From NCBI RefSeq assembly GCF_015350905.1, contig NZ_JADKRZ010000001.1:1-64000 (forward strand): a stretch of 64,000 bases of DNA, given 5' to 3'. Made by a program: the position numbers and the translations under genes. Below the pieces are notes generated by a model, which saw only the letters and a list, made by a program, of their open reading frames with translations, was not told the DNA's origin and searched no databases. This stretch comes from Curtobacterium sp. VKM Ac-2865 (GTDB lineage: Bacteria; Actinomycetota; Actinomycetes; Actinomycetales; Microbacteriaceae). Positions 1 to 64,000 of this stretch are shown here, piece after piece. Each line of letters begins with the position of its first letter. Position 1 is the stretch's first letter.

Positions 1-72
1 CCGGAAGCTAAGCCTCTCAGCGCCGATGGTACTGCAAGGGGGACCTTGTGGGAGAGTAGGACGCCGCCGGAC
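1..72 (+). rRNA. rrf: 5S ribosomal RNA, 3' part (truncated by window edge)
   Basis: The window opens inside a 5S rRNA. The segment GAAGCTAAGCC, then CGCCGATGGTACTGC, then GTGGGAGAGTAGG is the conserved 3' half of bacterial 5S rRNA. The end is placed after GCCGCCGGAC, which would pair with the missing 5' end. The exact last base is uncertain by a few nucleotides. An rRNA operon therefore lies to the left and is transcribed toward gltX. Confidence 0.93.
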
Positions 73-91
73 TTCTTTTGTACGACCAGGG

Positions 92-119
92 AACCCCTGA
101 CCACGTGTGGTCAGGGGTT
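92..119 (+). terminator. Intrinsic terminator of the rRNA operon
   Basis: A perfect 12-bp stem (AACCCCTGACCA pairing with TGGTCAGGGGTT) with a CGTG loop is followed by TTTCT. It directly follows the 5S rRNA and precedes gltX, so it most likely ends the rRNA transcript. Confidence 0.9.
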
Positions 120-135
120 TTCTGCGTTCCACGGG

Positions 136-141
136 TAGGAT
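136..141 (+). promoter_or_regulatory. Putative -10 element (TAGGAT) of gltX
   Basis: TAGGAT ends 10 nt before the gltX ATG at 152. Transcription would begin only a few bases before the start codon, and no Shine-Dalgarno sequence is visible, so the mRNA would be leaderless or nearly so. Inference from sequence only. Confidence 0.45.
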
Positions 142-151
142 CGTGGGCGTC

Positions 152-1639
152 ATGACTGCGCCTTTCACCACTGCCACTGGGTCCGATGTCCGCGTCCGCT
201 TCTGCCCGTCCCCGACGGGCACACCGCACGTGGGACTCGTGCGGACGGCCCTGTTCAACTGGGCGTACGCCCGGCACACCGGCGGCAAGCTCGTGTTCCG
301 CATCGAGGACACCGATGCCGCTCGCGACAGCGAAGAGTCCTACGAGCAGCTCATCGACGCGTTGCGCTGGCTGCGGCTCGACTGGGACGAGGGCGTCGAG
401 GTCGGGGGACCGCACGGCCCGTACCGCCAGTCGGAGCGCACGGACGTCTACCAGGACGTGATCGCGAAGCTCCAGGCCTCCGGGCACGTGTACGAGTCCT
501 TCGTCACGCCCGAGGAGATGGAGGCCCGCAACGTCGCCGCCGGCCGCGACCCGAAGCAGGGCTATGACAACCACGAGCGCGACCTCACCGACGAGGAGCG
601 TCAGGCGTTCCGCGACCAGGGCCGGGCGCCGGCGCTGCGACTCCGGGTACCGGACCGCGACCTGAGCTTCCAGGACCTCGTGCGCGGGGAGATCACCTTC
701 AAGCAGGGCACGTTCCCCGACTTCGTCGTGGTGCGGCCGAACGGCAAGCCCCTCTACACGTTCACGAACCCGCTCGACGACGCACTGATGGGCATCACGC
801 ACGTGCTCCGCGGCGAGGACCTGCTGTCGTCGACCCCGCGACAGATCGCCCTGTACGAGGCGCTGTACGAGATCGGCCTGACCGGGTTCATCCCGGCGTT
901 CGGGCACCTGCCCTTCGTCATGGGGGAGGGCAACAAGAAGCTCTCGAAGCGTGACCCCGAGTCGAACCTGTTCCACCACCGTGCCGCGGGCATGATCCCC
1001 GAGGGGCTCATGAACTACGTGGCGCTCCTCGGCTGGTCGATCGGACCCGACCGCGACGTCTTCTCCATCGACGAGATGGTGCAGGCCTTCGACGTCGCGG
1101 ACGTCAACCCGAACCCGGCACGGTTCGACCACAAGAAGGCCGAGGCCATCAACGGCGACCACATCCGGCTGCTCGACCCGGTCGACTTCCGTGACCGTCT
1201 GAAGCCGTACCTGACCGAGTACGTCGACGTCCCTGCGACTCCGGAGCAGGAGCGTGTCCTGGAGCTCGCTGCGCCGCTGGTGCAGGAGCGCATGCAGCTG
1301 CTGGGCGAGGCACCGGCCATGCTCGGCTTCCTCTTCACCGCGGACGCCGACCTGGTGGTCGAGGACGACGCCCTCGCGAGCCTCAAGGGCGACCCGACCG
1401 AGGTCCTGCAGGCGAGCACCACCGCGCTCGAGGGCGTCGAGGAGTGGCGCACCGAGCAGATCGAGGCGGCCCTCCGCACGGCGCTCATCGACGGGCTCGG
1501 GCTGAAGCCGCGCGTGGCGTTCGGTCCGCTGCGCGTCGGGGTGTCCGGTCGTCGGATCAGCCCGCCGCTGTTCGAGTCGATGGAGATCCTCGGCAAGGAC
1601 TCCACGCTCGCCCGACTGCGCGCCCTCGCGGCTCGCTGA
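152..1639 (+). CDS. gltX: Glutamyl-tRNA synthetase
   Basis: Class I aminoacyl-tRNA synthetase that charges tRNA-Glu in the cytoplasm (tRNA-Gln too if the organism uses the amidotransferase route). The 495-residue product has the HIGH-type motif [10 protein letters not shown] near residues 19-28 and the KMSKS-type motif KKLSKR near residue 265. The C-terminal anticodon-binding part is intact. I chose the ATG at 152 because the conserved body begins just after it and a -10-like TAGGAT lies directly upstream. In-frame starts at 107 and 143 would overlap the terminator or promoter. Two tRNA-Glu genes occur at 28.0-28.2 kb in the same window. Confidence 0.96.
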
Positions 1640-1653
1640 GACACGCGGACGGC

Positions 1654-2598
1654 ATGGACGAGCACGGGCAGACGGTCCACGACGTCGCGGTCATCGGTGC
1701 CGGCCCGGCCGGACTCAGCGCCGCACTGAACCTGGTGCGCGCGAAGCGGACCGTGCTGTTGGTCGACGCCAACCGCCCGCGGAACGCCGCGACGCTGCGC
1801 TCGCACGGGTTCCTGACGCGTGACGGCATCTCGCCGCTCGAGCTGCGGAAGCTCGGGCGCACGGAGGTCGAGCAGTACCCCGAGGCCACGGTCGTCCAGG
1901 CCGTCATCGACGACGTGCGTCCTGACGACGCCGGCTGGCGCCTGCACGGCACGTGGCGCGGCGCCGAGGTCGAGGCCACGGCGCGCACCGTGGTCATCGC
2001 CACCGGGCTCCGCGAGGAGTTCCCGGCGCTGCCCTCCCTGCGGGCCTTCTACGGCAGCGCCATGCACAGCTGCGTCGAGTGCGACGGGTACGACAAGGCG
2101 GGGCAGCCGCTGGCGTTCGTCTGCGAGACGCCCGACGTGGTCGACCGGGCCCTGCTCATCGCCTCGTGGACCGACGACCTCGTGGTCTTCACGAACGGCG
2201 TCGCGCCGCTCGACGAGGCCGGTCGTGCGCGGCTGGCTGCGGCGGGCGTGCGCGTCGAGGAGCGGCCCGTCGCCGACCTCGAGGGGGACCGGTCCGGGAT
2301 GACCGGTGTCCGGCTCGCAGACGGGCACGTGGAGCCGCGGACGGGTGGGTTCGTGCGGCCGACGTGGCACGTCGACCTGGACTGGGTCGACGCCACGCTC
2401 GAGCGCGACCCCGAGGGCCTGGTCGTCGTCGACCGGGCGGGCCGCACCAGCGTGCCCGGGCTCTACGCGGTCGGCGACGTCACACCGCCCGGACCCGAGC
2501 AGCTCATCGTCGCGGCGGGCCACGGGGCGACCACGGCTGCGGCGGTGCACCGTGACCTGGTCGGTGGTCTCGCGGACCTCCGGGATCATGTACAGTAG
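1654..2598 (+). CDS. Thioredoxin-reductase-like NAD(P)/FAD oxidoreductase
   Basis: The 314-residue protein has an N-terminal FAD-binding GAGPAG motif at residues 15-20, a central CxxC (CVEC, residues 140-143) where thioredoxin reductases keep their redox-active dithiol, and the C-terminal FAD motif around 'YAVGDV'. It belongs to the pyridine-nucleotide disulfide reductase class II group and presumably transfers electrons from NAD(P)H through FAD to a thiol partner. It starts 14 nt after gltX, so co-transcription is likely. No thioredoxin gene is adjacent, so the substrate is unknown; bacillithiol/mycothiol-linked or ferredoxin-NADP reductase-like roles are alternatives. Confidence 0.82.
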   Translation: MDEHGQTVHDVAVIGAGPAGLSAALNLVRAKRTVLLVDANRPRNAATLRSHGFLTRDGISPLELRKLGRTEVEQYPEATVVQAVIDDVRPDDAGWRLHGTWRGAEVEATARTVVIATGLREEFPALPSLRAFYGSAMHSCVECDGYDKAGQPLAFVCETPDVVDRALLIASWTDDLVVFTNGVAPLDEAGRARLAAAGVRVEERPVADLEGDRSGMTGVRLADGHVEPRTGGFVRPTWHVDLDWVDATLERDPEGLVVVDRAGRTSVPGLYAVGDVTPPGPEQLIVAAGHGATTAAAVHRDLVGGLADLRDHVQ

Positions 2599-2642
2599 AT
2601 GACCGTGCCCCGGATGACGGGGCGCGAGGCCGACAGGCTTCT

Positions 2643-2717
2643 TGGGGTATGGTGTAATTGGCAACACAGCGGTTTCTGGTACCGTCGTTCTTGGTTCGAG
2701 TCCAGGTACCCCAGCCA
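2643..2717 (+). tRNA. tRNA-Gln, anticodon CTG
   Basis: The acceptor arm TGGGGTA (2643-2649) pairs with TACCCCA (2707-2713). The anticodon loop TTCTGGT is closed by CGGT/ACCG and carries CTG, reading CAG. The T loop is TTCGAGT. CCA is encoded (2715-2717). It is followed by a strong terminator hairpin. Confidence 0.95.
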
Positions 2718-2723
2718 GACTGA

Positions 2724-2757
2724 CGAACAGCCCCCGGGTCTTCCCGGGGGCTGTTCG
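2724..2757 (+). terminator. Terminator hairpin after tRNA-Gln
   Basis: A 15-bp perfect stem (CGAACAGCCCCCGGG with its complement) and a TCTT loop lie 7 bases beyond the tRNA CCA end. The T-run is weak, as is usual in high-GC actinobacteria. Confidence 0.85.
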
Positions 2758-2999
2758 CGTTTCCGCCCCCGGTCTCCCCGTCGCTCGTCCGCATCCCCGA
2801 CGACCGCGGAGTCTGCGCGGGTTCGCAGCCCGTTCTGCGCTGGTTCGCAGTCGGTTCTGGGGGAGTCGCGACGATGCGCAGAACCGCAGGATGTCCGCAC
2901 CCGCGTCGGTGCCCCTGGAACGAGGGTGACGATCCGACCTAGTGTCCCTTGGAGTGAGCCGGAGCGACCGGTCTCCTGACGATCCCTGAGGGCACCTCC

Positions 3000-5756
3000 T
3001 TGACGACAACAGCACCCGACACCCGACACCCCTGGGCGTACAGCGCTGCCGTCCCCGCCGCCGCGGACCACTCCGTCGTGGACCGCTGGGACCGGGTCGT
3101 GGCAGCACATCCGGACGCGCCGGCACTCGCGGGAGAGGGCCGCCAGCTGAGCTTCGTGCAGGCCGACGGTCTGGCCCGTTCGCTCGCGCTGCACCTCGGG
3201 GAACGCCTGCGTCCGGACGACCACTCGGGCACGGGCACGGGGCTGACGCCGGGTGGTGCCCCGGTGCCGATCGGCGTGATGGCCGGGCAGACCACCGAGG
3301 CGGTCGTCGGGATCCTCGCACTCGTGATGGCGGAGCGCCTCGTCGTGGTCCTCGACGACCACCTGCCCGCCGCGCGCCTGCGGCACGTGGTCGAGCTGGC
3401 CGGTGTCACCGAGGTGCTGGCAGACACCGAGCGGTCGGCTGCCGCAGCCGCCGTCCTCGGCGCCGCCGGCGTGGTGCACGACCTGCACACGCTGCTGGCA
3501 GACGCCGAGGCCGGCAAGCCGGAGCCCACCAACGACGCCAGCACGACCACGACCACGAACCCGGGCCGCCCCGGCGCGAGCGACCCCCTCGTGCTCGCGT
3601 TCACCTCCGGCTCCACCGGGATGCCGAAGGGCGTCGCGATCACCCACCAGCAGCAGATCGACAACGTCGAGCAGGACGCCGTCGCGATCGGCAGCGCCCC
3701 GGGGGACCGGCTGGCGCTCGTGATGCCGCTGTCGTTCGCGGCCGGCTTCCTGTTCGGCTTCAGCACCCTGCTCAACGGCGGGGCGATCGTGCTGCTGGAC
3801 CCCCGCGACCTCGGCACGGAACGGGTCCTCGAGCGGATGTCCGCCGAGGACGTCAACGTCCTCGTCTGCACCCCGCACCTGCTCCGTTCGATCGTGTCGA
3901 GCGTGACGCAGGACCGGGTGCTGCAGGGTCCCGGCCAGGAGGACCGGATCGCCGCCATGCAGGCGCTCCGCGTCGTCGTCACGAGCGGCGAGGCCATCAG
4001 CGGCTCCGACGTCGTCGCCGCACGTCCGGTCCTCAGCGACACCACGACGGTGTGGAACGCGCTCGGTGCGAGCGAGATGGGCTGCGTCGCCTTCTTCCCC
4101 GTGGCCCCCGGTGACGTCGCCCCGTCCGGGGTCGTCCCGGCCGGGTACGCCCTGCCGAACAAGCACGTGACGGTCGTCCGCGAGGACGGCACCCCGGCAC
4201 CGGTCGGTGAGGCGGGCCAGCTGCTCGTCGAGTCCACCGGTCTCACCGCCGGCTACTGGGGCGCGCCGGAGAAGACCGCCGAGCACGCCGGCGTCAGCGC
4301 CGACGGCGTCCCGACCTGGCGCCAGGGTGACCTGGCCCGCATGGAGCCGGACGGCTGCATCGTGCTGCTCGGCCGTTCCGACGACGCCGTCAAGGTGCGC
4401 GGGTACCTCGTCGAGCCGAGTGAGATCGAGGCCGCCATCCGCGGGCTCGAGGAGGTCCACGACGTGGCCGTCACCGCGCTCGTCGAACCGCCCGCCGTCA
4501 CCCGGCTGGTCGCCTACGTCGTGGGTCGTCCCGGACGCCGCACCCCGTCGCCCGCGGCGATCCGCCGTGCGCTCCGCGACGTCCTGCCCGAGTACATGGT
4601 GCCCGCGACGATCGTCCCGATGCCCGCGCTGCCGCGCACCGAGCGCGGCAAGGTCGACCGTGCCGAGCTGCCCGGTGCGCCGGCGATCGAGGTCGAGATG
4701 GTCGAGGGCGAGTACGACCAGTGGGAGCTCGTCGTCGGCCAGATCTGGGCCGAGGTCCTGGGCCTGCGCGGCGTGCACCTCGACGAGGACTTCTCGGCGC
4801 TCGGCGGCGACTCGCTGTCCGCCGAGGAGATGCTCGCGATCGTGCAGGAGCGCCTCGGCGTGGACCTGCGCGCCTCGGAGCTCCTCGAGCACCCGACGCT
4901 ACGCTCGTTCGCCCGCCACGTCCGGTCCGGTGCCAGCGCCCTGCCGAGCCACCCGGACATCGTCAAGGTCGCCGAGGCGCGGAACCCCGGTCACCCGCCG
5001 GTGTTCTGCCTGTCCGGCGGCGGGGCCCTCGCGCTCACGTTCCTGCCGCTGTCCCGGTACCTGCCCGACCACGACGTCTACGCCCTGCAGCAGCACGGCA
5101 TCGAGCGCCGTGGGCTGCCGGACTGGAGCATCGCCCGCGCCGCCCGCCGCTACATCGCCCTGATGCGCATCGTGCAGCCGCACGGCCCGTACCTGCTCGT
5201 CGGGCACTCCCTCGGCGGGCTCATCGCACTCGAGGTCGCCCGGATGCTGACGGAGGCGGGGGAGCAGGTCGACCACGTCGCCCTGCTCGACACCTACCTG
5301 CCGCGGACCCGCTCGGAGAGCGCGCAGCTGCACTTCGGACGGATCGAGCAGCGGGAGCCCCAGAACACGGCGGCGCGGTCCGTCAAGCGTGGGCTCGACC
5401 GGGTCACCAAGCGCATCATGCCGTCCGGTCTGCCGTGGGGCGGCCTGCTCGGTCGCCGCCTGCGGGCGTACGGCGCTGGGGTGCTGCGCTTCGGCGGGCA
5501 GAAGGACTTCGACGCCTTCTTCGACCAGGCGGAGCTCGTCACCCGACGGCACACGGCCACGCCGTACCACGGGCGGTCGACGTTCGTCCTCGCGGACGGC
5601 AACCCCGACGTGCAGGGCTGGTCCGCCGTCCTGCGCGGTGACACGCGCACCGTTCGCATCCAGAGCGAGCACAGCTCGCTCCTGCGCGAGCCGCACGTGG
5701 CCGAACTGGCGGCGGTGCTCCGCGAGGCGCTCGCGCCGACCGACGCGCGGCCCTAG
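3000..5756 (+). CDS. Free-standing A-PCP-TE (NRPS-like) synthetase
   Basis: This 918-residue tridomain enzyme would activate an acid as acyl-AMP, load it on a phosphopantetheine arm and release it by the thioesterase. The adenylation domain (about 20-570) shows A3 (FTSGSTGMPKG, ~201-211), A7 (GDL), A8 (KVRGYLVEPSEIE) and the A10 lysine (GKVDR). The carrier domain (~575-645) has the GGDS attachment serine. The thioesterase (~665-910) has GHSLGG and a late His (SEHSS). There is no condensation or oxidase domain. At the A4 core the usual FDxS is FAAG, so the Asp that binds an alpha-amino group is replaced by Ala, suggesting a non-amino-acid substrate. The TTG start is tentative. The gene heads the polysaccharide region but its product is unknown. 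Confidence 0.85.
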   Translation: MTTTAPDTRHPWAYSAAVPAAADHSVVDRWDRVVAAHPDAPALAGEGRQLSFVQADGLARSLALHLGERLRPDDHSGTGTGLTPGGAPVPIGVMAGQTTEAVVGILALVMAERLVVVLDDHLPAARLRHVVELAGVTEVLADTERSAAAAAVLGAAGVVHDLHTLLADAEAGKPEPTNDASTTTTTNPGRPGASDPLVLAFTSGSTGMPKGVAITHQQQIDNVEQDAVAIGSAPGDRLALVMPLSFAAGFLFGFSTLLNGGAIVLLDPRDLGTERVLERMSAEDVNVLVCTPHLLRSIVSSVTQDRVLQGPGQEDRIAAMQALRVVVTSGEAISGSDVVAARPVLSDTTTVWNALGASEMGCVAFFPVAPGDVAPSGVVPAGYALPNKHVTVVREDGTPAPVGEAGQLLVESTGLTAGYWGAPEKTAEHAGVSADGVPTWRQGDLARMEPDGCIVLLGRSDDAVKVRGYLVEPSEIEAAIRGLEEVHDVAVTALVEPPAVTRLVAYVVGRPGRRTPSPAAIRRALRDVLPEYMVPATIVPMPALPRTERGKVDRAELPGAPAIEVEMVEGEYDQWELVVGQIWAEVLGLRGVHLDEDFSALGGDSLSAEEMLAIVQERLGVDLRASELLEHPTLRSFARHVRSGASALPSHPDIVKVAEARNPGHPPVFCLSGGGALALTFLPLSRYLPDHDVYALQQHGIERRGLPDWSIARAARRYIALMRIVQPHGPYLLVGHSLGGLIALEVARMLTEAGEQVDHVALLDTYLPRTRSESAQLHFGRIEQREPQNTAARSVKRGLDRVTKRIMPSGLPWGGLLGRRLRAYGAGVLRFGGQKDFDAFFDQAELVTRRHTATPYHGRSTFVLADGNPDVQGWSAVLRGDTRTVRIQSEHSSLLREPHVAELAAVLREALAPTDARP

Positions 5757-5773
5757 GGCCCACACAGGACCGG

Positions 5774-5809
5774 CTGGAGGCTCGTGGCAGCGCCGCCACG
5801 AGCCTCCAG
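5774..5809 (+). terminator. Hairpin after the A-PCP-TE gene (variant copy of the dispersed palindrome)
   Basis: A perfect 15-bp stem (CTGGAGGCTCGTGGC and its complement) surrounds AGCGCC, 17 bases after the stop codon. The core GGAGGCTCG...CGAGCCTCC is shared with the palindrome family at 14541, 23647, 49017, 60881 and 63293, but the outer arm differs. Confidence 0.78.
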
Positions 5810-6090
5810 TCCGTTGGTCCCAGCCCGCGCACCGCGGGCCGTTGCGGGTTTCCGTATCCGCACTCGGTGGTCCGCAAGGGACCGCGCATCGCATTGACCC
5901 TCACTGCTGCCGCCGCGAGGGTGGGAATCACCAGGGAACGGCGTACCACCGTTCTCCACCACCAGGCGGGGGCACTCGACTCCGCAGGCATCGTCGCCGA
6001 CGTCTCAGCGTCTCGTCCTCCGTCACCCACGGACGACCGTTCGCTTCCCACGAACTCATCCGTATGCCCCCTGAACCCGACAGGAGCACC
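5810..6090. other. Intergenic leader region upstream of the glycosyltransferase operon
   Basis: No gene is supported here. A TTGACC hexamer at about 5895 could be a -35 element, but no convincing -10 follows it. The short reading frame that crosses the region lacks codon bias and homologous features. The region probably carries the promoter and a leader for the operon that starts at 6091. Confidence 0.4.
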
Positions 6091-6912
6091 ATGTCCGCCA
6101 GCACCTCCCGACCCCGAGACCCCCGCGTCTCGGTCGTCATCCCCGCTCGGAACGAAGCGAGGAACCTCGAGATCATCCTCCCGAAGCTCCCGCCCGTGTA
6201 CGAGGTGATCCTCGTCGACGGCAACTCGGTCGACGACACGATCGCCACGGCCCAGCGCCTGATGCCGTCGATCAAGGTCGTGCAGCAGACCCGCAAGGGC
6301 AAGGGCAACGCCCTGGTCTGCGGTTTCGAAGCCGTCACCGGCGACGTCGTCGTCATGTTCGACGCCGACTGCTCCGCCGACCCCGACGAGATCCCGCGCT
6401 TCGTCGACGCGCTCGTCGCCGGCGCCGACGTCGCGAAGGGCACCCGCTACGCCCTCGGTGGCGGCAGCGACGACATCACGATCGTCCGGAGCCTGGGCAA
6501 CCGTGGCCTGAACGTCGTCAGCAACGTCCTGCTCGGCGCGCGCTACACGGACCTCTGCTACGGCTACAACGCCTTCTGGGCCGACACGCTGCCCAAGATC
6601 GGCCTGCTGTCCTCGACGCTGCCGAAGCCGACCGACGGCTCGATGCTGTGGGGCGACGGCTTCGAGATCGAGACCATCCTCACCTGCCGCTGGTCCGCCG
6701 CGGACCTGGTCATCTCCGAGGTCCCGAGCCACGAGAAGCTCCGCGTGCACGGCACCAGCAACCTGAACGCCATCTCCGACGGCATCCGCGTGCTGAAGTC
6801 GATCATGCACGAGCGTCGCCGCGTCTCCGAGGCCGCTGCCCGCGCCCGCATGGCCCCCGTCACCCGCGCCGTCCCGACCGCCGTGCCGGCGCTCGACGAG
6901 GAAGCGGCGTGA
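6091..6912 (+). CDS. Family 2 glycosyltransferase (dolichyl-phosphate sugar synthase-like)
   Basis: The 273-residue cytoplasmic GT-A protein begins with SVVIPARNEARNL, the nucleotide-sugar-binding fold, and has the metal-binding DxD as FDADCSADP. 'GDGFEIE' resembles the acceptor region of polyprenyl-phosphate mannosyl/glucosyltransferases. There is no clear membrane segment. The ATG at 6091 is chosen because AGGAG lies 6 nt before it; an upstream ATG at 6064 lacks a ribosome site. Its stop overlaps the next start (GTGA), so it leads a tightly coupled operon of five genes to 14.5 kb. It probably transfers sugar to a lipid carrier or a growing envelope glycan; donor and acceptor are not deducible. 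Confidence 0.85.
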   Translation: MSASTSRPRDPRVSVVIPARNEARNLEIILPKLPPVYEVILVDGNSVDDTIATAQRLMPSIKVVQQTRKGKGNALVCGFEAVTGDVVVMFDADCSADPDEIPRFVDALVAGADVAKGTRYALGGGSDDITIVRSLGNRGLNVVSNVLLGARYTDLCYGYNAFWADTLPKIGLLSSTLPKPTDGSMLWGDGFEIETILTCRWSAADLVISEVPSHEKLRVHGTSNLNAISDGIRVLKSIMHERRRVSEAAARARMAPVTRAVPTAVPALDEEAA

Positions 6913-7877
6913 ACGCCCCGACCGTCGCGGTCGTCATCTGCGCGTACACCCAGCAGCGCTGGGGCGACCTGCAGGACTCCGTCGAGTCGGCCAAGCGCCA
7001 GCCGGAGGCCACCGAGGTCGTCGTCGTCATCGACCACGAGCCCGAGCTGTACCTCCGCGCGAAGGCCCGCTGGCCCGAGCTGCGCGTCGTCGAGAACTCC
7101 GAGGACCGCGGCCTGTCCGGCGCACGCAACACCGGCGTCGCCCTGACGGACGCCGACGTCGTCGCGTTCCTCGACGACGACGCCACGGCGGACGCCGACT
7201 GGCTGCAGCACCTCGTCGCAGCGCTCGAGCTGCCCGACGTCGTCGGCGTCGGCGGCCGTGCCACGCCGTCCTGGCCCACCACGACCGGCGCCGGCCCGTA
7301 CCCGGCCGAACTGCTCTGGATCGTCGGCTGCAGCTACGCCGGTCTGCCCACCGCGGCCGGCGACGTGCGCAACGTCATCGGGTCGAGCATGGCCTTCCGC
7401 CGTGACGTGCTGCTCGCCGCCGGCGGGTTCCGCTCGGGCATCGGCCGCGTCGGCAACCAGCCGCTCGGCTGCGAGGAGACGGAGCTCTGCATCCGCATCG
7501 CCCAGGCGAAGCCCTCCTCCCGCATCCGCTACGAACCGCGTTCCAACGTCTCGCACCGGGTGTCCCCGGACCGCGTCGAGATGCGCTACGTCCGTCGCCG
7601 CAGCTACTACGAGGGCATCTCCAAGGCCGTCCTCAGCCGTCGTGTCGGCACGGGTGACTCGCTCTCCAGCGAGTCGACGTACCTGACGAAGGTGCTCCCC
7701 GGCGCGCTGCTGCGGGAACTCGGTGCGCTCGGACGCGGCGGTGGGACCCGTGCGTTCGCGATCGCGCTGTCCGTGGCGTCGACGATCACGGGCTACGCAG
7801 TCGGTCGGGTCCTCGGTGGCGTCGTCGTGTCGCCGGCCGCCCCCGTGAAGGCGCCGCAGACCGTCGGTGCACCGTGA
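6909..7877 (+). CDS. Family 2 glycosyltransferase
   Basis: The 322-residue protein has a GT-A fold: 'VAVVICAYTQQRW' at the N terminus, the NSEDRGLSGARN loop typical of GT2 enzymes, and an intact DxD (FLDDDA). 'GCEETELCIR' supplies the ED acceptor motif. The C terminus has a hydrophobic stretch (AIALSVASTITGYAVGRVL) that could associate with the membrane. The GTG start at 6909 overlaps the preceding stop by 4 bp, and the gene overlaps the following one by 4 bp, so translation is coupled. Likely role: one glycosyl transfer in synthesis of an extracellular polysaccharide. Confidence 0.85.
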   Translation: MNAPTVAVVICAYTQQRWGDLQDSVESAKRQPEATEVVVVIDHEPELYLRAKARWPELRVVENSEDRGLSGARNTGVALTDADVVAFLDDDATADADWLQHLVAALELPDVVGVGGRATPSWPTTTGAGPYPAELLWIVGCSYAGLPTAAGDVRNVIGSSMAFRRDVLLAAGGFRSGIGRVGNQPLGCEETELCIRIAQAKPSSRIRYEPRSNVSHRVSPDRVEMRYVRRRSYYEGISKAVLSRRVGTGDSLSSESTYLTKVLPGALLRELGALGRGGGTRAFAIALSVASTITGYAVGRVLGGVVVSPAAPVKAPQTVGAP

Positions 7878-10800
7878 CCCGTTCCACCCTGGCGATGGTC
7901 ATCTCGCCGGTCGTCGCGGGGCCGCTGTTCCCGACGTGGGACGGCGCCGTGTGGGTCGGCGAGGTCGACCGCGCCGACGTGCACGCCTCGAGCCACCGGG
8001 ACGTCATCGCGCTCCGCGGGGCCGAGGGCTACCGGCGCGCACGGCTGCTCGTGCGTGACCACGGCGAGCCGCTCGGCTTCGTCGAGACGGACGTCACCGA
8101 GCGCCGGCGCATCGGCGCGACGATCGACGTCCGCACGCTCCAGCGTGCGATGCGCCCGATGTCCGCACCCATGGCACGGCCGGCAGCAGACCAGGTGCTG
8201 CCGTCCGTCACCGTGGTGCTCTGCACCGACGGCGCCGCCGACCAGACGATGCGCTCGCTGCTCGCGGTGCGCCACGACGACTTCGACGTGGTCGTCGTCT
8301 CGCACGCCGCCGAGGACGGGGACGCCACGGTCGTCACCATCGACGGCCGCCGTGTGACGACGATCGCCGCACCGACCGGCGGCCTCGCCGCCGCCCGCAA
8401 CGCCGGACTCCTCGCCGCCACCGGCGAGGTCGTCGCGTTCCTCGACGAGGGCGCGATCGTGGACGACGGCTGGCTCTCGGCCATCGCGTCCGCCTTCGCC
8501 GCCGACGCCGACGTGGCCTGCGTGACCGGGCTCGTCCCGAGCGCCGAGCTGCGCACGCCTGCGCAGCGCTGGCACGACGACCGCACCCCGGCCGCCCGCA
8601 CCGTCCGCCGCCGGGTGATCCGTCGCGACGACGAGCAGGACGGCACCCCGCTGCACCCCTTCGCTGCGTCCGCCTACGGCACCGGCGGCAACCTCGCCGT
8701 GCACCGCGCGACCGTCCTCCGGATGGGCGGCTTCGACACCGCCTTCGGTCCGGGGACCCGCGTCGGCGGTGGCGACGACCTCGACCTCTTCACCCGACTG
8801 CTGTCCGCGGGCTCCGCGATCGCCGTCGAACCGGCCGCCATCGTCTGGCAGCGCTCAGCGGACGACGTCGCGTCGCTCCGCGCGGCAGCTGCGGCGCACG
8901 GCCACGGACTCGGAGCATGGATGACCAAGAACGCCTTCGACCGCGAGACGCTCACCGCGTCGGTCGACGCCGCGCCCGGGGCAGTCAGCGCCTTCGCGCG
9001 ACTCGGCCTCGAGCAGGGCGACCACGCCTCCGACGTCGGCGCGCTCGCACGCCGCGCGACGGGCGTCGAGCCGGACGCCGACACCGGCGCCGTGCCGGCG
9101 GACGCCGTCGACGCGGAGTTCCGCGCCACGAAGCACCGCCTGCGCGGAGTCGAGCGACGTTCCGTCCTCACTGCGCCGTTCCTGGCGCTCCGCGAACGCC
9201 TCGGTGGTGCCGGCACGATCGACCGCACCGCACGTGGCCGTCACGAGCTGCAGCGCGGCCTGACGACCGCCGGCCCGTCGCGGACCACCGAGAACGGCGC
9301 CATGGGCCCCGTCGCACGGCTCGTCGCCGCCGGCATCGTCGTGGCGACCCTGCTGCTGGCCGCGATCGGCACCATCGCCGGGATGCCCACGCTGCGCGCC
9401 AGCGCCATCGCCGTGTACCTCTTCGCGCTGCTCGGGGTCGCCCCGCTGCTGCTCGTCCGACCGATGCCGCTGGCACGGTTCTCGGCGTTCGCCGTCACCG
9501 CCTCGCTCGTGGGCACGATCGGCATCGGCTACACGATGGCGACGTTCCACATCTGGTCTCCCGTCGTGCCGTTCGTCGGCGTCACGGTGCTGACGGCCCT
9601 CGCCGTCGCGATCGCCGTCCCGCGGGACGTCGCCGACCTGCGCCGCAACCGCCTCGCCACGCCCGAGGGCGCGCTCCGTTCCCGCTGGGGCACCACGGCG
9701 ACCGTCACCGCGCTGACGCTCGTCGGCCTGGCGATCGTGGTCGTCGCAGCACTCACGCACATCGGTGACCCCGTGCCGGCCGGCCTGTTCGGCTCGCTCG
9801 GCCCCGGTCTCGTCATCGGGATCCTGGTCATCGTCGCCGCGGCCGTCGTGGCGCTCGTCCGTGGGCGTGGCGTGGCCGTGCCCGTCGTGGTCCTCGGTGG
9901 TGTCGTCCAGCTCGCCCAGGCGATCACGTACGGCATGCCCACCGTGACGGCGGCAGCGCGGCACGTCGGCGTGCTCGAGTACATCCGCCAGTACGGCGGC
10001 ACGAACCCGACCGCCGACATCTTCCAGACCTGGTCGGGGCTCTTCGCCGCCGGCGCGTGGGTCGCCGACGTCGGGGGCATCGCCAACGCGATGCTCATCG
10101 CCGCCTGGTTCCCCGTCCTCCTCGCGTTCAGCACCACGATCGCCGTCGGCGTCCTGGCGGCCAGCTGGCTGCCCGGCGCCCGTCGTCCCTGGATCGCGGC
10201 GTTCCTGACCGCGATGACCGGCTCGCTGAACACCACGTACTTCTCCCCGCAGTCGACCGGCATCCTGATGTCGGTCGTGATCCTGGTGCTCGCCACCGGC
10301 CAGCTCCGCCCCGCGGTCGTGACCGGCACCAACGGCGAGGCCGTGGAGACGCTGCGTGCCCGCAAGGTCGGGCTGTCCAGGATCATCGCGATCGCCGGCA
10401 TCGCGATCGTCCTCGCCGTGACGCACCAGATCTCGCCGTACCTGACGGTCGCGGCGCTGGTCACCCTGGTCGTCTTCCGCCTGCTCCGCCCGTGGTGGCT
10501 GCCGGTCGTGGTCCTCGTCCCCGCGGTGGTGTTCGCGCTGCTCAACGACGACGTCCTCGGCAAGTTCCTCTCGCTGGCCGCCGTCGGCCGGGTGCTCGAC
10601 AACGTGCAGCCCCCCACCCACGACATGACCGTGCTCCCGAAGCCGCTCGTCACCCGCCTGGCGTTCGACATCCCGGCCGCCGCGCTCATCGTGCTCGGGC
10701 TGATCGCGCTCATCACCGTCCTGCTCCGTCGGGACCGGCTGCACTGGGGACTCCTGGCGGCAGCTGCGAGCCCGATCTCGCTGCTCGTCGCGACGAACTA

Positions 10801-11452
10801 CGGCCAGGAGGGCATCTTCCGCGTCGTCCTGTTCGCCACCCCGTGGATCGCGATCCTCGCCGCGGCGCTGCCGGCTCCGGCCGGGCGCCTCGCCTGGTCC
10901 GGTCGACTGGTGGAACGCTCGATGCGTCCGACCGCCGTCAAGTACGCGGTGGCGGCCGCCGGGGTCGCGGCGCTCGTCGCGGTCGGGGCGTTCGGGCAGA
11001 CCTCGCTCGACTGGAACCGCGTCCCCACGCGGAGCCAGTCCGAGGCCACGCAGCTCTACGACCGGACGGCGCCGAAGGGCTCCCTGATGCTCCTGACCGG
11101 GTCCGCGAACGCCGTGCCGAGCAACACCGGCGCCCGGTACTTCGACGTGGGCTACCTGTCGCGCGAGGTCCTCGGGGCGTACCCGGACCCGACCGGGTCG
11201 TACGACGCCACCGCCGACGTGTCGAAGGTGACCCAGGACCTCGTCAGCACCTGGCCGGCCACGAAGTACTACGCCCTGGTGGCGGAGCCCTTCGGCGCCT
11301 ACGACGAGCGCTACGGCTACCAGAGCGACGCCGACTACCAGCAGTTCGGCGCGGCGATGGCGAAGTCCCCGTACTGGGAGCGCGTCTGGTCCTCCGGCAC
11401 CACCGCGATGTACCAGCTGACCCCGGCCGGACTGCGACATGGCGCCGAGTAG
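7874..11452 (+). CDS. GT2 domain fused to a large polytopic membrane module
   Basis: The protein has 1192 residues. Residues 1-110 form a short domain shared with other GT2 proteins here (WVGEVDR...YRRARLLVRD). Residues ~110-440 are GT2-like, with GGLAAARNAG, but the DxD position reads FLDEGA instead of FLDDDA, so metal binding may be weakened. Residues ~475-1040 hold roughly 14-16 hydrophobic helices, and ~1045-1192 form a Tyr-rich soluble tail. The layout suggests coupling glycan synthesis or transfer to membrane passage, as in polymerase or GT-C-like proteins, but I do not recognise the membrane family. Start GTG overlaps the previous stop (GTGA); the end overlaps the next gene by 14 bp. 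Confidence 0.7.
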   Translation: MTRSTLAMVISPVVAGPLFPTWDGAVWVGEVDRADVHASSHRDVIALRGAEGYRRARLLVRDHGEPLGFVETDVTERRRIGATIDVRTLQRAMRPMSAPMARPAADQVLPSVTVVLCTDGAADQTMRSLLAVRHDDFDVVVVSHAAEDGDATVVTIDGRRVTTIAAPTGGLAAARNAGLLAATGEVVAFLDEGAIVDDGWLSAIASAFAADADVACVTGLVPSAELRTPAQRWHDDRTPAARTVRRRVIRRDDEQDGTPLHPFAASAYGTGGNLAVHRATVLRMGGFDTAFGPGTRVGGGDDLDLFTRLLSAGSAIAVEPAAIVWQRSADDVASLRAAAAAHGHGLGAWMTKNAFDRETLTASVDAAPGAVSAFARLGLEQGDHASDVGALARRATGVEPDADTGAVPADAVDAEFRATKHRLRGVERRSVLTAPFLALRERLGGAGTIDRTARGRHELQRGLTTAGPSRTTENGAMGPVARLVAAGIVVATLLLAAIGTIAGMPTLRASAIAVYLFALLGVAPLLLVRPMPLARFSAFAVTASLVGTIGIGYTMATFHIWSPVVPFVGVTVLTALAVAIAVPRDVADLRRNRLATPEGALRSRWGTTATVTALTLVGLAIVVVAALTHIGDPVPAGLFGSLGPGLVIGILVIVAAAVVALVRGRGVAVPVVVLGGVVQLAQAITYGMPTVTAAARHVGVLEYIRQYGGTNPTADIFQTWSGLFAAGAWVADVGGIANAMLIAAWFPVLLAFSTTIAVGVLAASWLPGARRPWIAAFLTAMTGSLNTTYFSPQSTGILMSVVILVLATGQLRPAVVTGTNGEAVETLRARKVGLSRIIAIAGIAIVLAVTHQISPYLTVAALVTLVVFRLLRPWWLPVVVLVPAVVFALLNDDVLGKFLSLAAVGRVLDNVQPPTHDMTVLPKPLVTRLAFDIPAAALIVLGLIALITVLLRRDRLHWGLLAAAASPISLLVATNYGQEGIFRVVLFATPWIAILAAALPAPAGRLAWSGRLVERSMRPTAVKYAVAAAGVAALVAVGAFGQTSLDWNRVPTRSQSEATQLYDRTAPKGSLMLLTGSANAVPSNTGARYFDVGYLSREVLGAYPDPTGSYDATADVSKVTQDLVSTWPATKYYALVAEPFGAYDERYGYQSDADYQQFGAAMAKSPYWERVWSSGTTAMYQLTPAGLRHGAE

Positions 11453-13556
11453 GGCCAGACACCGACGGGCGCGGCGAGCGATCACCGCGCCCGTCGCGGC
11501 CGTCCTCGTCGCCGCGGTCGCCGTCGTCGGCCTGGTGGTCGCCCCCGTCGCCGCGAGCGCGTGGACCGGTGCGACCAGGACGAGCACGACGACGACGTCG
11601 GGCGCGACCTACGGCACGGCAGCGGTCACCCGGGCGACCGGCACCACGGCGAGCGGCGCGGCCGACTGCAGCGCCGGCCGTGTGCTGACCGTCGTGGCCC
11701 ACGCCGACGACGACCTGCTCTTCGACGGCACCGCGCTCCGCACCGACGTCGACGCCGGGCGCTGCGTGCGCTCCGTCGTCGTCACCGGCGGCGACGCCGG
11801 CAAGCCCGCCTGGTACTGGCAGGGCCGCGAGGACGGGCTGATGGCCGCCTACGCGAACCTGGCCGGCGTCGCCCCGCAGTGGGCGTCCGGCACCCTCACC
11901 GCCGCCGGCAAGACGCTCCGCACCGCGACGCTCACCACGAACCCGCGACTGAGCCTGGTCTTCCTCGAGCTGCCCGACGGCAACGTCGACGGTTCCGGCT
12001 TCGCCGTGGACGGCAGCGAGAGCCTGCAGAAGCTGTACCAGGGCCGCATCACGACGATGCACACGCTCACCGGTGCCGCCCAGCCCACGACGTACACCCT
12101 GCCGCAGCTCACGGCGACGCTGCTCGGCGTCATGCAGGACTTCGCCCCGACCGACGTCCACACCCTCGACCACGTGGGCGGGTACGGCGACGGGGACCAC
12201 AGCGACCACCACACGATCGGCTACCTGACCGACCAGGTGCAGAAGCAGTACACCGGCACGCACGCCTTCACCGGGTACATGGGGTACCCGATCGCCAACC
12301 GTCCGTCGAACCTCACCCAGGCGCAGACCGACGCGAAGGGCGCCGTGTTCTACTCGTACGCCGCCCACGACGGGGAGACCTGCGCCTCGTGGCAGGCCTG
12401 CTCCTCGAAGCCGGAGGGCTCGTGGCTCAGCCGCCAGTACACGGCCGGCTCGAGCGTCCCGACGAACCCCGGCAACCCCACGAACCCCGGCAGCACCACG
12501 CCGACCGAGCCGACCAGCCCGACCCGCGGCACGGACGTCACCGGCGCTGCCACCGTCACGGCCAGCGGTGAGAACGCGGCCGACGGGCAGACGGCGAAGA
12601 AGGCCGTCGACGGCGTCGTCAGCGGCTACCCCGACGCCCCGACCGCCGAGTGGGCCGTCCCGTGGGGCGGTGTCGGCACCTGGATCCAGCTCGGGTGGTC
12701 CAGCGCGACGACCATCGGCGAGGTCGACCTGGCCGACCGGCCCAACGCCGACGACCAGGTCACCGGCGGCACCCTCACGTTCTCGGACGGTTCGAGCCTG
12801 ACCGTCCCGTCGCTCGACAACGGCGGCTCCCTGACCCGCCTGGCGTTCACGGCCAGGAAGGTCACGTGGGCCCGGTTCACCGTCACGGCGGTCAGCAGCA
12901 CCACGCGGAACGTCGGCCTGTCCGAGATCCGCGTGTACGGCCCGGCCACGTCGTCCACGCCGACGCCCACCCCGACCGCGACGCCCACGGCCACCCCGAC
13001 GCCGACGCCCACCCCGACGCCGACGCCCACCCCGACCGCGACGCCGACGCCGACCGCAACGCCCACGGCGACACCCACCGGGACGCCCACGTCCACCCCG
13101 ACGGCGACGCCCACCCCGACCCCCACGCCGACGTCCGCCGACATCACCGGCAGCGCCACCCCGACCGCCGCGTGGGACAACCCCGCCGACGGCCAGACCG
13201 TCGCGAAGGGCGTCGACGGCATCGTGTCCGGCTACCCGACGAACTCGGCGGCCGAGTGGGTCGCACCGTGGGGTCGCACCGGCGTCTGGTACCAGCTGGA
13301 CTGGTCGTCGTCGGTCTCCCTGCAGCGCATCGTCCTGAACGACCGGCCGAACCTGTCCGACCACATCACGAGCGGCACGCTGACGTTCTCGGACGGCAGC
13401 CAGGTGCAGGTCGGCTCGCTGCCGGACGACGGCTCGGCCCTCACCGTCGACTTCAGCGCCCGGAACGTGAAGTGGGTGCGCTTCACCACGACCGGCGTCT
13501 CGAACAGCACGACGAACGTCGGGCTCTCCGAGATCCGCGCGTGGGGAGCCAGGTGA
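11439..13556 (+). CDS. Secreted PIG-L deacetylase-like protein with two discoidin-like domains
   Basis: The 705-residue exported protein starts with an Arg-rich signal peptide and hydrophobic core. A PIG-L/LmbE deacetylase domain follows (~75-320): the zinc motif reads AHADDD (family AHPDDE) and the second metal site is HSDHH. An NPGNPTNPG linker, an F5/8-type-C-like domain (~365-505), a 60-residue Thr-Pro linker (DNA 12955-13135) and a second copy of the same domain (~567-705) complete it. Both C-terminal domains share WxxPWG...W.QL.W and GLSEIR motifs. Likely role: zinc-dependent deacetylation of an extracellular N-acetylated glycan while bound to carbohydrate. It lies between the GT operon and the GH16 gene, overlapping both. 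Confidence 0.82.
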   Translation: MAPSRARHRRARRAITAPVAAVLVAAVAVVGLVVAPVAASAWTGATRTSTTTTSGATYGTAAVTRATGTTASGAADCSAGRVLTVVAHADDDLLFDGTALRTDVDAGRCVRSVVVTGGDAGKPAWYWQGREDGLMAAYANLAGVAPQWASGTLTAAGKTLRTATLTTNPRLSLVFLELPDGNVDGSGFAVDGSESLQKLYQGRITTMHTLTGAAQPTTYTLPQLTATLLGVMQDFAPTDVHTLDHVGGYGDGDHSDHHTIGYLTDQVQKQYTGTHAFTGYMGYPIANRPSNLTQAQTDAKGAVFYSYAAHDGETCASWQACSSKPEGSWLSRQYTAGSSVPTNPGNPTNPGSTTPTEPTSPTRGTDVTGAATVTASGENAADGQTAKKAVDGVVSGYPDAPTAEWAVPWGGVGTWIQLGWSSATTIGEVDLADRPNADDQVTGGTLTFSDGSSLTVPSLDNGGSLTRLAFTARKVTWARFTVTAVSSTTRNVGLSEIRVYGPATSSTPTPTPTATPTATPTPTPTPTPTPTPTATPTPTATPTATPTGTPTSTPTATPTPTPTPTSADITGSATPTAAWDNPADGQTVAKGVDGIVSGYPTNSAAEWVAPWGRTGVWYQLDWSSSVSLQRIVLNDRPNLSDHITSGTLTFSDGSQVQVGSLPDDGSALTVDFSARNVKWVRFTTTGVSNSTTNVGLSEIRAWGAR
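12955..13135 (+). repeat. Tandem Thr-Pro coding repeat (interdomain linker)
   Basis: The stretch is built from 6- and 12-bp units such as CCGACGCCCACC, encoding TP/TPTAT runs between the two discoidin-like domains. Such in-frame repeats can change length by slippage without changing the frame. Confidence 0.85.
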
Positions 13557-14524
13557 CGGGGACGTCGATCGACGACCCGCCGGTCGACGACCCGCCGGTG
13601 GACGACACGGCGGCCGCAGCGCACGGTGCCGCACCGGCCCACGGTGCGGGGCTCGCACGCCACCGCCCGACGGCCCGCCGCGGCGCCCGGCGCCTGGCGC
13701 TCGGCGTCGGCGCCCTGGTGCTGGTCGCCGGGGTGGTCGCCGCCTCGGTCACGAGCACCGCTGACGGCGAGAGCCACGACCCGAGTGGAGTGTCCATGCC
13801 GACCACCGACGGCGACGGCTGGAAGCGCGTGTTCTCGGAGGACTTCGCCGACACCACGCCCACCGGCGGGTTCGAGGAGCCCTACGCCGACCGCTTCTCC
13901 GTGTACCACGGCTTCGCGGACACCGCGGGGACCGGCCGCTACCAAGCCGACGTGCTCACCGCCCACGACGGCCTGCTCGACATGCGGCTCCGCACGACCG
14001 AGGCGGGCACACCGCTCGCAGGCGGCATCGTCCCGCTCGTCGACGGTCAGTGGGGCGGACAGACCTCCGGCCGCTACACCGTGCGCATGCGGAGCGACGA
14101 GGTCGCCGGGTACGGCGTCGCGATGCTCCTCTGGAGCGACCAGAACATCTGGGCGGACGGCGAGATCGACTTCCCCGAGGGGGCGCTCGGTGCGCCGGCG
14201 TACCTGAACGTCCACTGCCTCGCCGACCCCGCGGAGAAGTGCATCCACCTGGAGACCGCGGCGTCCCTGGCCGACTGGCACACCTACACGATCGAGTGGA
14301 CCCCGACACGGATGTCGTTCCTCATCGACGACGAGGTCGTCAGCTCGACGACGGAGGACATCCCGACCGCACGGATGCACCTCGTCATCCAGGCCGGCTC
14401 GAACTCCGGCAACCCGCCGGCCGACGCCGACGGGTCCCTGCTCATCGACTGGATGACGATCGACGTGCCGGCCGACGGCGCGGCACCGCAGGCGACCCCC
14501 CCGACGAAGCCGGCGGCCGGCTGA
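13553..14524 (+). CDS. Membrane-anchored GH16 beta-glucanase/laminarinase-like protein
   Basis: The 323-residue protein starts with an acidic DDPPVDD repeat, a basic segment and one hydrophobic helix (ALGVGALVLVAGVVAAS, ~52-70), with the catalytic domain outside. The GH16 active-site signature appears as EIDFPE (E204, D206, E209): nucleophile, helper Asp and acid/base. GH16 enzymes cleave or transglycosylate beta-1,3/1,4 glucans or galactans. The GTG start overlaps the PIG-L stop (GTGA), so it ends the operon beginning at 6091 and may trim the polymer made by the cluster. The substrate cannot be read from sequence. Confidence 0.85.
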   Translation: MTGTSIDDPPVDDPPVDDTAAAAHGAAPAHGAGLARHRPTARRGARRLALGVGALVLVAGVVAASVTSTADGESHDPSGVSMPTTDGDGWKRVFSEDFADTTPTGGFEEPYADRFSVYHGFADTAGTGRYQADVLTAHDGLLDMRLRTTEAGTPLAGGIVPLVDGQWGGQTSGRYTVRMRSDEVAGYGVAMLLWSDQNIWADGEIDFPEGALGAPAYLNVHCLADPAEKCIHLETAASLADWHTYTIEWTPTRMSFLIDDEVVSSTTEDIPTARMHLVIQAGSNSGNPPADADGSLLIDWMTIDVPADGAAPQATPPTKPAAG

Positions 14525-14540
14525 GCGGTCACCCCGTCAC

Positions 14541-14582
14541 GGACGGGAGGCTCGGTGCCAGCTGGCACCGAGCCTCCCGTCC
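14541..14582. terminator. 42-nt perfect palindrome, bidirectional terminator candidate
   Basis: Perfect inverted repeat with arms GGACGGGAGGCTCGGTGCCA and complement, centred on GC. It sits 16 bases after the GH16 stop, between convergent transcription units. It is a full copy of the dispersed palindrome family (see 63293). Confidence 0.8.
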
Positions 14583-14597
14583 GTCGTGTGGTGACGA

Positions 14598-14642
14598 CAC
14601 GACGAGGTGGCCGGCCCTGACAGGACCGGCCACCTCGTCGTG
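14598..14642. terminator. Second hairpin between convergent units
   Basis: A 17-bp perfect stem (CACGACGAGGTGGCCGG and complement) encloses an 11-nt loop. With the preceding palindrome it separates the plus-strand GH16 operon from the minus-strand GT4 operon. The sequence is unrelated to the GGACGGGAGGC family. Confidence 0.72.
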
Positions 14643-14681
14643 CCGCCGTGTCGTGCCACCACGCCGTGGGACGAGCTCGCG

Positions 14682-15923
14682 TCAGCGGCGTCCGTGGGCG
14701 CGGAGGGCGCGGAGCAGCCCGGCCAGGTGCGGCTCCGGGCCGTAGTGCTCCCGGACCCACTCGCGGCACCGTGCGCCGAGGGAGGGGTCGTGGACGGCCT
14801 CGTCGAGGACGTCGAGGACCTTCTTCGCGAGTGCCGCGGTGTCCTCCGGGTCGACGGTGAACCGCGCCCACTCGTCGGCGAGGATCTCGCCGGTGCCGCC
14901 GGACGCCGCTGCGACGACCGGACGGCCGGCGGACATGGCCTCGACGACGACGCGGCCGAAGCCCTCCGGCTCGATCGACGGCACCACGACCAGGTCGGCC
15001 GCGTGCAGGAGCGGGACGACGTCGTCCCGCTCCGGCAGCACGAGGACCGAGCCGTCGGGGAGCGCGTCGATCGCGCGCTGCACCGCGGGGGCGTCTCCGG
15101 GGCGGAGCGCACCGGCGAGCACCAGGAGCGGCTCGCGGCGCGGGGCGGTGGCGCCCGTCGTGACGGTGGTCACCGGCAGGCGGTCGGAGGCGGTCGCGAG
15201 GACGCGGCCCCAGGCCTCGAGGAGCGCGAGCACGCCCTTCGACGGGGTCAGTCGGCCGTAGTACAGGACCGTCGGCGTGGCGTCGTCGATGCCGAGCGTC
15301 ACCCGGGCCGCGCGCACCTGGTGCGGCGTGGACGCGGGGAAGGCGTCGGTGTCGACCCCGTTCGGCACGACGGTGATGCGCTGCGGCGGCACACCGGCTG
15401 CGGCCCAGGCACGCGCCATCGCGTGCGAGACAGCGAGGTACTCGGTGCGTCCGCCGGCGAGCAGCCCGAGGCGCGCGTAGTTCGGCGCGTGGTGCAGGTG
15501 GACCACGAGGGGGACGCCGGCGACCGTCGAGACGAGGCGGCCCCACGGCAGGAACTCCGGCCGGTTCAGCCAGAGCACGTCGAGGCGGGCCCGACGGACG
15601 GCGAGGCCCTGCCGGACGAAGCGCAGGGCGTCACCGACCGCGGACCGCAGTCCGAAGCGGTAGTCGCTCGCGTGGTGCAGGCGGACGCCGAGGTCGTCGT
15701 ACGCGGCACGACCGGCGTCGGCGGGGCCGGAGACGGCGGGACGGTGCCAGACCTCGACGTCGAGGCCGGCGGCGACGAGCTCGCGGGTGTCCTCGAGGAC
15801 GCAGCGTTCCACCCCGCCCGTGATCGCGAGGCCGTTCGTCACGACGCCGACCCGCGGGGGACGCGCCGCGGTGGTCCGGTGCCGACGGCGCGGACGGCGA
15901 CGGTCGATGCCGCGGTGGCTCAT
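14682..15923 (-). CDS. GT4 family glycosyltransferase
   Basis: The 413-residue GT-B enzyme has an N-terminal acceptor domain (GGVERCVLEDTREL) and a C-terminal nucleotide-sugar domain with GRLTPSKG and the GT4 ExxxxxxxE element in EPEGFGRVVVEAMSAGRP. No signal peptide is seen, so it acts in the cytoplasm. The start ATG overlaps the flippase stop by 4 bp, making it the third gene of a minus-strand operon (GT14-like, flippase, GT4). Likely role: retaining transfer of a sugar during repeat-unit assembly. Confidence 0.88.
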   Translation of the reverse strand: MSHRGIDRRRPRRRHRTTAARPPRVGVVTNGLAITGGVERCVLEDTRELVAAGLDVEVWHRPAVSGPADAGRAAYDDLGVRLHHASDYRFGLRSAVGDALRFVRQGLAVRRARLDVLWLNRPEFLPWGRLVSTVAGVPLVVHLHHAPNYARLGLLAGGRTEYLAVSHAMARAWAAAGVPPQRITVVPNGVDTDAFPASTPHQVRAARVTLGIDDATPTVLYYGRLTPSKGVLALLEAWGRVLATASDRLPVTTVTTGATAPRREPLLVLAGALRPGDAPAVQRAIDALPDGSVLVLPERDDVVPLLHAADLVVVPSIEPEGFGRVVVEAMSAGRPVVAAASGGTGEILADEWARFTVDPEDTAALAKKVLDVLDEAVHDPSLGARCREWVREHYGPEPHLAGLLRALRAHGRR

Positions 15924-17542
15924 GCGACACCGCCGCGGGCCGCGCGCAGGCGACGGAAGAACCAGGGCATGCAGCCGAGGACGCCGGCGATCCGGACGCA
16001 GTTCCAGAACAGGTCCTGCGGGACGAACACCGAGACACCGGCGACCGTCAGGGCCGAGAGCACCACCAGGACGACCCGCAACGGCGGACCGTGCCACTCG
16101 CGCCGGTCGGACAGCGACGCCTGCTGCAGCGCGGCGAGGCCCGCGTAGGAGATGACCGTCGCGAGGCCGGCCCCGGCGATGCCGAGGACCGGCACCAGGA
16201 GCAGGTTCGCGCCGATGTTCACCACGCCGGCGACCGCACCGATGACCCCGACGGCGACCCCGCGACGCTCGATGAGCAGCAGCCGTCCGGTGGCACCGCT
16301 CGCGACGACCGGGAACGCGGTGATGGCGACGACGAACACGACGACGGTGAGGTGCTCCACGCGGTACGACGCCGGGGCGAGGATCGGCAGCGCGATCGGC
16401 GACACGAGGGTCACCGCGAGCAGCACGGGGGCGAGCAGCTTGTACAGCTCGTCGCGGGAGTGCATCGCGAGCTGCCGGCGGGCGACACCGTCGCGGAGGG
16501 CGGCGAAGAGCGGCGCCCAGGCCTGGTTCGTGAACGTGAGGAGCAGGATGACGGCCGACCCGACGACGTAGGCGATCTGGTAGCGGGCGACCTCGTCCGG
16601 GCCGAGCAGCCGCTGCACGACGAGGCGGTCCCCGGCGTTCAGCACGAAGTAGGACAGGCTGCCGAGGGCGACCGGGATGCCGAGGCGGAACGCCCTGGCG
16701 GTCGTCTTCCGGTCCAGGAGCCCGGCCAGGCGCGGCTTCGTCGCCGCGATGCCGATCACCATCGCCACGCCCTGCGCGACGACACCGCCCCAGGCGTACG
16801 TGGTCGCGTCGGCCCGCACGAACGTCAGGAGACCGAGCCCGATGATCGAGCCGCCGATCGAGGACAGCAGGCTCGTCACCGCGAAGACCTTGATGCGGTC
16901 CTGCGCGACGAGGAGCGCGAGGGAGATCTGCACGATCGCCGCGGGTCCGGTCCACAGCACGGCGACGAGGAGCAGCGGGTGGTTGCCGATGAACCCGGCG
17001 GCGTCGCCCCAGAGCGGGATGGTCGTCAGGGCGATGACCGTGACGATGCTCGCCGTGATCATGCCGACGGCGAGCAGGCCGCGGGCGCGGGTGTCCGTGC
17101 CGTCCTCGGCGCGCTGCAGCACCGACGCCTGGTCGATGCCCATCACGGCGAGGACGACGAGCGCCTGGTACAGGGCGATCGCGGACGCCAGGACGCCGAA
17201 CTCCGCCGGCGGCATGAGGTGCGCCAGCACGGGGGAGATCAGCGAGGAGACGACGAGCTGCATCGACCAGACGACGACGTACAGCAGGCCGCGGCCGAAC
17301 AGGACCGAGGCGCCCTTGCGGACGGCGACGCTGCCCGTGTCGAGGGCCTCCGCGGCGCCCTCGGTGGGGGCGAGGTCCGGGACGGTGATGGTGCCGGTCG
17401 CAGTGGCGCCGGGGGCGGGGACAGCGGCGGCACCGGGTGCCGGGGCAGCGACGGGGGCAGCGGCTGCGGGCGTGCCTGCGGCGTCGCGGGCGGCTGCGTC
17501 GCGGACGGCGCGGGCCTCGCGGCGGGTCTGGGGGGCGCTCAC
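15920..17542 (-). CDS. Polysaccharide flippase (Wzx/MVF-like, MATE-type fold)
   Basis: The 540-residue protein begins with an Ala/Pro-rich tail of about 70 residues followed by about 12-14 hydrophobic helices, the profile of lipid-linked oligosaccharide flippases. 'SVLFGRGLLYVVVWSMQL' and 'PAEFGVLASAIALYQAL' resemble the conserved start of the polysaccharide biosynthesis family. It would move undecaprenyl-linked repeat units across the membrane. GTG at 17542 is chosen because it overlaps the upstream stop (GTGA); an upstream start at 17848 would run deep into that gene. Confidence 0.85.
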   Translation of the reverse strand: MSAPQTRREARAVRDAAARDAAGTPAAAAPVAAPAPGAAAVPAPGATATGTITVPDLAPTEGAAEALDTGSVAVRKGASVLFGRGLLYVVVWSMQLVVSSLISPVLAHLMPPAEFGVLASAIALYQALVVLAVMGIDQASVLQRAEDGTDTRARGLLAVGMITASIVTVIALTTIPLWGDAAGFIGNHPLLLVAVLWTGPAAIVQISLALLVAQDRIKVFAVTSLLSSIGGSIIGLGLLTFVRADATTYAWGGVVAQGVAMVIGIAATKPRLAGLLDRKTTARAFRLGIPVALGSLSYFVLNAGDRLVVQRLLGPDEVARYQIAYVVGSAVILLLTFTNQAWAPLFAALRDGVARRQLAMHSRDELYKLLAPVLLAVTLVSPIALPILAPASYRVEHLTVVVFVVAITAFPVVASGATGRLLLIERRGVAVGVIGAVAGVVNIGANLLLVPVLGIAGAGLATVISYAGLAALQQASLSDRREWHGPPLRVVLVVLSALTVAGVSVFVPQDLFWNCVRIAGVLGCMPWFFRRLRAARGGVA

Positions 17543-18447
17543 GGTGCGACCACCTCGCGGGCGGCCTCGGTGTGGAGGTCGAACGCGGCGTCGATCACGT
17601 CGAGCAGGTCGGAGCTGACAGCGGTGGAGAACTTCCGCGCGAACACGTGCTGCGGCGCCACGCCCGGCTCCGTCCGACGCTCGAGCAGGCGCCCGGCGTC
17701 GGCGGTGCCCAGCCACGGCGGGCTCTTCTGCGCGGTGCCGTCCCACCCGATCCACCACAGGGCGTGCGGGACGTGCTCGTCGGCGAAGTCCGGCACCAGG
17801 GCGGGGGAGCGCAGCACCGACGGCACGAAGGTCTCGTCGGCGATCCACACGCGCTTCCAGAACCGGACCAGGTCGGGACGGCTGTCGACGACCTCGACGA
17901 CGGCCTCGGCATGGTGCCGGGCGAGGACCTTGAGCTGCGAACCACCGGCGAACACCACGTCACGCGGGACCCGGCGGGGGACCGGGACGCGGAGCATGTG
18001 CTTCCGCCAGGCCCAGTGCGGGAAACGGATCCGCGCGGCCCCGCCGTCCCGACCCCACGCGGGGTGCGGCAGCGGACGGGCGTCGATGAACGACTCCTCG
18101 GGGTGCGCCTCGAGCAGGTCCTGGATCTCCGCCGCGTTCGCCAGCGGGTAGTCGCTCCCGGTCAGGACCGCCACGTGCGAGGCGTCCGTCTCGGCGAGCG
18201 CCGCACGGTACCCCTCGACCTCGGCGGCGACGTTCTCCCACTTCGCCCACCCGGTGCGGATCCGGGGCAGCACCCGGACGCGCTCGGGCAGGCCGTCGGT
18301 CATCGCCCGGAAGACGGACTCCGAGGTGCGCGCGTCGCAGTGCAGGAACACCGGGAACGGATCGAGCGCCTCGACGAGTCGGCGCACGTGCCGAGGGTCC
18401 TCATGAGCGAGGACGATGCACGCGAGAGCGGCTGGGGAGATGGCCAT
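17539..18447 (-). CDS. GT14-like beta-1,6-N-acetylglucosaminyltransferase (core-2/I-branching family)
   Basis: The 302-residue protein has the landmarks of the Branch family: ACIVLAHEDPRHVRRLV near the N terminus, FLHCDART, and VLTGSDYPL in the donor-binding region, followed by 'ADETF' and 'WWIGWDG'. Bacterial relatives are found in exopolysaccharide clusters and add branching sugars. It is the first gene of a three-gene operon with 4-bp overlaps. TAGCGT followed by 7 nt and ATG marks a probable leaderless transcript. Confidence 0.82.
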   Translation of the reverse strand: MAISPAALACIVLAHEDPRHVRRLVEALDPFPVFLHCDARTSESVFRAMTDGLPERVRVLPRIRTGWAKWENVAAEVEGYRAALAETDASHVAVLTGSDYPLANAAEIQDLLEAHPEESFIDARPLPHPAWGRDGGAARIRFPHWAWRKHMLRVPVPRRVPRDVVFAGGSQLKVLARHHAEAVVEVVDSRPDLVRFWKRVWIADETFVPSVLRSPALVPDFADEHVPHALWWIGWDGTAQKSPPWLGTADAGRLLERRTEPGVAPQHVFARKFSTAVSSDLLDVIDAAFDLHTEAAREVVAP

Positions 18448-18454
18448 GGACGCG

Positions 18455-18460
18455 ACGCTA
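18455..18460 (-). promoter_or_regulatory. Putative -10 (TAGCGT) of the GT14-flippase-GT4 operon
   Basis: On the minus strand TAGCGT is followed by 7 nt and the ATG. The same TAGCGT-N7-ATG junction precedes the GT2 gene at 20722-22053, which suggests shared promoter type and leaderless translation. Confidence 0.55.
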
Positions 18461-18550
18461 ACGGCGGCGTTCCCGGGCCGACAAGGCGATCAGGGGCCCT
18501 CTGCGGGGAAGCGGCGGTTTCCCGCACCCACCCGCCGAACCGGGGTGTGA

Positions 18551-18760
18551 TCAGCGTTTCTTGCGGAACCGGGGACAGTCGCAGAGCGCGCAGTCGCTGC
18601 CGGGCCGGTAGTGCTCGTGCGCCGCCTGCTGGTGACCGCAGACGCAGGTCGCGGAGTCCTCGGCCGCCGGCACCGCCACGAGGGTCGGACCGGACGTGGG
18701 CGCAGCGGCGCCGTCGGCCGTACGGGGGACACCGAGCTCGGTCGTGGGGCCCAGCGGCAT
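18551..18760 (-). CDS. Small zinc-ribbon-like protein (unknown function)
   Basis: The 69-residue protein has a disordered Ala/Thr/Pro-rich N-terminal half and a Cys/His cluster at the C terminus: CVCGH, then H.HY, then CALCDCPRF and a basic KKR end. Spacing suggests one zinc site, possibly binding nucleic acid or protein. The start is well supported by AGGAGGAC 3 nt upstream of the ATG and by TAGAAT about 45 nt upstream. I do not know a function. It stands alone between opposed glycosyltransferase genes. Confidence 0.72.
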   Translation of the reverse strand: MPLGPTTELGVPRTADGAAAPTSGPTLVAVPAAEDSATCVCGHQQAAHEHYRPGSDCALCDCPRFRKKR

Positions 18761-18919
18761 GCGTCCTCCTCGTGCCCGACGTGCTGCCGTCAGGTCGTAC
18801 GCTGATTCTAGGGGGAACACGCCGCCCCCGTAGCGGCAAACCGCAAGAGCCGCGACCGTCGCCGCAACCACCCGCCGGCACCGTTGACCACGTCACCTGG
18901 CCACCGGAGCATCGACGAC

Positions 18920-20233
18920 ATGACCGACCCCCAGGCGACCACGACCCGCGTGCTCACGCTCACGCCCGCCATGCCCTCGCCCGACGCCCCGGCATGGGCC
19001 GGTGCGGCCTGGGTCGGCGCCGTCGACCGGCAGGAGGCGCTCGCCGCCTCCGCCGTCGAGCTCGCCGGTGCCGCCGGCTTCCGCCGCGCCCGCCTGCTCG
19101 TCCGCGACGGCCGCGAGGTCGCCGGCTTCGTCGACGTCGCCGTCGACGCGAGCGGCGACGTGGACCTGACCGAGCTGCGACCGGCCCTCGACGCACTCCG
19201 CACCACGAGCCTCCCGTCCGGCCCCGCCGGCACGCCGGTCGGCCGCGTCTCCGTCGTCATCGGCACCCGCGACCGTCCGGAGGACGTCCGCACCTGCGTG
19301 CAGTCCGTCCTGGCGTCGGCGTACGACGACTTCGAGGTCTTCGTCGTCGACAACGCGCCGTCCACGACCGCGACCCGCGACGTGGTCGCGTCGTTCGCGG
19401 ACCCGCGCCTCCACTACGTCCTGGAGGCCCGACCCGGCGTCTCCCGCGCACGGAACGCCGGTCTCGCCCGCGCCTCCGGCAGCGTGGTCGCCTTCGTCGA
19501 CGACGACGTCGTCGTCGACCGGTCCTGGCTCGCCGGCGTCGCCGACGCCTTCGCCCGCGACGCGGACGTCGTCTGCGTGACCGGGCTCGTGCCGAGTGGC
19601 GAACTGCGCACGCCCACCCAGCGGTACTTCGACGAGCGGGTGACGTGGGCGCGGAACCTCGAGCGTCGGGTGTTCCGCACCGCGACGCCGCCCGCCGACC
19701 TGCCGCTCTTCCCGTTCTCCGTCGGGGCGTTCGGCACCGGCGCGAACATGTCGCTCCGACGCGCACCCGCCATCGCCCTCGGCGGGTTCGACGTCGCGCT
19801 CGGCCCGGGGACCCCGTCCCGCGCGGGCGAGGACCCCGACCTGTTCACCCGCGTGCTGCTGTCGGGTGGGGCGCTCGCCGTGGAGCCCTCCGCCTTCGTG
19901 TGGCACCGGCACCGTGCGGACCGGGCGGCGCTGCGGTCGCAGGCGCTCGGGTACGGCACCGGGCTCGGCGCCTGGGTCACGAAGCTGATGCTGCGCCCGG
20001 CCACCGCGTTCGCCGTGTTCCGGCGGGCGACCGGTGCGCTGAAGCAGCTCGGGGCGCTCGGCCAGGGCGCCGGGACCGACCAGGTGTCCGCTGCCGTGGA
20101 CGCCGTCGGTGGGTGGCCCGTCGACGAGGAGTTCCGCGCGGCCACCGCCGGGCTCAAGCGCGTCGAGCTCGTCGCGGCGCTCGGCGGGCCGTGGCGCTAC
20201 CTGCTCGGCCGGCTGCGGTCGCGGCGGGGCTGA
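18920..20233 (+). CDS. Family 2 glycosyltransferase with N-terminal accessory domain
   Basis: The 437-residue protein has an N-terminal ~100-residue domain (AWVGAVDRQ...FRRARLLVRDG) also found in the fusion protein at 7874, then a GT2 domain with SVVIGTRDRPEDV, GVSRARNAGLA and the intact DxD FVDDDV. 'AGEDPDLFTR' provides the catalytic acidic pair. The end has no strong membrane helix. The ATG at 18920 is preferred over TTG at 18884, although neither has a clear ribosome site. It is flanked by non-coding repeats, so it is probably monocistronic. Donor and acceptor are unknown. Confidence 0.82.
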   Translation: MTDPQATTTRVLTLTPAMPSPDAPAWAGAAWVGAVDRQEALAASAVELAGAAGFRRARLLVRDGREVAGFVDVAVDASGDVDLTELRPALDALRTTSLPSGPAGTPVGRVSVVIGTRDRPEDVRTCVQSVLASAYDDFEVFVVDNAPSTTATRDVVASFADPRLHYVLEARPGVSRARNAGLARASGSVVAFVDDDVVVDRSWLAGVADAFARDADVVCVTGLVPSGELRTPTQRYFDERVTWARNLERRVFRTATPPADLPLFPFSVGAFGTGANMSLRRAPAIALGGFDVALGPGTPSRAGEDPDLFTRVLLSGGALAVEPSAFVWHRHRADRAALRSQALGYGTGLGAWVTKLMLRPATAFAVFRRATGALKQLGALGQGAGTDQVSAAVDAVGGWPVDEEFRAATAGLKRVELVAALGGPWRYLLGRLRSRRG

Positions 20234-20321
20234 CGCGCGGGGCGGTCCGGCTGCCTGCTGCCCGCTGGGGCGCGTCTGGCAGCTGCCCGCTGACGATCTG
20301 CCTCGCTGATCCGACTCGGAA

Positions 20322-20357
20322 CGACATCGTGGTCGTCGTACGACAGCCGCGTTGTCG
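20322..20357. repeat. Dispersed palindromic element, copy 1
   Basis: 36 nt with arm CGACATCG, centre GTCGTACGAC and arm TTGTCG. The left flank CCGACTCGGAA is the complement of the right flank of the 50768 copy, suggesting a longer ancestral palindrome. Confidence 0.72.
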
Positions 20358-20393
20358 CGCGCCCGCCGACCCGAGCGAGCCGCTGACGCCGGA

Positions 20394-20429
20394 CGACATC
20401 GTCGTCGTCGTACGACAGCGATCGTGTCG
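20394..20429. repeat. Dispersed palindromic element, copy 2
   Basis: 36 nt, same architecture as the copy at 20322 (CGACATCG, GTCGTACGAC centre, GTGTCG end), 72 bases away. Confidence 0.72.
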
Positions 20430-20435
20430 TCTGAT

Positions 20436-20506
20436 GCGGACGCATGTGCTGCGTACGCATGGGTCGACACCGCACGCGTCGTTCGACCGGTGCCGTGTCG
20501 TTCTGT
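20436..20506 (+). repeat. 71-bp tandem direct repeat, unit 1
   Basis: Begins GCGGACGCATGTG and contains GGGTCGACACCGCACGCG. The next unit follows without a gap and differs at about 9-10 positions, most of them near the right end. Confidence 0.85.
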
Positions 20507-20577
20507 GCGGACGCATGTGGTGCGTGCGCATGGGTCGACACCGCACGCGTCGTTCGACTCGTGCCGTGTCGGAGCAT
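20507..20577 (+). repeat. 71-bp tandem direct repeat, unit 2
   Basis: Second unit of the tandem pair. A degraded third partial unit (GCAGACGGATCGACGCCG) follows at about 20578. Confidence 0.83.
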
Positions 20578-20597
20578 GCAGACGGATCGACGCCGAA

Positions 20598-20640
20598 CGA
20601 CACCGTCGACGTCCGACGTCCGACGACAGCGATGGTGTCG
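20598..20640. repeat. Dispersed palindromic element, expanded copy
   Basis: CGACACCGTCGACGTC at the left, GATGGTGTCG at the right, with about 7 extra bases in the centre compared with the 36-nt copies. Confidence 0.6.
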
Positions 20641-20721
20641 CGCCCCCGCACGCACGACGACGCCGGGGCCACGAGGACCCCGGCGTCGGACGGACGACGC
20701 AGCAGCAGTGCCGCCAGCGCC

Positions 20722-22053
20722 CTACGCGCGGAAGCGACCGGCCTCCACGTCACGCCAGCGGCGGCGGCTGCGGTACCAGGCGGCGGGACCGGCCGGGAAG
20801 CCGCGGAGCTCGTGGTACGCCAGGGACCGCGGGATGCGTGTGGTCGAGGCCTCGTTCGTCGTCTCGGCTGCCGCGTCACGACGACCCGCGAGCCGGGACG
20901 CCATCTGCTTCGCCTTGACCTTCGCGGCGAGCGGCATCAGGCGCGCGAGGACCGTCAGGTGCCGCTTGTCCTTGGCGGCGAGCGCACACATCAGCGCGGT
21001 GAACCCGACGCCGTTGCCGTGCAGCTGCTTGTGCAGGTCCTCGACGGTCTGGCGGTGCCGGTGGTGCACGACGGCCTTCGGCTCGAAGCCGATGCGGCCT
21101 CCGCGCCAGAGCGTCTCGATGAACATCGCCAGGTCCTCGCCCCCGCGGGCGGGGGAGCCGGCACCGAGTGTGGTGTCGAACCCGCCGACGGTGTCGATGA
21201 GGGAGCGGCGGTACGCCATGTTCGCACCGGCGCCGTACGCACCGATGCCGTACACGGCGAAGGTCTTGCGGACGGTCCCGTCGGGACGCACGGCGGAGAC
21301 GCGGGCGTGCCGCATCGCGCCCTTGACGTCGTCCGGGACGATCGTCACCGGGGCGAAGGTGCGCTCGGCGCTGAACCCGCCGTAGTAGGCCTCGTACCAG
21401 ATCTGCGCCGGGGTGGTCAGCTCGACGGGCAGGATCACGCCGGTGACCGCGTCGAGGCCGGGCTCGCGGACGAACCGGGTGCCGATCGCGCGGAGCCACT
21501 GCGGGTCGACGCGGACGTCGTCGTCGGTGAACGCGATGACGTTACCGGTCGCGGCGGCCACACCGGCGTTGCGCCCGGCGGAGAGCCCGGGGCGTCGCTC
21601 GGTGACCAGACGGACGTTGCGGCCCTCGAGCATGGCGGGCAGCGCGTCGATGTCGGGGAGCTTCACGCGGTTGTCGACGAGGATGACCTCGTGGTCCGGG
21701 TAGTCGAGGTGCTCGAGCACGTCGAGCAGCTTCCCGAGGTCCTCGACGCGGTCGACGACGGTGGAGACCACGACGGAGATCGTCGGGAGCTCCTCGTCGG
21801 TCACGGGGGCGTGGTCGTCGAAGGCGCCCTCCTCGACCATGGAGGAGACCAGCGGCGCGAGCGCACGGGAGGCGTCGGCCGGGTCGGCGGTGAGCAGGAG
21901 GTCGAGGGTGGTGACCGGGTACCCGTCGCGGTAGCCGATGACCAGCGCGGAGGCACCGGTCTCGTCCGCGACGAGCTCGGGCAGGGGAGCGTCGAGGTTG
22001 ATGCCGATGACACGGCGCGGGCCGGGCACGTTGACGGCGGGGAGGGAGACCAT
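20722..22053 (-). CDS. Family 2 glycosyltransferase
   Basis: The 443-residue protein has an N-terminal ~110-residue domain (RVIGINLDAPLPELV...VIGYRDGYPV) distantly like those of the 7874 and 18920 proteins, then a GT2 domain with ISVVVSTVVDRVEDL, GLSAGRNAGVA and an intact DxD (FTDDDV). 'GGEDLAMFIE' carries the acidic pair. I chose ATG 22053 because TAGCGT lies 7 nt before it, giving a leaderless transcript; the in-frame start at 22089 would lie upstream of that promoter. It is divergent from the ABC importer. Confidence 0.83.
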   Translation of the reverse strand: MVSLPAVNVPGPRRVIGINLDAPLPELVADETGASALVIGYRDGYPVTTLDLLLTADPADASRALAPLVSSMVEEGAFDDHAPVTDEELPTISVVVSTVVDRVEDLGKLLDVLEHLDYPDHEVILVDNRVKLPDIDALPAMLEGRNVRLVTERRPGLSAGRNAGVAAATGNVIAFTDDDVRVDPQWLRAIGTRFVREPGLDAVTGVILPVELTTPAQIWYEAYYGGFSAERTFAPVTIVPDDVKGAMRHARVSAVRPDGTVRKTFAVYGIGAYGAGANMAYRRSLIDTVGGFDTTLGAGSPARGGEDLAMFIETLWRGGRIGFEPKAVVHHRHRQTVEDLHKQLHGNGVGFTALMCALAAKDKRHLTVLARLMPLAAKVKAKQMASRLAGRRDAAAETTNEASTTRIPRSLAYHELRGFPAGPAAWYRSRRRWRDVEAGRFRA

Positions 22054-22060
22054 GAGGGGG

Positions 22061-22066
22061 ACGCTA
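22061..22066 (-). promoter_or_regulatory. Putative -10 (TAGCGT) of the GT2 gene
   Basis: TAGCGT then 7 nt then ATG on the minus strand, identical to the junction of the GT14-like gene. Confidence 0.55.
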
Positions 22067-22145
22067 CGGTTCCCCCATCCTGTGGACAACGGACGGCGGA
22101 GTCCGTGGCGGGGTTCATGCGGGGTTCCGCAGGCCCCCTCATGGA

Positions 22146-22157
22146 GTGAGCGCTCAC
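22146..22157. promoter_or_regulatory. 12-bp palindrome GTGAGCGCTCAC, possible operator
   Basis: Perfect inverted repeat in the divergent region between the GT2 gene and the sugar-binding protein gene. It may bind a regulator, but no cognate is identified. Confidence 0.4.
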
Positions 22158-22207
22158 CGGCGAACTCCCTGCCGATCGGAAGGTCACACTCAGGTCACGG
22201 ACCGCCT

Positions 22208-22219
22208 GCAACCGGTTGC
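22208..22219. promoter_or_regulatory. LacI-type operator GCAACCGGTTGC upstream of the sugar ABC operon
   Basis: The sequence TGCAACCGGTTGCG has the central CG and AA/TT half-sites typical of LacI-family operators. It lies 117 bases before the binding-protein start. The LacI-type gene at 25972-27051 ends the same operon and is the natural candidate to bind it. Confidence 0.68.
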
Positions 22220-22335
22220 GCCCACTGTGCACCGGGCGTAGCGTCACCGCCCAGCAGGCAGCGTCGCCTGCTCCAGGCCGGTGCTGTCGTGACACGATGC
22301 GCGCTGCCTGGTGATCTCGATGAGGAGACAACGCC

Positions 22336-23616
22336 GTGAAGAACACACGCGAGAAGATGCGTCTGGCATCGGTGGCCGGGGTCGCCGTGATCGGCCTGAC
22401 CCTGGCCGGCTGCTCGAGCGGGAGCTCGGCCTCGGACGACGCGAAGACCGGCCAGGACAGCCGCGGTCCGATCACCTACGTGCAGGGCAAGGACAACTCG
22501 AACGTCGTCCGCCCGCTCATCGCCAAGTGGAACAAGGCCCACCCGGACGAGAAGGTCACCTTCAAGGAGCAGTCCGACCAGGCCGACCAGCAGCACGACG
22601 ACCTCGTGCAGCACTTCCAGGCGAAGGACGACGGCTACGACGTGGTGGACGTCGACGTCGTGTGGACGGCGGAGTTCGCGGCGAAGAGCTGGCTCACCCC
22701 GCTCACCGGCGACATGGCGCTCGACACCTCGAAGCTGCTGCCGTCGACCGTGAAGACGGCCACGTACAACGACACCCTCTACGCGGCCCCGCAGACCTCC
22801 GACGGCGCCCTGCTCTACTACCGCAAGGACCTCGTCAAGACGCCGCCCACCACCTGGGCGGACATGATGCAGGACTGCTCGATCGCGAAGGACGCCGGCA
22901 TCGGCTGCTACGCCGGCCAGTTCGCGAAGTACGAGGGCCTGACGGTGAACGCGTCGGAGGCCGTGAACGGCTCCGGCGGCTCGATCCTGAACGCGAAGGG
23001 CGCCCCGGACGTCGACACGTCGAAGGCCAAGGCCGGCCTGCAGAACCTGGTCGACGCGTTCAAGGACGGCAACATCCCGGCCGAGGCGATCACGTACCAG
23101 GAGGAGCAGGGTCGCACCGCGTTCGAGGACGGCAAGCTGCTGTTCCTGCGCAACTGGCCCTACGTCTACAACCTCGCCAAGACCGACGGCTCGTCGAAGG
23201 TGAAGGACACCTTCGGCATCGCCCCGATCCCGGGCGCGGACGGCGTCGGTGCGTCGACGCTCGGTGGCCACAACGCGGCGATCAGCGTGTACTCGAAGCA
23301 CAAGGCGACGGCGCACGACTTCCTCGAGTTCCTGATCTCGAACGACACGCAGAAGTTCTTCGCGACGCAGGGATCGCTCGCCCCGGTCATCGGTGACCTC
23401 TACACGGACTCCGAGCTGACGGCGAAGCTGCCGTACCTGCCCACGCTCCTCGAGTCGATCAAGAGCGCCGAGCCCCGCCCGGTCACGCCCTTCTACCCGG
23501 CGGTGACGAAGGCGATCCAGGACAACTCGTACGCCGCCCTCAAGGGCTCGAAGAGCGTCGACGAGGCCATGAAGGACATGGACGCTGCCCTGAAGTCGGC
23601 GACCAGCAGCAACTAG
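22336..23616 (+). CDS. Carbohydrate ABC transporter substrate-binding lipoprotein
   Basis: The 426-residue protein has a signal peptide with lipobox LTLAGC, so it is anchored outside the membrane through the Cys. The mature body is a family-1 extracellular solute-binding protein; 'DVVDVDVVWTAEFAAKSWL' and 'ALLYYRKDLV' resemble trehalose/maltose-type (LpqY/ThuE-like) binders. GTG at 22336 is supported by GAGGAGA 8 nt upstream. A palindrome between it and the permease genes (23647) probably lowers permease transcription relative to this protein. The transported sugar is likely an alpha-glucoside such as trehalose, but this is only inferred. Confidence 0.87.
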   Translation: MKNTREKMRLASVAGVAVIGLTLAGCSSGSSASDDAKTGQDSRGPITYVQGKDNSNVVRPLIAKWNKAHPDEKVTFKEQSDQADQQHDDLVQHFQAKDDGYDVVDVDVVWTAEFAAKSWLTPLTGDMALDTSKLLPSTVKTATYNDTLYAAPQTSDGALLYYRKDLVKTPPTTWADMMQDCSIAKDAGIGCYAGQFAKYEGLTVNASEAVNGSGGSILNAKGAPDVDTSKAKAGLQNLVDAFKDGNIPAEAITYQEEQGRTAFEDGKLLFLRNWPYVYNLAKTDGSSKVKDTFGIAPIPGADGVGASTLGGHNAAISVYSKHKATAHDFLEFLISNDTQKFFATQGSLAPVIGDLYTDSELTAKLPYLPTLLESIKSAEPRPVTPFYPAVTKAIQDNSYAALKGSKSVDEAMKDMDAALKSATSSN

Positions 23617-23646
23617 CGGCCCCGGTCGCGCGGCTCGCGCCGCATC

Positions 23647-23688
23647 GGACGGGAGGCTCGTGGCGGCCTGGCCACGATCCTCCCGTCC
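23647..23688 (+). terminator. Intra-operon hairpin (dispersed palindrome copy)
   Basis: Arms GGACGGGAGGCTCGTGGC and GCCACGATCCTCCCGTCC pair with a single C/T mismatch around a 6-nt loop. It lies between the binding-protein stop and the first permease start, where it could act as a partial terminator or protect the upstream mRNA. Confidence 0.7.
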
Positions 23689-23727
23689 GCCCCACCATGC
23701 GTTCCGACACCGGCAAGGAGGCCGTCC

Positions 23728-24750
23728 GTGTCAGCAGCAACCGAGATCCCCGCAGCCATCCCGAACCCCCAGGGGCTGGAGCCGCGCAAGCGGCGGAAGG
23801 GCGGGCTGAACGCCGAGCACGGCCGGTGGGCCGTGTACCTCATCGGGCCGACGATCGTGCTCCTCGCCATCGTCATCGGCTACCCCGTCGTCAGCGCGGT
23901 CATCCAGTCGTTCCAGCTCGACGCCGGGCTCGACAAGGCGACCGGGCTGTTCGTCGCCGGAGGCTTCGCGGGCGTCACCAACTACGTGCACTGGCTCGGA
24001 CAGCGGTGCGGCGAGGTCACCTGCCCGCCCGGCAGCCTCGGCTCGCAGTTCTGGGTGGCGTTCGGCAACACGTTCTTCTTCACCCTCGTCACGGTCGTGC
24101 TCGAGACGGTGATCGGGCTGTGGATGGCCATCATCATGAACCGCAACTTCCGGGGCCGTGCGCTCGTCCGGGCCGCGATCCTCGTGCCGTGGGCCATCCC
24201 GACCGCCGTCACCGCGAAGCTCTGGTACTTCATCTTCGACGCGAACGGCGTGCTCAACCACGTCATCGGGCACCAGGTCCTCTGGTTCTCCGACGAGTGG
24301 GCGTCCCGGTTCGCGATCGTCATCGCGGACACCTGGAAGACGACGCCGTTCATGGCGCTGCTCATCCTGGCCGGGCTGCAGCTGATCCCGGACGAGGTGT
24401 ACGAGGCGAGCAAGATGGACGGCGCCTCGACGATGCAGCGTTTCCTGCTCATCACGCTGCCGCTCGTCCGGCCCGCGCTCATGGTGGCCGTGCTGTTCCG
24501 CGTGCTCGACGCGCTCCGCATCTACGACCTCATCGCCATCATGACCGGCGGCGGCGGTGGTTCCGGCAACGCCACGGTCTCCCTCTCGGTGCTCGTCGTC
24601 GACCAGATCCGGCAGGGCTTCAACGCCGCGTCGGCCCTGTCCACGATCACCTTCGTCATCGTCTTCCTCGTCGCGTTCGTGTTCGTCCGGTTCCTCGGGG
24701 CGAACGTCGTGCAGACCCAGGCAGCCCAGCAGAAGGGTGAACTCAAGTGA
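23728..24750 (+). CDS. Sugar ABC transporter permease, MalF type
   Basis: The 340-residue inner-membrane protein has a cytoplasmic N-terminal tail (RKRRKGG) and about six helices. The EAA loop that contacts the ATPase reads EASKMDGASTMQRF, the MalF-type EAAxxDGA motif. GTG at 23728 follows AAGGAGG by 7 nt. It overlaps the next permease by 4 bp. It forms the import channel with the MalG-type partner for the sugar bound by the lipoprotein at 22336. Confidence 0.9.
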   Translation: MSAATEIPAAIPNPQGLEPRKRRKGGLNAEHGRWAVYLIGPTIVLLAIVIGYPVVSAVIQSFQLDAGLDKATGLFVAGGFAGVTNYVHWLGQRCGEVTCPPGSLGSQFWVAFGNTFFFTLVTVVLETVIGLWMAIIMNRNFRGRALVRAAILVPWAIPTAVTAKLWYFIFDANGVLNHVIGHQVLWFSDEWASRFAIVIADTWKTTPFMALLILAGLQLIPDEVYEASKMDGASTMQRFLLITLPLVRPALMVAVLFRVLDALRIYDLIAIMTGGGGGSGNATVSLSVLVVDQIRQGFNAASALSTITFVIVFLVAFVFVRFLGANVVQTQAAQQKGELK

Positions 24751-25658
24751 CCCTCGCAGCAGACCGTCCCCGGGCGTCGGCCCGGTCCCGCGACCACGCC
24801 GTCGACACCAGTGACGTCCGCGTCAAGCGGCACACGGGCCCCCGGGTCCGCACCGCGATCCAGGCGCTCGTCATCGCCGTGTGGTGCCTCCTGCCGTTCT
24901 ACTGGATGATCGTCACGAGCTTCCGGGACGTCGGCTACACGTTCGACCCGACGCCGTGGTTCACGCACGTGACGCTGGACAACTACGCGACGGCGTTCTC
25001 GACCGCCCTCGGCAACCACCTGGGCCGCGCGCTGCTCAACAGCGTGTTCATCGGTGCGGTCGTGACGGTCATCGCGCTGCTCGTCGGCACGACCGCCGCC
25101 TACGCGCTGGCCCGGCTCGAGTTCCGCGGCAAGTCCCTCATCGCCGGCGCGATCCTGGCCGCGTCGATGTTCCCCGGCGTCGCGCTGATCTCCCCGCTGT
25201 TCCAGCTCTTCACGGACATCGGGTGGATGGGCTCGTACCAGGCACTCATCCTGCCGAGCATCTCGTTCGTGCTGCCGCTGACGGTCTACACGCTGGCGTC
25301 GTTCTTCCGCGAGATGCCGTGGGACCTCGAGGAGGCCGCCCGCATCGACGGGTGCACCCGCGTGCAGGCGTTCCGCCGGATCATCCTGCCGCTGGCCGCC
25401 CCCGCGGTGTTCACGACGGCGATCCTGGCGTTCATCTCGTCCTGGAACGAGTACCTCATCTCGTCCCAGCTCTCGAGCGACGCCACGCAGCCGGTCACCG
25501 TCGCGATCGCGTCGTTCGCGGGGTCGCAGCCGCACCAGGAGCCGTACACCGCGGTGATGGCCGCCGGGACGATCGTCACGATCCCGCTCGTGATCCTGGT
25601 GCTCGTGTTCCAGCGACGCATCGTGGCGGGCCTCACCGCCGGCGGCGTGAAGGGCTGA
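24747..25658 (+). CDS. Sugar ABC transporter permease, MalG type
   Basis: The 303-residue protein has six predicted helices and the EAA loop EEAARIDGCTRVQAF. The GTG start overlaps the MalF-type stop (GTGA), which fits equal synthesis of the heterodimer. No ATP-binding gene is nearby, so a shared ATPase (MsiK-like, known in actinobacteria) encoded elsewhere is expected. Confidence 0.9.
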   Translation: MTLAADRPRASARSRDHAVDTSDVRVKRHTGPRVRTAIQALVIAVWCLLPFYWMIVTSFRDVGYTFDPTPWFTHVTLDNYATAFSTALGNHLGRALLNSVFIGAVVTVIALLVGTTAAYALARLEFRGKSLIAGAILAASMFPGVALISPLFQLFTDIGWMGSYQALILPSISFVLPLTVYTLASFFREMPWDLEEAARIDGCTRVQAFRRIILPLAAPAVFTTAILAFISSWNEYLISSQLSSDATQPVTVAIASFAGSQPHQEPYTAVMAAGTIVTIPLVILVLVFQRRIVAGLTAGGVKG

Positions 25659-25663
25659 CGACC

Positions 25664-25948
25664 GTGGCGCTCAGAGCACCCCGTCGCCCCTCGGCACCGA
25701 TCGAGGAGGCCATGGGCTTCGTCGGCTTCTTCGGTGTCGTGTTCCTCGTCGTCACCATCGCCTGCGAGCTCTCCGGTCGGCCGGCGCTCGGCTGGGCGCT
25801 GACGCTCCTGGCCCTGGTCCTCGTCGTCGTCGTGCTCGACCGCTGGCGCGTCCTGGTGCTCCGGCGGAGCGCGGACACGACGTCGGCACCGTCGCCCGTG
25901 GTCGCGAGCCGGGGTCCCGGGGACGCGACGCGCGCGTCGGACGGCTGA
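25664..25948 (+). CDS. Small two-helix membrane protein of the sugar ABC operon
   Basis: The 94-residue protein has two adjacent hydrophobic helices (GFVGFFGVVFLVVTIACEL and LGWALTLLALVLVVVVL) and short hydrophilic ends. It starts 5 nt after the permease stop and lies before the LacI gene, so it is probably co-transcribed. It may be an accessory subunit of the importer. No known function is recognised. The GTG start is the first that avoids a long overlap. Confidence 0.65.
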   Translation: MALRAPRRPSAPIEEAMGFVGFFGVVFLVVTIACELSGRPALGWALTLLALVLVVVVLDRWRVLVLRRSADTTSAPSPVVASRGPGDATRASDG

Positions 25949-25971
25949 CGAGCCTCCTGGCCGGCACCGCG

Positions 25972-27051
25972 GTGGGGATCCAGGAGATCGCGACCGTCAC
26001 CGGGCTGTCGAAGGCGACGGTGTCCCGGGCGCTGCGCGGGCTGCCGTCGGTGGCGGAGACGACCGTCGACCACGTGCGGCGGGTCGCCGACGAGCTCGGG
26101 TACGTGCCGAGCTCGGCGGCGGCCGGCCTGGCCACCGGACGGCAGCGCGCGGTCGGCGTCGTCGTGCCGGTCATCGACCGGTGGTTCTACGCCAAGGCCA
26201 TCGGCGGTGTCGACGTCGAGCTGCGCCGGGCCGGGTACGACCTGGTGCTCTACAACCTCGGCGGGCCGGGCGGCGACCGCGACCGGGCGTTCCGACGGTC
26301 GATGCTGCGGCACCGGGTCGACGCGCTCGTGCTGCTCTCGCTGGTCCTCGACGAGACGGAGCGCTCCGAGCTGGAGCTCACCAGGCACCCGATGATCGTG
26401 ATCGGGGGACCGGCACCCGGCCTGCGGAACGTCGGGGTCGACGACGTCGCGGTCGCGGCCACCGCGGTCGGGCACCTGCTCGGCCTCGGACACCGGCGGA
26501 TCGCGTACGTCGGAGGGCAGGACGAGGCCGGCATGAACGTCGCGGTGCCGTACCGGCGGCGGGACGGGTTCCTCGGGGCGATGGCGGCTGCCGGGTTGCA
26601 CGTGCCGCCGTCGTGGCTGGCGGACGGGCGGTTCTCGTTCGCCGGGGGAGTGGCCGCGGGGGCCATGCTGCTCGGCGGGTCCGGGACCGGGTCCGCGTCC
26701 GTGGCGGGGTCCGGGTCTGCGTCCGGGTCTGCGGCGGGGTGCGGGTCTGCGTCCGTGTCCGGGCGTCCGACCGCGGTGTTCTGCGCCTCGGACGAGATGG
26801 CGCTCGGGGTGCTGCTCGCGGCACGGCGGCTCGGGCTCCGGGTGCCGGACGACCTGTCGGTGATCGGCATCGACGGGCACGAGTACGGCGCTGCCGTCGG
26901 CCTGACGACGGTCGCGCAGGACCCCGAGGCGCAGGGGCGGGTGGCCGCGCGGGCGGTGCTCGCCGAGGTCGACGGGGCTCGGCCCGAGGCCGTGCCGCCC
27001 GCGCCCGCGACCCTCGTGGTGCGGGGGACGACGGGGGTGCCGCGGGGGTAG
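25972..27051 (+). CDS. LacI-family regulator with a Ser/Gly-rich insertion
   Basis: The 359-residue repressor has an N-terminal helix-turn-helix (IQEIATVTGLSKATVSRAL), the hinge (YVPSSAA) and a periplasmic-binding-protein-like sensor domain ending with 'GIDGHEYGAAVGLTTV'. It likely represses the ABC operon until the imported sugar binds, acting at GCAACCGGTTGC (22208). Residues ~235-264 are an unusual run of Gly, Ser and Ala encoded by repeated GGGTCCGCGTCC-like units just before the PTAVFCASDE strand. Position at the operon end suggests autoregulation. Confidence 0.88.
   Translation: MGIQEIATVTGLSKATVSRALRGLPSVAETTVDHVRRVADELGYVPSSAAAGLATGRQRAVGVVVPVIDRWFYAKAIGGVDVELRRAGYDLVLYNLGGPGGDRDRAFRRSMLRHRVDALVLLSLVLDETERSELELTRHPMIVIGGPAPGLRNVGVDDVAVAATAVGHLLGLGHRRIAYVGGQDEAGMNVAVPYRRRDGFLGAMAAAGLHVPPSWLADGRFSFAGGVAAGAMLLGGSGTGSASVAGSGSASGSAAGCGSASVSGRPTAVFCASDEMALGVLLAARRLGLRVPDDLSVIGIDGHEYGAAVGLTTVAQDPEAQGRVAARAVLAEVDGARPEAVPPAPATLVVRGTTGVPRG
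26674..26763 (+). repeat. Low-complexity tandem repeat inside the LacI gene
   Basis: Units of GGGTCC/GGGTCTGCGTCC encode about 30 residues of G/S/A. The flanking protein sequence (AAGAMLL before, RPTAVF after) is the normal continuous family sequence, so this is an in-frame expansion. Confidence 0.82.
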
Positions 27052-27107
27052 GGGGCGCCGGCCGGGGCCGGGGTAGGGGGGGGCTGCCGCGTGCCGCGCC
27101 CTGCCGT

Positions 27108-27143
27108 GGACATCGCGCCCTGGTCTGACGGGGCGCGATGTCC
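27108..27143. terminator. Hairpin after the LacI gene
   Basis: A 13-bp perfect stem (GGACATCGCGCCC and complement) surrounds a 10-nt loop, 57 bases after the regulator stop. The T-run is absent. The rest of 27052-27271 shows no gene. Confidence 0.6.
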
Positions 27144-27258
27144 GTACCGGGGCGCGATCCTGCCGTGCGCACCCGCGGCGACGCATTGCCGTGGCCGCCG
27201 CCCGCCGCCAGCGCCGCACCGCCAGCCCCGCCGCAACCGCCGCCCGCCGCCCCCCGCG

Positions 27259-27264
27259 TACGCT
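27259..27264 (+). promoter_or_regulatory. Putative -10 (TACGCT) of the UPF0173 gene
   Basis: TACGCT then 7 nt then ATG at 27272, with no Shine-Dalgarno sequence: a leaderless junction. Confidence 0.5.
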
Positions 27265-27271
27265 CGCCGGC

Positions 27272-27901
27272 ATGGACGTCACCAAGCTCGAGCACGCGTG
27301 CCAGGTCGTCACCATCGGCGACGCCCGCCTGGTGATCGACCCCGGCGGCTTCACCCGCCCGGTTGAGGCCACCGGCGTCGTCGCCGTCGTCGTCACGCAC
27401 GAGCACCCCGACCACGTCACGCCCGAGCAGGTCGCCGGCATCCTCGAGCGCAACCCCGGAGCCGTCGTCCTCGGCCCGGCCGGCGTCGCCCGGGTGCTGC
27501 CCGAGATCGACGTCGAGGTCGTCACCGGCGGCGACCACCGCGAGATCGGCCCGTTCGCGCTCACCTTCCACGGGACCCGGCACAACGTCATCCACCGTTC
27601 CGTCCCCGTCGTCGACAACACCGGGGTGCTCGTGAACGGCCGGCTGTTCCACCCAGGCGACGCCTACACGGTCCCCGGTGTGCCGGTCGAGGTCCTCGCC
27701 GCGCCCGTCGGCGCTCCGTGGCTGAAGGTCGCCGAGATGATGGACTTCGTCGCAGCCGTGGCTCCACGCCGTGCGTACCCGGTCCACGAGGCCACGCTCT
27801 CCGCCATCGGCTTCGACATGCACGTCGGTCGCCTCCGCGACGCGGTCGCCCCGACCGGCTCGGTCGTCGTGCTCGCTCCGGGCGAGTCGCTCACGGTCTG
27901 A
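27272..27901 (+). CDS. UPF0173-type metallo-beta-lactamase-fold hydrolase
   Basis: The 209-residue cytoplasmic protein has the MBL-fold metal motif as HEHPDHV (~46-52), a later His (GTRHNVIH) and the Asp in 'FHPGDAY', in the order of UPF0173 metal-dependent hydrolases. Substrate unknown. It begins with MDVTKLEHACQVV, the usual N terminus of this family, supporting the ATG at 27272. It stands alone between the LacI gene and the tRNA-Glu pair. Confidence 0.85.
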   Translation: MDVTKLEHACQVVTIGDARLVIDPGGFTRPVEATGVVAVVVTHEHPDHVTPEQVAGILERNPGAVVLGPAGVARVLPEIDVEVVTGGDHREIGPFALTFHGTRHNVIHRSVPVVDNTGVLVNGRLFHPGDAYTVPGVPVEVLAAPVGAPWLKVAEMMDFVAAVAPRRAYPVHEATLSAIGFDMHVGRLRDAVAPTGSVVVLAPGESLTV

Positions 27902-27920
27902 CGCGGGTCACCGTCAGGGC

Positions 27921-27935
27921 GGACGGGAGGCCCGG
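27921..27935 (+). repeat. Half copy of the GGACGGGAGGC palindrome family
   Basis: GGACGGGAGGCCCGG appears 19 bases after the UPF0173 stop, at the usual position for this family, but the complementary right arm is missing. Confidence 0.5.
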
Positions 27936-27977
27936 CTCGGCTCCGTCACGCGGCACGCCCGTGCGACACACCGCGTT

Positions 27978-28006
27978 TTGGCAGCCTGCGCGGCTTGTGC
28001 CATACT
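27978..28006 (+). promoter_or_regulatory. Promoter of the tRNA-Glu pair
   Basis: TTGGCA (27978-27983), 17-nt spacer, CATACT (28001-28006). The distance to the first tRNA-Glu (28024) fits a short 5' leader. Confidence 0.72.
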
Positions 28007-28023
28007 TGTCGAGTTGTCGGAAC

Positions 28024-28099
28024 GGCCCCATCGTATAGCGGCCTAGTACGCTGCCCTCTCACGGCGGTAACGCGGGTTCGAATCCCGCTGGGGTCACCA
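28024..28099 (+). tRNA. tRNA-Glu, anticodon CTC (copy 1)
   Basis: Acceptor GGCCCCA pairs with TGGGGTC. The anticodon loop is CTCTCAC (CTC, reading GAG), and the T arm is GCGGG/CCCGC around TTCGAAT. Discriminator A at 28096, encoded CCA 28097-28099. Identical to the copy at 28160. Confidence 0.95.
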
Positions 28100-28159
28100 C
28101 AGGTGACATGCTCCGAGTCCGACAACAGGCATGGGAACGTCGTTCCCGAAGCCAGCCGC

Positions 28160-28235
28160 GGCCCCATCGTATAGCGGCCTAGTACGCTGCCCTCTCACGG
28201 CGGTAACGCGGGTTCGAATCCCGCTGGGGTCACCA
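28160..28235 (+). tRNA. tRNA-Glu, anticodon CTC (copy 2)
   Basis: Identical 76-nt sequence to copy 1, 60 bases downstream, with CCA encoded at 28233-28235. Flanking sequences differ. Both copies are probably transcribed from the promoter at 27978 and end at the 28239 hairpin. Confidence 0.95.
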
Positions 28236-28238
28236 GCA

Positions 28239-28272
28239 CGAAGGCCCCCGCCGGATCCGGCGGGGGCCTTCG
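28239..28272. terminator. 34-nt perfect palindrome, bidirectional terminator
   Basis: Arms CGAAGGCCCCCGCCGGA and complement, 3 bases after the second tRNA-Glu and 16 bases beyond the stop of the convergent GH76 gene. Its stem is suitable for terminating both transcripts. Confidence 0.85.
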
Positions 28273-28288
28273 TCGTCGTCCGGCGCCC

Positions 28289-29827
28289 TCAGAGCGAGAC
28301 GGCCACCCGGTCGAGGTTCAGGTAGTTGCCGCTGCTCGATGCGTTGCTGATCGTCACCGCGTTCGACCCGGTGCCGAGCGGGACGGACACGGTGACGGTG
28401 GCCCAGGTCGACCACGACGAGGTCGCCGGGAAGGTCACCGTGACAGGTGCGCCACCGCCGACGCTGACGGTCCGGGTCGCGGTGCCGGCCGCCGCGGCGT
28501 ACCGCAGCGTGAGCGTGTGCGACCCCGCGGCCGCGACGTTGACGTGGGCGGTCGCCGCGGTGCCCACGGCGTTCCACCCGGCGAGGTAGCCGCGGCCGGT
28601 GAACCCGGCGTTCGACGACTCGCTCCCGATGCCCGGGTGGTCGATGTTCTCGGCCTGGTACACCCCGTCGCCCTGCACCACGGCCGTGGAGCCGTCGGGC
28701 GTGGCCTGCTGCAGCACCGCGACGGTCGCGGACGCGGCGAGGGACTGCTGCGGCGTCGTGCCGATCGACGGTGTGGGCGCCGTCCAGTCGGGCCCACCGA
28801 TCCCCTCGGGCGAGACGTGCGCGGCCGCCTGCGACGCGTTCGCGGTCAGGACCGACTCGTACTGCGTCTGTCCGGCGTCGTCGATCAGGTCACGGATGTC
28901 CCGGGTCAGGATCGCCTTGAAGCCCTGGGTGTCGCTCGAGCCCTCGTTCACGAAGGTGCCGGCGACGGTGAGGTTCGCGATCGCCCAGTCGACCGAGCGG
29001 GTGGCGGCGGTGAGGTACTGCTGGTCGTTCGTGACCAGGTACATCTGCAGCGCGGCCCCGGCGTACTGCCCCTGGTTGTAGGTCCAGTCGTAGTCGGTGA
29101 ACTGCCCGGTGCCGCTGACGTGGTCGCGGATGTGCCCGTTCCGGTCGAAGTCGGTCTGCAGCCAGGCGAAGAGGCGTTCGGCCGTGTCCCGGTAGGTCGT
29201 GTCCCCGGTCGCCGCGTAGAGCCGGAGCGCGGTCTGAACGGCGGTGCCGTTCGTCGCCACGTTCTTCTCGTTCTTGCTGCCGTCGCCGACGTCGACGTTC
29301 TTCCACCAGATGCCGCCGCCGTACGTGGTGTCCTCGTACTGTGCGATGAAGCCGAAGACCTCCTCGGACTCGTCGAGGAACCGCTGCTCCCCGGTGAGCT
29401 CGTAGGCGCGGACCGCGCCGCGCGCCCACCAGCCCATGTCGTCGTTCCAGTCGTTCTGCCGGAAGTCCGGGTAGGCGGCCTGCCAGCCGTCGAAGACGTC
29501 GTCGATCATCTGTCGGCTCGCGGCGTCGTGGGTGCGCTCGAAGCGGTCCATCACCGCCTCCCAGTTCTGGGCCTCCCACCAGTAGTCGGTGTACAGCCCG
29601 CCCTGCGGGCCGACCGCGTGCTCCTGGTGGACCTGGCGGTCGCTGTAGGTGGTGAAGTACTTCGCGTCCGCGTCCCAGTAGGTGGCGACGAACGCGTCGT
29701 ACGCGTCGGTCGCCTGCGTGGTGGTCAGGGCGGAGGCTCGGCCAGGGTCGGCCGCGACGCCCACGCCGGTGAGCGTGGCCGTCGCGACGGCACCGGCCAC
29801 GAGCAGGCCGACGAGTCTGTGCTGCAT
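28289..29827 (-). CDS. Secreted GH76 endo-alpha-1,6-mannanase with C-terminal carbohydrate-binding module
   Basis: The 512-residue protein has a signal peptide ending near ADPGRASA, a GH76 (alpha/alpha)6 domain to about residue 360 with the catalytic Asp pair in NDDMGWW (D129, D130), and a C-terminal CBM35/CBM6-like beta-sandwich (~385-512; 'YQAENIDHPG...LDRVAV'). It would cut alpha-1,6-mannan backbones outside the cell. The ATG is preceded by AGGAGAT. It is divergent from the GH125-ABC operon and so likely controlled from the same intergenic region. Confidence 0.9.
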   Translation of the reverse strand: MQHRLVGLLVAGAVATATLTGVGVAADPGRASALTTTQATDAYDAFVATYWDADAKYFTTYSDRQVHQEHAVGPQGGLYTDYWWEAQNWEAVMDRFERTHDAASRQMIDDVFDGWQAAYPDFRQNDWNDDMGWWARGAVRAYELTGEQRFLDESEEVFGFIAQYEDTTYGGGIWWKNVDVGDGSKNEKNVATNGTAVQTALRLYAATGDTTYRDTAERLFAWLQTDFDRNGHIRDHVSGTGQFTDYDWTYNQGQYAGAALQMYLVTNDQQYLTAATRSVDWAIANLTVAGTFVNEGSSDTQGFKAILTRDIRDLIDDAGQTQYESVLTANASQAAAHVSPEGIGGPDWTAPTPSIGTTPQQSLAASATVAVLQQATPDGSTAVVQGDGVYQAENIDHPGIGSESSNAGFTGRGYLAGWNAVGTAATAHVNVAAAGSHTLTLRYAAAAGTATRTVSVGGGAPVTVTFPATSSWSTWATVTVSVPLGTGSNAVTISNASSSGNYLNLDRVAVSL

Positions 29828-29879
29828 GGGATCTCCTTCGATCCGAGGTCCGATCCGCCCTGCCGCGTGCAGGCGTAAA

Positions 29880-29889
29880 AAGTATACTT
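29880..29889. promoter_or_regulatory. 10-bp palindrome AAGTATACTT in the divergent mannan promoter
   Basis: Perfect palindrome in an AT-rich stretch unusual for this DNA, between the GH76 and GH125 genes. On the minus strand TATACT could be the GH76 -10. It could also be an operator for the GntR/LacI-type regulator at 35516-36643. Confidence 0.5.
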
Positions 29890-29899
29890 GAACTACTTC

Positions 29900-29927
29900 T
29901 TGCGTGGATTGGGGTAATCCATATAGT
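29900..29927 (+). promoter_or_regulatory. Candidate promoter of the GH125-ABC operon
   Basis: TTGCGT, 16-nt spacer, TATAGT. It overlaps the inverted repeat GGATT-N5-AATCC (29906-29920), another possible operator. Confidence 0.5.
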
Positions 29928-29960
29928 TGGAGCAGTACCAGTGAATGTCAAGGGAGCAAC

Positions 29961-31274
29961 GTGGCTCAGATGCATGCAGACCTCGTGGGCAGGGTCGCCC
30001 AGCAGGTCGAGGACCGGATGGGGTCAGCAGTCGGCGCGGTGTTCGCGAACTGCTTCGCCAACACCCTGTCGACGACGATGACGGCGATGCCGGACGGGAC
30101 GACCTTCATGGTCACCGGCGACATCCCGGCGATGTGGCTCCGCGACTCGACCGCGCAGCTCACCCCGTACCTGCACTTCGTCGCCGAGGACCAGGCGCTG
30201 GCCGACACCGTGGCGTCCGTGTCGCGGCGGCAGCTCGAGTACGTCCTCATCGACCCCTACGCCAACGCCTTCAACCGCGCCCCTGACGGTGCCGGGCACG
30301 CCGACGACGCCACGACGATGGATCCCTGGGTCTGGGAGCGCAAGTACGAGATCGACTCGCTCTGCTACCCGATCCGTCTGGCGTACGACCTCTGGGAACG
30401 CACCGGACGCACGGACCACCTCGACCGGTTCGCCGAGGTCGCGGGTGCGGCCATCGCGCTGTGGACCGTCGAGCAGGACCACGAAACGGGCTCGTCGTAC
30501 CGGTTCGAGCGACCCGACCCGCTGCTGCCGAGCGACACGCTCGTCCGCCAGGGGCGCGGCCCGCGCACCGTGCGGACCGGTCTGACCTGGAGCGCGTTCC
30601 GGCCGAGCGACGACGCGACGACGCTGGGCTTCAACATCCCGGGGAACGCCTTCGCCGTCACCGAGCTGCGACACGTCGCCGAGCTCGCCACGGCGGTGCT
30701 GGACGACGCGGACCTGGCACGACGGGCAACGGCCCTCGCCGACGAGATCGACCACGCCATACGGACGCACGGTGTCCTCGACCACCCCGACCACGGCACG
30801 GTCCTGGCCTACGAGGTCGACGGTGCCGGCGCCTCCCTGCTCATGGACGACGCGAACGTGCCGAGCCTGCTGTCCCTGCCGTTCCTCGGCTGGTGCGACC
30901 CGGACGACGCCCTCTACCGTCGGACCCGCGCCGCCGTGCTCTCGCCCACGAACCCGTCCTGGTTCAGCGGGGCGGCCGGCAGCGGCATCGGCAGCCCGCA
31001 CACCCCCGGGCGCAACGTCTGGCCGATCGCCCTCGCCGTCCAGGGGCTCACCGCCACCGACCCGGACGAGCGGGCACTCCTGCTGCGCCAGCTCTGCGCC
31101 ACGCACGCGGGGACCGAGCTCATGCACGAGTCCTTCGACGTCGACGACCCCACCACGTACACCCGCCCCTGGTTCTCCTGGGCGAACGCGATGTTCTGCG
31201 AGTTCGTGCTCGACCTCGCCGGGCTGCGCGCCGCACCCGTGCGCGTGCCGGTCTCGGGACGGGGCACGCGGTGA
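29961..31274 (+). CDS. GH125 exo-alpha-1,6-mannosidase
   Basis: The 437-residue protein has no signal peptide, so it acts on imported oligosaccharides. The family signature GDIPAMWLRDSTAQ (~53-66), 'DPWVWERKYEIDSLCYP' and the later 'TRPWFSWANAMFCE' match metal-independent GH125 mannosidases. GTG at 29961 is chosen for AGGGAG 4 nt upstream; ATG at 29970 is a close alternative. It overlaps the next permease gene by 4 bp. It would release mannose from fragments made by GH76 enzymes. Confidence 0.9.
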   Translation: MAQMHADLVGRVAQQVEDRMGSAVGAVFANCFANTLSTTMTAMPDGTTFMVTGDIPAMWLRDSTAQLTPYLHFVAEDQALADTVASVSRRQLEYVLIDPYANAFNRAPDGAGHADDATTMDPWVWERKYEIDSLCYPIRLAYDLWERTGRTDHLDRFAEVAGAAIALWTVEQDHETGSSYRFERPDPLLPSDTLVRQGRGPRTVRTGLTWSAFRPSDDATTLGFNIPGNAFAVTELRHVAELATAVLDDADLARRATALADEIDHAIRTHGVLDHPDHGTVLAYEVDGAGASLLMDDANVPSLLSLPFLGWCDPDDALYRRTRAAVLSPTNPSWFSGAAGSGIGSPHTPGRNVWPIALAVQGLTATDPDERALLLRQLCATHAGTELMHESFDVDDPTTYTRPWFSWANAMFCEFVLDLAGLRAAPVRVPVSGRGTR

Positions 31275-32254
31275 GCGTCGTCACGACCCCCGAGGAGCAG
31301 GCCGTCGTCGCGGGCGAAGCCGACGATGCCCTCGACGCCACGCCCCCGAGACGGCGGCGGACCGAGCGGGGGAGCGGTGTCAGCGCGACCCGGAAGCAGC
31401 AGACCCGGGCAGCGTGGGTGTTCCTCGCGCTGCCGGGTGCACTGTTCCTGCTCTTCACGGCGCTCCCGGTCGTCATCGCCGCCGTCGTCAGCCTGAGCGA
31501 CTACGCCGTCATCGGCCCGCTCACCTGGACCGGGTTCGACAACTACGTCGACATCGCCTCCGACCCGTTCTTCTGGATCGCGCTCCGCAACACCGTGCTC
31601 TACACGGTGCTGTACGTGCCGCTCGGCCTCGTCATCGCGATGGCCACCGCGCTGCTGCTGAACCGCAGCGCCCGCAGCGCACGCGTCTTCCGCACGCTGT
31701 TCTACATCCCGGTCGTCTCGTCCACCGTCGCGACCGCGACCATCTGGTACTGGGTGCTCGACCCGCAGCACGGTCTGCTCAACGAGGCGCTCAGCTGGTT
31801 CGGCATCAACGGACCGGCCTGGCTGTACGACTCGCACTGGGCCATGACCGCCATCGTCATGATGAGCGTCTGGGCCGGCTTCGGCGGGAACATGATGATC
31901 TTCCTCGGCGGGCTGCAGGGCGTCTCGCCGGACCTCCGCGAGGCGGCGCGGCTCGACGGTGCGAACGCGTGGCAGGTCTTCCGGTACGTGGTGGTGCCGA
32001 GCGTCCGCCGCACCACGTTCCTCGTGTCGACGCTGCTCATCATCAACGCCTTCCAGGTGTTCGACCAGGCGTACGTGCTCACCAAGGGCGGTCCGGGCAA
32101 CTCCACCGTCACGATCGTCTACTACATCTACGACCGCGGGTTCGGGTCGCTGCAGATGGGCTACGCGTCCGCGCTCTCGTTCATCCTGTTCGTGATCATC
32201 CTCGCGTTCTCCCTCGTCAACGCCCGCCTCACGAACCGGGACACCGACCGATGA
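31271..32254 (+). CDS. Manno-oligosaccharide ABC permease, MalF type (predicted)
   Basis: The 327-residue membrane protein has a charged ~50-residue N-terminal tail, six helices and the EAA loop REAARLDGANAWQVF. GTG overlaps the GH125 stop (GTGA) and its own stop overlaps the next ATG. Substrate is inferred from the flanking GH76/GH125 genes rather than from the permease itself. Confidence 0.88.
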   Translation: MSVVTTPEEQAVVAGEADDALDATPPRRRRTERGSGVSATRKQQTRAAWVFLALPGALFLLFTALPVVIAAVVSLSDYAVIGPLTWTGFDNYVDIASDPFFWIALRNTVLYTVLYVPLGLVIAMATALLLNRSARSARVFRTLFYIPVVSSTVATATIWYWVLDPQHGLLNEALSWFGINGPAWLYDSHWAMTAIVMMSVWAGFGGNMMIFLGGLQGVSPDLREAARLDGANAWQVFRYVVVPSVRRTTFLVSTLLIINAFQVFDQAYVLTKGGPGNSTVTIVYYIYDRGFGSLQMGYASALSFILFVIILAFSLVNARLTNRDTDR

Positions 32255-33189
32255 CCACGACAGCCACCCGCCCCGCCTCCGGAGCCGCCACCGAGCGGGA
32301 CCGCGACCAGCTGCGCCGCCGTGCCGCGGCCGTGAAGCGCACGAAGACCATCGCCTGGTGGGTCGCCGTCTGTCTCGTCAGCGTCATCACGGTCGCACCG
32401 CTCGTCTGGACGCTCGCGACCTCGCTCAAACCCGCGGGTGAGATCCTGGCGAGTTCGCTGTCCCTGATCCCGGCGAACCCGACCATCGACAACTACGTGC
32501 AGGCGGTGACGACCGTCCCGTACGGCCGCTACTTCGTCAACTCGCTCGTCCTCGGGGTCGGCGGTGCCGTGGCGAACCTGTTCTTCGGCTCGCTCGCCGG
32601 GTACGCGCTCGCCAAGCTCCGGTTCGCGGGGCGTCAGGCCGTGTTCGTCACGTTCCTGTCGTCGCTCATGGTGCCGAGCATCGTGACGATGATCCCGACG
32701 TTCCTCATCCTCCGACACTTCCCGCTGCTCGGCGGGAACGACGTCGGCGGCAACGGCGGCCTCGGCCTCATCAACACCTACTGGGCCGTCATCGTCCCCG
32801 GTGCAGCCGGCGCGTTCGCGGTCTTCTTCATGAAGCAGTTCTTCGAGTCGCTGCCCGACGAGCTCGGCGAGGCCGCCCGCATCGACGGTGCGGGGGAGTT
32901 CCGCATCTTCGCCGTCATCTACTTCCCGCTCACGAAGGCCGGGCTCGCCGTGCTCGGCCTGCTCAGCTTCCAGGCCGGCTGGAACAACTTCCTCTGGCCG
33001 CTCATCGTCCTCAACGACCCGAAGATGATGACCGTCCAGGTCGGCCTCGCCGGGTTCGTCAACGACCACACCACGAACTACGGCCCGCTCATGGCCGGGA
33101 CCATCATCACGATGCTCCCAGTCCTGCTCGTGTTCGTCCTCGCGCAGCGCTGGATCATCGAGGGCATCGCGCACGCCGGCACCAAGTAG
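32251..33189 (+). CDS. Manno-oligosaccharide ABC permease, MalG type (predicted)
   Basis: The 312-residue membrane protein has six helices and the EAA loop GEAARIDGAGEFRIF. The ATG overlaps the previous stop (ATGA). It pairs with the MalF-type permease. As in the first ABC operon, no ATPase gene is adjacent. Confidence 0.88.
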   Translation: MTTTATRPASGAATERDRDQLRRRAAAVKRTKTIAWWVAVCLVSVITVAPLVWTLATSLKPAGEILASSLSLIPANPTIDNYVQAVTTVPYGRYFVNSLVLGVGGAVANLFFGSLAGYALAKLRFAGRQAVFVTFLSSLMVPSIVTMIPTFLILRHFPLLGGNDVGGNGGLGLINTYWAVIVPGAAGAFAVFFMKQFFESLPDELGEAARIDGAGEFRIFAVIYFPLTKAGLAVLGLLSFQAGWNNFLWPLIVLNDPKMMTVQVGLAGFVNDHTTNYGPLMAGTIITMLPVLLVFVLAQRWIIEGIAHAGTK

Positions 33190-33253
33190 GTCATCCCGTC
33201 CTCCCCGGGGATGCCGGTCCTGCCGGTCCCCGCACATCAGAAAGGCCACGACA

Positions 33254-34510
33254 ATGACGTCACGACGCATCATCGCCGCAGCCGCTGCGCTCGCCGCCGC
33301 TGCACTCGTCCTCACCGGGTGTTCCTCCGGGTCGTCCGGCGCCACCGGCGCCGGCGGCCGCCAGGAGGTGACCATGTGGGGTTCCTGGTCCGGTGACCAG
33401 GTCAGCCAGATCAACACCATGACCAGCGCCTTCAACGAGGCGCAGACGAAGTACACGGTCAAGTACGTCCCGCAGGAACTCGTCGAGCAGAAGCTGCTCA
33501 CCGCGATCGCCGGGGGGAAGGTCCCGGACCTCGTGCTCTGGGACCGCTACCAGACCTCGCTCTACGCGCCGAAGGGGGCACTGCAGGCCATCGACGACCG
33601 GGTCGAGGAGGACCACGTCGACACGAAGGAGTTCTACCCGCAGGCGCTCTCCGAGATGCGTGTCGACGGCAAGCTCTACGGACTGCCGCTCCTCGTCGAC
33701 AACCGGTCGCTCGTCTACAACGAGGACCTGTTCGCGAAGGCGGGGCTCACGCCGCCGACGACGTGGGACGAACTGAAGACCGACGCGAAGCAGCTGACCG
33801 TCGCGAAGGGCGGCAAGCTGCAGCAGTCCGGGTTCATGCTGAACGACCCTGGGCTGTTCTCGATGTGGCTCCAGCAGGCCGGTGGGCGACTCCTGACGAA
33901 GGACGGCACGGCGACGGCGTTCGACAGCCCGCAGGGCGTCGAGGTGCTCGACTTCTGGAAGAGCCTGATGGACGACGGCGTCTACACGAACGGGTTCGGG
34001 GACAGCAACGACGTCTTCGCGGCCGGCCAGGCGGCGATGAAGTACGACGGCCCGTGGGACGTGCCGAACCTGGAGAAGGCGGACGGGCTCAAGTGGGGCG
34101 TGACCGAGCCGGTCGCCGGTCCCGGTGGTGACAAGGGCGCCGTGATGGGCGGCTTCGGACTCGCGATCCCGACCGGTGCGCAGCAGGCCGACGGCGCATG
34201 GGCGTTCGAGAAGTGGTGGGCCACGAAGGCCGAGAACGGGGTGGACTTCGCCAAGGTCTCCGGGTGGATCCCCGCCAACCGGTCGTCGGCGAACGACCCG
34301 TTCTTCACCGACGACCCGCGCTACGCCGGGTTCGTGAAGACGCTCGACTACGCGTCGGTCCGCCCGGCCGTGCCCGGGTACAGCGACGTCGAGGGCAAGG
34401 CCCTCACCCCGGCGCTCGAAAAGTTCATGTCCGGCCAGCTGACGGCGGAGCAGGCACTCGCCCAGGCCGCGAAGCAGGGCGACCGCATCCTCCAGGAGAA
34501 CCGCAAGTGA
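33254..34510 (+). CDS. Manno-oligosaccharide-binding lipoprotein (predicted)
   Basis: The 418-residue protein has a signal peptide with lipobox LVLTGC and an extracellular solute-binding family 1 body (VTMWGSWSGDQ; YGLPLLVDNRSLVYNEDLF; KYDGPWDVPNL). The gene starts 64 bases after the permease; AGAAAGG is a moderate ribosome site. Its stop overlaps the following GH76 start. Likely ligand: alpha-1,6-manno-oligosaccharides, by context. Confidence 0.88.
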   Translation: MTSRRIIAAAAALAAAALVLTGCSSGSSGATGAGGRQEVTMWGSWSGDQVSQINTMTSAFNEAQTKYTVKYVPQELVEQKLLTAIAGGKVPDLVLWDRYQTSLYAPKGALQAIDDRVEEDHVDTKEFYPQALSEMRVDGKLYGLPLLVDNRSLVYNEDLFAKAGLTPPTTWDELKTDAKQLTVAKGGKLQQSGFMLNDPGLFSMWLQQAGGRLLTKDGTATAFDSPQGVEVLDFWKSLMDDGVYTNGFGDSNDVFAAGQAAMKYDGPWDVPNLEKADGLKWGVTEPVAGPGGDKGAVMGGFGLAIPTGAQQADGAWAFEKWWATKAENGVDFAKVSGWIPANRSSANDPFFTDDPRYAGFVKTLDYASVRPAVPGYSDVEGKALTPALEKFMSGQLTAEQALAQAAKQGDRILQENRK

Positions 34511-35562
34511 CCGACACCATGACCGGCGTCTGGGCCGACCGCGCCGACCGCATCCAGGACAGCATCGAGCAGCTCTGGGGGGCGCCCTGGCCGCAGTACC
34601 TCCACAACGCCTGGCCGGTGGAGGACGCCGACGACGGCACCTTCAACTACTGGTGGTTGGCCCACCTCATCGACGTCCGCCTCGACGCATACGAGCGCAG
34701 TGGCGACCCGGTCCGGCTCGAGCAGGCCAGGAGCGTGCACCGGAACATCGTCGAACGGAACGGCGGATCGCTGTTCAACGACTACTTCGACGACATGCTG
34801 TGGTTCGCCCTCGCGACCCTGCGCCTGCACGGTGCGACCGGGGACCCGAGGTACCTCGAGGACGTCGTCGCCCTGTTCGACCACGTGGTCGAGCACGGGT
34901 GGAACGACCACGGCGGGACCAGCCTGGCGTGGCGCAGGCAGCAGCTCGCGTACAAGAACACGCCGGCCAACGGACCGCTCGTCATCCTCGGTGCACGCCT
35001 GCACCGCCTCACGGACGACGACCGGTTCGCCCGGTACGCGGACACCGCGTTCGACTGGCTGACCGAGCACCTCGTCGACCCGCGCGACGGGTTCGTCGAG
35101 GACGGCGTCAACCGCGAGGGGGACGGGCGGGTGGACACGCAGTGGCGGTTCACCTACAACCAGGGCCTGTACGTCGGGGCCGCCGTCGAGCTCGCCGACC
35201 ATCGACCGGACGAGGACCTGGTGGCGGTCGCGGTCCGCACGGCGCGCACGGCGGTGACCGAGCTGTCCGACGGCGTCGTCTTCCGCCAGGAGGGCGACGG
35301 CGGCGACGAGGGACTGTTCAAGGGCGTGTACTACCGCTACCTCGGGCTCCTCCTCGAGCGGCTGCCGGACGGGGACCCCGACCGCGTCGCCCTGACGGCG
35401 TTCGTCCGTGCCGGGACCGACGCGCTCTGGGGGACGTTCCCGGAGGAGCTCGACCGGCCGGCCGCGAACGACTGGACCACGGCCTCCGTGGGTCCGGTGC
35501 CGTTCTCCACGCAGCTCAGCGCCGCGATGGCGACCGAGCTGCGCGCCCGGCTCGACCGGTAG
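34507..35562 (+). CDS. GH76-family enzyme without signal peptide
   Basis: The 351-residue protein keeps the family's catalytic Asp pair (YFDDMLWFA, D95 and D96), 'TFNYWWLAHLIDVRLDAY' and 'FTYNQGLYVGAA', but has no export signal and no carbohydrate-binding module. It is translationally coupled to the binding lipoprotein (GTGA) and would act in the cytoplasm on imported fragments, alongside GH125. Its 3' end overlaps the convergent regulator gene by 47 bases. An alternative start is ATG at 34519. Confidence 0.85.
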   Translation: MTDTMTGVWADRADRIQDSIEQLWGAPWPQYLHNAWPVEDADDGTFNYWWLAHLIDVRLDAYERSGDPVRLEQARSVHRNIVERNGGSLFNDYFDDMLWFALATLRLHGATGDPRYLEDVVALFDHVVEHGWNDHGGTSLAWRRQQLAYKNTPANGPLVILGARLHRLTDDDRFARYADTAFDWLTEHLVDPRDGFVEDGVNREGDGRVDTQWRFTYNQGLYVGAAVELADHRPDEDLVAVAVRTARTAVTELSDGVVFRQEGDGGDEGLFKGVYYRYLGLLLERLPDGDPDRVALTAFVRAGTDALWGTFPEELDRPAANDWTTASVGPVPFSTQLSAAMATELRARLDR

Positions 35563-36643
35563 GCGGCGGAGCCGTCGACGCGCCGGGCACCAGCTGCGCA
35601 GGCACGAGGATCTTCCGGGAGCCGCTCTCGCCTCGTGCCTGTCGCAGCACCTGCGCCACGGCCTGACGGCCCACCCCCGGCTGGTCCTGCGCGATGTGCG
35701 TGAACCGGAACAGCCGCCGGTCGAAGGTCGCGTCGGGATGGTCGAAGCACACGATGGAGACGTCGTCCGGCACCCGCTTGCCGACCCGCTCCAGGGCGTC
35801 GCGGAGGAGCAGGGCGATGTTGTACTCGCCGGCGACGAACGCGGTGGCCTCCGGGTGCGCCTCGATGAACGCCGTCAGCCGGGCGACGTCGTCATCCGGG
35901 CTGTCCGTGGCACCGGGGAGCGTCGACTCGACGTCGTGGAAGGCCAGCCGGTCGTCGAGGGCCTTGTCGTGGCGGGCGTGCGCGCCAACCCATCCGCGCC
36001 GGCGGTCGTCGTTCGAGGTGACACGGCTGTCGGAGGTCACGAGTGCGACCGTGCGGTGGCCGAGGCCGAACAGGTGCTCGGTGGCCGCGGCCCCCGCGGC
36101 GATGTTGTCCGTCGAGATGTCCGAGACGGGGATGCCCTCGTACCGCCGGTCGAGGATCACCACGGGGAACCCCTCCGGCAGCAGTTCGAGCACGGCGGGC
36201 GGGATGAACTCCGAGCTGCTCGGCAGCACGACGAGCCCCCGGACGCGACCCGCGAGCGCGCGGATGGCGGTGTCCTCGGCGTCGTGGTCGCCGTGGGTGC
36301 GCTTGACGACGACGTCGGTCTCCGTGCCGGCCTCGTCGAGCATCCCCTCGAGCACCCGGGTGCCGAACGTGTCGTCGAAGTTCGTCAGGACGACCCCGAT
36401 CTCCGAGCGTGCGGTCGGCTGCCGGCCCGTGGTGGGTTCCGCGCTCACGACGGTGGTGCCGACGCGTGGTCGCCGCGCGACGTAGCCGTCCTCCCGGAGC
36501 ATGTCGAGCGCACGTCGGAGCGTGATCGCGCTGATGTCGTAGTGCGCGAGCAGGTCGGCCTCGGACGGCAGACGCTGCCCGACGGGGAACTCACCGCTCG
36601 TGATGCGGGACCGGAGGTCCTCGAACGTGGTCTGGTACAGCAT
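35516..36643 (-). CDS. GntR/LacI hybrid (AraR-like) transcriptional regulator
   Basis: The 375-residue protein joins a GntR-type winged helix-turn-helix (residues 1-67; GQRLPSEADLLAHYDIS...LRRALDMLREDGYV) to a LacI-type sugar-sensing domain (~78-350; GVVLTNFDDTFG, 'DRRYEGIPVSDISTDN'). It is the likely local repressor of the mannan genes, binding DNA in the absence of an imported mannoside. The last ~20 residues are Pro/Arg-rich and lie in the overlap with the GH76 gene. GAGGAG lies 7 nt before the ATG. Confidence 0.87.
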   Translation of the reverse strand: MLYQTTFEDLRSRITSGEFPVGQRLPSEADLLAHYDISAITLRRALDMLREDGYVARRPRVGTTVVSAEPTTGRQPTARSEIGVVLTNFDDTFGTRVLEGMLDEAGTETDVVVKRTHGDHDAEDTAIRALAGRVRGLVVLPSSSEFIPPAVLELLPEGFPVVILDRRYEGIPVSDISTDNIAAGAAATEHLFGLGHRTVALVTSDSRVTSNDDRRRGWVGAHARHDKALDDRLAFHDVESTLPGATDSPDDDVARLTAFIEAHPEATAFVAGEYNIALLLRDALERVGKRVPDDVSIVCFDHPDATFDRRLFRFTHIAQDQPGVGRQAVAQVLRQARGESGSRKILVPAQLVPGASTAPPPTGRAGRAARSPSRR

Positions 36644-36662
36644 CGCCGCTCCTCAATCCGTC

Positions 36663-36673
36663 TATTCAGAATA
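36663..36673. promoter_or_regulatory. Palindrome TATTCAGAATA upstream of the GntR/LacI gene
   Basis: An 11-bp inverted repeat flanked by CCG and CGG, 20 bases upstream of the regulator start. It could be an autoregulatory operator or part of the promoter (TATTCT on the minus strand). Confidence 0.45.
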
Positions 36674-36712
36674 CGGCAAGAGCAGAAGCGATGGCTCGAC
36701 CTCGGTCGACGG

Positions 36713-37648
36713 TCACGCGGAGAGGGTGACGCTGCGCACGACGAAGCGCGGGACCTCCACGGCGAGCGTCGCGCGGCAGGTCGTGTACGTCGCGGCGGTC
36801 CGCACCCGCTCGAGGTCGACGCGCACGCGGCGTCCGTCGGTGTCGAGGTCGACGGACCAGTCGGTGCCGTCCATCGTCGGCTCGGACACCGACAGCGGCC
36901 GGAACGCGTCGATCCGGTCGTCCCCGGTCTCGGCGACGGCGGCCGCGACCGCTGCCTGTTCGACGTGCGTGTGCGTCGACCGACCACGGAACCCGAGGGG
37001 GGCGACGCGGCCGCGCAGGTACTGCTCGGCGATGACGACGGGGTCGTGCTCGTCGACGCGGCCGTGGTTCAGCCCGTGCGGGAACACCATCGTCGTCGCT
37101 GCGAACCGGTCGCCGCCGAGGTGGGAGCACTCCCACGTCTCGTCGGGGTAGGCGGCAGCGAGCCGCTCCACGACCGAGCGACCACGGACCGCGCAGCACT
37201 CGTCGTGACGGCCGTGGGCGCACACGGCGAACACGGGTCGGTCGGACAGCTCGCCCGTGCTGCCGTCGAGCGGGAGCGTCAGGAGCGCCTCGGGACCGTC
37301 GACCTCGCCCCAGCGCACCGTCGGCTGGTCGGCGTCGGCGTCGACCACGGCCCACCGCCAGCGTCCGGCACCGCGGAGCCGCCCGGTCCGGCGGATCGCG
37401 AGGATGCGCATGCCGGCACGCTGGGCACGCCGCGCCAGGGCGGTGCCGATCTCGGGCGGGAGCGCCGGCGACTGCGTCCAGACGTCCCAGCCCCAGGCGC
37501 TCGCGACCTCGACGAGCAGCCAGCGCCGCCCCGGGGAGGCGGTGGCCACGAGGTCCTCGTCGCTCGCCCGGGACCGCACGCTGCACGCCGGACCGCCCCG
37601 GGAGCGGGGCGGTCCGAGCGCAGGGCCCGTTCGGCGCCACTCGGTCAC
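36713..37648 (-). CDS. Sucrase/ferredoxin-like protein (thioredoxin-fold [2Fe-2S] candidate)
   Basis: The 311-residue protein carries the sucrase-ferredoxin family signature CAHGRHDECCAVRGR (C143, C151, C152) and, after a strand, WECSHLGGDRFAAT (C174), in a thioredoxin-like ferredoxin fold; one Cys also lies near residue 22. Such proteins may hold a [2Fe-2S] cluster and carry electrons. The GTG start overlaps the stop of the JmjC-type oxygenase gene (GTGA), so it is the last gene of the peptide-oxygenase-ferredoxin operon and a candidate redox partner. Its own function is uncharacterised. Confidence 0.8.
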   Translation of the reverse strand: MTEWRRTGPALGPPRSRGGPACSVRSRASDEDLVATASPGRRWLLVEVASAWGWDVWTQSPALPPEIGTALARRAQRAGMRILAIRRTGRLRGAGRWRWAVVDADADQPTVRWGEVDGPEALLTLPLDGSTGELSDRPVFAVCAHGRHDECCAVRGRSVVERLAAAYPDETWECSHLGGDRFAATTMVFPHGLNHGRVDEHDPVVIAEQYLRGRVAPLGFRGRSTHTHVEQAAVAAAVAETGDDRIDAFRPLSVSEPTMDGTDWSVDLDTDGRRVRVDLERVRTAATYTTCRATLAVEVPRFVVRSVTLSA

Positions 37649-38892
37649 GGGACGGGTACCAGGACGCCTTCCCGGAGGAGCCGACGGACCACGACGACGG
37701 CGTCGTCCTCGTCGAGCGCGGGGAGTGCCCCGACGGCGAACGTCCCGCCGCCGTGCAGCGCCCGGACCGCCGCGAGTGCCACGGCAGGCAGCCGGACCGT
37801 CTTCGTCGGGAGCACGATGACGACCTGGTCGCCTTCTTCCCGCACGGCGGCGTGCAGTTCGTCGCGCCAGCGCACCTGGACGGCCCCGGTCAGGGCCGCG
37901 GCGACCTCGACCGTGTGCAGCGGGCGGACCGGCTTCGGACGGGTCGACCGGCGGAACCGGGACCCGACCCGCACCGCGACCTCGTCCACGGCGGAGCCGT
38001 CGGCTGCACCCTGGAGGGAGGCGATGAGGTCCTCCGCCGCGGCACGGACGTCGTCGGCGATCTGTGCCGGGTCGGCGAGGTCGATGCCGAGCGGCAACGA
38101 GGCACGCAGCCGGTCCGACCGGAGCGCACGACCGATGAGGTCCCGCGCCAGGTCGGCCCGGGTGACGGCCGGCATGCCGATCGTCAGGTGGATCGTGGTG
38201 CCGACCAGTGCCGTCGCCGAGTGCAGCCACCCGCGCGGCAGGTACAGGGCGTCGCCGGGGGAGAGCACGGTGTCGATGGCGGGTTCCCCGGTGGCGCGAG
38301 CGGCCACCGCGTCACGTCGGTCGCCCCACGGCTCGTCGGCGAAGGGCAGCTCGTGGACGGGTTCGTGGATGACCCAGCGCTTCTGGCCCGCGATCTGCAG
38401 CACGAACACGTCGTGCACGTCGTAGTGGGGGTCGAAGCCGCGGGACGACGCCGGGGTGATGTAGGCGTTGACCTGGGCGGGGTGTCCGAGCTCGGCGACG
38501 AGCCGGCGGGTGAACTCCTGCAGCGGCGGCCAGGTGCGGTGCAGCCCCTGGAGCACGATCGTCGACCCGGCGGCGAACTCGGCCAGCACCTTCTCGGAGC
38601 TGACCTGGTCACCGACCTCGGCACCGTAGCCGCCCGGCGCGGTGAAGGCACCGGGCGACAGGACCGAGCCCTCCTTCGCCATCCTGATGAACGGCGTGCG
38701 GAGCCCCCGGACCGAGAGCAGCTCGTCGGCGGCCTCGGTGGAGAAGAGGTCGTCGAACGTGGTGCCGAGGTCAGCGGCACTGCTCAGCAGCGCGCGCTTG
38801 CCCCAGTGGTCCGCGGCGAACTCCGCGACGGAGACGGCGATGCACCGGTCGAGGGCGCTCACCGTCTCCGTCGTGTCGGGTCCTCGACTCAC
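37645..38892 (-). CDS. JmjC/Cupin_4-type Fe(II)/2-oxoglutarate oxygenase
   Basis: The 415-residue protein has the double-stranded beta-helix core with metal-binding H156-x-D158 (in FDPHYDVHD) and distal H224 (RGWLHSA), and the W/G-rich strand QKRWVIHEP. A C-terminal winged-helix-like region (~330-415) matches the layout of ribosomal oxygenases (YcfD/NO66/MINA53 group), which hydroxylate His or Arg side chains. Its GTG start overlaps the stop of the small repeat peptide gene by 4 bp, so the peptide is a plausible substrate. Ribosomal protein hydroxylation remains an alternative. Confidence 0.82.
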   Translation of the reverse strand: MSRGPDTTETVSALDRCIAVSVAEFAADHWGKRALLSSAADLGTTFDDLFSTEAADELLSVRGLRTPFIRMAKEGSVLSPGAFTAPGGYGAEVGDQVSSEKVLAEFAAGSTIVLQGLHRTWPPLQEFTRRLVAELGHPAQVNAYITPASSRGFDPHYDVHDVFVLQIAGQKRWVIHEPVHELPFADEPWGDRRDAVAARATGEPAIDTVLSPGDALYLPRGWLHSATALVGTTIHLTIGMPAVTRADLARDLIGRALRSDRLRASLPLGIDLADPAQIADDVRAAAEDLIASLQGAADGSAVDEVAVRVGSRFRRSTRPKPVRPLHTVEVAAALTGAVQVRWRDELHAAVREEGDQVVIVLPTKTVRLPAVALAAVRALHGGGTFAVGALPALDEDDAVVVVRRLLREGVLVPVP

Positions 38893-39074
38893 GCGGAGCC
38901 GTCCGCGCCGCCGTCGTGGCCGTTCGGGTTGGCGCCGCCGTCTGCGGGGCCTTCGCCGGCGTCCGCGGAGCCGTCCGCGCCGCCGTCGTGGCCGTTCGGG
39001 TTCGCGCCGCCGTCAGCGGGGCCTTCGCCGGCGTTCTGGGTGTCCGTCGTGATGTCGTCGTCGTTGATGCTCAT
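38889..39074 (-). CDS. 61-residue acidic repeat peptide, candidate precursor (RiPP-like)
   Basis: A 14-residue acidic leader (MSINDDDITTDTQN) is followed by two identical 24-residue repeats, each containing AGEGPADGG, NPNGHDGG and ADGSA; the second lacks its last Asp. The two 72-bp DNA repeats differ at only three positions, all silent. The peptide lacks Cys and Lys and is rich in Gly, Asp, Asn and Ala with one His per repeat. GGGAG lies 5 nt before the ATG. The stop overlaps the oxygenase GTG. No homology is claimed; precursor status is inferred from size, leader-plus-repeat layout and operon position. Confidence 0.7.
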   Translation of the reverse strand: MSINDDDITTDTQNAGEGPADGGANPNGHDGGADGSADAGEGPADGGANPNGHDGGADGSA

Positions 39075-39117
39075 GGAGCTCCCTCTCGTCAGTCGGCCGG
39101 AGTGCCGTCTGAGCCCG

Positions 39118-39123
39118 AGAGTA
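39118..39123 (-). promoter_or_regulatory. Putative -10 (TACTCT) of the peptide-oxygenase operon
   Basis: On the minus strand TACTCT lies about 43 bases before the peptide ATG, leaving room for a leader with GAGGGAG. The divergent crcB gene starts at 39159. Confidence 0.4.
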
Positions 39124-39158
39124 GGACGTCCGGCTGGCGACGGTCCAGGATTGGTCAG

Positions 39159-39587
39159 GTGAACGACGAGCGACCACCCCACCACCGCTGGGGACTCATC
39201 GGCCTGGTCGCACTCGGCGGTGCGCTCGGCACCGGCGTCCGCGCGGTGCTCGCGGACCTCCTGCCGGCTGTCGACGGGGTGAGCTGGACCATCCTCGGCA
39301 TCAACGTGGTCGGGGCGTTCTGCCTCGGGCTGCTGCTCGACGTCCTGGCGCGTCGTGGGCCGGACGTCGGGCGACGACGCACCGTCCGGCTGTTCGTCGG
39401 CACGGGTGTCCTCGGGGGCTTCACGACCTACAGCACGCTCGCCGACGACACCGCACGGCTGCTCGACTCGGGTCGGTGGGCCGTGGGGAGCGGGTACGCG
39501 CTGCTCTCCGTGCTGCTCGGGCTCGCCGCGGTCGTCGCGGGGCTCTGGACGGCCGGACGCGTGCGCGGGCAGGAGCGCGCACGGTGA
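39159..39587 (+). CDS. crcB: Fluoride channel CrcB/Fluc, first subunit
   Basis: The 142-residue membrane protein has four helices and the family motifs GGALGTGVRAVL, 'INVVGAFCLGLL' and GVLGGFTTYST. CrcB/Fluc proteins export fluoride as dimers. The N terminus is extended by a hydrophilic tail. It overlaps the second crcB by 4 bp; paired genes of this kind usually make a heterodimer. No fluoride riboswitch is seen upstream. Confidence 0.9.
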   Translation: MNDERPPHHRWGLIGLVALGGALGTGVRAVLADLLPAVDGVSWTILGINVVGAFCLGLLLDVLARRGPDVGRRRTVRLFVGTGVLGGFTTYSTLADDTARLLDSGRWAVGSGYALLSVLLGLAAVVAGLWTAGRVRGQERAR

Positions 39588-39958
39588 CCCCGCTCGAACT
39601 GCTGCTCGTCGCCGTCGGGGGCGGTGTCGGTGCGGCGCTGCGCTTCGTGCTGGACGGCACCGTGAAGGCGCGTGTCGCCGGGTTCCCGCTCGGCACGATG
39701 GTCATCAACGTCTCCGGGTCGTTCGTCCTCGGCCTGCTGACGGGGCTCGGCGAGGCGGGGACCCTGCCGCTCCCGGCGGTCGCGGTCCTCGGCACGGGCA
39801 TGATGGGTGGGTACACGACGTTCTCGACGGCGAGCGTCGAGACCGTGCAGCTCCTCCGATCCGGCAAGACCCGGCTCGCCGTCCTGAACGGCCTCGGGAT
39901 GCTCGTCGTCTCGGTCGGCGCAGCCGCGCTCGGCCTCTGGATCGGAAGGAACCCATGA
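39584..39958 (+). CDS. crcB: Fluoride channel CrcB/Fluc, second subunit
   Basis: The 124-residue protein has four helices with GGGVGAALRFVL, 'INVSGSFVLGLL' and GMMGGYTTFST. The GTG start overlaps the first crcB stop and its end overlaps the following phosphatase start (ATGA). It complements the first subunit in a dual-topology-type channel. Confidence 0.9.
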   Translation: MTPLELLLVAVGGGVGAALRFVLDGTVKARVAGFPLGTMVINVSGSFVLGLLTGLGEAGTLPLPAVAVLGTGMMGGYTTFSTASVETVQLLRSGKTRLAVLNGLGMLVVSVGAAALGLWIGRNP

Positions 39959-40557
39959 CCTCGGAACGCCCCGGCGAACTCGTCCTCGTCCGCCACGGCG
40001 AGACGGAGTGGTCCAAGAGCGGCCAGCACACCGGCCGCACGGACATCCCGCTCACCGACAACGGCATCGAACAGGCGGAACGGGCCGGCCGGTACCTCGC
40101 CGACCGCGAGTTCGCGCTCGCGCTGTCCAGCCCCCTGCAGCGCGCCCGGGCCACGGCGGCGCTCATCGGTGTCGACCCCGAGCTCGACGACGACCTGTAC
40201 GAGTGGGACTACGGCGCGTACGAGGGGCTGACCACGCCGCAGATCAAGGTGCAGCGCCACGGGCCGTGGGACCTCTGGACCGACGGTGTCCCGGCGGGTG
40301 CCACGCCGGGGGAGAACGCCGCGGAGGTCCGAGTGCGGGCGGAACGCGTCCTGAACCGCGCCCGGCCGTTCCTCGCCGAGGGGCACGACGCCGTGTTCGT
40401 CGCGCACGGGCACGTCCTGCGTGCGATCGGCGCCGCGTGGATCCGCCTCGCCCCGCAGGACGGCGCGGTGCTGAAGCTCGGCACGGCCTCGGTCAGCATC
40501 CTCGGCTACGAGCACGGCCGCCCGGTCATCGACACCTGGAACCTGCAGCCGCGCTAG
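39955..40557 (+). CDS. Histidine phosphatase (phosphoglycerate mutase) family protein
   Basis: The 200-residue protein has the catalytic motif LVRHGETEWS with the phosphate-accepting His near residue 14, 'SSPLQRARATA', and the second His in FVAHGHVLRAI. The family includes acid phosphatases and cofactor-dependent mutases; substrate is unknown. GGAAGGA precedes the ATG. It is coupled to crcB by a 4-bp overlap and its TAG overlaps the stop of the convergent GNAT gene. Confidence 0.87.
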   Translation: MTSERPGELVLVRHGETEWSKSGQHTGRTDIPLTDNGIEQAERAGRYLADREFALALSSPLQRARATAALIGVDPELDDDLYEWDYGAYEGLTTPQIKVQRHGPWDLWTDGVPAGATPGENAAEVRVRAERVLNRARPFLAEGHDAVFVAHGHVLRAIGAAWIRLAPQDGAVLKLGTASVSILGYEHGRPVIDTWNLQPR

Positions 40558-40979
40558 TCGTCCGCCCCGAGCACCATCGCCATCCCGAGGCTCGGGGCGA
40601 CGTCGTCGAACCCGAGCGACCGGTACAGCCGCTGCCCGGGGGGATCGCCGACGAGCGACAGGTAGGCGCCCTCCGGTGCCCGGGCGCGGACGTCGGCGAT
40701 CAGCCACTCGACGACCCGGCGCCCGAGTCCCCGCCGCTGGTGGTCCGGGTCGGTGGCGACGTCCACCACGTGGAAGTACCAGCCGCCGTCGCCGATCACA
40801 CGACCCATCGCGACCGGCACGCCGTCGGCGTCGACCACGTGGCACGCCGTCCAGCTGCCGGTGACCGCGGCGGCACCCTGGTCGGCGCGCACCGGTGTCA
40901 GCCCGGAGTCGCGGCGGAGGCGGAGGTAGTGGGCCAGCGGCGGCGGGCCCTCGACGAGCCGCATGGTGTTCGTGTCCAT
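40554..40979 (-). CDS. GNAT-family N-acetyltransferase
   Basis: The 141-residue protein shows the acetyl-CoA-binding motif A as VATDPDHQRRGLGRRVV and the C-terminal 'GQRLYRSLGFDDV'. Substrate unknown. Its stop overlaps that of the convergent phosphatase. CAGGAT followed by 6 nt and ATG resembles a leaderless start. Confidence 0.87.
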   Translation of the reverse strand: MDTNTMRLVEGPPPLAHYLRLRRDSGLTPVRADQGAAAVTGSWTACHVVDADGVPVAMGRVIGDGGWYFHVVDVATDPDHQRRGLGRRVVEWLIADVRARAPEGAYLSLVGDPPGQRLYRSLGFDDVAPSLGMAMVLGADD

Positions 40980-41039
40980 GACGCGATCCTGCCCGAGACC
41001 GCCGGTCAGACGGAACCGCCGAACAGACGGAACCGCCGG

Positions 41040-42107
41040 TCAGACGGTGCGGATCGTGCTCGTGGCCCCGAGCGCTCGCCCACGCCGCCGCTCGATGCCC
41101 CGTCCGACGACGAGCAGGGCGACGCTGACCAGGGCGCCGAGGGTCGTCTGCGCGATCCGGTCGAGCGCCAGCAGCTCCGGCGCCTCGGGCAGGCTCAGCC
41201 ACGAGACCGCGAGCGCGAGCGGCGTGAGGAACAGCAGGCTCACGGCGTAGTGCCGCGCCACGAAGACCTCGGCGAAGAACTGCCCGACGACCGCGATCAC
41301 GACGATCCACCACAGGCCCGGTTCGAGCAGCAGGATGCCGACCGCGATGACCGTGCCGCCCGCCGTGCCGACCAGGCGCTGGACCGCGCGCACGACCGTG
41401 TGGCGCTGTCGCAGGGCCGGCAGGATCGACACCACCGCGATGACCGCCCAGTACGGGTGCCCGAGTCCGGGGATCGTCTCGGCGACCGACCCGGCGACGA
41501 GTGCTCCGACGACGTTGAGCGCGACGGTCTCCCAGAGCGCGGCGGTCCGGAGCACCGACAGGTCGCGGTGCTTCCGGTCGCCGAGCGGGCGGAAGGCGTG
41601 CGGGGCGCGCGGATGGCCGACCCGACGCACCACGGCGCCGGACATCGCGACGAGCCAGGCCCACGTGACGGACCCCAGGATGATCGTCGTCACGAGGGGC
41701 AGGTCCGACGGCCGGAGCGGCACGAGCGCCGAGACCACGAACGCGAACACCGGGAAGATCGGCTGCGCCGGGATCGCCCGCAGCGCGCTGAGCGTGCCGA
41801 CCGCGACGACGAGCACGACGACGAGCCCGACCGCCTGTAGCCACAGCGGCGACCCGACGAGCGCGACCCCGATGCCTGCGAACATGCACAGCGTCTGCAG
41901 CGCCCCGGCGACCCCGGTGGTGACGGCCCGCTGCCGGTAGGGCTCGGTCTGCCCGAACACCGCGGTGAACCCGGCGAACATCGCGAAGGCCGCGTAGTCC
42001 GGCATGCCCAGGGCGATGAGCAGCGCGAGCGGTGCCCCACCGGCGATCGCGGCGCGCGTCGCGCCCTCGAGGTTGACGGTGCGGGACGAGTGCGGCGGCT
42101 TCTGCAT
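41040..42107 (-). CDS. FUSC-family inner-membrane protein (aromatic acid exporter-like)
   Basis: The 355-residue protein has two sets of about five hydrophobic helices separated by a hydrophilic loop (~155-190), the layout of FUSC/YccS-type proteins; the second half contains '[32 protein letters not shown]', cited here only as the conserved FUSC core near residues 218-249. Relatives export aromatic acids or affect envelope stress. The gene is monocistronic and divergent from leuC. Confidence 0.8.
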
Positions 42108-42200
42108 GACCCGGCCATCCTCTCACCGCGACACGTGTCGCCGAACGGAGGGCGAGCCTCCCGGCCGTGCCGAACCGGCCACGCGGCGGGGTGGGAGCGT

Positions 42201-42220
42201 TGGTATACCAGTGGTAGCAT
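42201..42220 (+). promoter_or_regulatory. leuCD promoter region with palindrome TGGTATACCA
   Basis: The perfect 10-bp palindrome at 42201-42210 is followed by TAGCAT (42215-42220), a possible -10, 56 bases before leuC. The palindrome resembles GntR-family half-site pairs and could be an operator; the regulator is not in the window. Confidence 0.5.
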
Positions 42221-42276
42221 CGCTGCACCGCGCCGCGACAGCGGGGTGGACGGACACGAACCGAAGGGTCGAGAGC

Positions 42277-43713
42277 ATGGGCAGGACGCTCGCCGAGAAG
42301 GTGTGGGACGACCACGTCGTCGTCAAGGGCGAGGACGGCAACCCCGACCTCCTCTACATCGACCTCCACCTCGTGCACGAGGTGACGAGTCCCCAGGCCT
42401 TCGACGGGCTGCGGCAGGCCGGTCGCCCGGTGCGTCGTCTCGACCTGACGATCGCGACCGAGGACCACAACACGCCGACGCTCGCCATCGACCGCCCCAT
42501 CGCGGACCCGACGAGCCGCATCCAGATCGAGACGCTCCGTCGCAACTGCGAGGAGTTCGGCGTCCGCCTGCACTCGCTGGGCGACAAGGAGCAGGGCATC
42601 GTCCACGTGGTCGGCCCGCAGCTCGGCCTGACCATGCCGGGCATCACCGTCGTCTGCGGTGACTCGCACACCTCGACCCACGGGGCGTTCGGCGCCATGG
42701 CGTTCGGCATCGGCACGAGCGAGGTCGAGCACGTCCTGGCGACACAGACCCTGCCGTTGAAGCCCTTCAAGACGATGGCCGTCACGGTCGAGGGCACGCT
42801 CCGGACCGGCGTCACCGCGAAGGACATCATCCTCGCCGTGATCGCGCAGATCGGGACCGGCGGTGGGCAGGGCTACGTGCTCGAGTACCGCGGCTCGGCG
42901 ATCCGGGCGCTTTCCATGGAGGGCCGCATGACGATCTGCAACATGTCGATCGAGGCGGGCGCCCGCGCCGGCATGGTCGCACCCGACCAGACCACCTACG
43001 ACTACGTCCAGGGCCGCGACCACGCCCCGACCGGCGCCGACTGGGACGAGGCCGTCGCGTACTGGGACACCCTCGCCACCGACGACGACGCTGTCTTCGA
43101 CGCCGAGGTGTTCATCGACGCCGACACGCTGGAGCCCTTCGTCACCTGGGGCACCAACCCCGGGCAGGGCGTCTCGCTGTCGCAGTCCGTGCCCGACCCG
43201 GCCAGCTACGCCGACCCGAACGACCGCGCTGCGGCGTCCCGGGCGCTGGAGTACATGGACATCGCCGCGGGCACCCCGATGAAGGACATCGCCGTCGACG
43301 CGGTCTTCATGGGGTCCTGCACCAACTCCCGCATCGAGGACCTCCGGGCCTTCGCCTCCGTGATCAAGGGCCGCGAGAAGGCACCGGGCGTGCGCGTCAT
43401 GGTCGTGCCGGGGTCCGCCCGCGTCCGGCTCGAGGCCGAGGCCGAGGGGCTCGACAAGGTCTTCACCGACTTCGGCGCCGAGTGGCGCTTCGCCGGGTGC
43501 TCGATGTGCCTCGGCATGAACCCGGACCAGCTGGCGCCGGGGGAGCGCTGCGCGAGCACCTCGAACCGCAACTTCGAGGGACGCCAGGGCAAGGGCGGCC
43601 GCACGCACCTCGTGTCACCGCTCGTCGCCGCCGCGACCGCGGTGCGCGGGACGCTGTCGAGCCCCTGGGACCTGACGAACGAGCACGAGTCCGCACTCGA
43701 AGGAGCCGTCTGA
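42277..43713 (+). CDS. leuC: 3-isopropylmalate dehydratase, large subunit
   Basis: The 478-residue aconitase-family subunit isomerises 2- to 3-isopropylmalate in leucine synthesis with LeuD. It has the [4Fe-4S] ligands in GSCTNSR (near 348) and CSMCLGMN (near 409-412), and substrate-binding '[15 protein letters not shown]'. [15 protein letters not shown] is the usual N terminus, supporting the ATG at 42277 behind GAAGGG. LeuD follows immediately. Confidence 0.97.
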
Positions 43714-44309
43714 TGGACGCCATCACCACCGTCACCGGGATCGCCGCACCGCTGAAGCGGTCGAACGTCGACACCGACCAGATCATCCCGGCCGTGTACC
43801 TGAAGCGCGTCACGAAGACGGGCTTCGAGGACGCGCTGTTCTCCGGGTGGCGCCAGGACCCCGAGTTCGTCCTGAACCAGGAGCGGTACCAGGGCGCGAA
43901 GGTCCTGGTCGCCGGGCCCGACTTCGGCACCGGGTCGTCCCGCGAGCACGCCGTGTGGGCCCTCCGCGACTTCGGGTTCTCCGTGGTGGTCTCGCCCCGC
44001 TTCGCCGACATCTTCAAGGGCAACGCCGGCAAGCAGGGCCTGGTCACCGCGATGGTCACCGAGCCCGACGTCGAGCGGCTCTGGGCCGAGATCGAGGCCC
44101 ACCCGGGGATCGAGGCCACGGTCGACCTCGTGACGCAGCGCGTGTCGCTGGGCGATGTGGACGTGGCTTTCGAGATCGACGCTTACACTCGTTGGCGGTT
44201 GATGGAAGGGCTCGACGACATCGGGCTCACCCTCCGTGACGAGACCTCGATCACGGAGTTCGAATCCCGCCGTGGAAACTGGCGGCCGAAAACATTGCCG
44301 GTGAAGTAG
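43713..44309 (+). CDS. leuD: 3-isopropylmalate dehydratase, small subunit
   Basis: The 198-residue swivel subunit shows [14 protein letters not shown] and [15 protein letters not shown], diagnostic for LeuD. The start is preceded by AAGGAG and overlaps the leuC stop by one base. Its own stop overlaps the murA start by one base, so leucine synthesis and peptidoglycan genes share a transcript. Confidence 0.97.
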
Positions 44310-45676
44310 TGAACTCTCTCGTACAGGACGCAGCAGCAGCAGGAGCCCGCGTGGGACTCAAGTCGGACGAGATCGTCATCCGCGGTGGCAAGCCGCTGGT
44401 CGGGCGCATCGAAGTCCGCGGGGCCAAGAACCTCGCGACCAAGGCCATGGTGGCCTCCCTGCTCGGCGACACTCCGTCGATCCTCAAGGACGTCCCGGAC
44501 ATCTCCGACGTCAAGGTCGTCCGGGCGCTGCTCGAGGTGCACGGTGTGCGCATCACGGACCCTGCACGAGGCGAGCTCATCCTCGACCCGTCGAACGTCG
44601 AGTCGGCCCACTTCGCCGAGATCGACGCCCACGCCGGCTCGAGCCGCATCCCGATCCTGTTCTGCGGCCCGCTGCTGCACAAGCTCGGTGAGGCCTTCAT
44701 CCCCGACCTCGGCGGCTGCCGCATCGGCGACCGTCCGATCGACTTCCACCTCGACGCCCTCCGGGCCATGGGCGCGGTTGTCGACAAGCAGATCTCCGGC
44801 ATCCACATCACGGCGCCGAACGGCCTCAAGGGCGCGGACATCGAGCTGCCCTACCCGAGCGTCGGTGCGACCGAGCAGGTCCTGCTCTCCGCCACGCTCG
44901 CCGACGGCACCACCGAGCTCCGCAACGCCGCGATCGAGCCCGAGATCATGGACCTCATCGCGATCCTGCAGAAGATGGGCGCGATCATCACGGTCGAGCC
45001 GAACCGCACGATCTTCATCGAGGGCGTGAAGTCGCTCCGCGGCTACACCCACCGGGCGATCAACGACCGCAACGAGGCAGCCAGCTGGGCGTCCGCCGCG
45101 CTCGCGACCAACGGCGACATCTTCGTCGAGGGCGCGAAGCAGCAGGAGCTCATGACGTTCCTCAACGTCTTCCGCAAGGTCGGCGGCGGGTTCGACATCC
45201 AGGAGGACGGCATCCGGTTCTACCGGGAGCTCGAGGTCCTGAAGCCCGTCGTCATCGAGACCGACGTGCACCCCGGCTTCATGACCGACTGGCAGCAGCC
45301 GCTCGTCGTGGCGCTGACCCAGGCCGAGGGCCGCAGCGTCGTGCACGAGACCGTCTACGAGAACCGCTTCGGCTTCACCGACGCCCTCAACGAGATGGGT
45401 GCCGACATCGTCGTGCACAAGGAGGGGCTGCCCGGGCACGACCGCCGCGTCGCCCGCCGTCCGTTCGAGCAGGCCGCCGTCATCACCGGCCCGACCAAGC
45501 TGCACGGCGCGAACGTCCGCGTCCCCGACCTCCGTGGTGGCTTCAGCCACCTCATCGCGGCGCTGACCGCCGAGGGTGAGTCGCACATCACGAACGTCGG
45601 CATCATCAGCCGCGGGTACGAGCACTTCATCCCGAAGCTGCGCAAGCTCGGGGCGGACTTCGACTTCGCCGGCTGA
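44309..45676 (+). CDS. murA: UDP-N-acetylglucosamine 1-carboxyvinyltransferase
   Basis: The 455-residue enzyme transfers enolpyruvate from PEP to UDP-GlcNAc, the first committed step of peptidoglycan synthesis. It has the early Lys-Asn pair (RGAKNLATK) and the catalytic Cys loop GGCRIGDRP, so it is of the fosfomycin-sensitive Cys type rather than the Asp variant. 'RGGFSHLIAALTAEG' lies in the second lobe. GTG at 44309 is coupled to leuD; the family body begins near residue 20, so a later start is possible. Confidence 0.95.
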   Translation: MNSLVQDAAAAGARVGLKSDEIVIRGGKPLVGRIEVRGAKNLATKAMVASLLGDTPSILKDVPDISDVKVVRALLEVHGVRITDPARGELILDPSNVESAHFAEIDAHAGSSRIPILFCGPLLHKLGEAFIPDLGGCRIGDRPIDFHLDALRAMGAVVDKQISGIHITAPNGLKGADIELPYPSVGATEQVLLSATLADGTTELRNAAIEPEIMDLIAILQKMGAIITVEPNRTIFIEGVKSLRGYTHRAINDRNEAASWASAALATNGDIFVEGAKQQELMTFLNVFRKVGGGFDIQEDGIRFYRELEVLKPVVIETDVHPGFMTDWQQPLVVALTQAEGRSVVHETVYENRFGFTDALNEMGADIVVHKEGLPGHDRRVARRPFEQAAVITGPTKLHGANVRVPDLRGGFSHLIAALTAEGESHITNVGIISRGYEHFIPKLRKLGADFDFAG

Positions 45677-45677
45677 G

Positions 45678-46544
45678 ATGACGCACGACGACGCCGCCGC
45701 GCACGGCGCCGGTCGCGACCGCAGCAGCGGGCGTGACGGCGTCGACCGCCCCGACGACGCCCGCGCGCTCGACACCGTCACCACCGGCCTGCCCAACCCG
45801 GGCAGGCGGTGGAAGCGGGGCGAGCGCAACACCGCCTTCCGCATCACCTCGGTCTTCGTGATCCCGCTGTTCCGCTGGGTGTCGGCGTACCGCTGGCACG
45901 GGCCGAACCGCCTGCCCGAGCACGGGGCGTTCGTCCTCGCGCCGAACCACTACACGAACATCGACCCGCTGGTCGTCGGCACCGCGGTCTGGGTCAGTCG
46001 ACGCCTGCCGCGGTTCCTCGCCAAGGCGTCGATCTTCCGCGTGCCGCTGGTCGGGCGTCTCATGACCGGCATGGGCCAGATCCCGGTGGAGCGGTCGGGG
46101 CGCACGCGCCTCAACGACCCGCTCGGCGGCGGCCGCAGCCTGGTCGAACAGGGCGGCGCGGTGATCGTCTACCCGGAGGGCACGCTCACCCGTGACCCCG
46201 ACCTGTGGCCGATGCGCGGCAAGACCGGTGCCGCCAGGATCGCGCTCGAGAACGACGTGCCGCTCATCCCGATGGCCCACTGGGGCACGCAGCGGATCAT
46301 GCCGCGGTACTCCAAGCGGCTGCACCTGTTCCGCCAGGCGCACGTGGACGTCATCGTCGGGAAGCCCATGGACCTGTCGGCGTACCGCGGCAAGCCCCTC
46401 GACCAGCAGCTGCTGGCCGAGGTGACGGCGGAGCTGATGGCGCAGATCACCGCGCTCGTCGAACAGCTCCGCGGCGAGCAGGCCCCCGCCAAGCGCTGGG
46501 ACCCGAGCGCGAACAACCAGAAGGAGACCGGCAAGTTTGAGTGA
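45678..46544 (+). CDS. 1-acylglycerol-3-phosphate acyltransferase (PlsC family)
   Basis: The 288-residue protein has the acyltransferase HX4D motif in NHYTNID (near 95) and the EGT motif in YPEGTLTRD. A hydrophilic N-terminal ~45 residues precede a membrane-associating segment (FVIPLFRWVSAY). It would form phosphatidic acid from lyso-phosphatidic acid. It starts 1 base after the murA stop and overlaps gpsA by 8 bases; together with gpsA it covers early phospholipid synthesis. Confidence 0.9.
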   Translation: MTHDDAAAHGAGRDRSSGRDGVDRPDDARALDTVTTGLPNPGRRWKRGERNTAFRITSVFVIPLFRWVSAYRWHGPNRLPEHGAFVLAPNHYTNIDPLVVGTAVWVSRRLPRFLAKASIFRVPLVGRLMTGMGQIPVERSGRTRLNDPLGGGRSLVEQGGAVIVYPEGTLTRDPDLWPMRGKTGAARIALENDVPLIPMAHWGTQRIMPRYSKRLHLFRQAHVDVIVGKPMDLSAYRGKPLDQQLLAEVTAELMAQITALVEQLRGEQAPAKRWDPSANNQKETGKFE

Positions 46545-47664
46545 CGCAGCCGACCGGACCACCGCGCCCGGCCTCCGCCCGCACGACGACCACCCGGACC
46601 CCTCCGTCGCCGCTCGCGGCGCCGTCGACACCGCGGCCATCCGCGTCGTCATGCAGTCCACCGACAAGCCGCGCGTCGCCGTCATCGGTGCCGGCAGCTG
46701 GGGCACCACCTTCGCGAAGGTCCTCGCGGAGGGCGGCGCGGAGACGGTCCTCTGGGCCCGCCGTCCGGAGATCGCCCGCGAGATCACCGAGACCAAGCGC
46801 AACTCGGAGTACCTGCCCGGCATCAACCTGCCCCGCACCCTGACCGCGAACACCTCGCTGGCCCGGGTGCTCGAGGGCGTCGAGCAGGTCTACGTCTCGG
46901 TGCCGTCGCAGACCCTGCGGTCCAACCTCGACGCGATCCGCGAACTGCTGCCAGCCGGCGTGCCCGTCGTCAGCCTGATGAAGGGCGTCGAGAAGGGCAC
47001 GGGCCTGCGGATGAGCGAGGTCCTGCTGCAGGGCCTCGGCATCGACCAGGACCGCATCGCCGTCGCGAGCGGCCCGAACCTGGCGCTCGAGATCGCCCGG
47101 CGTCAGCCGACCGCTGCCGTCATCTCGTCCTCGAGCATCGACACCGCGACCGCCGTCGCCGCCGTCGCGACGAACCCGTACTTCCGGTCGTTCATCAACA
47201 CCGACGTCATCGGCACCGAGTTCGGCGGGGTGCTCAAGAACCTCATCGCCGTCGCGATCGGCATCGTGGACGGCGTCGGCTACGGCGAGAACACCAAGGC
47301 GTCGATCATCACGCGCGGCCTCGCCGAGATGACCGACTTCGCGGTGTCGCTCGGTGCGCAGCCGTCGACGCTGTCCGGGCTCGCGGGCCTCGGCGACCTC
47401 ATCGCCACGTGCCAGTCGCCGCTCTCGCGCAACAACACCGCCGGCCGGCTGCTCGGCCAGGGGTACCGCTTCGACGAGGTCGTCCGGCAGATGAACCAGA
47501 CCGCCGAGGGGCTCGCGTCCGTCGCGCCGATCCTCGCCCTCGCCGCGGCGAACGGCGTCGACATGCCCATCGTGGGCCAGGTGGCCGAGGTCCTCGCCGG
47601 TAGGCTCGATCCGCGCAACATCGCACCGCACCTCACCGAGACCGACGAGCCCCAGGGCGAGTGA
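46537..47664 (+). CDS. gpsA: Glycerol-3-phosphate dehydrogenase [NAD(P)+]
   Basis: The 375-residue enzyme reduces dihydroxyacetone phosphate to glycerol-3-phosphate for phospholipids. It shows the Rossmann motif GAGSWGTTFAK, the active-site Lys in GVLKNLIAVAIG and 'GLAGLGDLIATCQSPLSRN'. The TTG start at 46537, preceded by AAGGAG, gives an extra ~38-residue disordered N terminus; ATG at 46651, just before the Rossmann fold, is the alternative. Confidence 0.95.
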   Translation: MSDAADRTTAPGLRPHDDHPDPSVAARGAVDTAAIRVVMQSTDKPRVAVIGAGSWGTTFAKVLAEGGAETVLWARRPEIAREITETKRNSEYLPGINLPRTLTANTSLARVLEGVEQVYVSVPSQTLRSNLDAIRELLPAGVPVVSLMKGVEKGTGLRMSEVLLQGLGIDQDRIAVASGPNLALEIARRQPTAAVISSSSIDTATAVAAVATNPYFRSFINTDVIGTEFGGVLKNLIAVAIGIVDGVGYGENTKASIITRGLAEMTDFAVSLGAQPSTLSGLAGLGDLIATCQSPLSRNNTAGRLLGQGYRFDEVVRQMNQTAEGLASVAPILALAAANGVDMPIVGQVAEVLAGRLDPRNIAPHLTETDEPQGE

Positions 47665-47696
47665 CCGGTCCGGCCACTCTGCAACCAGGAGCGTCC

Positions 47697-48782
47697 ATGA
47701 CCAGCACCACCACCGTCGTCGTCCTGTTCGGCGGCCGCTCCAGCGAGCACGAGATCAGCTGCGTCACCGCCGGCGGCATCATGGACGCCGTCGACCGGAC
47801 CGCGTACGACATCGTCCCCGTCGGCATCACGAAGGACGGCGACTTCACGCTCCAGCCGGACGACCCGTCGGCGTGGGCACTCCGTGGCCAGCACCTGCCG
47901 GTGGTGCCGGACAACGGCACGCGTGTGCGGTTCCCGAGCGCGGCCGAACCCCGCGAGCTCACGGTCGAACACCCGGACGGCTCCGTCACCACCGTCGCGG
48001 TCGACATCGTCTTCCCGATCCTGCACGGCCCGTTCGGCGAGGACGGCACCATCCAGGGCATGCTCGAGATCGCCGGGCTGCCCTACGTCGGGGACGGCGT
48101 GCTCGCCAGCGCCCTGGCCATGGACAAGCACGTCGCCAAGGCGGTCCTCGAGCACGCCGGCCTGCGGGTCGCACCGTGGTCGACGGTGCTGCGCCGCGAG
48201 TGGGACGCGGACCGGCTCGGGACCGCCGAGAGCATCGCCATCCACGGCTGGCCACTGTTCGTCAAGCCCGCTCGGGCCGGCTCGAGCATGGGCGTCTCGC
48301 GCGTCGACGAGCCGTCCGAGCTCGGCGCCGCGATGGACCTGGCCTTCGAGCACGACAGCAAGGTCATCGTCGAGCCGCGGGTCCTCGGCCGCGAGGTCGA
48401 GGTCGCCGTGCTCGAGGGCCGCGACGGCGTTCCGCGCACCAGCCTGCCGGGCGAGATCGTCGTCGCCGAGGACGGCTTCTACGACTTCGCCGCCAAGTAC
48501 CTCGGTGGCGACGAGCAGCTCCTCTGCCCGGCGCCCCTGACCGAGGACGAGACGGATGCGATCCGCTCCATCGGCGCCCGCGCGTTCGAGGCCATCGGCG
48601 GCTCGGGTCTGGCCCGGGTCGACTGCTTCCTCACCGACGACGGCTTCGTCGTGAACGAGGTCAACACCATGCCCGGCTTCACCCCGTTCTCGATGTACCC
48701 GCGGTGCTGGGCGGCCACCGGGGTGTCCTACCCGGAGCTCGTCGCCGAGCTCATCGAGCTGGGTCGCGCCGCGATCCGCTGA
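47697..48782 (+). CDS. ddl: D-alanine--D-alanine ligase
   Basis: The 361-residue ATP-grasp enzyme makes the D-Ala-D-Ala end of peptidoglycan precursors. It has the N-terminal FGGRSSEHEIS motif, the ATP-binding 'FVKPARAGSSMGVSRV' and the metal-binding end 'VNEVNTMPGFTPFSMYP'. ATG 47697 is preceded by AGGAG. It ends the murA-plsC-gpsA-ddl run and is followed by the 19-bp repeat array and a palindrome. Confidence 0.96.
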   Translation: MTSTTTVVVLFGGRSSEHEISCVTAGGIMDAVDRTAYDIVPVGITKDGDFTLQPDDPSAWALRGQHLPVVPDNGTRVRFPSAAEPRELTVEHPDGSVTTVAVDIVFPILHGPFGEDGTIQGMLEIAGLPYVGDGVLASALAMDKHVAKAVLEHAGLRVAPWSTVLRREWDADRLGTAESIAIHGWPLFVKPARAGSSMGVSRVDEPSELGAAMDLAFEHDSKVIVEPRVLGREVEVAVLEGRDGVPRTSLPGEIVVAEDGFYDFAAKYLGGDEQLLCPAPLTEDETDAIRSIGARAFEAIGGSGLARVDCFLTDDGFVVNEVNTMPGFTPFSMYPRCWAATGVSYPELVAELIELGRAAIR

Positions 48783-48793
48783 CGTGCCGGTGC

Positions 48794-48943
48794 GTCGTCC
48801 CGCGCGTGTTGAGTCGTTCCGCGCGTAGCAGGTCGTTTCGCGCGTAGTGAGTCCTTCCGCACGCGGGCAGTCGTCCCGCGTGGTGCGTCGTCCCGCGCGG
48901 AGGAGGTCGACTCGCGCGTGGTGGGTCATTTCGCGCGTAGGTC
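48794..48943 (+). repeat. Tandem 19-bp repeat array (8 units)
   Basis: Units start at 48794, 48813, 48832, 48851, 48870, 48887, 48906 and 48925, with a partial at 48941. The consensus is GTCGTYYCGCGCGTAG plus three variable bases. Six of the seven start-to-start steps are 19 bp and one is 17. There are no unique spacers, so it is not a CRISPR; 19 is not a multiple of 3, so it is not a coding repeat. Confidence 0.85.
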
Positions 48944-49016
48944 GTCGGAAGTCCTGACCTCCAACGCGCGATCCGACTCGCCGCCGGGGCGTCAGCAGGT
49001 GGGAACGCGCGTTCCA

Positions 49017-49063
49017 CCGGACGGGAGGCTCGGTGCCGGACGTGCGCCGAGCCTCCCGTCCGG
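49017..49063. terminator. Palindrome between ddl and DUF3515 (dispersed family copy)
   Basis: A 17-bp perfect stem (CCGGACGGGAGGCTCGG and complement) surrounds a 13-nt loop. It lies between convergent genes and could terminate both. Confidence 0.75.
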
Positions 49064-49178
49064 CGGTTGGTCGCCACGCACCGCGCTGTCCGCCGAGTGG
49101 TCACCCGCCGTCGCCTGCGGCGCCGTCAGGCGACGGGTCTCGACCGCTCGGCACCCGTGAGCGGGGTGTCGTGACCGG

Positions 49179-49664
49179 TCAGCCCTGCACCTGGGACGGG
49201 TCGAGGCACTCGTGGCCGTCCTTCGGCAGCGAGTCGACCGCGTTGCCGATGTCCTGCAGCACGGACGACGTCGCCTTCGACGTGTCGATGACGACCTGCA
49301 CGGCCGGGTCGCGCCCGAACGTCGTGTAGACGACCTGCTTGCCGCGGTCGTCGCGGATCCAGTCGACGGAGCCCTGCGAGAAGCACGGCAGGTCGGACAC
49401 CGTCGGGACGGCCACGCCGCAGCGGTAGACCGCGGCCGAGGGGTCACCCCAAGCGGCAGTCGACTGCGCGGTCGTGTTGCGGAGCGCGTACTTCGTGTCG
49501 ACCGTCTCCGGGAGCCGGACCTGCGCGTTCGCGCACGCCGCGGCGTTCGCCGACGGGGCAGCGGTCATCGGGACGGCGTTCGTACAGCCGGTGAGCACAC
49601 CTGCAACGGCCACGAGCAGCGCGAGACCGGCGGTGATCCGGGTGGTGCGGCGCGCGGTGTCCAT
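49179..49664 (-). CDS. DUF3515 lipoprotein
   Basis: The 161-residue protein has a signal peptide with lipobox VLTGC and a small Cys-containing extracytoplasmic domain (CANAQVRLPETV; VYRCGV; CFSQGSVDWIRDD). It matches the actinobacterial DUF3515 family, usually found beside ddl or thiL as here. Function unknown. It is divergent from thiL with only 24 bases between start codons. Confidence 0.85.
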   Translation of the reverse strand: MDTARRTTRITAGLALLVAVAGVLTGCTNAVPMTAAPSANAAACANAQVRLPETVDTKYALRNTTAQSTAAWGDPSAAVYRCGVAVPTVSDLPCFSQGSVDWIRDDRGKQVVYTTFGRDPAVQVVIDTSKATSSVLQDIGNAVDSLPKDGHECLDPSQVQG

Positions 49665-49672
49665 CGCCGACC

Positions 49673-49678
49673 AGGCTA
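49673..49678 (-). promoter_or_regulatory. Putative -10 (TAGCCT) of the DUF3515 gene
   Basis: TAGCCT then 8 nt then ATG on the minus strand. It overlaps the thiL -10 by two bases. Confidence 0.55.
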
Positions 49679-49682
49679 CCGT
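49677..49682 (+). promoter_or_regulatory. Putative -10 (TACCGT) of thiL
   Basis: TACCGT then 6 nt then GTG at 49689. The same TACCGT-N6-GTG junction precedes recG. The transcript would be leaderless. Confidence 0.6.
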
Positions 49683-49688
49683 TCTCGT

Positions 49689-50714
49689 GTGGACGAGACG
49701 GACGAGTCGAGCGGACCCGTGGACCCCTGGACCGGACCGACCGTGGGGGAGCTGGGCGAGCTCGTCGTGCTCGACCGGGTGACGTCGCGGCTGCCGACGG
49801 GCTCGCCGCTGGTGGGCCCGGGGGACGACTGCGCCGTGGTGGCCGCGCCGGACGGACGCTTCGTCGTCACGACGGACCTCATGGTGCACGGGCCGGACTT
49901 CCGGTGGGCGTGGTCCTCGCCCGAGGACGTCGGCTGGAAGGCCGCCGCCACCAACCTCTCCGACGTCGCGGCGATGGGCGCCGTGCCGTCCGGGCTCGTC
50001 GTCGCGCTGGCTGCGCCGCAGGACACCCCCGTCGCGGTGCTCGAGGGCATCGCGGACGGCTTCCGACTGGCCGTCGCGGCACTGGTGCCCGGGTGCGGCG
50101 TCGTCGGCGGGGACCTGTCGACCTCGTCGGCGTTCACGGTCGCGGTGACGGCGTTCGGCGACCTCGAGGGCCGGTCTCCGGTGCTCCGGTCGGGCGCGCG
50201 GGTCGGCGACGTCCTGGCGGTGTCCGGCGAGCTCGGGGCCGCGGCGCGAGGACTCGGGCGCCTGTTCCGCGACGGCGTCGACGCGCACGGGGAACCCTCG
50301 ACCGCTGCTGTGCGGGCGTCCGGGCTGGACACCGACCCCGACGTCGCACGGCAGCGTCGCCCGGTGCCGCCGATCGCCGACGGCCCCGCTGCCGGGGTCG
50401 CCGGTGCCACGGCGATGCTGGACCTGTCCGACGGACTCGCGATCGACGCCGGGAGGCTCGCACGGGCCAGCGGGGTGACGCTCGAGCTCGACGCCGGTGC
50501 CGGTGCCGGTGTCGTCTTGGACGAGATCGCGCTGCACGGGGGCGAGGACCACGGCCTGCTCGCGACCTTCCCCGCGGACGTCGAGCTGCCCGGTGGGTTC
50601 CGTCGTGTCGGCGTCGTCGTCCCGCGTGGCGATGCTGACCTGGTGCGCGCGGGGGAGCCTGTGCCGACGACGGGGTGGGACCCCTACGCGGACTGGGACG
50701 GCGTCGCGGGCTGA
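49689..50714 (+). CDS. thiL: Thiamine-monophosphate kinase
   Basis: The 341-residue PurM-fold enzyme phosphorylates thiamine monophosphate to the diphosphate cofactor. Motifs: GPGDDCAVV, TTDLMVHGPDF (Mg/ATP-binding), 'NLSDVAAMGA' and the C-terminal 'LDLSDGLAIDAGRLA'. GTG at 49689 fits the leaderless junction. No other thiamine genes are near. Confidence 0.94.
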   Translation: MDETDESSGPVDPWTGPTVGELGELVVLDRVTSRLPTGSPLVGPGDDCAVVAAPDGRFVVTTDLMVHGPDFRWAWSSPEDVGWKAAATNLSDVAAMGAVPSGLVVALAAPQDTPVAVLEGIADGFRLAVAALVPGCGVVGGDLSTSSAFTVAVTAFGDLEGRSPVLRSGARVGDVLAVSGELGAAARGLGRLFRDGVDAHGEPSTAAVRASGLDTDPDVARQRRPVPPIADGPAAGVAGATAMLDLSDGLAIDAGRLARASGVTLELDAGAGAGVVLDEIALHGGEDHGLLATFPADVELPGGFRRVGVVVPRGDADLVRAGEPVPTTGWDPYADWDGVAG

Positions 50715-50728
50715 GGGTGGCGCGTGCT

Positions 50729-50815
50729 GTCGTTCCGAGTCGGGCATCGTGAGCGCTGGCGAGCGTGCGACACCGTCGAGGTCGTACGACAGCGGTGGTG
50801 TCGTTCCGAGTCGGG
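50729..50815. repeat. Repeat cluster after thiL
   Basis: GTCGTTCCGAGTCGGG occurs twice (50729-50744 and 50800-50815), flanking a 36-nt copy of the GTCGTACGAC-centred palindrome (50768-50803, arms CGACACC and GGTGTCG). The reverse complement of this flank occurs at 20311. It lies between convergent thiL and rsmD. Confidence 0.78.
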
Positions 50816-50831
50816 CGCCGCAGCCCCCGCC

Positions 50832-51395
50832 TCACGCCGCTGCGACCACGGCCTCCCACGCGACGGTCTCGCCGTAGCTGCGCTTGCTGAAGGGCTCCAG
50901 CCCCGCCGGCCAGCTCGGCTCGGGGGAGCGCTTGCTGCGCTCCACCACGACCACGGCCTGGGCGGTCAGCCGCGGCACCAGGGCCTCGAGCACCTCGGCG
51001 ATCTCGTGCTCGGTGACCTCGTACGGCGGGTCGATGAACACCAGGTCGAACGTCCGGACGGTCCCGCGCAGGAACCCGAGCGCGGGCTGCGCGTGCACGT
51101 CGATGCGGGCGCCCGGCACCCGCTGCTTGACGATCCGCGCGTTCTCACGACAGGCAGCAGCGGCCGCCGCCGCACGGTCGACGAGGACGACCTCCACCGC
51201 CCCGCGCGACGCGGCCTCGAGCCCCAGAGCCCCGGTGCCCGCGTAGAGGTCGGCCACCGCGGTGTCGTCGACGAGCCCGCGTGACTCCAGCGAGGAGAAC
51301 AGTGCCTCGCGCACGCGGTCGCTCGTCGGACGGGTGCCCGACTTCGGCACCCGGAGCGTCGTGGAGCCGGCGGCGCCGGCGATGATGCGGGTCAT
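50832..51395 (-). CDS. rsmD: 16S rRNA (guanine(966)-N2)-methyltransferase
   Basis: The 187-residue SAM-dependent methyltransferase has DLYAGTGALGLEAASRGA (SAM-binding loop) and the catalytic DPPY motif in FIDPPYEV. It modifies the 30S subunit. MTRIIAGAAGSTTLRVP is the typical N terminus. TACGGT then 6 nt then ATG suggests a leaderless transcript divergent from recG. Confidence 0.95.
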   Translation of the reverse strand: MTRIIAGAAGSTTLRVPKSGTRPTSDRVREALFSSLESRGLVDDTAVADLYAGTGALGLEAASRGAVEVVLVDRAAAAAAACRENARIVKQRVPGARIDVHAQPALGFLRGTVRTFDLVFIDPPYEVTEHEIAEVLEALVPRLTAQAVVVVERSKRSPEPSWPAGLEPFSKRSYGETVAWEAVVAAA

Positions 51396-51401
51396 GCAGC
51401 A

Positions 51402-51407
51402 ACCGTA
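51402..51407 (-). promoter_or_regulatory. Putative -10 (TACGGT) of rsmD
   Basis: TACGGT-N6-ATG on the minus strand, with no ribosome site. Confidence 0.55.
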
Positions 51408-51480
51408 GCGGCCGTCCGCTGGCTCGCAGGGGTTGTCCACAGGCCGGTTCGGAGGCTCGGACCACGTCGGCCGTCCCGGG

Positions 51481-51486
51481 TACCGT
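51481..51486 (+). promoter_or_regulatory. Putative -10 (TACCGT) of recG
   Basis: TACCGT-N6-GTG at 51493; this decides the recG start over upstream in-frame codons. Confidence 0.58.
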
Positions 51487-51492
51487 TGCCGT

Positions 51493-53793
51493 GTGGTCAC
51501 CTCACGAGCCGCTGCGCGCACGAAGGCGTCATCCGGCGACCCCGCCGGAGCAGTCGACGTGCCAGCAGAGAAGTCGCCCGCAGGGACGGACCTGCCCGCC
51601 GGCACCGCCTGGGCACCGGCGCCGCTCGACACCCGCCTGGCGAACGTGCTCGGTGGCCGCACCGCGAAGGCCGTCGAGAAGGCGTTCGGGTACCGCACCG
51701 TGGGCGACTTCCTCGAGCACGCGCCGCGTCGGTACGCCGAACGCGGGGCACTGACGGCGCTCGACTCGCTCGCGATCGGGGAGTCCGTCACCATCGTCGC
51801 CGAGGTCGTCGACGTCCGCGAACGCACGATGCGCCAGCGCCGCGGCTCCATCCTCGAAGCCAAGATCGGCGACGGCAAGGGCCTGCTCACGCTGACGTTC
51901 TTCAACCAGGGCTGGCGGACGAAGGACCTCGTCGTCGGTGCCCGCGGCATCTTCGCGGGCAAAGTCGGCGACTACCGCGGCGCCCGGCAGCTGGCACACC
52001 CGGACTACGAGCTCTTCGACGCCGACGACCCCCGCGCCACGGCGGACCCCGAGTCCGAAGAAGCGATCCGCTTCTCGCGCCAGCCCATCCCGATCTACCC
52101 GGCCACCGCGTCGCTGTCGTCGTGGCAGATCGCCAAGGCCATGGCGGTGGTGCTCGACACGCTGCCGGAGATCGCCGACCCGGTGCCCTCGTCGGTGCGC
52201 GCACGGCTCGATCTCGTGCCGTTCCGTCGTGCCCTCGAGCTGCTGCACCGCCCCGAGAAGGTCGCCGACTTCAAGCGCGCCCAGGACGCCCTCCGGTACC
52301 GCGAGGCCTTCGTGCTGCAGACCGCCCTGGTCCAGCGCCGCATCGCCGCCCGCGCGACCGCCTCGACCCCGCGCACGGCCTCCCCGGGCGGGATCCTCGA
52401 GCGCTTCGACGCCACGCTCCCGTTCACCCTGACCGACGACCAGCGCTCCGTGGGCGACGAGATCGCGCACGACCTGGCGGGCGACTGGCCGATGCACCGT
52501 CTCGTGCAGGGCGAGGTCGGCTCCGGCAAGACCCTCGTGGCGATCCGCGCGATGCTCACCGTCGCCGAGTCCGGCGGCCAGTCCGCGCTCATCGCCCCGA
52601 CCGAGGTGCTCGCCGCCCAGCACCTCCGGTCCATCGTGAAGTTCCTCGGACCCGACCTCGCCGCCGAGTTGCGACCGGTGATCCTGACCGGGTCGCAGTC
52701 GACGGACGAACGACGACGATCGCTCCTGGCCGCGGCCTCGGGCGGGTCGCGGCTGGTCGTCGGCACGCACGCGCTCCTCGGCGACCGCGTGGACTTCGCC
52801 GAGCTCGGCCTCGTCGTCGTCGACGAGCAGCACCGGTTCGGCGTCGAGCAGCGCGAGGCACTCCGGACGAAGGGCCAGGCTCCGCCCCACGTGCTCGTGC
52901 TGACCGCCACGCCGATCCCGCGCACCGTCGCGATGACCGTGTTCGGCGACCTCGACGTCTCGACGATCGCGGGCATGCCGTCCGGCCGTGCCGGCGTCGA
53001 GACCTTCACCGTGGGCCTCGCCGAGCACCCCGGGTGGGAGTCGCGCATCTGGACACGCATGGCCGAGGAGCTCGCGTCCGGGCGCCAGGCCTTCGTGGTG
53101 TGCCCGGCGATCGACGACGCCCACGCCGAGGACGACGGCGAGCCGGACCCGGAGACGGACGAGGACGCCCCGAAGCGCACCCCCGCGACGGTGCTGGCCA
53201 CCGCGGAACGCATGCGCACCATGTCCGTGCTGCAGGGCCGGCGGATCGAGGTCCTGCACGGCCGGATGTCCGGCGACGAGAAGGACCGCGTGATGACGGC
53301 GTTCGCCGCCGGGGACGTCGACGTGCTCGTGGCGACCACCGTGATCGAGGTCGGAGTGGACGTCCCGAACGCCTCGATGATGGCGATCCTCGACGCCGAC
53401 CGTTTCGGTGTCTCGCAGCTGCACCAGCTCCGCGGGCGCATCGGCCGCGGCCAGTACGCTGGCGTGTGCCTGCTCGTCACCGCGGCCGAGGACGAGACGA
53501 CCTCCCGTGAGCGCGTCGACGCGGTGGCGGCCACCGACGACGGCTTCGAGCTGGCCCGGGTCGACCTCGAGCTCCGGCGCGAGGGCGACGTGCTCGGCGA
53601 ACGACAGTCCGGTGGGCGCTCGTCGCTCAACCTGCTCCGGGTCGTGCGAGACGCCGACGTCATCATCGACGCGCGGGAAGAAGCCGAGCGCCTGCTCGAG
53701 CGCGACCCGACCCTCGCCGACCAGGCCGAACTGCGCGACGCCCTGGCTCGGCGGCTGGACGAGTCCGACGCGGCGTTCCTCGGCAAGAACTGA
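51493..53793 (+). CDS. recG: ATP-dependent DNA helicase RecG
   Basis: The 766-residue superfamily 2 helicase remodels stalled forks and Holliday junctions. The N-terminal wedge/OB domain (~85-190) is followed by the helicase lobes: Walker A GEVGSGKT, motif II as DEQH in [20 protein letters not shown], and the C-terminal '[11 protein letters not shown]' (motif VI). A short acidic insert ([15 protein letters not shown]) lies between motifs. The N terminus is extended by ~35 Ala/Pro-rich residues. It is upstream of coaD. Confidence 0.95.
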
Positions 53794-53835
53794 CCCGAGC
53801 GGCACCGGCCGAGGCGCCCCCGCGGGCACCGCCGG

Positions 53836-53841
53836 TATCGT
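53836..53841 (+). promoter_or_regulatory. Putative -10 (TATCGT) of coaD
   Basis: TATCGT-N7-ATG, no ribosome site. Confidence 0.5.
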
Positions 53842-53848
53842 CGGGGGC

Positions 53849-54340
53849 ATGACGCAGATCGCGGTGGTCCCCGGTTCGTTCGACCCCGTGACCCTCGGGC
53901 ACCTCGACGTGATCGGGCGTGCGGCGGGGCTCTTCGAGGAGGTCCACGTCCTCGTGGTCCACAACCCGGCCAAGTCGACGGCGATGTTCGACGCCGTCGA
54001 CCGGGTGCGCCTGATCGAGGAGTCGCTCGCCGAGGTCGGCGCGCCGGGCAACATCCGGGTCGGGGAGTGGACCGCAGGGCTGCTCGTCGACTACTGCCGC
54101 CAGGTGGGCGCCACGGTCCTGGTGAAGGGCGTGCGCTCCGGGGAGGACGTCGCCTACGAGACCCCCATGGCGATCATGAACCGGCACCTCGCGGACGTCG
54201 AGACGGTGTTCCTGCTGCCAGAGGCCTCGCGGGCGCACGTCTCCAGCTCGCTCATCCGCCAGGTCGCCACGCTCGGCGGCGACGTGACGCCGTACGTCCC
54301 CGCCGTGGTGGAACGCGCGCTGCAGGACCGCCTGCGCTGA
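53849..54340 (+). CDS. coaD: Phosphopantetheine adenylyltransferase
   Basis: The 163-residue enzyme makes dephospho-CoA. It has the nucleotidyltransferase motif [14 protein letters not shown] near the N terminus and the second motif '[11 protein letters not shown]' (family ISSTxxR). It lies 55 bases after recG, in the order recG-coaD-DUF177-rpmF common in actinobacteria. Confidence 0.96.
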
Positions 54341-54448
54341 CCCCGGCTGGACGCCAGCAGCCCGGCGCACCCCGCACGCCGGACTCGACAGCAGCCCGAC
54401 GCGCCCCGACACGGCACGCCGCTCCTCGACGTGGGAGCGGTCCCGCGC

Positions 54449-54454
54449 TAGGAT
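54449..54454 (+). promoter_or_regulatory. Putative -10 (TAGGAT) of the DUF177-rpmF unit
   Basis: TAGGAT-N8-GTG at 54463, no ribosome site. Confidence 0.5.
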
Positions 54455-54462
54455 GGTCGATC

Positions 54463-55062
54463 GTGTCTTCCCCCGTGAACAGCCCCTACGCCCTGCGCGT
54501 GCGTGACCTCGCGCACCGACCGGGCGAGATGCGCGAGCACACGCTCGACATCGCCGTTCCCGAGGACCTCGGAGCGGGCGTCATCGCCGTCCGCCAGGGC
54601 GACGACATGCACATCGAACTCCGGCTCGAGGGCCTCCACGAGGGCGTGCTGGTCTCCGGCCACGCCTCGGCCGACGCCACCGGGCAGTGCTCGCGCTGCC
54701 TGATCGACATCTCCGAACCCGTCGAGGTCGATTTCGCCGAGCTGTTCGCGTATGATCCCTCGGAGGATTTCGACTTCCATGTTCACGACGACCTCGTGGA
54801 TTGTGAACCGGTCGTTCGAGACGCAGTGGTGCTGTCACTGCCGTTCCAGCCGGTCTGCCGACCGGACTGCCCAGGCCTCGACCCGGTGACGGGCGAACGT
54901 CTGGCAGACCTCGGTGACCGTCCCGCTTCCGGGCCCACGGATCCTCGTTGGGCCGCGCTGGACGGGCTCCGGTTCGACGACAGCAGCACGACGCACAGCA
55001 CCACCACCGCCCCCGATGCCACCGATGGCGCGGCGCGGACCGAAGCCGACACGGCTGAGTGA
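54463..55062 (+). CDS. DUF177 (YceD) family protein
   Basis: The 199-residue protein has the Cys pairs of this family: QCSRC (~80) and VCRPDC (~130), with a central acidic strand region and a disordered Thr-rich tail. YceD proteins lie before rpmF in most bacteria and are linked to 23S rRNA accumulation and ribosome assembly. The next gene, rpmF, follows after 46 bases. Confidence 0.9.
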   Translation: MSSPVNSPYALRVRDLAHRPGEMREHTLDIAVPEDLGAGVIAVRQGDDMHIELRLEGLHEGVLVSGHASADATGQCSRCLIDISEPVEVDFAELFAYDPSEDFDFHVHDDLVDCEPVVRDAVVLSLPFQPVCRPDCPGLDPVTGERLADLGDRPASGPTDPRWAALDGLRFDDSSTTHSTTTAPDATDGAARTEADTAE

Positions 55063-55108
55063 CCGCACGCCCACCGACTGACCACCGACCAACCGAAAGA
55101 GAACCACC

Positions 55109-55312
55109 ATGGCCGTTCCGAAGCGCAAGCAGTCACGTTCCAACACGCACGCCCGTCGTTCGCAGTGGAAGGCCGCACCGGTCCAGCTCGTGAAGACGAT
55201 CGAGAACGGTCAGGTCACCTACAGCCTCCCGCACCGCGCGAAGGTCGTCGAGGACTCGGCCGGCACGCCCCTGTACATGGAGTACAAGGGCCGCAAGGTC
55301 GCCGACGTCTGA
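55109..55312 (+). CDS. rpmF: 50S ribosomal protein L32
   Basis: The 67-residue basic protein begins [20 protein letters not shown], the L32 hallmark. It lacks the CxxC zinc pairs of the C+ form, so it is the zinc-independent type. AAAGAGA precedes the ATG. Co-transcribed with DUF177 and probably rnc, whose start is 14 bases away. Confidence 0.97.
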
Positions 55313-55326
55313 TCCGGACTGAACGC

Positions 55327-56112
55327 ATGACAGCGACGTCCGGCTCCGCGGGGTCCAACCCGGTGGGGTCGGACGTCGTTCGTCTGCGTGCACTCCTCGC
55401 GGTGGACGTCGACCTCGACCTGCTCGAGCTCGCCCTCACCCACCGCTCGTACGCGTACGAGCACGGCGGCATCCGACACAACGAGCGCCTCGAGTTCCTC
55501 GGCGACTCCATCCTCGGACAGGCCGTCACGGTCAAGCTCTTCCGCGACTTCCCCGACCTCGACGAAGGCGACCTGGCCAAGCGCCGGGCGAGCCTGGTGT
55601 CGACGGTGGCCCTGGCGGAGATCGCCCGGCTGAACGGCCTCGGTGCCTGGCTCCGTCTCGGCAAGGGCGAGGAGCAGACCGGCGGCCGCGACAAGTCCTC
55701 GATCCTGGCGGACACCGTCGAGGCCATCATCGGCGCGACCTACCTCTCCGCCGGCCCCGACCCCGCCACCGCGCTCGTGCTGCGGCTCGTGGACCCGCTG
55801 CTCATCGACCCGGACCGGTTCGGTGCCGCGATGGACCCGAAGACCAGCTTGCAGGAGCTCGCGGCGTCCCTGACGCTCGGCAACCCCGCCTACCGGGTCA
55901 CCGAAGAGGGTCCCGATCACGACAAGACCTTCCACGCGACGGTCGTGCTGCAGGGCGAGGACGTCGCCACCGGATCAGGGTCGAGCAAGAAGACCGCCGA
56001 GATGTCCGCGGCGCTCGAGGCCTGGACGCGCCTGTCCGGTCGCGCCGACGAGACGGCCGACCCAGCGGCGACCGCGGCCAGCACGCGCGGATCCAGCACG
56101 CGCGGAGCCTGA
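55327..56112 (+). CDS. rnc: Ribonuclease III
   Basis: The 261-residue endonuclease cuts double-stranded RNA, including rRNA precursors. The signature NERLEFLGDSILG carries catalytic acidic residues; 'DTVEAIIGATYLS' holds the second pair. A C-terminal dsRNA-binding domain (~175-240; SLQELAA...GSGSSKKTAEMSAA) follows. The tail repeats RGSSTRGA. mutM begins 4 bases later. Confidence 0.96.
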   Translation: MTATSGSAGSNPVGSDVVRLRALLAVDVDLDLLELALTHRSYAYEHGGIRHNERLEFLGDSILGQAVTVKLFRDFPDLDEGDLAKRRASLVSTVALAEIARLNGLGAWLRLGKGEEQTGGRDKSSILADTVEAIIGATYLSAGPDPATALVLRLVDPLLIDPDRFGAAMDPKTSLQELAASLTLGNPAYRVTEEGPDHDKTFHATVVLQGEDVATGSGSSKKTAEMSAALEAWTRLSGRADETADPAATAASTRGSSTRGA

Positions 56113-56116
56113 CCAG

Positions 56117-57115
56117 GTGCCGGAACTCCCCGAGGTCGAGGTCGTCCGCGCCGGCCTCGAACCCGCGGTCAGCGGTGCCCGGGTCCTCGCCGTGCAGGTG
56201 CTCGACGAGCGGGCGCTCACCCGGCACGACGGCCCCGGTGAGGACTTCGCCCACCGGCTGACCGGCCGCACGATCGCGGCGGCCGTCCGACGGGGCAAGT
56301 TCCTCTGGATGCCGCTCGAACCAGCACCGACCCGCGAAGCCACCACCACCGAGCACCCCGAGCACCCCGAGGCCCTCGTCGCCCACCTCGGCATGAGCGG
56401 CCAGATCCTGCTCGGCCGCGGCGACCGCCCCGCGGCGAAGCACCGCCGCATCCTGCTCGCGGTGCAGCCCGCCGGCACCGACCGCGACGGCACGCCGGAA
56501 CCCCCGGTCGAGCTCGAGTTCGTCGACCAGCGCACGTTCGGCTCGATGGCGATCGACACGATGGTCCCGACGATCGACGGCGCAGCAGCCGGGTACGCCG
56601 GACACGTCGACGACGAGCACCCGGACGCGGCCTGGCGCCGGAGCATCCCGAGCCAGGTGTCGCACATCGCCCGCGACCCGCTCGACCCCGCGTTCGACGA
56701 CGACCGCTTCATCGCGATGGCGCGGAAGCGTGCGAGCGGCATCAAGCGCGTCCTGCTCGACCAGGGCGTCGTCAGCGGCATCGGGAACATCTACGCCGAC
56801 GAGTCGCTGTGGGGCGCGAAGCTCCACTACGACCGCCCAGCCGAGCGCCTGACCCGGGCCGACCTGCGCTTGCTCCTCGCCGAGGTCCGCGCCGTGCTCG
56901 GCCGTGCGCTCGAGGACGGCGGCACGAGCTTCGACGCCCAGTACGTCAACGTGAACGGGCAGTCCGGGTACTTCTCCCAACGCCTCGCGGTGTACGGCCA
57001 GCAGGGCAAGCCGTGTCCCCGCTGCGGCACCCCGATCGTGCGCGAGGCCTTCATGAACCGGTCCAGCCACCGTTGCCCCGTGTGCCAACCGCGCCCGAGG
57101 GCCACCAGGCGTTAG
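56117..57115 (+). CDS. mutM: Formamidopyrimidine-DNA glycosylase
   Basis: The 332-residue repair enzyme removes 8-oxoguanine. MPELPEVEVVRAGL supplies the N-terminal Pro and Glu used in catalysis. Helix-two-turn-helix 'GIGNIYADESLW' and the zinc finger CPRC...CPVC (~302-323) bind DNA. An ~18-residue His/Glu-rich insert (HPEHPEAL region near 77) is unusual but typical of actinobacterial forms. Start is GTG. Confidence 0.95.
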   Translation: MPELPEVEVVRAGLEPAVSGARVLAVQVLDERALTRHDGPGEDFAHRLTGRTIAAAVRRGKFLWMPLEPAPTREATTTEHPEHPEALVAHLGMSGQILLGRGDRPAAKHRRILLAVQPAGTDRDGTPEPPVELEFVDQRTFGSMAIDTMVPTIDGAAAGYAGHVDDEHPDAAWRRSIPSQVSHIARDPLDPAFDDDRFIAMARKRASGIKRVLLDQGVVSGIGNIYADESLWGAKLHYDRPAERLTRADLRLLLAEVRAVLGRALEDGGTSFDAQYVNVNGQSGYFSQRLAVYGQQGKPCPRCGTPIVREAFMNRSSHRCPVCQPRPRATRR

Positions 57116-57146
57116 CCTTCCGGCAACGAGGGAGCCCGGAGACCGC

Positions 57147-60100
57147 ATGTACTTGAAGAGCCTGACCATCAAGGGGTTCAAGTCCTTCGCGCAGCCGACG
57201 ACGTTCGCGTTCGAGCCCGGCGTCACGTGCATCGTCGGGCCGAACGGCTCGGGCAAGTCCAACGTCGTCGACGCCCTCGCCTGGGTGATGGGGGAGCAGG
57301 GGGCGAAGACCCTCCGCGGCGGCACGATGGAGGACGTCATCTTCGCCGGCACCTCGAGCCGGGGCCCGCTCGGCCGCGCGCAGGTGCTGCTCACGATCGA
57401 CAACACCGACGGCCTGCTGCCGATCGACTACACCGAGGTCACGATCGCCCGCACGCTGTTCCGCAACGGCGGCAGCGAGTACGCCATCAACGGCGAGAAC
57501 TGCCGACTCCTCGACGTCCAGGAGCTCCTCAGCGACACCGGCCTCGGCCGCGAGATGCACGTGATCGTCGGGCAGGGCCAGCTCGACAAGGTCCTCCGCG
57601 CCACCCCGGAGGACCGGCGCGGCTTCATCGAAGAGGCCGCGGGGATCCTCAAGCACCGTCGCCGCAAGGAGAAGACGCTCCGCAAGCTCACCGCGATGCA
57701 GACGAACCTGACGCGCCTGTCCGACCTGGCGGGGGAGATCCGCCGCCAGCTGAAGCCCCTGGGGCGTCAGGCCGAGGTCGCCCGCAAGGCCCAGTCCGTC
57801 GCCGCCGTCGCCCGCGACGCCAAGGCCCGCATCCTCGCGGACGACGTCGTGCGCCTGCGCCGGGAGCTCCACGAGCACCAGGAGGTCGAGGCCGGCCGGA
57901 AGTCCGAGCGCATCGTCCTGTCCGAACGCCTCGACCAGACCCGCACGCGCCAGCAGCAGGTCGAGCAGAGCATGGTCGGCGACGACGTGGACCGCGCCCG
58001 CACGGTCGTGCACCGGCTCGAGAGCGTGCAGGAGCGACTCCGCGGGCTGTCGAGCCTGGCGAACCAGCGGCTGATGCTCCTCGCCCAGCAGGCGGACGCT
58101 CCGCAGCAGGGCCCGACGATCACGCCGGAGCAGGTCGACGGGGTCCGCGCAGAGGCCACCCGGCTCGACGCCCAGGCCGCCGAGATGGCCGGCGGGATGG
58201 TCGCGACCGCCGAGACCGTCCGCGCCGCGAGGGCCACTCTCGACGCCCTCGACGAGCGGATCGCCGCGCAGGCGGCCCTCGTCACCCAGCACGACCTCAC
58301 CGCCCAGCGCCTCACGAGCGCGGTCGACGTCGCACGGTCGAAGCGGGGGTCCGCCGTCGCCGACCGCGAGCGCCGTGAGCGCGCCCTCGCCGAGGCCGCC
58401 GAGCGCGCCCGCACCGCCGAGGCCGCGTTGGCCGAGGTCGGCACCGACCCGTCGGCCGACGCCGACCCGGACGCCCTGCAGACCGCGCTCGAGACCGCCA
58501 GGACCCGCCTCGAGCAGGCGCAGACCGACCGCGACGCCCTCCGCGACCGCCTGCACGGCCTCGAACGCGAACGCGATGCCCTCGAGGCGCGCGTCGCCGC
58601 CCTCGCGATGTCGATCGACGTCCGCGACGGCTCCCAGGCCCTCATCGACGCCGGTCGTGCTGGCATCGTCGGCCGTCTGGCCGATCGCCTGAGCGTCACG
58701 CCCGGCTACGAGGGCGCGATCGCGGCCGCTCTCGACGGGTTGGCCGACGCGGTCCTCGCCGAGGACCGGACCGCCGCGCTCGACGCCGTCACCCACGCCA
58801 GGGCCGAGGACATCGGCCGCATCGACGTCGTCGTCGCCGACGCGTCCGGCACGCCGTCCGCCGGCCCCGTCCCCGACGGCGTCCGCCCGGCCCTCGACCT
58901 GGTCACCGGTCCGCCGGCCCTCGCTGCGATCCTCGCCGACACGCTCGTCGCGGTGTCCGACGACGTCGACCTGGAGGCCGTGCTCACCGCCGTCCCGCAG
59001 GCCACGGTCGTGACGCGGTCCGGCGACCTGGTCCGCGCGGTCCGCGTCACCGGCGGCGGTGCCCGGACCACGTCCCGCATCGAGCTCGCGGCCGAACGCG
59101 ACGACGCCGTCATCCGACGCGACGCGGTCGCGACGGACGCCGAGGACGCGGCCACGAGCCTCCAGGCCGCACGCAGTGCCGTCGACGACGCGCGCCGCCA
59201 GCTGGACGACGCCGACCGGGCGAGCCGTGCGCACGCCGCCGCGGTGGCCGACTACGACCGCACCAGTGCGTCGGTCCGGGCACGCGCGGAGAACGCCGCG
59301 GCCGAAGTCGACCGCCTGCGAGCCGCCCTCGGGGAGACCGACGGCGCGGTGGAGACCGCGGAGCGGGTCCTCGCGGACGCCGAACGCGCCCAGCAGGAGC
59401 ACGCCGCGCAGCCACGACCGCGGGTGGACGCATCGGAGCGGCAGGGGCTGCTCGACGCGCTCGAGGCAGCCCGTGCGGCGGAGATCGAACAGCGCATCCA
59501 GGTCGAGACCGTGCGCGAACGGGCGCGTTCCGAGCGGACGCGGGCCGACCAGCTCGACCGGCAGCTCGCGTCCGAGCGGGCCGCGGCAGCCGAAGCCGCA
59601 CGACTCGCCGTGATCCGACGGGGGCAGATGGCGACCGCCGAGCGCGTGCTCGCCGACCTGCCGGAGGTCCTCGGTGCCGTGGACCGCTCGCTCGCCGAGG
59701 CCCGGGTGCGCCTGGCGACCGAGGAGGCCGAGCGGGCGAAGCGGAACACCGAGCTGCAGACCATCCGCACCGAGGAGCGCGAGCTCCGCGACCGGCTGCA
59801 GCGGATCACCGACGGGGTGCACTCGCTCGAGATGGAGATCTACGAGAAGAAGCTGCACGTGTCGGGCGTGGTCGACCGGGCGCTCAGCGAACTCGGCCTG
59901 GTGGAGTCCGTCCTGGTCGCCGAGTACGGGCCGCACGTGCCGGTCCCCGTCGACGTGCTCATCGACCCGCGGGTGCTGGCGCGACGGCACCGGGACGCCG
60001 AACGGGCGGCAGCGGCAGCGGCCGACGTCGACGCGGCCGGCGACGACGACGCCACCGACGCGGACGGCGCCGCCGCCGACCTCCTGCCCGCCGAGTCCAC

Positions 60101-60866
60101 ACTGCCCGGTGGCCCGGCGCTGCCGGAGTTCGACGCTTCGGCCGAGATCGACCCCGCCGACGTCGAGACGGTGCCCTACGTCCGTGCGGAGCAGGAGCGT
60201 CGACTGGCAGCTGCCGAACGCGACCTCGGCCAGCTCGGCCGGGTGAACCCGCTCGCGCTCGAGGAGTTCCAGGCGCTCGAGCAGCGGCACGCGTTCCTGG
60301 CCGACCAGCTCGAGGACCTGCAGAAGACCCGCACGGACCTGATGACGATCATCGAGGAGCTCGACGCGAAGATGCAGACGATCTTCGAGTCGGCGTTCAA
60401 CGACACGAGGGACGCCTTCGACGTCGTGTTCCCGATCCTGTTCCCCGGCGGTTCGGGGTCGATCACGCTGACGGACCCCACCGACATGCTCGCGACGGGC
60501 ATCGAGGTGCAGGTGAAGCCCGCCGGCAAGAAGATCGACCGGCTGACGCTGCTGTCCGGCGGGGAGCGTTCCCTGGCGGCCGTGGCCCTGCTCGTGGCGA
60601 TCTTCACCGCCCGGCCGTCGCCGTTCTACATCATGGACGAGGTCGAGGCGGCGCTCGACGACGCGAACCTCGGGCGGCTGCTCACCGTGTTCGAGCGGCT
60701 CCGCGACACGTCGCAGCTCATCGTGATCACGCACCAGAAGCGCACGATGGAGATCGCCGACGCGCTCTACGGGGTGTCGATGCGCCAGGACGGCGTCTCC
60801 GCCGTGGTGGGGCAGCGCGTGCAGCGCCGCGAGCCCGAGCCGGCCGACGCGGTCGCGGTCGCGTAG
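57147..60866 (+). CDS. smc: Chromosome segregation protein SMC
   Basis: The 1239-residue ATPase organises chromosomes with ScpA/ScpB. It has the N-terminal Walker A GPNGSGKS (31-38), long Ala/Arg/Glu coiled coils (~165-500 and ~665-930), a hinge (~510-665) and the C-terminal ABC signature LLSGGERSLAA and Walker B 'FYIMDEVEAALDD'. An acidic Ala/Asp-rich insertion (~950-1005) interrupts the second coiled coil. GGAG lies 5 nt before the ATG. A palindrome follows the stop. Confidence 0.97.
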   Translation: MYLKSLTIKGFKSFAQPTTFAFEPGVTCIVGPNGSGKSNVVDALAWVMGEQGAKTLRGGTMEDVIFAGTSSRGPLGRAQVLLTIDNTDGLLPIDYTEVTIARTLFRNGGSEYAINGENCRLLDVQELLSDTGLGREMHVIVGQGQLDKVLRATPEDRRGFIEEAAGILKHRRRKEKTLRKLTAMQTNLTRLSDLAGEIRRQLKPLGRQAEVARKAQSVAAVARDAKARILADDVVRLRRELHEHQEVEAGRKSERIVLSERLDQTRTRQQQVEQSMVGDDVDRARTVVHRLESVQERLRGLSSLANQRLMLLAQQADAPQQGPTITPEQVDGVRAEATRLDAQAAEMAGGMVATAETVRAARATLDALDERIAAQAALVTQHDLTAQRLTSAVDVARSKRGSAVADRERRERALAEAAERARTAEAALAEVGTDPSADADPDALQTALETARTRLEQAQTDRDALRDRLHGLERERDALEARVAALAMSIDVRDGSQALIDAGRAGIVGRLADRLSVTPGYEGAIAAALDGLADAVLAEDRTAALDAVTHARAEDIGRIDVVVADASGTPSAGPVPDGVRPALDLVTGPPALAAILADTLVAVSDDVDLEAVLTAVPQATVVTRSGDLVRAVRVTGGGARTTSRIELAAERDDAVIRRDAVATDAEDAATSLQAARSAVDDARRQLDDADRASRAHAAAVADYDRTSASVRARAENAAAEVDRLRAALGETDGAVETAERVLADAERAQQEHAAQPRPRVDASERQGLLDALEAARAAEIEQRIQVETVRERARSERTRADQLDRQLASERAAAAEAARLAVIRRGQMATAERVLADLPEVLGAVDRSLAEARVRLATEEAERAKRNTELQTIRTEERELRDRLQRITDGVHSLEMEIYEKKLHVSGVVDRALSELGLVESVLVAEYGPHVPVPVDVLIDPRVLARRHRDAERAAAAAADVDAAGDDDATDADGAAADLLPAESTLPGGPALPEFDASAEIDPADVETVPYVRAEQERRLAAAERDLGQLGRVNPLALEEFQALEQRHAFLADQLEDLQKTRTDLMTIIEELDAKMQTIFESAFNDTRDAFDVVFPILFPGGSGSITLTDPTDMLATGIEVQVKPAGKKIDRLTLLSGGERSLAAVALLVAIFTARPSPFYIMDEVEAALDDANLGRLLTVFERLRDTSQLIVITHQKRTMEIADALYGVSMRQDGVSAVVGQRVQRREPEPADAVAVA

Positions 60867-60880
60867 CCGGCCACGCAACG

Positions 60881-60920
60881 GACGGGAGGCGCGGTGTCAG
60901 CTGGCACCGCGCCTCCCGTC
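60881..60920. terminator. Palindrome between smc and terC (dispersed family copy)
   Basis: Arms GACGGGAGGCGCGGTG and complement around TCAGCTGG, with a G-T pair in the inner stem. Note the paired G/C change in the arm (AGGCGCGG rather than AGGCTCGG) matched on the other side. It separates convergent genes. Confidence 0.8.
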
Positions 60921-60939
60921 GGTCTGTGGTGCGGACGCG

Positions 60940-61968
60940 TTACTTCGCGTCGGTCGTCTCGACGGTGCGCTGGGACCCGGTCGGGGTGAGCCCGCGCTCC
61001 TGGCGCTTCTTCGACACCACCAGGGAGGCCACCGTGGCGACCGCGATCGTCAGCAGGATGAACCCGAGCGAGAACCAGATCGGGATCTCCGGCGCCCACT
61101 CGATGTGCTCGCCGCCGTTGATGAAGGGCAGCTCGTTGACGTGCATGGCGTGGAAGACGAGCTTCACGCCGATGAAGCCGAGGATGACCGCGAGGCCCTG
61201 ACCCAGGTAGATGAGCCGCTCGAGCATTCCGGCGATGAGGAAGTACAGCTGCCGGAGGCCCAGGAGCGAGAACGCGTTCGCGGTGAACACGATGTAGGCG
61301 TCCTGCGTCAGACCGAAGATCGCGGGGATGGAGTCGAGCGCGAAGAGCACGTCGGTCAGGCCGATCGCGACCATGACGAGCAGCATCGGGGTGAACAGGC
61401 GCTTGCCGTCGACACGGGTGGTCAGCTTGTCGCCGTCGTAGTGGTCCGAGGTCGGGATGACGCGCTTGAGGATGCGGATCAGGCGGGAGTCGCCCTCGTC
61501 GGCGCCGTGGTCGTTGCCGCTGCGGGCCTGCGACCAGGCGAGCCAGAACAGCAGTGCGCCGAACAGGTAGAACACCCACGAGAAGTTGTCGATGATCGTG
61601 ACGCCGAGGGCGATGAACACACCGCGGGCAGCGAGGGCGATGGCGACACCGACCAGCAGGACCTTCTGCTGGAACTCCTTCGGCACCGCGAAGGAGGACA
61701 TGATGATGAGGAACACGAAGAGGTTGTCGACCGACAGGGCCTTCTCGGTGAGCCACCCGGCGAAGTACTCGCCGCCGGCCTGCCCGCCGCCGAAGACCAG
61801 GATGCCGAAGCCGAACACGATGGCCAGCGCGATGTACACGGCCGACCAGATCGCGGACTCGCGGATGTGTGGCACGTGCGGCGTGCGCACGTGCGAGTAG
61901 AAGTCGAAGACCAGCAGCGCCAGGATGCCGGCGATGGTGATGAGCCAGACGGAGGTGGGGACGTCCAC
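60940..61968 (-). CDS. TerC-family integral membrane protein (manganese exporter candidate)
   Basis: The 342-residue protein has about nine helices with the TerC motifs ALSVDNLFVF and 'DVLFALDSIPAIFG', whose Asp residues lie in the membrane. A long cytoplasmic loop (~145-180) separates two halves. TerC/Alx proteins export Mn2+, in agreement with the yybP-ykoY riboswitch in its leader. GTG at 61968 is selected because AAGGA lies 7 nt upstream and because the longer reading start at 62103 falls inside the riboswitch. Confidence 0.9.
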   Translation of the reverse strand: MDVPTSVWLITIAGILALLVFDFYSHVRTPHVPHIRESAIWSAVYIALAIVFGFGILVFGGGQAGGEYFAGWLTEKALSVDNLFVFLIIMSSFAVPKEFQQKVLLVGVAIALAARGVFIALGVTIIDNFSWVFYLFGALLFWLAWSQARSGNDHGADEGDSRLIRILKRVIPTSDHYDGDKLTTRVDGKRLFTPMLLVMVAIGLTDVLFALDSIPAIFGLTQDAYIVFTANAFSLLGLRQLYFLIAGMLERLIYLGQGLAVILGFIGVKLVFHAMHVNELPFINGGEHIEWAPEIPIWFSLGFILLTIAVATVASLVVSKKRQERGLTPTGSQRTVETTDAK

Positions 61969-62009
61969 GGATGGATCCTTCAGGTGTGTGGGCGAGTGGG
62001 TACGCCGAG

Positions 62010-62125
62010 GCCTGAAGGTCTCTTCCGCCGCAGGGGCCCGAGCGGGCTGCATGCGACCGGCGCCCCGGGACCGGATCGTTCCGGCCCGTACTGACGGGGA
62101 CACCGAGAGGGAATACTCCCCTTCG
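62010..62125 (-). promoter_or_regulatory. yybP-ykoY manganese riboswitch upstream of terC
   Basis: On the minus strand, the leader contains the conserved 5' loop AAGGGGAGTA (62114-62123), CGTCAGTACGG and the 3' loop GGCGGAAGAGACCTTCAGG (about 62013-62031) in the correct order for this Mn2+-sensing RNA. It ends about 40 bases before the terC start, whose ribosome site follows. Recognised from the known motif; no covariance search was run. Confidence 0.87.
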
Positions 62126-62167
62126 TGTCACCCATCGTAGCGGGGCCCGGCCACATCCGCCGCGCTC

Positions 62168-62173
62168 TAAGCT
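62168..62173 (+). promoter_or_regulatory. Putative -10 (TAAGCT) of ftsY
   Basis: TAAGCT-N6-ATG. The 6 nt are GGGAGC, too close to the ATG to act as a ribosome site, so a leaderless transcript is likely. Confidence 0.5.
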
Positions 62174-62179
62174 GGGAGC

Positions 62180-63049
62180 ATGGCGAGTACTTGGTCACTG
62201 TCCTCCCGTCTCCGGGGCCTCTTCCAGCGGAAGACCATCGACGACACGACGTGGGACGACCTGGAGACCGCCCTCATCGGCGCCGACTTCGGCCCCGACA
62301 TCTCCGAGGAGATCATCGAGGACCTCCGCGCCCGGGTCGAGCGGTACGCCACGACGGACCCCGCCGACCTGAACCGCATGCTCCGCGAGGTCCTCGAGGA
62401 ACGGCTGTCCAAGCTCGACACCACGCTGAAGCTCAGCGCCCGTCCGGCCGTCGTGCTCGTCGTCGGGGTGAACGGCGTCGGCAAGACCACCACCATCGGC
62501 AAGTTCGCCAAGTTCCTCAAGGCGTACGACCGCACCGTGGTCGTCGGCGCGGCTGACACCTTCCGCGCGGCAGCGGTCGAGCAGGTCGCGACGTGGGCCG
62601 AGCGTGCGGGGGTCGAGGTCGTCCGGCCGTCGCAGCCCGGACAGGACCCGGCCTCGGTCGCGTACCAGACCGTCGAGAAGGCCATGCGCGACGGCACCGA
62701 GATCGTCGTCATCGACACCGCGGGCCGTCTGCACACCAAGGCCGGCCTGATGGACGAGCTCGGCAAGATCAAGCGCGTCATCGAGAAGCAGACCGAGATC
62801 TCCGAGGTGCTGCTGGTCCTCGACGCCACCACCGGGCAGAACGGGCTCGCACAGGCCCAGGCCTTCATCGAGGGCGCCGGCGTCACCGGGCTCGTCATCA
62901 CCAAGCTCGACGGCTCGGCCAAGGCGGGCTTCGTGCTGAGCGTGCAGGAGAAGACCGGCATCCCGATCAAGCTCATCGGGCAGGGCGAGGGCATCAACGA
63001 CCTCACCGGCTTCACCCCGCACGTGTTCGTGCAGAACCTCGTGGGCTGA
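62180..63049 (+). CDS. ftsY: Signal recognition particle receptor FtsY
   Basis: The 289-residue GTPase has the N domain and the G domain with GVNGVGKTTT, 'DTFRAAAVEQ', DTAGR and TKLDGSAK. It lacks the long acidic A domain of E. coli FtsY, so it is an NG-type receptor. It docks SRP-ribosome complexes at the membrane. Ffh, its partner, is encoded 400 bases downstream. Confidence 0.96.
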   Translation: MASTWSLSSRLRGLFQRKTIDDTTWDDLETALIGADFGPDISEEIIEDLRARVERYATTDPADLNRMLREVLEERLSKLDTTLKLSARPAVVLVVGVNGVGKTTTIGKFAKFLKAYDRTVVVGAADTFRAAAVEQVATWAERAGVEVVRPSQPGQDPASVAYQTVEKAMRDGTEIVVIDTAGRLHTKAGLMDELGKIKRVIEKQTEISEVLLVLDATTGQNGLAQAQAFIEGAGVTGLVITKLDGSAKAGFVLSVQEKTGIPIKLIGQGEGINDLTGFTPHVFVQNLVG

Positions 63050-63108
63050 GCCCGGGTACCGTCTGGGCAGTACACGGATCGTCCAGGTACATCGGAAGGG
63101 GTCCACAC

Positions 63109-63276
63109 ATGCCCGCACTGCTCATCATCGCCATCGTCATCGGCATCGTGCTGCTCGTGACCGGGATCGTCAGCGCCGCGCTGAAGTTCCTGCTGTTCAT
63201 CGGCCTCGTGCTCATCGTCCTGGCCGTCATCGGCTGGATCGTCCGCCGGGTCCGCGGCGCCGGCTCGCGCGTCTGA
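63109..63276 (+). CDS. Small two-helix membrane protein between ftsY and ffh
   Basis: The 55-residue protein has two hydrophobic helices (LLIIAIVIGIVLLVTGIV and FLLFIGLVLIVLAVIGWIV) and a basic RRVRGAGSRV end. GGAAGGGG precedes the ATG. Function unknown; the position suggests co-transcription with ftsY. Confidence 0.75.
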   Translation: MPALLIIAIVIGIVLLVTGIVSAALKFLLFIGLVLIVLAVIGWIVRRVRGAGSRV

Positions 63277-63292
63277 CGACGCGTTCCGCACC

Positions 63293-63334
63293 GGACGGGA
63301 GGCTCCCCACCAGCTGGTGGGGAGCCTCCCGTCC
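63293..63334. terminator. 42-nt perfect palindrome before ffh (dispersed family copy)
   Basis: Perfect inverted repeat with outer arm GGACGGGAGGCTC shared with the 14541 copy, but inner stem CCCAC instead of GGTGC, both fully paired. It terminates the ftsY unit before the ffh promoter. Confidence 0.82.
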
Positions 63335-63370
63335 GTCGTGGGGCCGGCCCCGACGAGCGGCGACGCCGCG

Positions 63371-63399
63371 CCCTGTAGAATCGACGGACTATGGCGCAA
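63371..63399 (+). repeat. Upstream duplicate of the ffh promoter/start junction
   Basis: 29 bp (CCCTGTAGAATCG, one variable base, CGGACTATGGCGCAA) repeated at 63428-63456 with one mismatch, offset by 57 bp. It carries its own TAGAAT (63376-63381) and ATG (63391). Confidence 0.88.
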
Positions 63400-63435
63400 C
63401 CCGGCACGGCATCGCTGTGGGACGCGGCCCTGTAG
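63391..63435 (+). CDS. 14-codon mini-ORF created by the duplication (possible leader peptide)
   Basis: ATG at 63391, in the duplicated ffh-like start context, encodes MAQPGTASLWDAAL and stops at TAG 63433-63435. That stop lies within the ffh -10 TAGAAT. It may be translated from a leaderless transcript, or may be only a remnant of duplication. Confidence 0.35.
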   Translation: MAQPGTASLWDAAL

Positions 63436-63438
63436 AAT
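63433..63438 (+). promoter_or_regulatory. Putative -10 (TAGAAT) of ffh
   Basis: TAGAAT-N9-ATG at 63448. The untranslated leader would be 0-3 nt. Confidence 0.6.
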
Positions 63439-63447
63439 CGTCGGACT

Positions 63448-64000
63448 ATGGCGCAATTCGGATCGCTTTCTGATCGGCTCACCGAGACCTTCCGCAACCT
63501 GCGGACCAAGGGACGGCTCACGCCGTCGGACGTGGACGGCACCGTCCGCGAGATCCGCCGGGCCCTGCTCGACGCGGACGTCGCCCTCGAGGTCGTGAAG
63601 GCCTTCACGGCGGCGGTGCGCGAGCGTGCCCTCTCCGACGAGGTCAACCGGGCGCTCAACCCCGCACAGCAGGTCGTCCAGATCGTCAACGAGGAGCTCG
63701 TCGGCATCCTGGGCGGCCAGCAGCGCCGGCTCGAGTTCGCCAAGCGTCCGCCGACGGTGATCATGCTCGCCGGCCTCCAGGGTGCCGGCAAGACGACCCT
63801 CGCGGGCAAGCTCGGCAAGTGGCTCAAGAAGGACGGCCACACCCCGATGCTCGTCGCGGCCGACCTGCAGCGTCCGAATGCCGTGCAGCAGCTCCAGGTC
63901 GTCGGCGAGCAGGCCGGCGTGCACGTCTTCGCCCCCGAGCCCGGCAACGGCGTCGGGGACCCGGTCAAGGTCGCCAAGAACGCGATCAAGGCCGCGGTCG
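63448..64000 (+). CDS. ffh: Signal recognition particle protein Ffh (truncated by window edge)
   Basis: The first 184 residues are present: the N domain (MAQFGSLSDRLTETFRNL), the G1 loop GLQGAGKTT and 'ADLQRPNAVQQL'. The rest of the G domain and the RNA-binding M domain are beyond the window. Ffh binds signal sequences with SRP RNA and interacts with FtsY. It follows a duplicated promoter. Confidence 0.96.
   Translation, partial: MAQFGSLSDRLTETFRNLRTKGRLTPSDVDGTVREIRRALLDADVALEVVKAFTAAVRERALSDEVNRALNPAQQVVQIVNEELVGILGGQQRRLEFAKRPPTVIMLAGLQGAGKTTLAGKLGKWLKKDGHTPMLVAADLQRPNAVQQLQVVGEQAGVHVFAPEPGNGVGDPVKVAKNAIKAAV

Follow-up and report, generated by a model that had tools for sequence, protein, structure and literature searches.

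The window analyzed here, a stretch of 64,000 nucleotides from Curtobacterium sp. VKM Ac-2865, carries a short gene for a repeat peptide that runs into a gene for a JmjC oxygenase, which in turn runs into a gene for a ferredoxin-like protein. Does the oxygenase act on the peptide encoded in front of it and, if so, on which of its residues? A preliminary description of the window had proposed the peptide as the substrate and a motif in its repeats as the target. We followed both proposals through related genomes.

Three overlapping genes

Coordinates and frames agree with the three-gene overlapping operon described earlier, with all genes on the minus strand and two 4-bp overlaps (GTGA at both the peptide/oxygenase and the oxygenase/ferredoxin-like junctions). 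The features are:

38889..39074, minus strand: repeat peptide, precursor-like, 61 aa, ATG start, leader plus two tandem repeats
39033..39074, minus strand: peptide leader, residues 1-14, MSINDDDITTDTQN, with the motif M-S-I-N-D-D-D-I-T-T
38961..39032, minus strand: peptide repeat 1, residues 15-38, 24 residues, AGEGPADGGANPNGHDGGADGSAD
38892..38960, minus strand: peptide repeat 2, residues 39-61, 23 residues, repeat 1 minus its last D
39081..39088, minus strand: ribosome-binding-like GAGAGGGA, preceding the peptide ATG
37645..38892, minus strand: JmjC_2 (PF08007) Fe(II)/2-oxoglutarate oxygenase, 415 aa, GTG start
37654..37878, minus strand: C-terminal winged-helix domain of the oxygenase, residues 339-413, from the secondary structure of the predicted model
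36713..37648, minus strand: sucrase/ferredoxin-like protein (PF06999), 311 aa, GTG start

Written out, the peptide is the leader MSINDDDITTDTQN followed by two units AGEGPADGGANPNGHDGGADGSA(D). The repeats had been reported as two identical 24-residue units; the identity of their residues stands, but the second has 23 residues and is then followed by the stop codon. Two synonymous base differences separate them over the 23 codons that they share. Three Curtobacterium genomes encode oxygenases that are 93-95% identical, and relatives of this closeness have three repeats versus two in the window, where a collapse during assembly is possible.

Selection on the repeat peptide

The peptide is of low complexity and high GC, and matches no Pfam family. 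NCBIfam likewise has no family for the peptide, the oxygenase or the ferredoxin-like protein of the window, nor for five further peptides from relatives. The low complexity and high GC would suit an open reading frame that is an artefact of high G+C content, or a regulatory leader without a functional product. Codon usage argues otherwise: differences between repeat units of one gene are mostly synonymous (1057 versus 203 nonsynonymous, counted over unit pairs that are not independent), and the peptide sequence thus appears to be under selection. Moreover, in a six-frame search the word DGGADG was found 228 times inside the stretch upstream of the oxygenase versus once elsewhere (836,477 bases, best 80 of at least 568 loci), and none of 1560 dinucleotide shuffles of the upstream sequence contained two such words in one frame. 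The synonymous excess, together with these counts and shuffles, rules out a chance reading frame. The peptide also occurs in many genera, and in most of the relatives listed its start is preceded, as judged by eye, by a purine-rich stretch like the window's GAGAGGGA. We therefore give the artefact or leader reading a negligible probability.

The oxygenase resembles NO66 and MINA53

The oxygenase matches JmjC_2 (PF08007) at 6.3e-27, with 94.1 bits against a cut-off of 22, and Cupin_8 at 5e-10. H156, D158 and H224 are invariant in sets of 15 and 48 oxygenase sequences, which bears out the enzyme class and the intact triad assigned previously. K171 is invariant too and is a candidate 2OG-binding lysine, a role that we presume from the family. 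The predicted structure of the enzyme (mean pLDDT 91.3) can be superposed along its full length on NO66 (Z 29.8, rmsd 4.7, 387 residues, 25% identity) and MINA53 (Z 27.5, 22% identity), and the next structural matches are Bacillus subtilis YxbC and Escherichia coli YcfD, with Z about 19.5. PF08007, the HxD...H triad and a predicted whole fold that includes a winged helix thus all point to a JmjC_2 enzyme of the NO66/MINA53/YcfD type.

In the model, the winged helix is built from strands within residues 339-369 and helices at 370-380 and 395-407. Since such a domain is common to NO66/MINA53-type enzymes, its presence alone does not establish a RiPP recognition element (RRE), and in Pfam none of 48 oxygenases matched PqqD (PF05402). 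We see about an even chance that this predicted C-terminal domain binds the peptide leader.

Pairing of peptide and oxygenase across genomes

We surveyed 394 genomes of the class with profiles for the oxygenase (E 1e-10) and for the peptide (E 1e-6). The oxygenase was found in 131 genomes and the peptide in 49, all of them among the 131. In 49 of 49 peptide-bearing genomes the peptide lies at most 400 bases upstream of the oxygenase on the same strand (one match per genome, with three second matches set aside). The hypergeometric probability of this overlap is 2.7e-27, a figure that considers the overlap alone and ignores shared ancestry.

A second, closer set was made up of the best 80 of at least 568 confirmed oxygenase relatives in named genomes; these are the nearest relatives and no random sample, and Cellulomonas genomes are among them. 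An automatic scan found the peptide at 76 of the 80 loci, and after inspection it was present at all 79 that could be judged. Among these, locus L043 has a run of N within the repeats, at L050 the leader lies past the contig end, and L086 shows a frame change within the repeats; L116, whose sequence starts 111 bases before the oxygenase match, was left out as unjudgeable. Within the genus, 8 of 60 genomes have the oxygenase and the same 8 have the peptide. Among 99 relatives, 19 gave oxygenase matches (one of them, G088, only a C-terminal piece), and a single-sequence search found the peptide in 9, each with the oxygenase. More divergent peptides are present in the oxygenase genomes L009-L011, L013, L015, L017 and L018; L014 has a non-repeat acidic reading frame before the oxygenase, and L016 begins at a contig end. 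No peptide was seen upstream of the 33%-identical oxygenase paralogues L020 and L022. Of plasmid records, 34 match the oxygenase, none of them covering 80% of it, and the annotations examined for distant plasmid-borne relatives read only 'cupin domain-containing protein'.

Pairing of the two genes by chance is rejected. The earlier proposal of the peptide as substrate would be contradicted by relatives that keep the oxygenase and lack the peptide, and within the close family this is not so; only far more distant JmjC_2 genes are without a clear peptide. Strict pairing in both surveys (49/49 in the class, 79/79 at judgeable close loci) favors the proposal, and on this genomic ground the peptide is very probably a dedicated substrate of the adjoining oxygenase. 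As in RiPP loci, a short precursor-like gene is conserved beside a putative modifying enzyme. The recurrence of a Gly/Asp-rich repeat peptide with this oxygenase in many actinobacteria suggests that these peptides are an oxygenase-modified family not described so far.

Could the oxygenase instead have its substrate among the ribosomal or other proteins of the cell, with the peptide serving as a cofactor, a chaperone or a sensor of oxygen, iron or 2OG? Its JmjC_2 relatives NO66, MINA53 and YcfD have ribosomal proteins as substrates, according to PDB titles, and at 39 loci no recurring protease or exporter adjoins the operon. Against this, the oxygenase is strictly paired with a peptide whose repeat number varies (mostly three, two in the window), as would be expected of a multi-site substrate more than of a cofactor. 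Peptide and oxygenase are moreover confined to 8 of the 60 genus genomes, an odd distribution for a ribosome modification. We consider an action on cell proteins very improbable.

Repeat types and the candidate target residue

If the peptide is the substrate, the residue modified should be kept where the oxygenase is kept. The preliminary description had named the NPNGHD motif of each repeat as the target. We counted repeat units in the close set with a pattern in which most Asp and Gly were fixed beforehand, the His place could be H or A, the preceding Gly could be G or S, and Asn was free. Among the best 80 of at least 568 loci, 67 have three such units, 8 have two, 2 have one and 3 have none (L116, L117 and L118, the last two carrying GGAD variants). 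Of the 219 units in this close subfamily, 217 keep the Asn, 218 the Gly and 217 the His; Dietzia has two repeats with Ala in the His place. A leader motif, M[AS][IL][ND]DDDITT, is common to the close relatives and clear by eye.

For a wider view we took 88 oriented loci (60 fetched and 28 from the class survey), a chosen subset of the oxygenase matches, and read the frame in front of each oxygenase, with start codons assigned by a simple rule and some of them uncertain. The 58 loci with an oxygenase profile score of at least 314 were treated as the main family and the 30 under 314 as distant. A script sorted the main family into 44 peptides of GGAD type, 9 other Asp-rich and 5 unsorted. On re-sorting by eye, L150, L158 and L159, each with just two HDGGADG units, and L161, whose 81 aa form a GGAD run, were assigned to the GGAD type, L184 to the other Asp-rich peptides, and L149 and L135 to non-repeat acidic frames. 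The resulting division, made partly by eye, is 47 of GGAD type, 9 other Asp-rich and 2 non-repeat acidic. The other Asp-rich peptides have DGTD, DPAGSD or DADTTD repeats, with L170 weakly repetitive. An acidic D-D-x-[IM] start was found in 23 of 44 script-tested peptides. Short acidic peptides of other kinds stand at many of the 30 distant loci, and at least nine loci show no clear peptide (L175, L177, L180, L185, L188, L189, L195, L205 and L208); the method thus does not find such peptides everywhere.

The NPNGHD motif, well kept in the close subfamily, is lost in many of these wider relatives. No His follows residue 14 in 9 of the 47 GGAD-type peptides (L126, L127, L132, L142, L146, L151, L155, L156 and L161); six of the nine are without any His, some of the His-free ones being pure GGAD runs, and L127, L132 and L142 keep one at the leader edge. 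No Asn follows residue 8 in 30 of the 47 (31 if the longer true frame of L126 is ignored). As a general target, the motif is therefore rejected. By contrast, Asp is present in 47 of 47, with at least 10 in each by script reading. Since NPNGHD is lost in relatives that retain both the oxygenase and Asp-Gly repeats, and Asp, usually before Gly, is common to all repeat types, we have revised the target from the motif to Asp, which we consider, by a little, the probable main site of hydroxylation. Beta-hydroxylation of Asp in a RiPP has been described for SmaO, in the part of the source used here (PMC13097080). The main caveat to an Asp target is that the best-known relatives of the oxygenase hydroxylate His.

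Indeed, the enzyme might hydroxylate the single His of each repeat in the manner of NO66 and MINA53, with Asp shaping only the repeat or its final function. Its closest folds are those of histidine hydroxylases, and the close subfamily keeps His almost throughout (217 of 219 units, under a pattern that allowed H or A, in the best 80 of at least 568 loci). A His target, however, is hard to reconcile with the nine GGAD-type peptides that have no His in their repeats, with the Ala in that place in two Dietzia repeats, and with the DGTD or DPAGSD repeat peptides of further relatives, which are without His. We regard it as improbable.

A different oxidation of the peptide, such as desaturation, a crosslink or a macrocycle, is also conceivable. 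A 2025 paper whose title announces RiPP macrocyclization by an alpha-ketoglutarate dioxygenase is cited for RiPP-like JmjC contexts. The JmjC or cupin-like RiPP enzymes described, on the other hand, hydroxylate: in the portions of the sources drawn on, a core residue gains +16 Da through BipG (PMC12707348), and PbsQ is a cupin-like hydroxylase acting on a RiPP precursor (PMC12257519). Such other chemistry seems to us quite unlikely, and Asp hydroxylation is the reading that we retain.

The ferredoxin-like protein looks accessory

The third protein matches Suc_Fer-like (PF06999) at 2.4e-14, with 54.3 bits against a cut-off of 34.9, and C143, H145, H148, C151, C152 and H176 are invariant in 34 sequences. 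The best Foldseek match of its predicted model (pLDDT 88.4) is a thioredoxin-like [2Fe-2S] ferredoxin of Aquifex (E 0.04, probability 0.99), and no match reaches E 0.001. The family match and the conserved Cys/His residues thus identify it as Suc_Fer-like, with a weaker indication from the predicted fold.

Its gene lies downstream of the oxygenase at 72 of 80 close loci (best 80 of at least 568) and is absent there at 8; in the main family it is found at 47 of 58 loci, L169 included, and is absent at 11; beside the 30 distant JmjC oxygenases it was never found. In the class survey, 197 of 394 genomes match the third-protein profile at E 1e-25, which means that members of the wider family also serve in other roles. 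Judged by eye among the matches listed, those with the highest scores adjoin the oxygenase. Of the genomes that lack it beside the oxygenase, G142, G159, G174 and G187 have their single match elsewhere in the genome, and G189, G212 and G289, which have both peptide and oxygenase, are not among the 197.

The protein had been proposed to supply electrons to the oxygenase. The [2Fe-2S] ferredoxin fold lends this modest support, but the missing genes (8/80, 11/58 and all 30 distant loci) weaken the idea of an obligatory donor, and the protein looks accessory from its distribution. 2OG oxygenases need no such electron donor for normal turnover. A redox role for the third gene is a tentative suggestion, somewhat short of an even chance.

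Gene neighborhood and regulation

We inspected 74 nearest-gene proteins flanking the operon at 39 loci, hand-chosen among the best 80 of at least 568; the genes were predicted by a simple G+C rule, and some may be wrong. These proteins match 102 Pfam families, none found in more than five of them. No protease or exporter recurs among the nearest genes, and no fourth gene recurs at the 39 loci. The unit thus seems to consist of two or three genes whose surroundings differ from locus to locus. A clustered protease or exporter is usual, though not obligatory, for RiPPs: many RiPP clusters share one, whereas in operons of the window's type none recurs among the nearest genes. Upstream boxes for the iron and zinc regulators IdeR/DtxR, Zur and FurA, scored with consensus sequences, were no better than those of shuffled sequences, which gives metal control no support.

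A proposed minimal pathway

We suggest that these genes together make up a minimal pathway of RiPP type. Its precursor would be the peptide, with a short acidic leader ahead of the Asp-Gly-rich repeats. The NO66/MINA53-like oxygenase would hold the leader, perhaps through its C-terminal winged helix. With Fe(II), 2-oxoglutarate and O2 it would hydroxylate side chains in the repeats at several places per peptide, the likeliest being the Asp of A-D-G/H-D-G words. The ferredoxin-like protein may be an accessory redox partner that keeps the iron reduced or performs a follow-up step. The most likely product would be a poly-hydroxyaspartyl peptide, retained inside the cell or close to it, and a first guess at its role is metal binding.

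Taken as a whole, this minimal pathway with multi-site Asp hydroxylation and an accessory redox partner is the explanation that we find reasonably probable. JmjC or cupin-like hydroxylation of RiPP precursors is proven elsewhere, as the excerpted accounts of BipG and PbsQ state. Against it stand the nearest solved structures, NO66 and MINA53, which are histidine hydroxylases by their PDB titles, the His kept in 217 of 219 close-subfamily units (best 80 of at least 568 loci), the main-family loci L135 and L149 without a repeat peptide, and the paralogues L020 and L022 without any. The metal role is a doubtful guess. We would think it unlikely that the fullest version of the scheme is right throughout, namely that widespread actinobacterial (GGAD)n-type peptides are turned by a NO66-like oxygenase into genetically encoded poly-hydroxyaspartyl chains that chelate or store metal within the cell, with neither an exporter nor a leader protease of their own.

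The pairing gives a large set of JmjC_2 proteins a genetically encoded candidate substrate that can be put to the test. Should Asp hydroxylation prove right, RiPP chemistry would gain a multi-site 2OG hydroxylase and a new repeat-peptide product, the genera concerned would range from Curtobacterium to Mycobacterium and Rhodococcus, and the human ribosomal oxygenases NO66 and MINA53 would be tied to bacterial peptide-modifying enzymes.

Comparison with known systems

The preliminary description knew of no RiPP class with this combination. The open-access literature, the scope of our search (subscription papers and preprints lie outside it), contained no record with the tested peptide words, none on the peptide/oxygenase pair among the results listed, and nothing on a cupin together with a sucrase ferredoxin. 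To that extent the statement holds, but JmjC or cupin-like RiPP hydroxylases as such are known. In the biphenomycin-type RiPPs, as far as the sections consulted go, BipG, BpmG and PbsQ are JmjC or cupin-like oxygenases encoded with a precursor peptide, as in the window. There the target of BipG and PbsQ is ornithine, and the clusters include an MNIO, a B12 radical SAM enzyme and an arginase-type step, whereas the operon in the window consists of three genes only, and its peptide is built of Asp-Gly repeats.

A general kind of RiPP has multiple core repeats in a single precursor. Such RiPPs share with the window a leader, tandem repeats and one adjoining modifying enzyme, and differ from it in that no protease or transporter recurs beside the window-type operon (39 loci). 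Bufferins, which are MNIO-modified metal-binding RiPPs in the source as excerpted (PMC12452194), have in common with our proposal the idea of a metal-buffering ribosomal peptide; the enzyme is different, and for the window the metal role is a guess.

Closer to the oxygenase itself, RRE-like winged-helix domains have been reported fused to PF08007 JmjC proteins, with the closest bacterial homologues in RiPP-like contexts; the fusions are fish and algal proteins, the bacterial ones are about 30% identical, and the portion of that paper drawn on here names no GGAD peptides (PMC12710340). NO66 and MINA53 have the same JmjC core, helical part and C-terminal winged helix as the predicted model of the window oxygenase. 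Their substrates, by PDB titles, are the ribosomal proteins L8 and L27A, whereas that of the window enzyme is probably the small peptide encoded next to it.

Variants of the repeat peptide and its upstream region

Among the oxygenase loci from related genomes, two from Dietzia (L095 and L107) carry Ala in place of His in one repeat each, the last, which reads NPDGADGGADG. These substitutions amount to a natural test of the role of the His. The peptide gene of Mycolicibacterium pyrenivorans (L086) changes frame inside the repeats, so that the peptide is split over two frames; this reflects either a genuine loss or an error in sequencing or assembly.

Upstream of the peptide start, Mycobacteriales loci (e.g., L068, L078, L086, L093, and L101) share a spaced motif, GTTT-N15-17-G[GT][TCG]AA[CT]. 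It occurs in 24 of 77 upstream stretches, with approximately none expected under mononucleotide shuffling, a post hoc count given that the motif was first spotted by eye in the same data. It is perhaps a promoter.

Other peptides upstream of JmjC genes

At two loci with main-family oxygenases, L135 (the same place as L014) and L149, the repeats are replaced by a nonrepeat acidic ORF upstream of the JmjC gene, with the C-terminal end DDPEL-GADL-EDQ--G-GPT-EPGA. The ferredoxin-like gene is absent downstream of the oxygenase at both.

Further peptide types were observed upstream of JmjC_2 genes. At L183, L186–L187, L190–L194, and L196–L197, the gene is preceded by a conserved short peptide that differs from the GGAD type and follows the pattern MDPxEVEVEDLAEVTSRDxTAGGDSDGTDSSSDFI; the JmjC_2 genes behind it are more distant ones, and these peptides likely constitute a second family linked to JmjC. 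The peptides of L198–L203 have SDGND, SDLND, SDMND, or TDTND near the end and include a basic stretch (e.g., GLLIAKRKIVAAR). At L204, L206, and L207, where the JmjC_2 genes are still more distant, the upstream peptides are of the type DDLVVAVETLASVQDRxDxxxSDSDGSDG. Finally, the peptide preceding the JmjC_2 gene at L174, MAETKTLKMDEIQVETAPAADPQFLICDPDPSDDCWIVCNPNYCY, to which an ORF end at L176 is distantly similar, is another RiPP-like type.
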